A stretch of 35,706 nucleotides of DNA from Bacteroidota bacterium. Lineage in GTDB: Bacteria > Bacteroidota > Ignavibacteria > Kryptoniales > JAKASW01. Of the stretch, positions 1 to 35,706 are shown in pieces. Both the position numbers and the translations under genes were made by a program. Each line of letters opens with the position of its first letter. Within the stretch, counting starts at the first letter, position 1. The stretch spans positions 1-35,706 of the forward strand of contig JAJYRM010000036.1 of NCBI GenBank assembly GCA_021794075.1, given 5' to 3'. The notes under the pieces were generated by a model that saw only the letters and a list, made by a program, of their open reading frames with translations, searched no databases and was not told where the DNA came from.

Positions 1-161
1 ACAACGCTGACGCTCATTTGAAGAGAACGCTCATGCACCACCAGGTAATCCTGCCGATCACCAAAGGAAGGCTTGATCTTGGCCCGTGGGAGCAGGTTTT
101 CTACGCGGAATTTGACGGCCAGAGAAGGAAGAGGGTCGTTGTCAAGATTATTGGTGAGTAA
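1..161 (+). CDS. YjbQ/UPF0047-family protein, C-terminal part only
   Basis: The window opens inside this gene. The frame starting at base 3 gives 52 residues beginning NADAHLK and ending VVKIIGE before TAA. This matches the conserved C-terminus of the YjbQ/UPF0047 family, in which N-A-D-A-H-L-K, the L-D-L-G-x-W-x-Q segment and the final E-F-D-G-x-R-x-R-x-V are near-invariant; all can be read here. The family is about 130-140 residues long, so roughly 80 N-terminal residues lie outside the window. Members are small soluble proteins, and some have weak thiamin-phosphate synthase activity in vitro; the cellular role is unsettled. The family call is firm, the function is not. Confidence 0.88.
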
Positions 162-467
162 ATGCCCGTGTTTTCTTAAATTGATTTAGAGATACCAAGA
201 ATAAAACGAAGAAGAACGAATTCTACCTTAGCAGTGCTTCCGAAGTACATCTCAAAATACTCGCCGCTCGCGATTGGAGGAAATTCGTTCTCCTGCATTC
301 CATGCCCTAAAGTCGCCCCTTTTTATCAAAATCTGTCGCATCCTGTCCTACACAATTATCAAGGTAATCTTTCATCGATTTTATCCGATATTAGATTAGA
401 TTGTATTGTCGAGTCGAAGGCTGGAGCCGATTATTTTGTCCTTTAATCAGGAGACCCGATAATTAAA
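162..467. other. Intergenic stretch, no gene seen
   Basis: About 300 bases between the YjbQ-like gene and the DUF192 gene. A 70-codon open frame at 234-446 has no ribosome binding site and no recognisable protein character, so I treat it as chance. AGGAG near 450 is the ribosome binding site of the next gene. I see no convincing terminator or promoter. Confidence 0.5.
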
Positions 468-1001
468 ATGCATCGTTCGACGAGTGAATCGGTAAGGCGA
501 ATGGCCCTCGTCTCGTTGGCTTCTATTGCACTGCCGATCTTTCTTGTTTTGGTTTTTGTGTCAATCGGATATTCTCAGGCCGCGGGAAATGATGCCGCCG
601 CTTCGGACGGCCCACGGTTTAAAGCCCAAGGGCAACTGGTGTTTCTAAAACACAGCTCCGGAGCGATGATCAAGATGATTACAATCCAAATCGCCGACAA
701 CAACGCGGAGCGTGCGGAAGGTCTCATGTGGCGAAAGTACATGCCGGAGAACGAAGGCATGCTATTCATTTTCGGAGATCAGGAACTTCTCACATTCTGG
801 ATGAAGAATACTTATATCCCACTCGACATGGTTTTCGCGAACAAAGAGGGCAAGATAGTTAGAATCTACCCGGATGCTGCGCCCCTCAGTGAGGCTTCGA
901 TCTCTTCCAACAGGCCTGCGAAATATGTAGTTGAACTGAACGCGGGCTTCTGCGCGAAATACGATATTAACGTCGGCGACAAGATTGAATTCGAAAGATA
1001 A
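468..1001 (+). CDS. DUF192 secreted protein
   Basis: A 177-residue protein. A hydrophobic segment at about residues 12-37 ends in YSQA-AG, typical of a cleaved signal peptide or signal anchor, so the rest probably lies in the periplasm. There is no lipobox cysteine. Residues about 60-177 form a DUF192 domain: ERAEGLMWRKYMPENEGMLF, then FWMKNTYIPLDMVF, a segment beginning GKIVRI, and a C-terminal GDKIEF. These are the family's signature segments. The biochemical function of DUF192 is unknown; it is a small beta-rich domain often found beside secreted or cell-envelope genes. The start is supported by AGGAG at about 450-454. The next gene, an M23 peptidase, lies 168 bases downstream on the same strand and may be co-transcribed, which would fit an envelope role (inference). 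Confidence 0.88.
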   Translation: MHRSTSESVRRMALVSLASIALPIFLVLVFVSIGYSQAAGNDAAASDGPRFKAQGQLVFLKHSSGAMIKMITIQIADNNAERAEGLMWRKYMPENEGMLFIFGDQELLTFWMKNTYIPLDMVFANKEGKIVRIYPDAAPLSEASISSNRPAKYVVELNAGFCAKYDINVGDKIEFER

Positions 1002-1169
1002 CGTGCTTTCTAGCAGAGTGTTAACGGCTGAACTAAAAGTTGGCGATGAAACCGCATCGGCCCCAGCGCCTGGCATGGCGCTACCGGGGACGGCGGTGTC
1101 CGGGCACGCCGGCGAATCTCATGATTACAGTCATGAAGTCCAGCATGAAAATCCAAAGAGGAAGGTATA

Positions 1170-2108
1170 ATGCCGAGAATATATTTCTATTCTAAATCCG
1201 ACCTGACGTATAAGAAAGTGGCTCACGGAAAGATATGGGGGGTTGTCATTTCGGTCGTGGTAGTGTCCTCGGTCCTGACGATGTTGTCGGGATATCTCGG
1301 GATAGATCCATTTGGACTTAAAGTTCTTCGCCTGGAAACGGTGGTAAGCGAAAATGCGTCTCTGAAAGCCCGTCTTACCTCGCTTAACACGAAACTAGAA
1401 GGGTTCCAAAAAGATATGTCGGTCCTGGGAAGGAGCGACAATTTGATCAGGACGTCGGTTGACCTTCCAATTCTTTCAAGCGGTGTCAGGAAAGTATCCA
1501 TCGGCGGCGTCGCGATGAACACCGATTATGGTATACCGCAGAACGCAGGCAACCTTATAGCCAAAGCAACTCAAAGACTGGCCATGCTGAACAGGGAAGC
1601 GCGGTTGCAGCAAGACAGTTACGCGGATGTTCTCAAGAAATTCAAAAGCGATCAGAAGCTTTTCAGGCACATACCTGCGATCGAGCCGATCAGGGGAGGC
1701 ATAATATCCAGCCCATTTGGAATGAGGTTCCATCCGATTCTCCGCATAATGCTGATGCACGAAGGCATCGACATCGAAGCTCCCGTCGGGACCCCGGTTC
1801 ATGTCACTGGCAACGGTGTGGTGACTTACGCAGGGCTCCGGGGAGGCTACGGAAACGTCATCGAAGTCGACAACGGTTTCGGCTACGAGACTCTCTACGC
1901 GCATCTCTCTAAGTTCCTCGTGAAGGTAGGACAGAAAGTCACAAGAGGTCAGGTGATCGGGCTGAGCGGAGATACCGGTCTTTCCACCGGTCCCCATCTC
2001 CACTACGGCGTCATGAGGGACGGAGTCTTCGTCAATCCGCAGGACTACTATTTCCAGGGACCTCAATACGAGTCGAAAAAACTCTACAATATGCTCGCGC
2101 AGAAATAG
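1170..2108 (+). CDS. Membrane-anchored M23 (LytM-type) peptidase
   Basis: A 312-residue bitopic membrane protein. Residues about 21-45 form one transmembrane segment, followed by a short coiled coil (about 52-85). The LytM/M23 domain spans about 174-295. Zinc ligands and catalytic residues are visible: H197 and D201 in MHEGID, H245 in YAHLS, and H276/H278 in GPHLHYG. All are present, so this should be an active peptidoglycan endopeptidase rather than a degenerate EnvC/NlpD-like activator. The layout (short cytoplasmic tail, TM, coiled coil, LytM) is that of cell-wall hydrolases acting in the periplasm during growth or division. AAAGAGGAAGG at about 1153-1163 gives a strong ribosome binding site for ATG 1170. 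Confidence 0.92.
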   Translation: MPRIYFYSKSDLTYKKVAHGKIWGVVISVVVVSSVLTMLSGYLGIDPFGLKVLRLETVVSENASLKARLTSLNTKLEGFQKDMSVLGRSDNLIRTSVDLPILSSGVRKVSIGGVAMNTDYGIPQNAGNLIAKATQRLAMLNREARLQQDSYADVLKKFKSDQKLFRHIPAIEPIRGGIISSPFGMRFHPILRIMLMHEGIDIEAPVGTPVHVTGNGVVTYAGLRGGYGNVIEVDNGFGYETLYAHLSKFLVKVGQKVTRGQVIGLSGDTGLSTGPHLHYGVMRDGVFVNPQDYYFQGPQYESKKLYNMLAQK

Positions 2109-2577
2109 CAGACACAAGTCGGAGCCGCATTTCCAAGAGGTATGAATTCTCAAGTCGGCCCCTTTGCCTCAGTTGTATCTAATCTCTCTGTAATTCTCCT
2201 GAAGTTTGGTGTGAGACGAGCGTCCATGCCATCATGTGACATTTGAAGTCATAGAACAATGAGTGCACGCGGATGGTCTGGATCGTGAGAGTGCCGTTTA
2301 TCTTTGTTTCGATCATTATCTAAGTCTTCACTGAGTTTAGTCTGAGGGCGGACCTGCATGGTGCTACGGGGTGGAGCGTTGATGCTCGATCGCGACTCAT
2401 CCTCATGGCCAAGTGAGCAGGTGGGGCTGGTAAGACTCGTCGGCGGTCTGCTCTCCGATCTTATCTTTACGTCATCTCTTTCATTGCATGATGGAATTGT
2501 AATCCCATGAAACTAAATTGAATGGAGAGGTGCGTGAAGATTAAGGAAATCGTGACTGAGATATTTTCGATGACCAA
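2109..2577. other. Long leader/intergenic region before mntH
   Basis: This 469-base gap precedes the Mn/Fe transporter. I looked for a yybP-ykoY manganese riboswitch and for an M-box and could not make either fit. I also see no clear MntR- or Fur-like palindrome. No open frame in it looks like a protein. Its length leaves room for a promoter and a regulatory leader, but nothing specific can be called by eye. Confidence 0.4.
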
Positions 2578-3879
2578 ATGAAAAATCCCATCGGGACATC
2601 TATGGCTCAAAAGGATGTCAAGACGCGAGATTCGGCGGATGCGGCTCTCTCGGGGACGTCGCAGAAAGGAATGGTCGCACGGCTGATTCCGTTCCTCGGT
2701 CCGGCTTTTATCGCCAGCGTGGCCTATGTTGACCCCGGCAATTTTGCCACCAACATACAGAGCGGCTCGGCTTTCGGCTACACTCTTCTCTGGGTGATAC
2801 TAGCGAGCAACCTGATGGCAATGCTGTTGCAAACACTTTCCGCGAAGCTGGGCATCGCGACGGGAAACAATCTTGCGGAGCATTGCCGCAACGAGTTCAG
2901 CAAGCCGGTAGTCTATACGATGTGGGTGTTGATGGAAATCGTCGCGATGGCGACTGACCTTGCCGAGTTTCTCGGCGCCGCGATCGGTTTCAATCTCCTC
3001 TTGGGAGTCCCGCTGATCGTTGGAGGAGTGTTGACCGCAGTGTGTACTTTCCTTATTCTCGGCCTGGAACGCTACGGGTTTCGCCCGCTGGAGTTGGCCA
3101 TCACCGTCCTTGTCAGCGTAATCGCAGTCAGCTATCTCATAGAGACCGTGCTGGACAAGCCGCATATCGGTGTCCTGATGTATCATAGCGTCGTCCCGCA
3201 ATTCTCAGGACCTGAAAGCGTGCTCCTCGCGGCGGGTATTCTCGGAGCCACTGTGATGCCGCACGCGATATTTCTTCATTCAGCTCTGACTCAGGAACGT
3301 ATCGTGGTCAGGGAGCCGGGGAAACTTCGTAAACTGTTCAGGTACGAAGTCCTCGACGTCACGATAGCGATGGGAATCGCAAGCCTGGTTAACATGGCTA
3401 TGCTTGTGATGGCGGCTGCCACTTTTTTTAAACAAGGACTTACGAATATTGGCACGATCGAGGATGCCTATATGACTCTTCGTCCGCTTCTTGGAAACGC
3501 CGCCGGATGGATTTTCGCCATTTCCCTCCTCGCTTCCGGACTATCCTCATCTACGGTAGGCACTAGTGCGGGGCAGGTTATGATGCAGGGGTTCCTCAGA
3601 AGGCGCATCCCTGTTTGGATAAGGAGGGCAGTTACAATGATACCTTCGATGATTGTCATCGCCGTCGGCCTGGATCCGACGCGGACCCTTGTCATCAGTC
3701 AGGTAATACTCAGTTTCGGACTCCCATTTGCAATCATACCCCTGATCATATTTACAAGTAAGAAGAGGTTGATGGGGGTACTAGTCAACAGAAGGTTGAC
3801 GACGACTGTCGCTGTGTTCGTGGCAGGATTAATTGTCGTTCTGAATGTTTACTTAATCTATCAGGTGTTCCTTGGATAA
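2578..3879 (+). CDS. mntH: NRAMP-family Mn2+/Fe2+ transporter (MntH-like)
   Basis: A 433-residue polytopic inner-membrane protein of the NRAMP family that imports Mn2+ and Fe2+ with protons. The TM1 metal-binding motif DPGN is present at residues 52-55. The TM6 motif is intact, with A224, M227, P228 and H229 in GATVMPHAIFLHS. These match the metal-coordinating D, N, A and M of characterised bacterial NRAMP proteins. Eleven or so hydrophobic segments follow a charged N-terminal tail of about 30 residues. ATG 2578 and an internal ATG at 2602 are both possible starts; neither has a strong ribosome binding site. The stop overlaps the start of a universal stress protein by 8 bases, so the two are almost certainly co-translated. 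The symbol is by family resemblance. Confidence 0.9.
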   Translation: MKNPIGTSMAQKDVKTRDSADAALSGTSQKGMVARLIPFLGPAFIASVAYVDPGNFATNIQSGSAFGYTLLWVILASNLMAMLLQTLSAKLGIATGNNLAEHCRNEFSKPVVYTMWVLMEIVAMATDLAEFLGAAIGFNLLLGVPLIVGGVLTAVCTFLILGLERYGFRPLELAITVLVSVIAVSYLIETVLDKPHIGVLMYHSVVPQFSGPESVLLAAGILGATVMPHAIFLHSALTQERIVVREPGKLRKLFRYEVLDVTIAMGIASLVNMAMLVMAAATFFKQGLTNIGTIEDAYMTLRPLLGNAAGWIFAISLLASGLSSSTVGTSAGQVMMQGFLRRRIPVWIRRAVTMIPSMIVIAVGLDPTRTLVISQVILSFGLPFAIIPLIIFTSKKRLMGVLVNRRLTTTVAVFVAGLIVVLNVYLIYQVFLG

Positions 3880-4786
3880 CTCACAAATACAATCGATACT
3901 CGTGCCGCTGGACGGATCGTCTCTCGCGGAATCCGTCCTTCCGGCAACGGCGATGCTCGCGAGGAAGATCGGCGGTACGGTCAAATTGTTCCACGTTATC
4001 GAGCGGGACGCGCCTGAAAAGGTCCATGGCCAGACCCACCTCACCAGGCCTGATGAGGCAGAGAAATATCTCGCCTCAGTTTCTGCCACCAACTTATTTG
4101 ATGGAGTCACAGTCACGACGCACGTCCATGAGACGGGCGTCAGAGACGTATCACAAAGTATCTCCGATCATTCCGAGGAGCTGAAAGTCGATCTCATCGT
4201 GATGTGCACGCATGGAAGCAGCGGGCTGAAAAATCTTCTCGTCGGATCGATAGCTCAGCAAGTGATATCTCTGAGCGGTACTCCTGTCATGCTGGTGAAC
4301 CCGTCGATGAAGAAGTCTGGTCGGGTCTTCAACTTCGACAACTTCCTCATTCCACTAAACGGTGATCCGGATCATGAGCACGGTTTAAGATTTGCATCGG
4401 GGCTGGCATTGCTCTGCAAGGCGAAGGTGCGACTTCTTTTCGCTGTCCCTCGCTTCGGGACAATGTCCGGCGAACTGACGATAGTGAACCGCTACCTCCC
4501 CGGTACGACGTCCCGAATGATGGACATGCTGGTCCCGGAAGCAAGGGAATATTTGAGAGGCATCCAATCCCGACTGGCAGATTCCGGCTTGAACGTTTCA
4601 TCCGGCATTTCGAGAAGCATCCCGGCAAAAGCCATCGTGAAGACAGCGAAAAGCGTGAAGTCAGATCTAATCGTTTTGGCCACTCACGGCAAGAGTGGAG
4701 CGAAGCCGTTCTGGGAAGGGAGCATCACGCCGCAGGTGATCAGGGCGGCAAAGGTGCCGGTATTGCTGGTACCAGTCAGGGAATGA
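3872..4786 (+). CDS. Tandem-domain universal stress protein (UspA family)
   Basis: A 304-residue cytoplasmic protein made of two UspA domains (about 6-145 and 154-303). Each ends in a nucleotide-binding loop: THG-x9-GS in the first (CTHGSSGLKNLLVGS) and ATHG-x9-GS in the second. The first glycine of the classical G-x2-G-x9-G(S/T) motif is replaced (C or A) in both, as in many family members, so ATP binding is likely but unproven. The start is TTG 3872, inside the last codons of the transporter, with AGGTG at about 3863-3867 at correct spacing. The 8-base overlap suggests coupled translation with the NRAMP gene. Usp/transporter pairs are common, and the Usp domain often senses ATP/AMP to tune the transporter; that role here is inference. 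Confidence 0.92.
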   Translation: MDNSQIQSILVPLDGSSLAESVLPATAMLARKIGGTVKLFHVIERDAPEKVHGQTHLTRPDEAEKYLASVSATNLFDGVTVTTHVHETGVRDVSQSISDHSEELKVDLIVMCTHGSSGLKNLLVGSIAQQVISLSGTPVMLVNPSMKKSGRVFNFDNFLIPLNGDPDHEHGLRFASGLALLCKAKVRLLFAVPRFGTMSGELTIVNRYLPGTTSRMMDMLVPEAREYLRGIQSRLADSGLNVSSGISRSIPAKAIVKTAKSVKSDLIVLATHGKSGAKPFWEGSITPQVIRAAKVPVLLVPVRE

Positions 4787-5134
4787 TCGAGGAGTTTAGA
4801 GAATTGCACCGACTGAAGTAAACGATTTTGGCGCTGGGCCGAGAATGGGCGCTGAAGAGGCTGGGATAGTATGTAATGTGTCCGCTTCTTCTAAGAGAGA
4901 AGGGGTTTTTTGCAAATGTGGACCCTTCCAACGATAAGCGGGGAGAAATGAATTTCTTAGTGACGGACGCGTTAATTCTCTTAGCTGCAGGACAGTTCCT
5001 TGCGGTGGTTGTGTGTGCCAGAAAACCAGCCGGCAGATCTCACCTGCTCCATCAAAACCTTGCTTATTTTCGCTCCTGGGGCTATTTTTTTAATACAGAT
5101 GCCGAGCAGGAAGCAAGAAACCGTGTTGGCGGGA
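4787..5134. other. Intergenic region with a weak terminator
   Basis: About 350 bases between the Usp gene and the isoprenoid gene set. It holds a weak terminator-like hairpin (4885-4911). A 114-codon frame at 4876-5220 overlaps the isomerase out of frame and shows no protein character. The isomerase frame stays open upstream to 5000, but that extension does not resemble the family. Confidence 0.45.
4885..4911 (+). terminator. Possible weak intrinsic terminator after the mntH-usp pair
   Basis: CTTCTT (4885-4890) can pair with GAGAAG (4897-4902) around a 6-base loop, including one T-G wobble, followed by GGG and six T (4906-4911). The stem is short and AT-rich, so this is tentative. Confidence 0.35.
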
Positions 5135-6163
5135 ATGGATCAAACTGCGAAACGAAAATCCAGCCATGTCGACCTAGTTTTGAACGAGAAGATCGATTAT
5201 TTGAAATCCACCGGGTTTGAGAAGTACGAGTTCGTACATAACGCTCTCCCTGAGATCGACTTTTCTGAAATTGACACGAGCGTTCGATTCTTTTCGCGCA
5301 AATTCTCCGCGCCGATAATCGTCTCTTCCATGACGGGCGGGTTCGACCGTGCCGCGAGGATTAATTCGTCCATCGCGGAACTCTGCGTGGAAAGGAATAT
5401 CGGCATGGGAGTCGGGAGCCAGCGGCAGGCACTCCAGAACGATGATTACGTTGAGTCCTTCAAAATAGTCAGGAAGGTTTCGAAAGAAATTTTTGTGATG
5501 GCGAATATCGGAGCCGCGCAGGTTGCCGATGGCTTCGCGTTGAGGGAAGTCCGAAAGATCATCGATATGGTGGATGCCGACTCGCTGGCTGTGCACCTGA
5601 ACGCGCTCCAGGAATTCATTCAACCTGAAGGAGACAGAAATTTCCGAGGAGTCTTAAACGGCATCGGTAAACTTGTCAGCGCCATAAAGATCCCTGTCAT
5701 TGTGAAGGAGACGGGAGCGGGAATCGGAGCCGAAGCCGCCAAGCGTCTGATCGAAGCAGGTGTCTCCGCCATCGATGTGTCCGGAGCAGGCGGAACAAGC
5801 TGGGCTGCGATTGAGACACTCAGGCGAAGCGACAGACGAGTCGGCAGGAAATTCTGGAACTGGGGAATACCTACTGCCGATGCGCTGGTCCAGGTGAACG
5901 CGCTTCGTTCAAGGAACAAGATAAAGCTTATATCCTCTGGCGGTATACGGGATGGCCTGGATGTAGCGAAGTCGATCGCGCTAGGTGCCGACTTATGCGC
6001 GGGGGCTCAGCCCTTCCTCAAGGCGCTCGATAAGGATGGATCAAGAGGGCTCGTGAAGGAGTTCGATCTCTGGGTTGAGGAACTCAAAGGAGTCATGTTT
6101 TTAACTGGAAGCAAGAATATTAGTCAGCTGAAGAATGCAAAAATTGAGAAGGTCAGCCTTTGA
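5135..6163 (+). CDS. fni: Type 2 isopentenyl-diphosphate delta-isomerase (FMN-dependent)
   Basis: Interconverts IPP and DMAPP in the cytoplasm, using reduced FMN and Mg2+. From ATG 5135 the protein is 342 residues, the normal family length, and begins with the expected KRK-x2-H-x-DL region. An alternative ATG at 5099 would add 12 residues; neither has a good ribosome binding site, and the longer open frame from 5000 adds unrelated sequence. Recognisable segments in order are SSMTGG, GVGSQRQAL, MANIGAAQ, AVHLNALQEFIQPEGD, a VKETGAGI-G stretch, DVSGAGGTSW and SSGGIRDGLDVAKSIALGAD. These build the FMN phosphate site and the active site with its conserved Gln and Glu. The gene overlaps the downstream isoprenyl synthase by 4 bases, so the two work in one pathway. 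Confidence 0.95.
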   Translation: MDQTAKRKSSHVDLVLNEKIDYLKSTGFEKYEFVHNALPEIDFSEIDTSVRFFSRKFSAPIIVSSMTGGFDRAARINSSIAELCVERNIGMGVGSQRQALQNDDYVESFKIVRKVSKEIFVMANIGAAQVADGFALREVRKIIDMVDADSLAVHLNALQEFIQPEGDRNFRGVLNGIGKLVSAIKIPVIVKETGAGIGAEAAKRLIEAGVSAIDVSGAGGTSWAAIETLRRSDRRVGRKFWNWGIPTADALVQVNALRSRNKIKLISSGGIRDGLDVAKSIALGADLCAGAQPFLKALDKDGSRGLVKEFDLWVEELKGVMFLTGSKNISQLKNAKIEKVSL

Positions 6164-7140
6164 GAAATTTCACTGAGATGTCGGAAAAATATAGAATAAC
6201 TATTGAGGAAGGACTCACGGAGTCGCTTCGATTGATCGGCGAATCCCCGTTGCGGGAGAGTATAGGATACGTCTTCTCGATGGGTGGGAAGAGAGTGCGC
6301 CCGTTACTGACAATTTTCGCGGCGGAAGCCGTAGGCAATTTAAACCAGGATGTGATCAACGGCGCTATAGCCATCGAGATTCTCCATAATTTTACGCTCG
6401 TTCACGACGACATCATGGACAATGCCGATACGCGCCGGGGAAAATTGACGGTGCATGTGACGAGCGGAGTTAACACAGCCATACTCGTCGGCGACCAAAT
6501 GATGGCGCTCGCGTACGATTGCCTTGAGAAATGCAGCGGGGCGCATCTTCGAGACGCGCTCCGCATATTCAACGAAGGCGTTAAGGAAGTCTGCGATGGT
6601 CAGGCGCTCGATGAGAGTCTCAGCAAGTCGGCTGATTCGAGCATGCCAAGTTATATCGACATGATTTCCAAAAAGACAGGCGCGCTTCTGATGGCTGCCG
6701 GAAAACTCGGCGCGGTGCTGGGGGGAGGCTCCGAAACTGAAGTTAATCTCCTTGGAAATTTCGGCATGAATATCGGAATAGCATTTCAAATCCTTGACGA
6801 CATGCTCGACCTCGAGGGAGACGCGGAGAGATTCGGTAAACCGCGGGGGCTGGACATTGTGGAGAAAAAGAAAAATTATCTCTATCTGAAGGCGCTCGAG
6901 TCTCTCGATGAGAGCAGGATAGGCGTCGTGAACGCCGCTTACAGGAAAGCTTCCATCAACGATGACGACGTCGCTGGCGTCAGAGATATTTACAGGAGCG
7001 GAGGAATAGTAGAAGCGGCGCAGAGAGAGGTATCGGAATACACCGCGAAAGCATTGGGAAATCTGGAGACCTTTAAGGAGTCTGATGGAAAAGACGCGCT
7101 TATTGGGCTTGCGAAATCACTGGTTCAAAGAAAATTCTGA
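6160..7140 (+). CDS. Isoprenyl diphosphate synthase (short-chain, FPP/GGPP type)
   Basis: A 326-residue trans-isoprenyl diphosphate synthase that condenses DMAPP or an allylic diphosphate with IPP. The first aspartate-rich motif is DDIMD (D83, D84, D87) and the second is DDMLD (about 213-217). GGKRVRP (42-48) is the IPP-binding segment. The first motif is the compact DDxxD form without the two-residue insertion of proteobacterial IspA. The residue five positions before it is Phe (F78), a feature of some short-chain and GGPP synthases, so a C15-C20 product is likely but not certain. The start is TTG 6160: AGAAGG (6147-6152) sits 7 bases upstream, while ATG 6178 has no ribosome binding site. 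It overlaps the isomerase stop by 4 bases. Products would feed quinone, carotenoid or undecaprenyl synthesis. Confidence 0.92.
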   Translation: MRNFTEMSEKYRITIEEGLTESLRLIGESPLRESIGYVFSMGGKRVRPLLTIFAAEAVGNLNQDVINGAIAIEILHNFTLVHDDIMDNADTRRGKLTVHVTSGVNTAILVGDQMMALAYDCLEKCSGAHLRDALRIFNEGVKEVCDGQALDESLSKSADSSMPSYIDMISKKTGALLMAAGKLGAVLGGGSETEVNLLGNFGMNIGIAFQILDDMLDLEGDAERFGKPRGLDIVEKKKNYLYLKALESLDESRIGVVNAAYRKASINDDDVAGVRDIYRSGGIVEAAQREVSEYTAKALGNLETFKESDGKDALIGLAKSLVQRKF

Positions 7141-7199
7141 TGGCGGGCGGCGATTTACCTGCTGCGCTTCATCAGGCGCATTTAAAATATTAAGGACAA

Positions 7200-7466
7200 A
7201 TGGTCCAACAGGAAGTAGTAGTGAAAAACCGTCTCGGGCTCCACACCCGTCCCGCGGCCTCGCTCGTGAAGCTCGCGGCAAGATTCAAGTCGGAGTTCTT
7301 TCTGGAAAGGGATGGCTACAGAGTGAACGGGAAAAGTATAATAGGCGTCATGACTCTCGCTGCTGAAGAGGGGGCCAGGATCCTTTTGCAGTTCGAAGGA
7401 GAGGATGAGCAAGCCGCGCTTGCCGCAATGGTCGATTTTTTTGACAGAGGATTCGATGAGCTCTGA
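7200..7466 (+). CDS. ptsH: Phosphocarrier protein HPr
   Basis: An 88-residue HPr, the small phosphocarrier of the phosphotransferase system. The active-site histidine is H15 in GLHTRPAA. The regulatory serine is S46 in NGKSIIGVM, matching the position phosphorylated by HPr kinase in Firmicutes and many other phyla. AAGGA at about 7190-7195 precedes ATG 7200. Enzyme I overlaps it by 11 bases. No sugar-specific enzyme II lies in this window, so the pair may be regulatory or supply a permease encoded elsewhere. Its position just after two isoprenoid genes is contextual; a shared transcript is likely from the 59-base gap. Confidence 0.95.
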   Translation: MVQQEVVVKNRLGLHTRPAASLVKLAARFKSEFFLERDGYRVNGKSIIGVMTLAAEEGARILLQFEGEDEQAALAAMVDFFDRGFDEL

Positions 7467-9246
7467 AGAGAAAGTCCGCGCCTCTCAGCGCGAAGAGCTT
7501 ATTCTGCATGGCATAGGAGCTTCGCCCGGGATTGCAATCGGCAAGGCGCTTCTGCTGAAAAAGGACGGGATCGTGGTCGAGGAGAAATCTGTCGACGATC
7601 CTGCGGCCGAACTTGCGAGGCTTCAGAAGGCGATCGAAAGATCGGCGCATGAGGTCGAAAAGATTTATCATACGGCCGTGGAGAAGATAGGTAATGATCA
7701 GGCGAAGATTTTCGAGGCGCAGCTTCTCATGCTATCCGATCCGGTTTTTTTCGATGGTGTGAAGCACAAGATCGCAAAATCGAAGAAAAACGCGGAATTC
7801 GTCGTCTCTACAGAGTTTTCAAAGCAGGTCGATCAGCTCAGGCGTAGTGAAAACGAGATCTTCAAGCAGCGCGCGATGGAAATCGACGACGCCAAGAACC
7901 GCATACTTCGTAATCTTGCCGAGGCAAAACTGAAATCGCGATTCGAAGGTACTCCCATAGTCGTCACGAGCGAGTTGACCCCCGCGGATGCCGTACTCCT
8001 CAGCCGCAATTCGGTGCTAGGTTATGTCAGCGACTTCGGGGGAGCGCGCTCGCACGCGTCGATTCTCTCACGGTCGCTCGGAATACCTGCCGTCGTCGGC
8101 CTGAAGGAGGCCACAAAGCATGTGACGGACGGTATGGAAATTATAATCGACGGGTACCGGGGAATCATCGTCATCAATCCGGAAGAGGGTACCGTCAAGA
8201 AGTTCAGCGAGCGAAAAGAGTGGTGCGATAAGCTGGACAGCGAGCTGATGTCCGAGGCCGCCGAGCCGGCCCTGACTACCGATGGCAGACGAGTCTCCGT
8301 CGAAGCAAATATAGAGTTACTAGAGGAACTCCCTCTCTTGAAGCCGCATGGCGCCGACGGTATCGGACTCTTCAGGACGGAGCCTCTCATAATCGACTCC
8401 GGTTCCATTCCAGACGAAATGGAGCAGGCTGACATTTTTCGCAAAGCGGTGGAAGAGGCGAAACCTAACGCGGTCATCTTCAGGACATTCGATATTGGCG
8501 GAGACAAGATATTTGTGGAAGACCACGCGGAGCAAAACCCGTTTCTGGGTTGGCGTGGTATCAGAATGATGCTCGATCGGCCGGAACTCCTCAGGGACCA
8601 GTTCAGAGCGATCCTTCGTGCGAGCGCCTTCGGGAAATGCAAGATTATGTACCCGATGGTTGCCACTGTCGAAGAAGTGATCCGCGCGAATGAGATACTC
8701 AATGAAGCGAAAGTGTCCCTTAAGAAAGACGGAATAAAATACGACGAGAAGATAGATGTAGGCGTGATGATAGAAATACCTTCCGCCGCTCTGATGAGCA
8801 AGGAGATCGCCAAGCACGTCGCGTTCTTAAGTATAGGCACCAACGATTTGACTCAGTACCTTCTTGCGGTCGACAGGACGAACGAGCTTGTTGCGAACAT
8901 GTTCGAGGAGTTCCATCCGTCGGTTCTTAGGACCTTAAAATTCATCATCGACGCCGGCCACGAAGCGGGCATCAAGGTCGCGATGTGCGGAGAAATGGCA
9001 GGAAATCCTCTTGCCACGGTAATGCTGCTGGGCATGGGGCTGGACGAATTCAGCGCGGTGAGTTCGATGCTGCCGGTGCTCAAGAAAATCATTCGTTTGA
9101 CTAATTACAAGAATGCGAGAAAGTTTACGAGGCAGCTCCTCAAGATGGATTCCGCTGAAGAGGTAAAGAGCGCGCTCACCGAATATCTCAAGACGCGATT
9201 CGAGCGGATCTACTATACAACTATCAGCAAAGAAAATTCGGATTAG
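7456..9246 (+). CDS. ptsI: Phosphoenolpyruvate-protein phosphotransferase (enzyme I)
   Basis: Transfers phosphate from PEP to HPr in the cytoplasm. ATG 7456 has AGAGG at 7446-7450 and gives 596 residues, close to the usual 570-590. The frame is open further upstream (to 7405), but that extension only overlaps ptsH. The N-terminal domain begins GIGASPGIAIGKA. The phosphohistidine is H200 in GGARSHASIL. The C-terminal PEP-binding barrel shows GIGLFRTE, FRTFDIGGDK, NPFLGWRGIRM, IGTNDLTQY and the active-site CGEMAG, followed by LLGMGLDEFS. All catalytic segments are intact, so it should be active. It ends the isoprenoid/PTS set and is followed by an intrinsic terminator. Confidence 0.96.
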   Translation: MSSEEKVRASQREELILHGIGASPGIAIGKALLLKKDGIVVEEKSVDDPAAELARLQKAIERSAHEVEKIYHTAVEKIGNDQAKIFEAQLLMLSDPVFFDGVKHKIAKSKKNAEFVVSTEFSKQVDQLRRSENEIFKQRAMEIDDAKNRILRNLAEAKLKSRFEGTPIVVTSELTPADAVLLSRNSVLGYVSDFGGARSHASILSRSLGIPAVVGLKEATKHVTDGMEIIIDGYRGIIVINPEEGTVKKFSERKEWCDKLDSELMSEAAEPALTTDGRRVSVEANIELLEELPLLKPHGADGIGLFRTEPLIIDSGSIPDEMEQADIFRKAVEEAKPNAVIFRTFDIGGDKIFVEDHAEQNPFLGWRGIRMMLDRPELLRDQFRAILRASAFGKCKIMYPMVATVEEVIRANEILNEAKVSLKKDGIKYDEKIDVGVMIEIPSAALMSKEIAKHVAFLSIGTNDLTQYLLAVDRTNELVANMFEEFHPSVLRTLKFIIDAGHEAGIKVAMCGEMAGNPLATVMLLGMGLDEFSAVSSMLPVLKKIIRLTNYKNARKFTRQLLKMDSAEEVKSALTEYLKTRFERIYYTTISKENSD

Positions 9247-9291
9247 CGATCACCCGCGTGATTGTGACTCGCCCCTAGAGCTTGCGCAACT

Positions 9292-9328
9292 GGCTGCCCT
9301 GTTCCGATACGGACAGCCTTCTTTTTTT
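9292..9328 (+). terminator. Intrinsic terminator after ptsI
   Basis: CTGT-t-CCG (9299-9306) pairs with CGG-ACAG (9310-9316) around an ATA loop, with one bulged T. An alternative pairing uses GGCTG (9292-9296) with CAGCC (9314-9318). Seven T follow at 9322-9328. It lies 45 bases after the ptsI stop and separates it from the Crp/Fnr gene. Confidence 0.75.
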
Positions 9329-9482
9329 CATCCCGTCTCATTCAACAATTCGACTCTGTTTGAATTAATCCTCGTCGCCTGTAAATTCTCTTACAGCCCT
9401 TTGTAAGATTTGAGTGCCGGGCCGGCGAAGATCATAACCTTATTGTAGCCAGGGTTCGAGATTACTTTCGACAGAAAAGGTA

Positions 9483-10166
9483 ATGGAACAAAGACTTACG
9501 CTCCACGATGTGCCGCTCTTTGCGAAACTCTCGCCGACCGAGATGAAGCTCATCACCGGCATTTCGAAAAATAAGCGATACAGGAAAGACCAGATTATCT
9601 TCCTTGAGGGCGAGCCGTTCAAAGGCTTCTATGTCCTCGTTTCGGGACGCGTGAAAATGTACAGGCTAAAGGGGAACGGCGAGGAAATGGTGCTGAGCAA
9701 CTACGGGCCTTACAGGAGTTTTGGGGAGTCGCATTTGTTTACCGGTTCAAGGTTCTACTCTTCATGCGTTCAGGCGGTTGAAGAATCGTCGGCTCTTTTT
9801 GTGCCGAGCGACGAGTTCGCGACGCTTCTCGCGCGCAATCCTGCGCTTGCCGTCAGGATCGCTGAGGCTTCGGCCCTAAAACTTATGGAGCTTAACAGGA
9901 AACTTCAGCTTCTCGATTCGGCGGTCGAGATGCGCGTCGCCAAATATCTTCTCAACGAAATTCAACTCAACAATTCGATCAGGATGCCGGAGCCTTATTT
10001 CAATCTTCTCATCCACAAGCAGGATCTGGCAGCTCATCTCGGAATTGCCAGCGCAACCCTTTCACGGACTCTGAGAAAATTCAAAGAGGAAGGAATTATC
10101 AGGGAAGTGGGGAGGAAAATTTTTGTCACTGAAGTGAGGAAACTCAGAGGCGTCGCGGGCGAATAA
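9483..10166 (+). CDS. Crp/Fnr-family transcriptional regulator
   Basis: A 227-residue DNA-binding regulator. Residues about 10-125 form the cyclic-nucleotide-type beta-barrel sensor domain, with F-L-E-G-E-P and VLVSGRVKMY segments and FGE around residues 81-83. A long dimerisation helix follows. The winged helix-turn-helix at about 178-222 reads KQDLAAHLGIASATLSRTL, the recognition helix being the SATLSRTLRK stretch. There is only one cysteine, so it cannot carry an FNR-type 4Fe-4S cluster. The effector is unknown; the sensor barrel does not show a convincing cAMP-phosphate pocket by eye. AAAAGG at 9475-9480 supports ATG 9483. It follows ptsI, which may reflect a link to carbon or redox control (inference), but a terminator separates them. 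Confidence 0.9.
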   Translation: MEQRLTLHDVPLFAKLSPTEMKLITGISKNKRYRKDQIIFLEGEPFKGFYVLVSGRVKMYRLKGNGEEMVLSNYGPYRSFGESHLFTGSRFYSSCVQAVEESSALFVPSDEFATLLARNPALAVRIAEASALKLMELNRKLQLLDSAVEMRVAKYLLNEIQLNNSIRMPEPYFNLLIHKQDLAAHLGIASATLSRTLRKFKEEGIIREVGRKIFVTEVRKLRGVAGE

Positions 10167-10223
10167 GGCAAATGGTCATTTCACTCTTCGGCCATTCAGC
10201 TGCCCGTAGATGATCTTTGGTTC

Positions 10224-11663
10224 TTAGAACGGCACTTCCTCGTCCGGCTCAGCTGCCGCGGCAGGCGGACCCACCGGAAATTTCGCGAAATCTTCGAACC
10301 TCGCGTATTGCTTGACGAACGTCAGCTTCACATCGCCGGTAGGTCCATTCCTCTGTTTGCTAATCATGACTTCGGCAACACCGGCAGTCGATTCGCCGTC
10401 GGGATAGCTCTCGATGCCGTATAGCTCCGGACGGTGAATGAATATGACGACGTCCGCGTCCTGCTCCAGAGCGCCGGATTCGCGCAAATCGGACAGAATG
10501 GGACGCTTATCGTTGCGTTCTTCAACCGAGCGTCGGAGCTGAGAAAGAGCTATCACGGGTATGTCGAGCTCCTTCGCAAGGATCTTCAAGCTTCTGGAAA
10601 TCATAGAGATTTCGCGCTCGCGGCTCTCGGCTCTTGCCGGACCCTGCATGAGCTGCAGATAGTCTACCATTACCAGACCGAGATCGTGTTCACTCTTAAG
10701 CCTTCGCGCTCTGGCCCTGAGCTCAAGGACGGAAAGCGCCGGCGTGTCATCGATGAAGAGCGGCGCCGGAGCTAGCTTGTGGATTCGGGTTGAAATCTGC
10801 GCCCACTTCTCCTCAGGAAGCGTTCCTGTGCGAAGGGCGTGCGCGTCGACCCGTGCCTCCGCGGCAAGGAGACGGATAAGGAGCTGTTGCTGCGACATTT
10901 CGAGGCTGTAGACCGCGGTTGGAACCCCATATTTCACGGCTGCATTCCTCGCCAACGACAGGGCGAAGGCAGTTTTCCCGACGCTCGGTCTGGCGGCTAT
11001 GATTATCAGGTCCGATTTCTGGAGCCCGCCGGTCATCCCGTCAAGGTCGGTAAACCCGGTCGGCACGCCGGTGACCCCTCCTTTAGAGCCATGTATCCTC
11101 TCAAGCACCTCCATGGTTTTCACGAGAGCTTGCTGGAGTGGAACCACCGACTTCTTCATGCGGGCTTCTGAAACCTTGAATATATCGCGCTCGACCTCGT
11201 CTATGAGCCCGAACGCGTCCTCCCGATTATCGTAGCACTTCTGAACATTCTGGGACATCGTGGTGATCAGAGTGCGGAGCATGTGTTTTTCCGCGACGAT
11301 CTGCGCGTGAGCCTCGACGTTCGCTGAAGATACGACCGAAGATACGAGCTCGTTGAGGTAGGCGGAGCCGCCGATATTTTCGAGATGCCCCGTTCTCCTG
11401 AGCTCTTCGCGAATTGTTATAACATCCACCTCAACGTTACGAGTATAAAGCTCGAGCATTGCGCCGAATATTTTCTCGTTCGCCATGGAGTAGAAGTAAT
11501 CAGGTTGAAGAAGCTCGATCGCGGGCGAGACCGCGTGTTTATCAAGGAGCATCGCTCCGAGAACGGCTTTCTCAGCCTCAACGTCCTGAGGAGGAATCCG
11601 TCCGCCGGACGCACTCTCTGGCTGGAAGTCCCTCAACTGTTTCTGTTCAAAATCTGTGGCCAT
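10224..11663 (-). CDS. dnaB: Replicative DNA helicase DnaB
   Basis: The hexameric helicase that unwinds DNA at the replication fork. From ATG 11663 it is 479 residues, typical of the family; a TTG directly upstream (11666) is also possible. The N-terminal domain (about 25-130) has PPQDVEAEKAVLGAML. The RecA-like motor (about 180-465) has Walker A ARPSVGKTA at about 224-232, the DYLQLM strand of Walker B, SQLRRSVEER, the SDLRESGALEQDADVV segment with the arginine finger region, and a RNGPTG loop. No intein is present. The final 30 residues are acidic and low-complexity, a common tail. A consensus-like promoter lies directly upstream, so it can be transcribed separately from the uracil-DNA glycosylase gene. 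It converges on the Crp/Fnr gene with a 57-base gap. Confidence 0.97.
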   Translation of the reverse strand: MATDFEQKQLRDFQPESASGGRIPPQDVEAEKAVLGAMLLDKHAVSPAIELLQPDYFYSMANEKIFGAMLELYTRNVEVDVITIREELRRTGHLENIGGSAYLNELVSSVVSSANVEAHAQIVAEKHMLRTLITTMSQNVQKCYDNREDAFGLIDEVERDIFKVSEARMKKSVVPLQQALVKTMEVLERIHGSKGGVTGVPTGFTDLDGMTGGLQKSDLIIIAARPSVGKTAFALSLARNAAVKYGVPTAVYSLEMSQQQLLIRLLAAEARVDAHALRTGTLPEEKWAQISTRIHKLAPAPLFIDDTPALSVLELRARARRLKSEHDLGLVMVDYLQLMQGPARAESREREISMISRSLKILAKELDIPVIALSQLRRSVEERNDKRPILSDLRESGALEQDADVVIFIHRPELYGIESYPDGESTAGVAEVMISKQRNGPTGDVKLTFVKQYARFEDFAKFPVGPPAAAAEPDEEVPF

Positions 11664-11676
11664 CAATCATTCTTCA

Positions 11677-11705
11677 ATTATCAACTTTTGATGCTCAGTT
11701 GTCAA
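11677..11705 (-). promoter_or_regulatory. Sigma-70-like promoter of dnaB
   Basis: Read on the minus strand: TTGACA (11705-11700), a 17-base spacer, then GATAAT (11682-11677). The -35 is a perfect match and the -10 has one mismatch to TATAAT. Only 13 bases separate the -10 from ATG 11663, so the transcript would start within a few bases of the start codon and be nearly leaderless. Confidence 0.65.
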
Positions 11706-11757
11706 ACCTCAGTTGGCTCGAGTTTCCGCCAACTTGAAATTAAAAATCCTGAAAGCT

Positions 11758-12597
11758 TTAAAGCTCGTCGTACATCTTACGCATCTTCTGGACATCTTCC
11801 CATGCTGGCCGCTTCCAGTTCGGATTGCGGAGGAGAGCAGCGGGATGGAAAGTCACGAGGACCTTTATGCCTTCGTATTCATATGTGCTCTTGCGCAGTT
11901 CTGTCAGCGTCGCGTTTGTCTTCAGCAACGTCTGTCCGGCAATTCTGCCCAGGCACAATATTATCTTTGGCTTTATGATCTCGAGCTGCTTCTTCAGGTA
12001 AGGTTCACACGCCTCTGCTTCTTCCGGAAGCGGATCTCGATTGTTGGGCGGCCTGCACTTGAGTATGTTGCAGATGTAAACGTCTTCTCGTCTCAGTTCG
12101 ACGGCGGCGAGTATCTTGTTCAATAATTGTCCCGCGCGGCCGACGAAAGGTTCGCCTTGATCGTCTTCGTCTGCGCCCGGAGCTTCTCCTATAAGAACCA
12201 GCTTCGCGTTCGGGTTGCCGACTCCGAAAACGAAATTCTTGCGCGTCGCACCGAGGCCGCATCTCACGCATTTTGAAATTGCTGAATCGAGCTTTTCGAG
12301 CGAGTCGCTTTCACTCCAATGAGGATCGATTTTCCATTCTGGGCGCACCACAGCTCCCTGGAACAGCTCCCGGTCATCCTTTATTCTTATCGTCTTCGTT
12401 TTCAATTGGTCTCCACCGTTTGAGGCTTGACCCGCAGACTCGCCTCTCGCTCCGGTAGCTGACCCGGAAGTCGAAGGAGTTGATTGCGACTCGTTTCGCT
12501 CTGGCAGGAAAAATTGCTCGCCGAAAATCTCGACCTGCTGCTTAAGAAATAGTTCGACGTCTTTGAGAGTGTTCTCAATCGGGTTTTCGTTCTCCAT
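11758..12597 (-). CDS. Family 4 uracil-DNA glycosylase (Fe-S type)
   Basis: Excises uracil from DNA as the first step of base-excision repair. The protein is 279 residues. The first 95 or so are charged and low-complexity (Gly/Ser/Thr-rich), a common non-conserved extension. The catalytic domain shows GEAPGADED (motif A, about 137-145), EPFVGRAGQLLN, the NILKCRPPNNRDP region and HPAALLRNP (motif B). Four cysteines at C110, C113, C181 and C197 occupy the expected places of the 4Fe-4S cluster. The intact cluster ligands and both motifs separate it from SPO1 polymerase-like pseudo-members. It lies between the histidine kinase and dnaB on the same strand; no clear ribosome binding site is visible before ATG 12597. 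Confidence 0.92.
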   Translation of the reverse strand: MENENPIENTLKDVELFLKQQVEIFGEQFFLPERNESQSTPSTSGSATGARGESAGQASNGGDQLKTKTIRIKDDRELFQGAVVRPEWKIDPHWSESDSLEKLDSAISKCVRCGLGATRKNFVFGVGNPNAKLVLIGEAPGADEDDQGEPFVGRAGQLLNKILAAVELRREDVYICNILKCRPPNNRDPLPEEAEACEPYLKKQLEIIKPKIILCLGRIAGQTLLKTNATLTELRKSTYEYEGIKVLVTFHPAALLRNPNWKRPAWEDVQKMRKMYDEL

Positions 12598-12710
12598 GTG
12601 TGTAGAAATTTATCCGTGGCGGCTGTCAAAAACAAACCTAGCCCAGGTGTTAATTTCCTCGGATCGCTTAAGAAGCTATTGAAGCTTTGCGCGAGTCGCG
12701 AATTGACCCT

Positions 12711-14489
12711 TCACTGCGACGTGCTCTTTTGACGGAATGCGTTGAAGAATATGCTGACGGTTGTCCCCTCTCCGTGCGTGCTAATTATGTTTATTCGGCC
12801 GCTATGCTCCTGAACTATCCTTCTGGTGACGGCAAGCCCAAGCCCTGTCCCTTTTCCCGGTGCTTTCGTCGTGAAGAAGGGGGTGAATATCTTCTCCATG
12901 TTTTCCGGGCGAATGCCTTCTCCGGTGTCGGAAATCTCTATTTCGATCATCTCCCTTTCAGCTGACTGAACCGGCCGCGTTCGAACAGTCAGAGTCCCCC
13001 GCCTGGACATCGACTGGAAAGAGTTCATTATTACATTCAAGAAAACCTGGTAAAGTAGGGCCGGATCTCCGTAAACATTCGGAAGACTTTCCTCCAACTT
13101 CGAGACGATCTCTATGCCTCCCTTCTTGAATTGAAGACGGACAAAGTCAAGGACGTCGATTAATACATCATTGACATCCGTGCTCCGCAGTGAAAGCACC
13201 TTTGGCCTGGCAAAGTCGAGAAGTTGGCGCATCAGCACCGATATCCGTTTAGTCTGCTCGATAATGGTTTCAAGCTCCCTTCGCCCGTGATCCGAAGACT
13301 CCATGTCGAGAAGGACAAGTTCGGCGTTACCCGAAATTATGTTCAAAGGAGTGCCGATCTCATGCGCGATTCCGGCTGAGAGTTGACCGATCGTCGCGAG
13401 CTTCTCAGTCTGTATGATCTGCTGCTCGAGGTTCTTCTGCTCGCTCATGTCGGACTCTATTCCCATGTAGCCTATTTTTCTGTTCCCGAGGTAAATGGGC
13501 GTAATGCTCAGCCAGACGGGTATTTCGGTCCCGTCCTTCCGACGGTTGAGTATCTCACCACGCCATTGGTTGTCCTTTTCCAGCGACTTCCACATGTCCC
13601 TGTAAAAGTCCGGCGTGGAATACCTAGACTGAATCAGCGAAGTCGATTTCCCAACCGCTTCAGCGCGGGAGAAACCGTATATCTCCGTGAAAGTGCCATT
13701 GACGTCGATGATCCGTCCGTCAATCCCCGTTATGACTATGGCATCAGTTGACTGCTGGAAAGCGCTGTGAAACAGTTCCAACCGTTCGTGTAGCTCCTTA
13801 TCAGCGGTGATATTCTTATCTATGCTGACTATCCCGCTGAACGTTCCCTTGATGTCGAAGACGGCGTACCATGATTTGAGAAAGTATTCGACTTCGCCGT
13901 TCTTCTTGATTAATCGGCACTCGGAACTTTCGGCGCTCTTGTGAGTGGCAAAGATGTTTCTGAATTCGTTCTCGATTGCGGGGCGGTCATCCGGATGGAT
14001 TATATCAAGCGGATGAATCCTTCCCGAGTTAAATTCATCCGCTTTGTATCCCGTTATTCGTTCGACGTTGCCGCTGACGGAAAAGATTTTGCCTTCTGCA
14101 TCGAATTGGAATATCAGGTCTTCACTTGCCGACACATTCAGAGCATGTTCCGCGATTATGCCCTCACGGCTTTCGGCGCCGTTACTAACGATTAGGACGG
14201 TGATAGCGCCATCGAGATCGAAATTCACGAGCCTTACCGATATTTGCCTGCCGGACGAGCGTAGAGTAAGCTGCACTTCATTTGAATCGCCGGATGGGAA
14301 CTCTGCCGGAATGTTGCCAAACACGTTGCCAAGTGGCAAACCGACCGCGTGATTGTTCGTCAATGCCTGGAACTTCGGAGTGATTCCGAGGATTATACTG
14401 CTTCGGTCGGCCACAACGGCGCAGGCGCCGGTGTGGGAAAGCATTTGTAAAATGCCTTCTAAGCCCGCGTGCTTATTCGTTGAAGTCAT
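12711..14489 (-). CDS. Soluble PAS-domain sensor histidine kinase (NtrB-like)
   Basis: A 592-residue histidine kinase without transmembrane segments, so it senses something in the cytoplasm. A PAS-like region covers about 20-100. Two clear PAS domains follow (about 118-230 and 242-350), the first with the PAC-type KKNGEVEYFL and the second with NRRKDGTEIPVWLSIT. The dimerisation domain carries the phospho-acceptor H376 in SAGIAHEIGTPLN. The ATPase domain has the N-box (NVIMNSFQSM), DTGEGI and GKGTGLGLAV. All catalytic boxes are intact. No response regulator is adjacent; the two LuxR-type regulators at 30-31.7 kb are distant and altered. Ligand and partner are unknown. A heme- or flavin-binding PAS cannot be told from sequence alone. 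Confidence 0.93.
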   Translation of the reverse strand: MTSTNKHAGLEGILQMLSHTGACAVVADRSSIILGITPKFQALTNNHAVGLPLGNVFGNIPAEFPSGDSNEVQLTLRSSGRQISVRLVNFDLDGAITVLIVSNGAESREGIIAEHALNVSASEDLIFQFDAEGKIFSVSGNVERITGYKADEFNSGRIHPLDIIHPDDRPAIENEFRNIFATHKSAESSECRLIKKNGEVEYFLKSWYAVFDIKGTFSGIVSIDKNITADKELHERLELFHSAFQQSTDAIVITGIDGRIIDVNGTFTEIYGFSRAEAVGKSTSLIQSRYSTPDFYRDMWKSLEKDNQWRGEILNRRKDGTEIPVWLSITPIYLGNRKIGYMGIESDMSEQKNLEQQIIQTEKLATIGQLSAGIAHEIGTPLNIISGNAELVLLDMESSDHGRRELETIIEQTKRISVLMRQLLDFARPKVLSLRSTDVNDVLIDVLDFVRLQFKKGGIEIVSKLEESLPNVYGDPALLYQVFLNVIMNSFQSMSRRGTLTVRTRPVQSAEREMIEIEISDTGEGIRPENMEKIFTPFFTTKAPGKGTGLGLAVTRRIVQEHSGRINIISTHGEGTTVSIFFNAFRQKSTSQ

Positions 14490-14538
14490 CTATACGGTTG
14501 AAACGGCTCTCTGTTTTGTTTGACGATAGCAGGGAAGA

Positions 14539-15927
14539 TCAAACGGTCCGAGAGAAGATCGGCTTTTCTTTCATCATCTTTTCGAGATAGGCGTCGAAGG
14601 CCATCGCTATGTTCCTGATGACTAATCTTCCCATTCCTTTGACAACAATTTTATCTCGACCCACTTCGAGGAGATCATCCTGAACAAACTCGTCGAATTT
14701 TGGATATGCAGACGCGAAATACCGATCGAAGTCTATTCCAAACTTCTTTTCCACTTCGCGCTTGTCAAGCTCCATGTCACACATGAGGCGCATTATAACG
14801 TGCTGCCTTATGATGTCGTCTTCCGTCATCTTATACCCGAGCACGATCGGGAATCGTTTTTCTTCGACCGCCTTGTAATAGTCCTTCAGCGACTTGAAAT
14901 TCTGTGCGTACACGTGGTGGAATTGGCTGATTCCGGAGTTTCCGAACGCGTAAAGGTCAGCCCCCGAGTGAGTGGAATAGCCCTGGAAATTTCTGTAAAG
15001 CGTTTTCTGCCGCTGCGCCGTAGCGAGCTCGTCATCCGGCTTCGCGAAGTGATCCATTCCTATATAGACATATCCGGAGGAGGTCAGCAGCTCGATAGTC
15101 ATCTTCAATATTTCGAGCTTCACTTCCGGCGATGGTAATGTGTCTTTGTCGATGAGCTTCTGGTGCGACTTGAGCCAGGGGACATGCGCGAAATTGAAAA
15201 CCGCGATTCGTTCGGGCGAGATGTCGATTATCTTCTTGAGGCTCTCCTCGAACGATTCCAGTGTCTGATACGGGAGTCCGTAAATCATGTCGAGGTTGAT
15301 GCTTCCGAAGCCGAGCTTCCGGCTCCAGTCCACTGCGTCCCGAGTGATCTTCTCAGGCTGGACCCTGTTCACGGCCTCTTGAACCTTGGGATCAAAGTCC
15401 TGGACTCCCATGCTGATGCGGTTGAAGCCGGATTCCCGGAACGCCTGCATGTGCTCAAATGTCAATCCCCGCGGATCTATCTCGACGCTCGCTTCGATAT
15501 CCTCAGCGAACGTGAAGCGTTCCCTTATCGAATCCGTCAGCGTCCTTATTTCCAGCGGAGTCAGGTAGGATGGCGTGCCGCCTCCCCAGTGAAGCTGTCC
15601 TATCTTACGGTTCCGATTGAAGTACGGCGCGGAAAGTTCCATCTCCTTTTTTAGGTACGTTAGATATTCCGCGATGCGTTCACGGCTGTGCGTGATAAGC
15701 ATGTTGCAACCGCAGAAATAGCAGAGCGTGTCGCAAAACGGTATGTGGTAATAGAGTGAAATTTCAGCCCGCGAATCGGGACTGTTGTTGTCCTTAAGCG
15801 CGTTGAGGAAATCATCCGCGGTGAAACTGGAGCTGAACGCGGGGGCGGGGGGGTAGCTAGTGTATCGCGGCCCGGGTCTGTCGTACTTCTTTATGAGCTT
15901 TATGTCAATGTTATCAATCGTACTCAT
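14539..15927 (-). CDS. hemN: Oxygen-independent coproporphyrinogen III oxidase
   Basis: A radical SAM enzyme that decarboxylates two propionates of coproporphyrinogen III to make protoporphyrinogen IX without oxygen. ATG 15927 is preceded by GGAAGGA with about 6-base spacing and gives 462 residues, very close to classical HemN (457). The open frame extends 21 codons upstream without support. The radical SAM motif is C65-x3-C69-x2-C72 followed by G-C74, the HemN-specific CxxxCxxC-x-C arrangement. HWGGGTPSYL, SVEIDPRGLT, SMGVQDFDPKVQ and the C-terminal HemN domain are present. The N-terminal DRPGPRYTSYP is the trip-wire region typical of true HemN rather than HemW-like paralogues. It is transcribed divergently from the prfA group. 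Confidence 0.95.
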   Translation of the reverse strand: MSTIDNIDIKLIKKYDRPGPRYTSYPPAPAFSSSFTADDFLNALKDNNSPDSRAEISLYYHIPFCDTLCYFCGCNMLITHSRERIAEYLTYLKKEMELSAPYFNRNRKIGQLHWGGGTPSYLTPLEIRTLTDSIRERFTFAEDIEASVEIDPRGLTFEHMQAFRESGFNRISMGVQDFDPKVQEAVNRVQPEKITRDAVDWSRKLGFGSINLDMIYGLPYQTLESFEESLKKIIDISPERIAVFNFAHVPWLKSHQKLIDKDTLPSPEVKLEILKMTIELLTSSGYVYIGMDHFAKPDDELATAQRQKTLYRNFQGYSTHSGADLYAFGNSGISQFHHVYAQNFKSLKDYYKAVEEKRFPIVLGYKMTEDDIIRQHVIMRLMCDMELDKREVEKKFGIDFDRYFASAYPKFDEFVQDDLLEVGRDKIVVKGMGRLVIRNIAMAFDAYLEKMMKEKPIFSRTV

Positions 15928-16389
15928 TTTTGTCCTTCCCGGAAAACTCCTGGGTGTAATCATTGTTTCGTGTCGCCGGAAAAGCTGCAATAAGCAACCT
16001 AGACCCCCGGCGAATTTCTAACATGGGAAAATTTAACCCTTGCGTTCGGGAAGTTCAAGGCGCCGAGGGAGTCGGCAAAGAGCGCTTCATTCGAGAAAAT
16101 AGGATTGACACACTGACGACACAGATTAAAGCCCTCGATGGTTGCCGATGGAGTCTTGTTCGGCTCCTGTCAATTTGAGTCTTTGCTTTTTCTTTTTATC
16201 CCGTTCGCAAGAATCCGGACATTCCTGAAACTGAAAAAGCGCAGGATGGTTGCGGAAAAGAGCCCTTCCAGTTTATTTGTACTTTACCAGGCTAGCGGTT
16301 GCGTAATCCGGATTTTTCATTTAGCGCGTTTTTCAATATCTTAATGACGTACTCAAAGTTCTACAGGTGTTCGGGCTTATTACCCGCAG
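15928..16389. other. Divergent intergenic region between hemN and the prfA group
   Basis: A 462-base gap with promoters expected in both directions. GGAAGGA just upstream of 15927 (minus strand) is the hemN ribosome binding site. TTGACA at 16105-16110 could be a -35 box, but no good -10 lies 16-18 bases on. No open frame looks real and I see no clear FNR/CRP palindrome. Confidence 0.45.
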
Positions 16390-16404
16390 ATGGCGGAGAA
16401 GGTT

Positions 16405-16662
16405 ATGTATTTCCATCATGCTAAGGCATTAATTACTGGCAGCGTCATGATGATGATGGCCATGTATCTGATCATCGGCTCGATGTGGATAATGTTCGGT
16501 GTCGCCTTTGAGTCTGCCGTTCCGTTTACCGTTCCCTCTTATGGGATAGTCATAACGTCGGCGTCGATTGTGTGGTCGGCCATTAGCCTGATCATATCAG
16601 TATATTTCATCCATCAAGTGCGTACGATAATAAGAAAAGCTAAGCATGAGGCAAAAGCTTGA
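16405..16662 (+). CDS. Small two-helix membrane protein of unknown function
   Basis: A small inner-membrane protein. From ATG 16405 it is 85 residues; an in-frame ATG at 16390 would add 5. GGAGA at 16395-16399 sits about 5 bases before 16405, which favours the shorter form. Two hydrophobic helices (about residues 9-32 and 46-72) flank a short loop, and the tail after them is basic ([13 protein letters not shown]), so the C-terminus is probably cytoplasmic. The first helix is rich in methionine (S-V-M-M-M-M-A-M-Y). It overlaps prfA by 17 bases, so translation is coupled. I do not recognise the family. Confidence 0.65.
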
Positions 16663-17716
16663 CAAAATAAGAGCAAGGTACGAGGAACTCACGAACCTTC
16701 TCTCCGATCCATCAATTATCTCCAACCAGGAGAAATACCGGGAACTCAGCAAGGAACACAGCGAGCTGAGCATTATTGTGAGAAATTACGACGAGCTCCT
16801 TGCCCTTGAGAAAGGTCTTGTGGAGACCCGGGATATTGCCGAGACGGCTGACGACGCGGAGCTCCGTCAGCTTGCGAAGCAGGAAGCGATCGAGCTTCAG
16901 GAAAAAGTGGAGAAAAAGGAAGAAGATGTAAAGACGCTTCTTATTCCGAAAGATCCTGCCGACAGCAAAGATGTGATACTCGAGATCCGGTCCGGCACCG
17001 GCGGCGAGGAGGCGGCACTCTTCGCGGCAGACCTCTACCGCATGTACACGAGATTCGCGGACAGACGCACGTGGAAGGTGGAGATGCTTGATTTCAACGA
17101 GACAGGGATCGGAGGATTCAAGGAAATAGTGCTCGGCATCTCGGGGAAGGAAGTCTACAGCAACCTAAAGTATGAAAGTGGAGTCCACAGGGTTCAGAGA
17201 GTGCCAGTCACCGAATCGGGCGGAAGGATCCACACGTCGGCGGCAAGCGTCGTAGTACTTCCGGAAGTTGAAGACGTCGAGGTTGCAATAAATCCGGATG
17301 ACCTGAGGATCGACGTCTATCGTGCCGGTGGCCACGGCGGTCAGAACGTAAACAAAGTTGAGACCGCGATTAGGATCACCCACAATCCGACTGGTATCGT
17401 GGTACAATGCCAGGATGAGCGGAGTCAATTCAAGAACAAGCAGAAGGCTATGAAGATCCTCCGGGCGCGGCTGTACGACGTAATGCTGCAGGAGAGGGAT
17501 TCGCAGATTGCCGCCAAACGGAAAACGATGGTTGGGAGTGGCGACAGAAGCGACAAGATACGAACCTACAATTTTCCTCAGAACAGAGTTACCGATCATA
17601 GGATCAACTATACGATATACGATCTCCACGCGGTCCTTGACGGGGGGCTTGATGAACTTCTGGAACAACTGAAGCTGGCGGAACGCGGGGCCCACCTGGA
17701 GGCGCCTCCCAGATGA
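16646..17716 (+). CDS. prfA: Peptide chain release factor 1
   Basis: Recognises UAA and UAG in the ribosomal A site and triggers release of the finished protein. The 356-residue length is standard. The stop-codon recognition tripeptide is PVT (187-189) in [16 protein letters not shown], the P-x-T of RF1, not the SPF of RF2. The catalytic GGQ is at 231-233 in [14 protein letters not shown]; its glutamine is the usual PrmC methylation site. The N-terminal helical domain (about 1-105) is complete. ATG 16646 lies inside the preceding membrane-protein gene, and the stop overlaps the DUF423 gene by 4 bases. prmC, often next to prfA, is not here. Confidence 0.97.
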
Positions 17717-18093
17717 CCGTCTCTTCGGGCAAGGCGAAATTCTTCGGCGCCGCGGGGGCTGTCGGATTATTTCTCGGAGTAGCCTTCGGGGCTTTTGCCG
17801 CTCACGGTCTTCGCGAGCGTGTCTCTCCGGATATGCTTGAAGTGTTTGAGACAGGGGTGAGGTACCAAATGTATCATTCTCTGGCGCTGCTGGCGGTTGC
17901 GCTCTTCGCGGACAGGGGAAGGATGTTCCAGTATGCGGGAATTTTCTATATCGCGGGCATTCTGCTTTTTTCGTTTAGCTTGTACGCTCTCGCCCTGACC
18001 GGGATGGGCGCGTTAGGATATATCACGCCGTTAGGCGGCGTCTGTTTTCTGGCGGGGCATATCTTCCTACTGTTGGGATTTCTTCGAATCTGA
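17713..18093 (+). CDS. DUF423 membrane protein
   Basis: A 126-residue protein with four hydrophobic segments, matching the DUF423 family (YwdK/YgdD type). The signature [12 protein letters not shown] around residues 25-37 and the [14 protein letters not shown] segment (about 49-62) are both present. The function of the family is unknown. The start ATG overlaps the prfA stop (ATGA), so it is translationally coupled. The gene ends about 110 bases before the next one. Confidence 0.9.
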
Positions 18094-18202
18094 AGTCTCC
18101 TCAGTTTCCGCATTTCCATCAATTCCTCGGGACGATCCGGAGTTTCATTCTATAATTATCTTTCAGATACATCAATAATGACATTCAAAAGGTTTTGCTG
18201 CA

Positions 18203-19123
18203 ATGTTCAAGACAATTCTCGCCGTGCTTTTGATAGGCACATCGGTTTACGGGGCAGGTAATACTACCGTTCCACAGGTCAAAAAAGTCGACAACCTCAA
18301 GATAAATTATCCGAAATCACCGGTTAAAAAGGACAAATCGAAGAGCGATTCTTCCAGGGTGTGGATACCGACGATGGTAACGGGCCTCAATATAAGTCAG
18401 ATCGCTTTCAGTAACTGGACACAGGGAGGTTCCAACGCTCTCACCTGGACGGTGACGGGAAACGTTGGCTTGGATTACAAGTCGGATGGTTGGATGCTGC
18501 GTAACCGGGCGAAGGGGGCGTATGGAAGGACCAAACTCGGCGGACAGGGATACATCACGAACGATAACGAACTCTTCTTTGAAAATGTTCTGTCCTACAA
18601 CGTCGGTTGGGCCACGGATCCTTTTTTCAGCAATACGGTGATCACAACCTTGACGAAGGGATACAATTACAACTCCTCCACTCCCGTGCTGATCGCAGAT
18701 TTCTTCGACCCGGGGTATGTCACGCAAAGTCTGGGGTTCAATTATGGGAAGTTGAAATTCGTCACGACTCGCCTCGGGCTTGCGACGCAGGAGGTGTTCG
18801 CGAACAAATACAGGCAATATACCGACAATCCGAAGACGCCAAATAAGGCCGAGGCATTCAAGCTGGAGACGGGGTTCGAGTCGGTGAGTCAGGCTAAGGT
18901 TCATGTCGCGGACAACATTTTACTGACATCGGGTCTCCGGCTTTTTACGAGGTTTGAAAATCTCACGGTATGGGATGTAAGGTGGGACAATGTGGTCGCG
19001 GCAAAGGTTAACTCTTTCATCAATGTGAATTTCAATTATCAACTGGTTTATCAGCAAGATCAATCCATGACGACGCAGATGAAAGAAGGGCTGCAAGTTG
19101 GAGTAGTATATAGTGTGTTTTAG
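18203..19123 (+). CDS. DUF3078-type outer-membrane beta-barrel protein
   Basis: A 306-residue exported protein. Residues 1-18 are a short signal peptide ending at YGA-G. After a lysine-rich linker (about 25-50) the rest is alternating beta-strand sequence typical of an outer-membrane barrel, closing with the terminal aromatic F of VVYSVF. The conserved segment NISQIAFSNWTQGGSNAL (about 64-81) is characteristic of DUF3078 proteins of Bacteroidetes and relatives. Their role is not established. AAAAGG at about 18187-18192 precedes ATG 18203. It has its own 109-base upstream gap and probably its own promoter. This gene is one of the best hints to the organism's phylum. Confidence 0.85.
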   Translation: MFKTILAVLLIGTSVYGAGNTTVPQVKKVDNLKINYPKSPVKKDKSKSDSSRVWIPTMVTGLNISQIAFSNWTQGGSNALTWTVTGNVGLDYKSDGWMLRNRAKGAYGRTKLGGQGYITNDNELFFENVLSYNVGWATDPFFSNTVITTLTKGYNYNSSTPVLIADFFDPGYVTQSLGFNYGKLKFVTTRLGLATQEVFANKYRQYTDNPKTPNKAEAFKLETGFESVSQAKVHVADNILLTSGLRLFTRFENLTVWDVRWDNVVAAKVNSFINVNFNYQLVYQQDQSMTTQMKEGLQVGVVYSVF

Positions 19124-19257
19124 CAAGCGACATGGTTGGGCCTGTAGGCGGCATTAAACTTCTTGTTCTGTCGGTCTGCGAGACGCACAACCCGCAAAAA
19201 AGTCTTTGATTTTTTACCGATCACCGGATATATTTTAAAGCAATTTCGAGTTCAAAT

Positions 19258-19330
19258 TCCTCGGTAGCTCAATTGGCAGAGCAATCGGCTGTTAACCGAT
19301 GGGTTGCAGGTTCGAGTCCTGCCCGGGGAG
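19258..19330 (+). tRNA. tRNA-Asn (anticodon GTT)
   Basis: A full cloverleaf is visible. The acceptor stem pairs TCCTCGG (19258-19264) with CCGGGGA (19323-19329), discriminator G at 19330. The anticodon stem is ATCGG/CCGAT around CTGTTAA, giving GTT. The T-arm is GCAGG-TTCGAGT-CCTGC (19306-19322). The D-arm has AGCTC...GAGC. CCA is not encoded and must be added after transcription. A terminator follows 11 bases downstream. Confidence 0.97.
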
Positions 19331-19341
19331 CGGAAAGACAC

Positions 19342-19367
19342 GCCCGATGAAAACATCGGGCTTTTTT
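19342..19367 (+). terminator. Strong intrinsic terminator after tRNA-Asn
   Basis: GCCCGATG (19342-19349) pairs perfectly with CATCGGGC (19354-19361) around an AAAA loop, followed by six T (19362-19367). A textbook 8-bp terminator. Confidence 0.93.
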
Positions 19368-19599
19368 ATTATATGCGGATATTGGGTCCACTCCGATGTG
19401 GGAGCGAGAAGCGCATCCTTCTATGGTGGGGAGCTTTCGCTTTTGACGTTCACTGAATCGATGTAGTCCCTTTTTCATCCTTTTGACCTACAGCGCATTA
19501 TCGCCTCTGTTTGTATAATAATGCAGCAGTATAGCCCGATCACTTCTGGAGCGAATTATTCTGTTTCAGCGCAGAAGCATAAACTAAAGAGGGAAGCTT

Positions 19600-19737
19600 A
19601 TGAGTAAAGGTCGTGACAGCAGAAGAGGTTCAAAGAAAGAACCGGAGAAAACCATGAAAGAAAAGAGAGCGGCCAAGAGAACCAAGAAGGACCAAAAGAA
19701 AGACGAGAACAAGAGCCTCGGTATCCTGAAGCAATAA
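19600..19737 (+). CDS. Small basic protein of unknown function (45 aa)
   Basis: ATG 19600 to TAA 19737 gives 45 residues, MSKGRDSRRGSKK at the start and a C-terminus ending SLGILKQ. Fifteen or more residues are Lys or Arg and acidic residues are spaced between them. AGAGGGA at 19588-19594 sits about 6 bases before the ATG, a good ribosome binding site, and the frame uses plausible codons. Small Lys-rich proteins of this kind occur in many Bacteroidetes and relatives and may bind nucleic acid, but no function can be assigned. It stands alone between the tRNA terminator and the Dps-like gene. Confidence 0.6.
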   Translation: MSKGRDSRRGSKKEPEKTMKEKRAAKRTKKDQKKDENKSLGILKQ

Positions 19738-20036
19738 CGATCCCTGGTAAAAGTCGCGGGCCTTACCGGAGATTCTCTGATCGCCAGGGTTGATCTATTG
19801 CTTAGTAATCACTCATGGTTGGTCTCACTTTTTGAGAGTTCCGACTCGTTTTACATGCTGCATGGTTGTTTGTGCGGTTAATGAATGCCGCCGCACGGGG
19901 ACGTAGCGGTCTCTAAACGAATTCTTCTATTGTCCCTTGAGTAGGGCATGCTTCTCGTCCGTAGGACGGATTAAAACCGAAGCGCCGTCCGCCGGTTCGA
20001 GATTTAGATTATTCTCACAAATGCACCGAAGGTGAA

Positions 20037-20498
20037 ATGGAACCAGAAATAGAAAGTCCCGGTGAAAAGTCGGTGCAAATCCTCGAATTCCTCGAATTGA
20101 TGCTGGCAGATGAGTATGTGCTTGCCGTGAGAACGAGAGATGCACGGCGGAATGTATACGGGAGAAACGTCACCGGGCTGCGTAAGTTATTCAGGGAACA
20201 TTGCAAGTGTCTCAATAGCGCTGTCGTAGATATGGAAGGCAGGGCTCGGTCACTGGGAAGACGAACTCCAGCGACCTTTGCGCATTACATGAAGGCCACA
20301 CGGCTCTACGTTCACAACGAGAAACTGACAGGACAGAAGGAAATCATCGGAGCATTGCTTGAAGATCACCAATCCGTGATCCGCACACTGGCTGGCGCGA
20401 GGAGAAGTCGGCCCGGAAGCGACTTTCTGGAATTTGTGACGCCGCTGCTGGATCAACATATAAGAATGGTTGACACCCTCAGAGAATGGTTGCAATAA
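20037..20498 (+). CDS. Dps/ferritin-like protein lacking the ferroxidase ligands
   Basis: A 153-residue all-helical protein resembling Dps: a LADEYVLAVRTR helix, an N-V-x-G-x-N turn, KLFREH, a GRRTPAT segment matching the Dps GG-x-P-x-T, and LLEDHQSVIRTL. Aligning by eye to E. coli Dps, the five ferroxidase residues H51, H63, D67, D78 and E82 correspond to R37, R49, R53, V64 and G68, so none is kept. The dodecamer ferroxidase site should therefore be inactive. The protein is arginine-rich and could still bind DNA or assemble. GAAGGTG at 20028-20034 supports ATG 20037. It may be a structural or DNA-protecting relative rather than an iron-storage enzyme; the Dps relation itself is a pattern judgment. 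Confidence 0.72.
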   Translation: MEPEIESPGEKSVQILEFLELMLADEYVLAVRTRDARRNVYGRNVTGLRKLFREHCKCLNSAVVDMEGRARSLGRRTPATFAHYMKATRLYVHNEKLTGQKEIIGALLEDHQSVIRTLAGARRSRPGSDFLEFVTPLLDQHIRMVDTLREWLQ

Positions 20499-20708
20499 GT
20501 CGACTGCGAAAAGCGCGACAATGAATCCGGGTCCATCCCCTTATTTGTAGATCGGTCCAGTGATTCAAGGGAATGAAACGGTATGTAAGCGCCGGCAATT
20601 AGCGAGCTTTCGCACCGGGTTATTGTTGAATCCGGGTGCTGTAGAAACAGCGCAGAGCGCATTTGAAAAGAGTAAGCAAATGATATGCTGAAACAAGGAG
20701 GTTGAGAA

Positions 20709-20927
20709 ATGAAACATCAGCAAGTGGTCGTCGCGGGATTTGAAAACGAGATAAATGCCAATATCGCAAAAGGGCATCTCGAATCCGAAGGCATTGGAGC
20801 TTCCATTGTGAAAAATATTGTGGGTGGTATGTTTCCGGCATCACAGTACACCGAGGGCGTCCAACTGATGGTCGACAAAAGTGAAGAAGAAAGAGAGAAG
20901 AGAATACTTGAATCAAAGCATACGTGA
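20709..20927 (+). CDS. DUF2007 small protein (putative signal-transducing)
   Basis: A 72-residue cytoplasmic protein matching DUF2007: an N-terminal V-V-A-G-F strand, a helix with A-N-I-A-K-G-H-L-E-S-E-G-I, a strand, then a variable loop and V-Q-L-M-V. This is the fold of PII-like signal-transducing domains found at protein ends or alone; its ligand is unknown. AAGGAGG at about 20696-20702 before ATG 20709 is a near-perfect ribosome binding site. It has no obvious operon partner. Confidence 0.8.
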   Translation: MKHQQVVVAGFENEINANIAKGHLESEGIGASIVKNIVGGMFPASQYTEGVQLMVDKSEEEREKRILESKHT

Positions 20928-21238
20928 CTAGATCGGTTTCCGTAGTACGAAACCAGGAGTCGAGCGCTCGCTCCAGGTGATTATCTGTTTCACAAGCTAT
21001 GCAGATGACAGAGGGACAGATGAAGATGGAAGTGGGGCTTTAGATCGACGACAGTGAGGCCGTTGTCATGATTCTTCGGGACGAAGGAGAAGAGATGAGG
21101 CGAACAACTCCCCGCAGCTCGCAAATATGGTTCAGGGTTACTTTTGCCGGAAAGCCGAAATTGAATGTCTCCCATTGGCAACTCCTGCTTTATGAGAGAA
21201 TTATTGATGGATCTGTTTTCGGTCTTATTACGATTTGA
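20928..21238. other. Intergenic region before the GT/GH130 pair
   Basis: 311 bases. The longest open frame here lies on the minus strand (20990-21289), overlaps the glycosyltransferase start and has no protein character. I see no tRNA, hairpin with a T-run or good promoter. It is the left edge of the segment with different codon use. Confidence 0.4.
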
Positions 21239-23569
21239 ATGACATTCTCGCCGGGCGGCGAGGGAAATAACGAGGATATTACGGAGCACGTGTCATCTAA
21301 TTTCACGATTGATCGAATTGCCTTTATCGGCAATTACCTGCCGCGCCAGTGCGGCATTGCTACTTTTACCACAGACCTGTGCGAGGCAATGGTCTCCGAG
21401 TACGGCGACAAGGCTTTCATTGCCCTTCCGGTAAACGACAACGCTACAGGCTATGAGTATCCGGAACGTGTCCGGTTCGAGCTGACAGAAAAGGACATCG
21501 ATTCATACCGCCGTGCCGCCGACTTCCTGAACATCAACAATGTAGACCTCGCCTGCCTTCAGTTCGAGTACGGCATATTCGGCGGACGGGCGGGAAGCCA
21601 CATCCTCGCGCTCCTCCAGGAACTTCGAATGCCGGTCGTGACTACTCTCCACACGATTCTCCGTAACCCGGACCCCGATCAGCGGCGCGTGCTGGAGGAG
21701 GTTGCCGCCTTATCCGACCGGCTGGTCGTCATGAGCGACCGGGGTGCCGAGTTTCTCCGGGAAGTGTATCACGTGGCTCCCGGGAAGATCGATATGATAC
21801 CGCACGGCATTCCCGATGTGCCTTTTGCCGACCCGAGCTTCAACAAGGATATGTTCGGTGTCGAGGGTAAGATTGTCCTGCTGAGTTTCGGACTCCTTTC
21901 GCCGAGCAAGGGGATCGAGATCGTAATCGGCGCCCTACCTGAGATTGTGGCGCGTTATCCGAACATAGTGTACATGATTGTGGGGGCAACGCATCCTCAC
22001 GTGATACAGCATGACGGCGAAGCCTACCGCCTTTCGCTGCAATGGCTGGCGCAGGAAAAGGGAGTCGAGAGTAACGTAATTTTCTATAATCGTTTCGTCA
22101 GCCTGGAGGAACTTGTCGAGTTCATAAGCGCCGCGGATATTTACATCACGCCGTATCTCAACGCGGCGCAGATCACTTCCGGCACACTCGCTTACACGCT
22201 AGGCGCAGGCAAAGCGGTGATCTCTACGCCGTACTGGTATGCGGAAGAAATGCTCGCGGAAGGGCGGGGCGCTCTCGTCCCATTCAACGACACCTCGGCG
22301 ATGGCAGGCCAGGTTATTAACCTGCTGGGCAACGAATCGGAGCGACAGGCCATGCGGAAGAAAGCGTATCTGTTTGCGCGGACGATGATCTGGCCGCAGG
22401 TCGCGCGGCGTTACATGGAGAGTTTCGAACGCGCTCGTTCCGAGCGGCGGCATTACAGTCCGCCGGGGTTCACCGTGAAAGCGCTCGACAAACGTCCCGG
22501 TGAATTGCCTCCCTTGAAGCTGGATCACCTGCACCGCATGACGGACGAAACGGGCATGTTGCAGCACGCGCTTTTCACTGTTCCAAACTATAGGGAAGGG
22601 TACACCACCGACGACAACGCGCGTGCGTTGATGGTGAGTGCCTTGCTGGAAGAACTGGGCAACGGGGAAGCCCCGGAGTTGACGTCACGCTATCTTGCCT
22701 TTGTCTGGTACGCGTTCAATGCTGAATCGGGACGGTTTCGAAACTTCATGGATTACCAGCGCCAGTGGCGGGAAGAAAAAGGCTCGGATGATAGTCACGG
22801 TCGCGCGCTCTGGGCCCTGGGCACATTACTAGGCCGCTCAAACACGCCGACACTTCAGAGCATGGCGGGAAAACTGTTCGAACAGACCATCCAACCCATT
22901 CTTGCGACGACCAGTCCCCGGGCCTGGGCCTTCGCTCTCATAGGTATCCATGAATATGTGCAGAGGTTTGCGGGCGATCGCCTGGCCGGACAGGTGCGCG
23001 AGGAATTGTCCGGCAGGCTTCTGACGCTCTACCGAAATCACAGGGCCGATGAATGGCGATGGTTTGAAGATGTGCTGACATACTGCAACGCGGCACTGCC
23101 TCACGCGCTGCTGTTGAGCGGCAAGTATGATCCCGACAAGGAAATGACAGATGCAGGTTTGGAGTCGCTGACCTGGTTGATGAACCTCCAGCGCACCAAT
23201 GCTGAAGGAGGTCACCTCGTTCCGATAGGCTCGAACGGTTTTTATGAACGCGGCGGCAAGCGGGCGCGGTTCGATCAACAACCTGTGGAGGTCCAGGCCA
23301 CAGTGTCTGCATGCCTGGCAGCGTACAGGATTACCGGCGAGAAAAGCTGGCGCAGGGAAGCGCGGCGCGCGTTCGAGTGGTTCCTTGGCCGCAACGACCT
23401 GAACCTTCCGATATACGATCCGACAACGGGCGGATGCCGTGACGGGCTGCACCCTGATCGCCCGAACGAAAACCAGGGAGCCGAGTCGACGCTCGCCTTC
23501 CTTCAATCTCTGCTGGAGCTGCGGCTGGACGAAAATACTTTTCAATCAATGGAGGCAAAAACCGAATGA
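21239..23569 (+). CDS. GT4-type glycosyltransferase fused to a helical (six-hairpin-like) domain
   Basis: A 776-residue protein. Residues about 24-395 are a GT-B glycosyltransferase of the GT4 kind: NYLPRQCGIATFT, HGIPDVPF (189-196), SFGLLSPSKGIEIVIGAL (216-233) and TLGAGKAVISTPYWYAEEML (320-339). The usual GT4 E-x7-E is not kept; Q311 and Y319 sit at those places, seen by eye. Residues about 415-770 form an all-helical domain with DETGMLQHALF (436-446), GYTTDDNARAL (454-464), DDSHGRALWALG (517-528), EGGHLVPIGSNGFYERGG (656-673) and NENQGAESTLAFL (743-755). These acidic clusters suggest a glycoside-processing or sugar-binding (alpha/alpha)6 barrel. It overlaps the GH130 gene by 4 bases. The donor sugar is probably a GDP- or NDP-mannose (inference from GH130). 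No ribosome binding site is seen before ATG 21239. Confidence 0.88.
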   Translation: MTFSPGGEGNNEDITEHVSSNFTIDRIAFIGNYLPRQCGIATFTTDLCEAMVSEYGDKAFIALPVNDNATGYEYPERVRFELTEKDIDSYRRAADFLNINNVDLACLQFEYGIFGGRAGSHILALLQELRMPVVTTLHTILRNPDPDQRRVLEEVAALSDRLVVMSDRGAEFLREVYHVAPGKIDMIPHGIPDVPFADPSFNKDMFGVEGKIVLLSFGLLSPSKGIEIVIGALPEIVARYPNIVYMIVGATHPHVIQHDGEAYRLSLQWLAQEKGVESNVIFYNRFVSLEELVEFISAADIYITPYLNAAQITSGTLAYTLGAGKAVISTPYWYAEEMLAEGRGALVPFNDTSAMAGQVINLLGNESERQAMRKKAYLFARTMIWPQVARRYMESFERARSERRHYSPPGFTVKALDKRPGELPPLKLDHLHRMTDETGMLQHALFTVPNYREGYTTDDNARALMVSALLEELGNGEAPELTSRYLAFVWYAFNAESGRFRNFMDYQRQWREEKGSDDSHGRALWALGTLLGRSNTPTLQSMAGKLFEQTIQPILATTSPRAWAFALIGIHEYVQRFAGDRLAGQVREELSGRLLTLYRNHRADEWRWFEDVLTYCNAALPHALLLSGKYDPDKEMTDAGLESLTWLMNLQRTNAEGGHLVPIGSNGFYERGGKRARFDQQPVEVQATVSACLAAYRITGEKSWRREARRAFEWFLGRNDLNLPIYDPTTGGCRDGLHPDRPNENQGAESTLAFLQSLLELRLDENTFQSMEAKTE

Positions 23570-24531
23570 GCAATCACTTTCCCGAACTTTTTCTCCGCGA
23601 TAAATCGAATCCTATTCTTACATCGGCCGACTGGCCCTATCCGGTCAACACTGTTTTCAATCCCGGGGCAACTCTGCTTCCTGACGGGTCGACGCTGCTC
23701 CTGTGCCGGGTGGAGGACCGGCGGGGATTATCCCATTTATCCGCCGCGCGCTCTGCAAACGGCGTGGACGGCTGGAAGATCGATTCCCGGCCCACCTTGT
23801 TGCCGGATCCGGAGCATTTTCCGGAAGAGCTGTGGGGAATCGAAGACCCACGCATCACGTTCGTTCCCGAGTTGGGGAAATACGCGATCGTATACACGGC
23901 TTACAGTCACGACGGACCAGGCGTTGCTCTCGCGCTTACTGAAGATTTTGTGGCCTTCGAAAGGCTTGGACTAGTGATGCAGCCAGACGACAAGGATGCG
24001 ACATTGCTTCCACGACGTTTCGACGGACACTGGGCGCTGATCCATCGCCCGGTGAGTGTGCCGGGTGCACACATGTGGATCTCGTACTCGGCAAACCTGA
24101 AGCATTGGGGCGGTCACAAGATGATGCTGGAAGCGAGGCTCGGAGGATGGTGGGACGCAAACAAAATCGGACTATCCGCACCTCCTATCGAGACCCCGCA
24201 GGGATGGCTCGTCATCTATCACGGAGTGCGGCAGACAGCCGCCGGGTCAATCTACCGGCTGGGTCTGGCATTGTTCGATCTGCAAAGGCCCGATCGATGT
24301 TTGAAACGCGGGGACGAGTGGATATTCGGCCCGGAAGAAGAGTACGAGCGCCACGGCGACGTCGACGATGTTGTCTTCCCGTGCGGATACACGATCGGCC
24401 CTGACGGCGATACGATCAGAGTGTATTATGGCGCGGCAGATTCTTCCATCGCATTGGCTACTGGTAGCATACGAACGATGCTTGAGTGGCTCGACCGGCA
24501 CAATTCTGTAACACCGGTTGTGACTCACTGA
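23566..24531 (+). CDS. GH130-family glycoside phosphorylase (mannoside-type)
   Basis: A 321-residue five-bladed beta-propeller enzyme of family GH130, whose characterised members phosphorolyse beta-mannosides (mannosyl-glucose, beta-1,4- or beta-1,2-mannooligosaccharides) to mannose-1-phosphate; a few hydrolyse. Family features: FNPGATLL (31-38), a CRVEDRRGLSH region (47-57), GIEDPR (91-96) holding the catalytic Asp D94, KDATLLPR (143-150), H160-R-P in the phosphate-binding area, PPIET and YHGV (218-221), and YYGAAD (287-292). No signal peptide is present, so it works in the cytoplasm. The ATGA overlap with the glycosyltransferase means the two are co-translated. Together they suggest synthesis and phosphorolytic recycling of a short mannoside, reserve or compatible-solute type; the substrate is inferred. 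Confidence 0.9.
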   Translation: MSNHFPELFLRDKSNPILTSADWPYPVNTVFNPGATLLPDGSTLLLCRVEDRRGLSHLSAARSANGVDGWKIDSRPTLLPDPEHFPEELWGIEDPRITFVPELGKYAIVYTAYSHDGPGVALALTEDFVAFERLGLVMQPDDKDATLLPRRFDGHWALIHRPVSVPGAHMWISYSANLKHWGGHKMMLEARLGGWWDANKIGLSAPPIETPQGWLVIYHGVRQTAAGSIYRLGLALFDLQRPDRCLKRGDEWIFGPEEEYERHGDVDDVVFPCGYTIGPDGDTIRVYYGAADSSIALATGSIRTMLEWLDRHNSVTPVVTH

Positions 24532-24826
24532 CGTTCCACGCGTGCGGCGCTCGTCTGGTGTTATGGAAATGGGCTCGAATATCACAATCACACGTCGTTC
24601 GATGCGCGAGTACCACGGTCTCAAAAACGACTGAGAAAGAAGAAGGCACTGGCGAAATCAGATGTTTGAGACCCAGCAAGAGCTAACTACTCTTTCATCC
24701 TTTCGGTCCATACTCTTTCATACGGATAATTGGTAAACTCATTCGAAGTACATGAGGTCTGAGACGATCCGCCTTCGGGCGCTGATCGAGCCGGATCTGT
24801 ACTATTCTTCTCATGAGAGGTGGCGT

Positions 24827-25252
24827 ATGCTTGAATTCAAAGAAAACCTTCACGTCGAATCCGAAACTGAAATACGGATCCGCGGCATCAATACCGACAA
24901 AACCCGCAGGATGATCGGGTCGGATACAGATTACCAAGTCTATTTCGAACTTTCCGGAACTCCGCCCCAGGGGTGGAGCACTCTGTTTGAGCAGGAGTGG
25001 AAAGCTCTGAACGTGGGGCAGCCGCTGACACTGCAGGAAGCAACCGTTGAAAGAGCGTTTCTTATGTTGCAGTGCCCGCTGGGCGAAGTTGCCGGCCACC
25101 AGCTGGTACTGAAACTGGCGGTTGCCGCCGCTAATACCGCATACGAGAAGTACAAACGCGAACAGGCATCGGAACAAAAAGAGCGCGAGGATGTCTGGAG
25201 GGATGAGCGGAAGTTGGTCGAGGACCTCGCTAAATCTCTGCACTTCGACTGA
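24827..25252 (+). CDS. Conserved-looking hypothetical protein (141 aa)
   Basis: From ATG 24827 the protein is 141 residues; GAGAGG at 24815-24820 is well spaced for this start, while ATG 24752, 25 codons upstream, has no ribosome binding site. It is soluble. The first half is beta-rich (IRIRGINTDKTRR, then DTDYQVYFELSGTPPQGW), the second half is a long charged helix (about 95-141) with KYKREQASEQKEREDVWR, likely coiled coil. I do not recognise the family. A longer open frame lies on the opposite strand here (24695-25294) but without a ribosome binding site or protein features. It follows the GH130 gene by about 295 bases. Confidence 0.62.
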   Translation: MLEFKENLHVESETEIRIRGINTDKTRRMIGSDTDYQVYFELSGTPPQGWSTLFEQEWKALNVGQPLTLQEATVERAFLMLQCPLGEVAGHQLVLKLAVAAANTAYEKYKREQASEQKEREDVWRDERKLVEDLAKSLHFD

Positions 25253-25314
25253 CACGAGTTCACACCCTGTAGGTCCGGTTCTCCCGGACACCATAAGAAG
25301 GGAGGAAATTGACT

Positions 25315-25515
25315 TTGAAGAATCTGGTTGTATCGAGTGATCGAGACTGCTTTGTTGAATTAATCCATCGCGAGTCCGATCCCGCTACATGGATCGTGAA
25401 ACGCTGGAAGAAATTCCTGTGGTTTAAGAAAAAGATCTCATCAGATTGGTTCAGTGATGAGCAACAGGCAATGGCATTTGCAAATGAAATGAAACTCAGC
25501 CACCAGCGGCTTTGA
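25315..25515 (+). CDS. Small hypothetical protein (66 aa)
   Basis: TTG 25315 has GGAGGA at 25301-25306, 8 bases upstream, and is preferred to TTG 25309, which is too close. The product is 66 residues, soluble, with several tryptophans in T-W-I-V-K-R-W-K-K-F-L-W and a basic centre, ending in FSDEQQAMAFANEM and a short tail. I do not recognise it. It lies 62 bases after the previous gene and 29 before the next, so the three probably share a transcript. Confidence 0.58.
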   Translation: MKNLVVSSDRDCFVELIHRESDPATWIVKRWKKFLWFKKKISSDWFSDEQQAMAFANEMKLSHQRL

Positions 25516-25544
25516 GATTTTTTAGATAAGAGAGATGTTTAAAA

Positions 25545-25793
25545 ATGCAGGAAATAGATCGTCATTTAAGAAACCGGAGAGGGAGTTCACCTCCGTTTCA
25601 GGAAATAGAGAAATGGGCTGATGATGGGGCTGACGGAGCTCATTGGATCAAGATGGTTGCGGCGGCTTTTCAAAAAGAAGAACCCGGATTGATGATAAGT
25701 CTTGCTCAGGAAGAGGCTGTCGTTGCCGGGTGGGAAGATAAGTCAAGGTGGGAAGACGACGGAGGGATGATTACGTCCGCGACCCGAATATGA
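25545..25793 (+). CDS. Small hypothetical protein (82 aa)
   Basis: An 82-residue acidic soluble protein starting MQEIDRHLRN. AGAGAG at about 25530-25535 is a moderate ribosome binding site. It has a tryptophan-containing helix (EIEKWADDGADGAHWIKMV) and a second WEDKSRWEDD segment. No family recognised. It follows the 66-residue gene on the same strand by 29 bases. Downstream, 25794-26085 is a 292-base stretch with a T-rich region at about 25873-25880 and no gene; it probably contains the end of this transcript and the leader of the helicase gene. Confidence 0.5.
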   Translation: MQEIDRHLRNRRGSSPPFQEIEKWADDGADGAHWIKMVAAAFQKEEPGLMISLAQEEAVVAGWEDKSRWEDDGGMITSATRI

Positions 25794-26085
25794 TGCACGC
25801 AGACTTTTTGACCGATTGAACCGCGGATGGAAAACGCCGGAAAAGAAGGCGTGCCAGCCGACGAAGAGTCTCTTTTTTTATAGTGTATGTTAACCAGCCA
25901 CCGGTTATATTATGTCATTAAAAGAGACATCTTCTCCCCCCTCCTAAGAAGAACGGGCGACGGTGTTCAAAAGCCGGGATTTGGTCTTCTTTATAGGATC
26001 TCCGGGAAAACAGAACGTTCCCTCCAGCTCATTTTGACGGAGCTCATCTTCCCCGCACATTTTTTCAGTTACAAGAAAGATTTAT

Positions 26086-27318
26086 ATGAAATCAGCTTCT
26101 TTTGTGCTGAGCAGTGAAATAACAGCTCTGCTCGAAGCACAGGGAATAACAGTGCCGACGCCGGTACAGGAACAAATCATACCGGCAGTCACAGATGGTC
26201 AGGATGTGCTCGCACAATCTGAGACCGGATCGGGCAAAACGCTAAGTTACGCGATACCGATCATCGAAAAGCTGCAGAGGAATGACGGCCTTCGGGCGCT
26301 AGTCCTCGTGCCGACGCGCGAGCTCTCCACCCAGGTCGCCGGGGAATTTGTCAAGTATTCGGCGGGGAAGCATCTGGGCATCGTCCCGGTATACGGCGGA
26401 GTGCCGATCGGCGCGCAGGCGTCCCGTCTCCGCAGAGCGAATATAATCGTCGCGACTCCGGGCAGGCTTATCGACCTCCTGAACAGGCGCGCGGTGAACT
26501 TGTCTTCCGTTAAGTACTTTGTCTGCGACGAGGCGGATAGAATGCTGGACATGGGATTCATACATGACGTCGAGAGGATCGCCCGTCAGCTTCCGGCTGA
26601 GCACCAGACAATGTTGTTCAGTGCAACAGTTTCGAAGGAAATCGAAAGACTCGCGGGCAGTTATCTGCGCAATCCAAGGAACGTCCGTCTCGCGTCCACG
26701 GTGAAACCGGTCTTCCTGAAGCAAACATACTGCAATGTCAGACCGGACCGGAAAATGGGAACGCTTACAGGCTTACTCAATGAAGATCGCCAGCTCGCGA
26801 TTGTCTTCTGCAACAAGAAGTATGTGACCGCAAAACTCGCGAAGACGCTCACCGCGGCCGGCATCAACGCTCGCTGTCTCAACGGCGACATGTCGCAGCC
26901 CCAGCGCGAGAGGGTGACGGACGATTTCCGCCAGAAGAAATTCAGCGTTCTCGTCGCGACCGACGTGGCGGCGCGAGGGATCGATGTGGACGACGTGTCT
27001 CATGTCTATAACTACGAGATACCGAGGGACGTGGAATCTTACACGCACCGTATCGGACGAACCGCCCGCGCGGGAAAGAAAGGGGAGGCTATCTCGCTTA
27101 TAGCGACGGAAGACGATAAGAAATCCTTCCGCCAGATTCTCTACAAATACCGCGGCGAGATTTCGTTGAGAGACACGGGCGAAACAATGGTTCCCCGGTT
27201 GCCAAATGAACCTGCCAGAGCGAAGGTCATCCGGGCGAAGGAAAGCGTCCCGAAGCCCGATCAGGAGAAGGGACAGCAGACCTGGAGGAAGAAATGGCAG
27301 GAACTACTGGCCCGCTAA
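26086..27318 (+). CDS. DEAD-box RNA helicase (RhlE-like)
   Basis: An ATP-dependent RNA helicase of 410 residues. Motifs in order: Q motif PTPVQEQIIP, motif I AQSETGSGKT, Ia PTRELS, TPGRLID, motif II DEADRML, motif III SAT, IV VFCNKK, V ARGIDVDDV and VI HRIGRTARAG. All are intact. The C-terminal extension after the core (about 365-410) is short and basic, like RhlE and cold-shock helicases acting on structured mRNA or ribosome assembly. ATG 26086 has AAGAAAGA close upstream. The 292-base leader before it would fit a cold-induced mRNA with a long 5' UTR, but I could not define the promoter. Confidence 0.93.
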   Translation: MKSASFVLSSEITALLEAQGITVPTPVQEQIIPAVTDGQDVLAQSETGSGKTLSYAIPIIEKLQRNDGLRALVLVPTRELSTQVAGEFVKYSAGKHLGIVPVYGGVPIGAQASRLRRANIIVATPGRLIDLLNRRAVNLSSVKYFVCDEADRMLDMGFIHDVERIARQLPAEHQTMLFSATVSKEIERLAGSYLRNPRNVRLASTVKPVFLKQTYCNVRPDRKMGTLTGLLNEDRQLAIVFCNKKYVTAKLAKTLTAAGINARCLNGDMSQPQRERVTDDFRQKKFSVLVATDVAARGIDVDDVSHVYNYEIPRDVESYTHRIGRTARAGKKGEAISLIATEDDKKSFRQILYKYRGEISLRDTGETMVPRLPNEPARAKVIRAKESVPKPDQEKGQQTWRKKWQELLAR

Positions 27319-27512
27319 GTCAGGAGCCCTTTATGCAGGTGCTCCCCGGCAATGGTCAACAATGACAACCGGCCCGGCCTCCGGCCGCACGCGGTGTAGG
27401 TGAAGGCCTGACTTCAATTAGATACAAGCGGACTTCCATCGCTCCGACATCATATGTGCCATCTTGTTGCGGGACACCGCAAGTCGAATGTGGGGCAGCG
27501 ATTCTGCTCAAT

Positions 27513-27541
27513 AGCCTGCTGGTGTAATCCACCAGCGGGCT
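27513..27541 (+). terminator. Strong 12-bp hairpin between the helicase and STAS-like genes
   Basis: AGCCTGCTGGTG (27513-27524) pairs with CACCAGCGGGCT (27530-27541) around TAATC, with one T-G wobble. Only four T, as CATGTTTTA, follow, so it is not a classic terminator. It sits 195 bases after the helicase stop and 29 before the STAS-like start, so it may end one transcript or lie in the leader of the next. Confidence 0.55.
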
Positions 27542-27569
27542 CATGTTTTACCGCTTAACCAGGAGAGGC

Positions 27570-27947
27570 ATGAGAGATAAAACGGACGGCGGGTTCACCG
27601 TTTCAATTGCATCATCGGTTCAAAAGACACTGCGCTCACGTTACTCCGCGGAGAGGCTTGTCAGGGCCATAGTGGGCATGTGGAGAGAGAAATCCGTCGA
27701 AAATAACGAGCCCTCCTCGCTCATCCTTGACTTCGACGGTATCTTTCGGTTGCCAGAATCTGTCGCAGACGTGCTCGTTCATTTCCGTTACGAATTCCCC
27801 GGCGGCAATTGTAGTCGGGTTGAATTTCTAAACGTATCGGCTCCTGTCAGGAAAGCTCTAGCATCGGCTGAGAAATCTCTTGGACAGTTTCACAAGAGAG
27901 TCAACGTCAAGAGAGAAAAGAAAAGTGGTTTCATGATAGAGATTTGA
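27570..27947 (+). CDS. STAS-like (DUF4325-type) protein
   Basis: A 125-residue soluble protein. AGGAGAGG at 27561-27568 favours ATG 27570 over ATG 27543, which lies against the hairpin. The first half (SVQKTLRSRYSAERLVRAIV) is a helix-rich region; the second half reads SLILDFDGIFRLPESVADVL followed by RVEFLNVSAPVRKALASAEKSL. This beta-strand LDF-G pattern with a Ser-Val-Ala helix is that of STAS-like DUF4325 domains. Such proteins act as anti-anti-sigma-like or regulatory switches, sometimes near histidine-kinase-like ATPases. No partner kinase gene is adjacent. The domain assignment is by pattern and moderate. Confidence 0.55.
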   Translation: MRDKTDGGFTVSIASSVQKTLRSRYSAERLVRAIVGMWREKSVENNEPSSLILDFDGIFRLPESVADVLVHFRYEFPGGNCSRVEFLNVSAPVRKALASAEKSLGQFHKRVNVKREKKSGFMIEI

Positions 27948-28240
27948 ACCTGTACCGGAGATTCAGCAGGGCAAAGCGCTTATGCCGGAGGGGAAATCGG
28001 CTCGAGCCCTGTGGAGTAAACCTCTGTATCCGGGCCTCGGTTATGATCGGAACACCACTCTTATGAACTAATCCTTTTGACCGATTTTATAGGAATGCCG
28101 GGCCTCCTAACTTGAGCGGAGAGAAAAGGCGAGCAGTGAACCGCAAGTGGGCATGAGGACCGCGTCCCATCGCTAGATCGTTGCTTCATCCCGCTAAGAT
28201 CCGCACGCCGTAATTCCGGAAATCCAAAGCAGGAGCCGTC

Positions 28241-29851
28241 ATCAAACGCAAACTTCGAGTTGGGATAATCGACCTCGTGACCAAGGGGCCGACACGGGCG
28301 CTCTGGGCACGCGTCATGAACGCCAATTTTGCGAGTATCATGCCGCAGGTACTCGGGGTATGGTGCGAGGAGCTCGGACACCAGGTAACATCGGTATGCT
28401 ACACCGGTTTCGAAAACCTGGTGGATGAACTTCCGCGCGACGTCGATATTGTTTTCATCGGCGCGTTCAGCGAGGCCGGGCAGACCGCATACGCGCTGAG
28501 CAATCTCTTCCGCTCACGCGGCGCGATCACCGTGCTTGGCGGACCGCACGCCCGATGCTATCCGCAGGACGCCCAGAAATATTTCGACTACGTCGTCGGA
28601 CTGACCGATAAGCAAGTCATCGAGGATGTCCTTGCCGATTGTTCGCGTCACAGGCCCGTCGGCCTCTACCTCACGGCTAAACAGCAGCCCGAGTTCATAC
28701 CGGGAGTGCGGGAAAGATGGAAGTTCATCGAGTCGACGCTTAAGAAGGCTCCGCTGATAAAGCTCGTCCCGATGATTGGGAGTCTCGGCTGTCCGTACAC
28801 GTGCAGTTTCTGCATCGACTCAGTGATTCCATATCAACCGCTCGATTTCAATGTCTTGAAGGAAGATCTTTCCTTCCTTCTGAAGAAATTCAAGCGACCG
28901 GTTGTCGGCTGGCACGACCCGAACTTCGGGATAAGGTTCGACGATTACATGGACACGATAGAGGATTCTGTGCCGCCCAACAGCATAGACTTCATCGCAG
29001 AAAGCAGTCTCTCCCTTCTGTCCGAGCCGCATCTCAAGCGGCTCAAGCGCAACGGCTTCAAAGCCATCCTTCCGGGAGTGGAGTCGTGGTACGAGCTCGG
29101 CGGCAAGTCAAAAACGAACGGTGTGTCGGGCTTGAACAAGGTCAGGCAGGTGTCCGACCATGTCAATATGATACTCCGCTATATCCCGTACGTGCAGACT
29201 AATTTCGTCCTTGGGCTCGACAGCGACGAGGGGTCCGAGCCGTTCGAGTTGACGAAACGATTCCTTGACATGACTCCGGGGACTTTTCCCGGGTACTCGC
29301 TTCTTTCTGCGTTCGGGCAGGCGGCGCCCGTCAACCTTGAATATCAGCGGGCCAATCACGTACTCCCTTTCCCGTTCCATTTCCTGGACAACAATCATGC
29401 TATGAACGTGAAGCCGAAGAACTATTCATGGCCGGAGTTCTATCAGAATGTCATCGACCTGACGAAATACGCGTTCACCTGGAGTGCGATCCTTAAAAGA
29501 TTCAAATCGACCGGCGCCGTTAAGCCGCGGTTGATGAACGTCCTCCGCGCGGTATCGTCGGAAGGGTTCGGGAGGATAAAATACTTCACGGAAGTCCGGC
29601 GGCTCCTGAGAACGGACGTTCAATTCAGGCGCTATTTTGACCAGCAAACGACCGATCTCCCTAAGTTTTACAAGGACATCATAGAAGAAGATTTGGGGCC
29701 GTTGTGGGACTGGCTTCCCCCAGGTGCGCTGTACCACGATCCCAACGCGTACCTGAAAGCCGAGAATGAGCGGACCTGCGCGGCATCTGCCGCGAGTGTT
29801 GATTCTGCGCAAAGATCAATAGGGGAAGAGAAATCTAAGACCGCTGCGTGA
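28241..29851 (+). CDS. B12-binding-domain radical SAM protein, probable ATC start
   Basis: A radical SAM protein with an N-terminal cobalamin-binding-type Rossmann domain. The cluster motif is C-x3-C-x2-C in GSLGCPYTCSFC (C184, C188, C191 counted from 28241). Before it, LRVGIIDLVTKG opens the first beta strand, and LGGPHARCYPQDAQKYFDYV covers the later part of the B12-type domain. The start is unusual: the frame is open from 28214, the first standard start is GTG 28277, but that would cut off the first beta strand. AGGAG (28231-28235) sits 5 bases before ATC 28241, giving 536 residues. Substrate unknown; family members methylate unactivated carbons or modify lipids and natural products. The C-terminal 120 residues are alpha-rich and unassigned. 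Confidence 0.85.
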   Translation: MKRKLRVGIIDLVTKGPTRALWARVMNANFASIMPQVLGVWCEELGHQVTSVCYTGFENLVDELPRDVDIVFIGAFSEAGQTAYALSNLFRSRGAITVLGGPHARCYPQDAQKYFDYVVGLTDKQVIEDVLADCSRHRPVGLYLTAKQQPEFIPGVRERWKFIESTLKKAPLIKLVPMIGSLGCPYTCSFCIDSVIPYQPLDFNVLKEDLSFLLKKFKRPVVGWHDPNFGIRFDDYMDTIEDSVPPNSIDFIAESSLSLLSEPHLKRLKRNGFKAILPGVESWYELGGKSKTNGVSGLNKVRQVSDHVNMILRYIPYVQTNFVLGLDSDEGSEPFELTKRFLDMTPGTFPGYSLLSAFGQAAPVNLEYQRANHVLPFPFHFLDNNHAMNVKPKNYSWPEFYQNVIDLTKYAFTWSAILKRFKSTGAVKPRLMNVLRAVSSEGFGRIKYFTEVRRLLRTDVQFRRYFDQQTTDLPKFYKDIIEEDLGPLWDWLPPGALYHDPNAYLKAENERTCAASAASVDSAQRSIGEEKSKTAA

Positions 29852-30103
29852 ATTGATTTGCGGGTTTTGTAAAAGACTATTCTTTCCACAATGGCTGCCA
29901 CGACATTTCCAGTGCGCCGGCGTGGCGTCTTAGCAGTTAAATCTTTGAAGTAAAATACTCTTGAACCCGGAACACCACTGCGGCTGTCGCAAGATTGCAC
30001 GAGACCTTCGGGTTGGGTAACTTTTGTCGAACCCCCTGTTTCAGAATGCGTCCGAATATCACGAGGACCGCGTGCGAGACAGGGAACCTAAAGCGGAGAA
30101 CAG

Positions 30104-30799
30104 TTGGCTGAGAAGATTAAACTCCTGATCATCGAGGACAACCCGCTGCTCCGTGAGGGCATTTCGGCGATACTCAGGAGAACCCCGGATATCCGGGTGG
30201 TCACCGGACAGGGCAGCCGGAAGAAACCGCTGCAGAAAGTGCATGATCTCAAGCCGAACGTGCTCCTTCTTGATCTCGGACTGAGAGGTCAAAGCAGCCT
30301 GGAGATAGTACGGGCGGTCAAGTTGGATTATCCTCACGTGAAGGTCATAATCATGGACCTGGCCCCGACCGAGACGGACATCCTGCTCTTCGTGCGTGCC
30401 GGAGTCTCCGGTTTCGTGCTCAAGGGCGCAACGACTGAAGATTTTCTCAGGACCATCCGTGCCGTAGCGCGCGGAAAGAAGGTGCTGCCGCAGCTGATGA
30501 CCGAATCGCTCTTCTCACAAATCGTGGAGCAGGCCGTCAGCGGAAAAATCACATCTAGAGTTACGGAAGCTGTACGGATGACAAGGCGCGAGCGCCAGGT
30601 AATCTCACTGATAGCGGAGGGGCTTTCGAATAAGGAGATCGCCGATAAACTGCATCTCTCCACCTACACTGTAAAGAGTCACGTGCACAACATCCTCGAG
30701 AAACTACTTCTTCGATCCCGTGTCCAGATCGCAAAGTACGCGCTGACAAATTCGGAGCTGACGGAAGCCGAGGAAAGCATTTCTCTCATCGAGGAGTAA
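30104..30799 (+). CDS. LuxR/NarL-type response regulator with altered receiver
   Basis: A 231-residue regulator. The receiver (about 5-120) has E11 and D12, phospho-acceptor D57 in VLLLDLGLRG and K107 in GFVLKGA. The conserved Thr/Ser of the active site (usually T in I-L-T-A) is replaced by D85 in VIIMDLAP, which may alter phosphorylation-driven switching. The LuxR-type helix-turn-helix (about 164-222) reads MTRRERQVISLIAEGLSNKE, followed by the recognition-helix segment STYTVKSHVHNILEKL. The start is TTG 30104 with GGAG at 30095-30098. A 6-bp hairpin (ACCCGT/ACGGGT, 30799-30817) follows without a T-run. No histidine kinase is adjacent. A paralogue follows 179 bases later. Confidence 0.88.
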   Translation: MAEKIKLLIIEDNPLLREGISAILRRTPDIRVVTGQGSRKKPLQKVHDLKPNVLLLDLGLRGQSSLEIVRAVKLDYPHVKVIIMDLAPTETDILLFVRAGVSGFVLKGATTEDFLRTIRAVARGKKVLPQLMTESLFSQIVEQAVSGKITSRVTEAVRMTRRERQVISLIAEGLSNKEIADKLHLSTYTVKSHVHNILEKLLLRSRVQIAKYALTNSELTEAEESISLIEE

Positions 30800-30978
30800 C
30801 CCGTTTCCTCCACGGGTCTAGTCCCATTTCCATCCTTTTGGGCGATTGAACGGGTATGCGTCTCACCCTAGCTTGGTTACACGATGAATGTATCGAAAGC
30901 GTTTCCACAGACGGCTCAGTCCGTTTGAAGAAGAGGGACTTTCAGGTGTGTTCGGAAGTTTAACATCAGGAGTTTCAA

Positions 30979-31668
30979 ATGAAGAAGACCAGGCTTTTGC
31001 TAATCGAGAAGAATCGTATGCTGCGGGACGGGCTCGCCGCGATTCTCAAGAAGCGTGATGATGTCACTATAGTGGCCGCCTCCGGGGACAGTGAAAATAC
31101 GATTCTGAAGCTGCATAAACTGAACCCGAACGTGATTCTTCTGGATCTCAATTTACGCAGTCAGAACAGCCTGCACGTAGTCAGTCTCGTGAAGAAGGAA
31201 TTCCCGGAAGCGAAAGTGGTGGTAATGGATCTGGCCCCCGTTCACGGCGACGTCGTTCAATATGTGAGGGCGGGAGCGTCGGGTTTCATACTAAAGGACG
31301 CGACGCTGGACGACTTCATCGCCACCATACAAACGGTATCAAAAGGCGGACAGGTCCTGCCGCCTACGCTTGCGGATTCGCTCTTTTCGCTGATTGTGGA
31401 ACAGGCAATCAAGGGAAAGAAAATCACGATTACGGAGCCCGTCAGGATGACCAAAACGGAAAAAGAGATTTTCGGGCTCGTCGGCAACGGCCTGAGCGAC
31501 AGGGAAATCGGGGAGAAGCTTAAGACTTCGACGCGCGCCGTGCGGACGCATCTGCAGGCAATCATGAAAAAACTGGCATTGCACACCCGACTGGAGATTA
31601 GGGATTATAAATACACCGATGGGACCCTGGAAACGATCGTCGGCAGCATCTCGATAGTCGGAGACTGA
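30979..31668 (+). CDS. LuxR/NarL-type response regulator, second copy with missing acid residue
   Basis: A 229-residue paralogue of the upstream regulator, alike in length and layout. The receiver keeps D56 and K106 and also has Asp (D84, in VVMDLAP) at the Thr/Ser place. It differs in the metal-binding acidic pair, which is E10-K11 instead of E-D, so Mg2+ binding should be weakened and normal phosphorylation is doubtful. The output HTH (about 160-215) reads MTKTEKEIFGLVGNGLSDRE and then TRAVRTHLQAIMKK. CAGGAG at about 30967-30972 supports ATG 30979. The pair may form a heterodimer or one may be phosphorylation-independent (inference). Confidence 0.87.
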   Translation: MKKTRLLLIEKNRMLRDGLAAILKKRDDVTIVAASGDSENTILKLHKLNPNVILLDLNLRSQNSLHVVSLVKKEFPEAKVVVMDLAPVHGDVVQYVRAGASGFILKDATLDDFIATIQTVSKGGQVLPPTLADSLFSLIVEQAIKGKKITITEPVRMTKTEKEIFGLVGNGLSDREIGEKLKTSTRAVRTHLQAIMKKLALHTRLEIRDYKYTDGTLETIVGSISIVGD

Positions 31669-32843
31669 ACGAGGGGGGACTCAATGCCGGCCGGAATCAC
31701 CGGACGAAATGACAGGTGCCCGGAGCGGCCCAACTGGTTGCTGGCCTATGATGGGGAATAATGTTTGAACTGGTGCGTGCAATACCGGGCATAGCCCCTG
31801 AACGGGAGAATGGAGACAACGACGTGATACGGGAACGACTCAAAAAACTTTGGAGCTTAATCTGGAGGGAATCTATGGATGAACTGATATTCGGGAATCA
31901 ATCGAAACATAAACAGCCGATTGGGATTTCATGGCTCAATGTTCACAGGCTGTTCGATAATCGTTGGTGGCGGCGCCTTCGTTTCAGATTGTCCCTTCGG
32001 CAATTATAGAGGCTAGGCTCGCGTCGTCGCCAATCCGACTAAAAAGCGAATGGGTTAGCGATCAAGAGAGCTATTGCAGGGGCCCCATTCGACGGCAGAC
32101 GGAGTGGAGTTAATTAGAGCAGTGCAGATAGAGAATAAGGGCCGCTGAGATTGGAATCAAACGTTGCAAAGCTTGACGGAAGTGGGTGCTTGAATTAAGG
32201 TAGCTACTTCCGATCCAGATAGCTTTGGCAACAACCACAGAGTGACTCGGAGAGCAGATACTCAAGCCGGCGTGGTCGTTGAGAACGCTTAGGACATCAT
32301 TCGATTGATTTCCTTTGTCAATCGGACCATCTTTACCTTCCCTCTGGCCTGTTTCCAAATGACTACGGCGATTCTAACCACCAGGAAGTTCGAGTCATCG
32401 TGCCGATCGGGGAGCCATACCTTCCAAATCTTCGGCCATTCGAGTAGATGCTTTAATGTACGTGCAGTTTTTTGTGGCCCCATCATCTCCTTAATGAAAG
32501 TCACGCGAAGAACGTGAATCGATATGTATCCGTGGTTAAGTGGGGACGGAGAGTTCAGTTTGTGAAGATTGATCGGCTATCCTTTGTATTCAGCTTGTTT
32601 TTTATTGGCTCCTGGTCTAACATCATGAAGACATGGAACGATCGAACATGGCGCAGGAAGTCAGTGGCAATAACCAGGAGACGAACTCGTCTCGGACTCG
32701 AAATCAAAGTAGGGTCTCGAGGAATAAGTTTCGTTTCATATCGGTCTCAGTCAAGCAAAGATATTGTTGTGTGCGGGCTGAAAGGTACGATGCTGGTTCA
32801 AAATCTCAATTTGTGGTCATGTCATGCCTGAAAGTATTCGGCG
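31669..32843. other. Gene-poor stretch (1.2 kb)
   Basis: I find no well-supported gene. A frame at 31761-32009 (82 codons) has only a weak GGGG upstream and looks arginine- and tryptophan-rich in a way that suggests chance. A minus-strand frame at 32289-32504 has AAGGAG before internal ATG codons and is the only other candidate, but I recognise nothing in it. Overlapping frames in all directions with no codon bias suggest non-coding or decayed DNA. Confidence 0.45.
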
Positions 32844-33518
32844 ATGACTGAACAAGAAATACGTGCCCACATCATGCTTTTCCTTGCGGACCTATATGAG
32901 AATCCAATCTCGCGCACACAGTGGAAGCGATTTGCTTTTGAAAATGCTAACGATCAACGTCTTGCACTGGATATTCTACGCAGGTTAAGCGCCAATCTAA
33001 TTGTTGAGCAAAAAGAACCTGGTGTGGTCCGTTTAAACAGTATCGGCTATCGGGTTGTCGAACGCGAGCTGGCGAGACTTCGCGCCGAACAACGCGGTGT
33101 CCCAATTGCCGAAAAGATGATGCTGGTGCCTCCCACACATGACGAGATTCGAGAGATCACTAACGAATTGGGTCAGATTCCCGATTATGTCATGGCGTCT
33201 CGGATAGTGGAAGGACAATCCGAAATCTACTGGGCGACCGATGGATTCCAGAAGCTGACAGGATATACGGTCGAGGAGATAAATGCTTCGGGGGGCGCGG
33301 TCATGCTGCCTTCCCATGCCGAGATGGGAAAGCTCGCGGAACTTGTCGAAGACTTGTTCAGTGGCCGCAAAGTGAAGGGGGACTTTCAAATCAAACCAAA
33401 GAGAGGGAGGCCGCTCACTCTGCAATTCGTTGCTTGGCCCCTATTTGACGCGGAAGGCCATGTGATCGGATCGCTATCCGCCGTGAGAAAAATTACCGAC
33501 GGACGAGACGTCCAATAA
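32844..33518 (+). CDS. Winged-helix plus PAS-domain protein
   Basis: A 224-residue soluble protein. Residues about 5-80 look like a winged helix (FLADLYENPISRTQWKRFAF, then ALDILRRLSANLIVEQKEPG and a wing with VVRLNSIGY). Residues about 105-220 are a PAS domain (WATDGFQKLTGYTVEEINAS, a long middle helix, then LTLQFVAWPLFDAEGHVIGS). There is no kinase or other output domain, so it may be a stand-alone sensor-regulator or the N-terminal part of a lost larger protein. No clear ribosome binding site precedes ATG 32844. It stands between two gene-poor stretches. Domain calls are by pattern only. Confidence 0.68.
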   Translation: MTEQEIRAHIMLFLADLYENPISRTQWKRFAFENANDQRLALDILRRLSANLIVEQKEPGVVRLNSIGYRVVERELARLRAEQRGVPIAEKMMLVPPTHDEIREITNELGQIPDYVMASRIVEGQSEIYWATDGFQKLTGYTVEEINASGGAVMLPSHAEMGKLAELVEDLFSGRKVKGDFQIKPKRGRPLTLQFVAWPLFDAEGHVIGSLSAVRKITDGRDVQ

Positions 33519-34439
33519 ACTTTCCAAGCTGTAGCCAGCAGAAGACGAACAGACGAATGTCGTCCCCGGTGTAGGGTCGCCACACCGCGATGGGGTGTCA
33601 TATTGCGTTTTCGAAAATGCCGGATGCTTTCCATCCGTGCCTTGACCACTTGGCCTGCCCATGGCGGAAATGCATAAGCCTGCTCGCATTACGACTTGTT
33701 GTCTCGCACTCGACAAGGAGCAGATGTGTGGAGGATTTGTTATATAAACGGGGGAGGCCCAGTGAAGTTTAAAGCAATTCCAGCGCACACCGAATCTCCA
33801 GCAGCCCAAAATGCGGATTTAATCATACCTTTACTGTTCCCGATGCACGTGGGGAAGACCGAAGCGGCTAGTGATTCATTTGCCATCGCATTTGAGATTG
33901 CTTTACATGAAAGAGATGCAATAGGTGACGTTCCACCGGCGCGAGCTGCTGGAGACTTTTGAAGCGCCACTTAACATTGTTAACCGGTCCGGGTCGATAG
34001 CGTCACACTCGCCTGCTCCATGTTGTCACAAAGGTTTTGTGGAACAATTGTTATCGATAGAGATGCTTGGATATTCAAATCCATTCTTTTGCCTGGGAAG
34101 CCTAAGGTTGAAAGATCTGGCCCACGCACAACATTGCAATTTGGAATGCGTCGATATACGCATTGAGGTGGAAGAGTAGCGAGTTCGTGCGAACAGTGGT
34201 CGAACCAACTGCGTCGACGCCGGTTTTCTGTGATTAGATTATCATTCCTTGGTCAGTAAGTTGCTGCAGGGGGAGGGGGTTCGAATAACAAGTGGAGTAA
34301 GTACCGATGTGTTTAAAGAACCAGAAAGGACTGCGACCTCCTAAACAGCTTTGCTGATGCTCGAACCTCATGAGACTTCCTCTATGGATAATGTGGGTAA
34401 GCTTGATGGACGAACAAGAATCACCGATCTTAGAAGGGA
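33519..34439. other. Gene-poor stretch (0.9 kb)
   Basis: No firm gene. The best candidate is a short frame from GTG 33762 to 33962 (66 codons) with GGGGGAGG at 33750-33757, but its product resembles nothing I know and it overlaps open frames on the other strand. Other frames are short and mixed. Read with the broken transporter to its right, this looks like decaying or rearranged DNA. Confidence 0.45.
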
Positions 34440-35515
34440 ATGAATTTGCCGCATGATCCATCTGATAAAGTGTTCCTTCCAAAAGGCGTGGGATCGGCTC
34501 TTTTAGCCGCGCTGCTTTTTGGGGTGAGTACGCCGATCGCCAAGATCTTCCTCGATAACGTGTCACCCGTACTGCTCACCTCGCTCTTCTATCTCGGATC
34601 AGGATTCGGACTGACGATTCTTTATGTCATCCGGCGAGGACATCCCAACAGAGAAGCTTTTGAAGCTAGGAGAGACATTCCATGGCTGGGAGGAGCACTC
34701 CTATTCGGAGGCATCCTTGGCCCGATACTTCTGATGGCAGGCGCGAGCAAAACGACTGCTTGGAGCGCGTCGATTCTTCTCAACATGGAATCTGTATTCA
34801 CCGTGGTTCTCGCCTGGTTCATCTTTCGCGAAAGCTATGACCTGCGCATCGCGCTCGGAATGGGATTGATTCTTGCGAGAGGATTTGTGCTTTCCTTCCA
34901 TGGCGCAAAGGGGGCGAGCTATCGGGCGGTTCCGTCGCGGTCGTTGCGGCCTGTCTTTGTTGGGGAATCGACAACAACCTAACACGGAAGGTCTCCGCGA
35001 GCGGCCCTGTCCAAATCGCGGTCATCAAGGGAATTTTGGTTGGAGGAGCAGATGCTATTATTGCAGTGAGCCTGGGCGCAAGAGCTCCTTCGTTGTTCAC
35101 TTTGACTGCGTAAATGCTCGTAGGTTTCATCTGTTATGAGATGAGTCTTGTTCTGTTCGTGTCAGCCCTTCGACGTGTTGGAACAGCGCGCGCTAGCGCT
35201 TATTTTTCATTTGCTCCGTTTATCGGCGCGACATTATCCATAATTCTTTTGAGCTAAACCCCTCGAGTGTCATTACTTATTGCCGCGCTGTTCATGGGAG
35301 TAGGGGTGTGGCTCCATCTAACGGAACGACACTCGCATGAGCGTACTCATGAAGCTATAACTCAACGCCATCGCCATGTGCATGATGAACACCATTTATA
35401 TGAACACGCCGATAATACAGATCCAAACGAACCTCATTCTCCAATACACACGCACGAGCCGATTACACATAATCATGCGCACTTTCCAGACATTTATCAC
35501 AGAAACCTTCATTGA
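34440..35515 (+). pseudogene. DMT/EamA-family transporter with His-rich tail, broken
   Basis: A drug/metabolite transporter (EamA-type) in pieces. The first frame (34440 to about 34910) gives membrane helices from GSALLAALLFGVSTPIAKIF to FRESYDLRIALGMGLILARG. Near the run of five G at 34910-34914 the reading frame shifts; one extra G would restore A-K-G-G-E-L-S-G-G. The next frame gives CLCWGIDNNLTRK and VQIAVIKGILVGGAD, then a TAA at 35111, then LVGFICYEMSLVLFVSALRR and APFIGATLSIILLS, then a second TAA at 35255, and then SLLIAALFMGVGVWLHLTE followed by a histidine-rich tail (HRHVHDEHHLYEHAD and more) ending at 35515. All pieces after the shift are in one phase. So one frameshift and two stop codons disable it. 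A His-rich tail suggests metal binding. Confidence 0.88.
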
Positions 35516-35578
35516 TGATGCCCATTGAGAGTTTGCTCAGGAGCAGGATAATTCAACGAGAGAGGAGAAAAATGCCAA

Positions 35579-35706
35579 ATGAGAACTCTTGACCATCTCA
35601 CGGCGGCCTTACTTGTCAGTTTTATCTTAGGAATACTCGCTATCCCGTCATTCACTCACGCTCAGCAGGAAGCGAAAAGCAGATCGACCTTCAAGAGACA
35701 GATCGG
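35579..35706 (+). CDS. Start of a secreted protein (partial)
   Basis: ATG 35579 opens a frame that runs off the window. The first 42 residues begin MRTLDHLTAALLVSF, carry a hydrophobic core and a likely signal-peptidase site near THA-QQEAK, then become charged. AGGAG at 35563-35567 lies 11 bases upstream. A nearer ATG at 35572 gives only six codons, so 35579 is preferred. The mature part is too short to name. It lies 63 bases after the broken transporter. Confidence 0.65.
   Translation, partial: MRTLDHLTAALLVSFILGILAIPSFTHAQQEAKSRSTFKRQI

Follow-up and report, generated by a model that had tools for sequence, protein, structure and literature searches.

Gene content and structured leader of the locus

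The DNA analysed (the window) is a 35,706-nt stretch of contig JAJYRM010000036.1, and contains an open reading frame at positions 20037-20498 of the forward strand that encodes a Dps-like protein of 153 aa without a ferroxidase site (a dead Dps). The initial annotation had credited the gene with a good ribosome binding site; a site is indeed present (GAAGGTGAA-ATG), but it is moderate and is not conserved in the orthologues. Neither a Rho-independent terminator nor a sigma-70 promoter was found on the strand of the gene. A structured leader of 64 nt, which forms one long hairpin with a 15-nt loop and covarying pairs, is located at 19940-20003 (forward strand) and ends 33 nt upstream of the ORF. 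Five of the leader pairs change on both sides, and 83% of cells are paired in the drawn structure versus 31-46% when it is slid, a control that favours the drawn structure as this was drawn from the same sequences. The single-sequence folding energy of the leader is ordinary (z -0.46), therefore the case for the element rests on conservation and covariation. In a comparison in which the coding region shows 86% identity, the leader reaches 96%. The element precedes eleven dead Dps genes, of types a, b, d and s, the hairpin having been lost in G001a. A covariance model located it in 9 of the 13 genomes of the genus and nowhere else in 149 genomes of the class; three strong matches outside the model-building set occupy the same gene slot (E 1e-10 to 2e-6), two weak matches (E 0.04 and 0.07) resemble chance matches, and no known RNA family in Rfam matches the element. 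It was thus seen in this gene island of this genus only. At several loci the leader sits just after a gene for a small basic protein, and it persists close to that protein with a truncated Dps gene in the sister genomes G002 (L111) and G004 (L114), and without any Dps gene on contig 9 of G007 (L118). Because it also follows the small basic protein and remains without Dps in the latter case, the leader may serve the pair of small basic protein and Dps, not Dps alone. Upstream of the leader, a very basic 45-aa ORF (MSKGRDSRRGSKKEPEKTMKEKRAAKRTKKDQKKDENKSLGILKQ) is found at 19600-19737 on the same strand.

The dead Dps gene belongs to a conserved gene island; the features listed here with coordinates all lie on the forward strand of the window. 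Directly 3′ of it, as in close relatives, lies a gene for a 72-aa DUF2007-like protein (20709-20927; borderline Pfam match). The island contains two conserved neighbours, a GT4-type glycosyltransferase (21239-23569; common to the loci of five relatives) and a GH130 protein of the mannooligosaccharide phosphorylase family (23566-24531), followed by small proteins and a DEAD-box helicase, which was identified by reading its sequence. Two small proteins at 25309-25515 and 25545-25793 have no Pfam matches and show strong conservation across the islands of this genus; an RGSSPPFQE...W.DDGANG motif is present in the second. The segment at 27543-29851 comprises a small conserved protein (27543-27947), for which Pfam gave no match, and a radical SAM protein (28277-29851); the former, located between the helicase and radical SAM genes, is a protein of 125-135 aa and resembles a STAS-type regulator by eye. 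Two LuxR-type response regulators (30104-30799 and 30979-31668) belong to the same island and adjoin the s-type dead Dps in relatives. A small basic protein (cluster 15) also belongs to the island, as does the s-type Dps in relatives. The s-type gene is missing from the window, where the small basic protein survives only as a truncated remnant at 31794-31958; the full version, of 85-100 aa with a GISWLNVHRLFDFRRWR motif, precedes dead Dps genes in relatives.

Replacement of the metal site and predicted fold

When the window protein was aligned to E. coli Dps and 31 relatives using MAFFT, no gap fell in helices A and B or between them, and the alignment paired the ferroxidase ligands H51, H63, D67, D78 and E82 of E. 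coli Dps with R37, R49, R53, V64 and G68, respectively. The ligand set thus reads RRRVG, exactly as the initial annotation had proposed from an alignment by eye. Both tryptophans of E. coli Dps are also gone (W52 is replaced by R38, and W160 by D146). A shifted register that would restore the ligands was looked for and rejected, because the alignment is gapless, D65 pairs with the neighbour of D78 and not with D78 itself, and the anchors LADEY, TR, NV.G, LRK.F and R.R.LG fix the register and leave no space for a shift. On this alignment, a canonical ferroxidase site is impossible in the window protein. The N-terminus (MEPEIESP) contains no lysine or arginine, and there is no C-terminal tail.

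Profile and sequence searches show homology to ferritin/Dps proteins. The match to PF00210 (E=1e-4, 22.7 bits) is slightly under the gathering cut-off of 24.5, and the scores against the Dps NCBIfam equivalog models are far below their cut-offs. A phmmer search matched Pseudomonas aeruginosa Dps (PDB 8ff9) to the window protein at 7e-8, and a profile of the family matched 8ff9 at 4.8e-36. A single-chain AlphaFold2 model, built from an 18-sequence alignment, had a mean pLDDT of 86.9 and a pTM of 0.82, and contained helices at residues 9-39, 45-72, 81-87, 100-124 and 128-152, which form a four-helix bundle with a short helix (81-87) in the BC loop. Using Foldseek against the PDB, the best 50 matches were all Dps-family proteins, with E. 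coli Dps superposed at a TM score of 0.85 (rmsd 1.8 Å) and 8ff9 at 0.82. The subunit is predicted to retain the Dps fold that had initially been assigned to it, and a different fold is ruled out by the model together with the Foldseek matches.

A clade of dead Dps proteins in one genus

A search of 100 relatives found thirteen proteins without a ferroxidase site, distributed over 9 of the 13 genomes of a single uncultured genus (Kryptoniota/Bacteroidota metagenome-assembled genomes, MAGs). They comprise the a/b type (window, G009, G011, G001, G010, G009b and G007), an s type present in four genomes, and two intermediates, G005 (ligand positions YREVH) and G008 (HRKAT). No more than one of the five ligands survives in any of them, and D78, E82, W52 and W160 are absent from all 13; the remnants are H51 in G008, H63 in G010s, and an acid at position 67 in G005, G009s and G012s. 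In a tree calculated with the ligand columns removed, all 13 form one clade (support 100/100) nested inside canonical Bacteroidota Dps, with G007c and G054c as the nearest canonical relatives; in G007, the canonical gene (G007c) adjoins the dead copy at a distance of about 150 bp. This topology and gene arrangement fit an origin by one duplication within the genus followed by loss of the site in one lineage, and the intermediates G005 and G008 suggest that the last ligands were lost stepwise. The other canonical Bacteroidota Dps read, from the class and the phylum, keep HH(E/Q)DE and W52. Sampling of 395 genomes from the phylum and 391 from the class, with the weaker matches read in part, revealed no member of the clade beyond the genus. 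A clade of homologues, for which the initial annotation had suggested looking, exists within the genus and shares the loss of the site, and its orthologues rule out an artefact of a single genome.

Pairwise dN/dS (NG86) between the window protein and its four closest relatives was 0.18-0.33, and in the three pairs tested the difference between synonymous and non-synonymous change was significant (Fisher p 4e-10 to 5e-6), in keeping with the earlier view that the gene is not an obvious pseudogene. Simulation of neutral evolution indicated that the ORF would survive in about 2-7% of cases per lineage. The a/b type has 48 invariant positions out of 153, and the longest invariant run is the nine residues RTRDARRNV, which lie across the old metal site (permutation P 0.002). 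By these measures, the dead Dps clade is under purifying selection. Three arginines at the ligand positions had been highlighted initially; R37, R49 and R53 are all real in the window protein, but this trio does not define the family, as R53 is variable (R/S/G/K/E/Q in relatives) and it is R37, R38 and R49 that do not vary within the a/b type. The invariant run and these fixed arginines argue that the old site was replaced and then maintained, not left drifting. The canonical Dps of the genus has a dN/dS of about 0.05 (with dS saturated), relative to which the dead Dps is several times higher, and there are broken copies in the compared genomes: truncated genes still close to the leader in G002 and G004, and an s-type gene with an in-frame TAG in G001. 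Constraint is therefore moderate, with loss ongoing.

Candidate roles of a Dps without a ferroxidase site

The explanation we consider probable is that a duplicated Dps is no longer a ferroxidase and has been retained as a non-catalytic cage in which the arginine block was re-used. The duplication would have taken place within one uncultured genus of Kryptoniota/Bacteroidota. In one lineage (the 13 proteins, of two main types), the ferroxidase site has disappeared entirely, together with the two redox tryptophans; the subunit, as modelled, kept the Dps fold. We infer that it assembles into a Dps-like cage (or a dimer) unable to oxidise iron, and that the arginine block (R37, R38 and R49 with R32 and R34), which in a canonical cage would lie at the cavity-facing dimer interface, now serves a new purpose in binding or structure. 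The gene is probably expressed in connection with the signalling island and controlled via the structured mRNA leader. The dead copies probably do a different job from canonical Dps.

A more specific version is improbable: the former iron site would be a conserved arginine pocket, and instead of iron the cavity would contain an anion, whether phosphate, polyphosphate, a nucleotide or nucleic acid. If true, such an anion-holding cage would be a new functional class of Dps. The initial annotation had proposed that the arginines turn the metal site into a positively charged surface. In a canonical cage, the replaced positions are presumably at the cavity-facing dimer interface and not on the outer surface.

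Conversion to an iron-independent nucleoid protein, a Dps retained only for physical protection of DNA, is unlikely. Physical DNA protection is already known as an activity of Dps, and the five closest members combine a pI of 8.5-9.0 with arginine-rich segments, as such a role would have it; however, the N-terminal tail has no lysine or arginine, the C-terminal tail is absent, and the charge is not conserved, the pI falling to 6.1-6.4 in G009b, G007d and G005d and to 4.7-6.2 in the s type. A basic pI is, to judge from these sequences, not a clade trait, and the DNA binding initially suggested finds no support in the MEPEIESP terminus or in the pI of about 6 or less of distant members. Some Dps proteins do not bind DNA. 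Binding of DNA by the window protein is possible, including via surfaces other than tails. We give rather little credence to the alternative that the protein is a non-catalytic subunit of a mixed cage, co-assembling with and tuning an active Dps or ferritin as the L chain does for H-chain ferritin. The tandem canonical Dps of G007 favours it, as do canonical Dps or bacterioferritin-like genes in G001, G005, G008, G010, G011 and G012, and a mixed cage is possible in these relatives. In the genome of the window it is unlikely, because no second PF00210 gene was found there (a 4.53 Mb MAG, 99.8% complete); rubrerythrin-like genes are present, but their products are no cage partners, and in the tree the canonical Dps of G001, G008 and G010 branch far from the dead copies. 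That the protein is a decaying paralogue, whose function went with the ferroxidase site and whose ORF is open by chance or through recent relaxation of selection, is very improbable. The elevated dN/dS, the broken copies in G002, G004 and G001 (s type), and the failure to find any copy in G003 and G006 are what decay would produce; against this, nine genomes keep the ORF open, with dS reaching 1 or more, the synonymous excess is strong, an invariant block covers the old site, and the leader is conserved above the level of the coding region.

The window protein shares with canonical Dps (E. coli Dps and P. aeruginosa PA0962, PDB 8ff9) the fold with its BC helix, the length, a gapless core alignment and TM scores of 0.82-0.85, and differs in having none of the five ligands, W52, W160 or the DNA-binding tail. 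Eukaryotic L-chain ferritin is a ferritin-superfamily subunit retained without ferroxidase activity. Mixing of H and L chains in ferritin is described in PMC6315955; unlike the dead Dps, in whose genome no such partner was found, the L chain is the partner of an active H chain in a 24-mer. Nostoc Dps4 has a His-type site (PMC6675082), and P. aeruginosa PA4880 a bacterioferritin-type site (PMC11150526), both altered but working. These are also Dps folds that depart from the canonical site, but in them one metal site is swapped for another, whereas the window protein retains no metal ligand. All Dps proteins, even those that do not bind DNA, are said to possess ferroxidase centres (PMC13319912). 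In the open literature searched, outside which lies an older report on Lactococcus lactis DpsA and DpsB, no clear case of another Dps lacking a ferroxidase centre was found. The ferroxidase site of these two proteins is reportedly also unusual. DpsA and DpsB are likewise Dps proteins examined for DNA binding and differ in binding DNA by N-terminal helices that are absent from the window protein (Stillman 2005, cited in PMC4433220). What appears to be new here is a Dps clade without any ferroxidase site, atypical Dps proteins with one working metal site swapped for another being already known. A selected clade of this kind would part the cage from iron chemistry in nature, and as the only detectable Dps or ferritin in the genome of the window, the dead Dps offers a natural test of the function of a Dps shell without iron oxidation.
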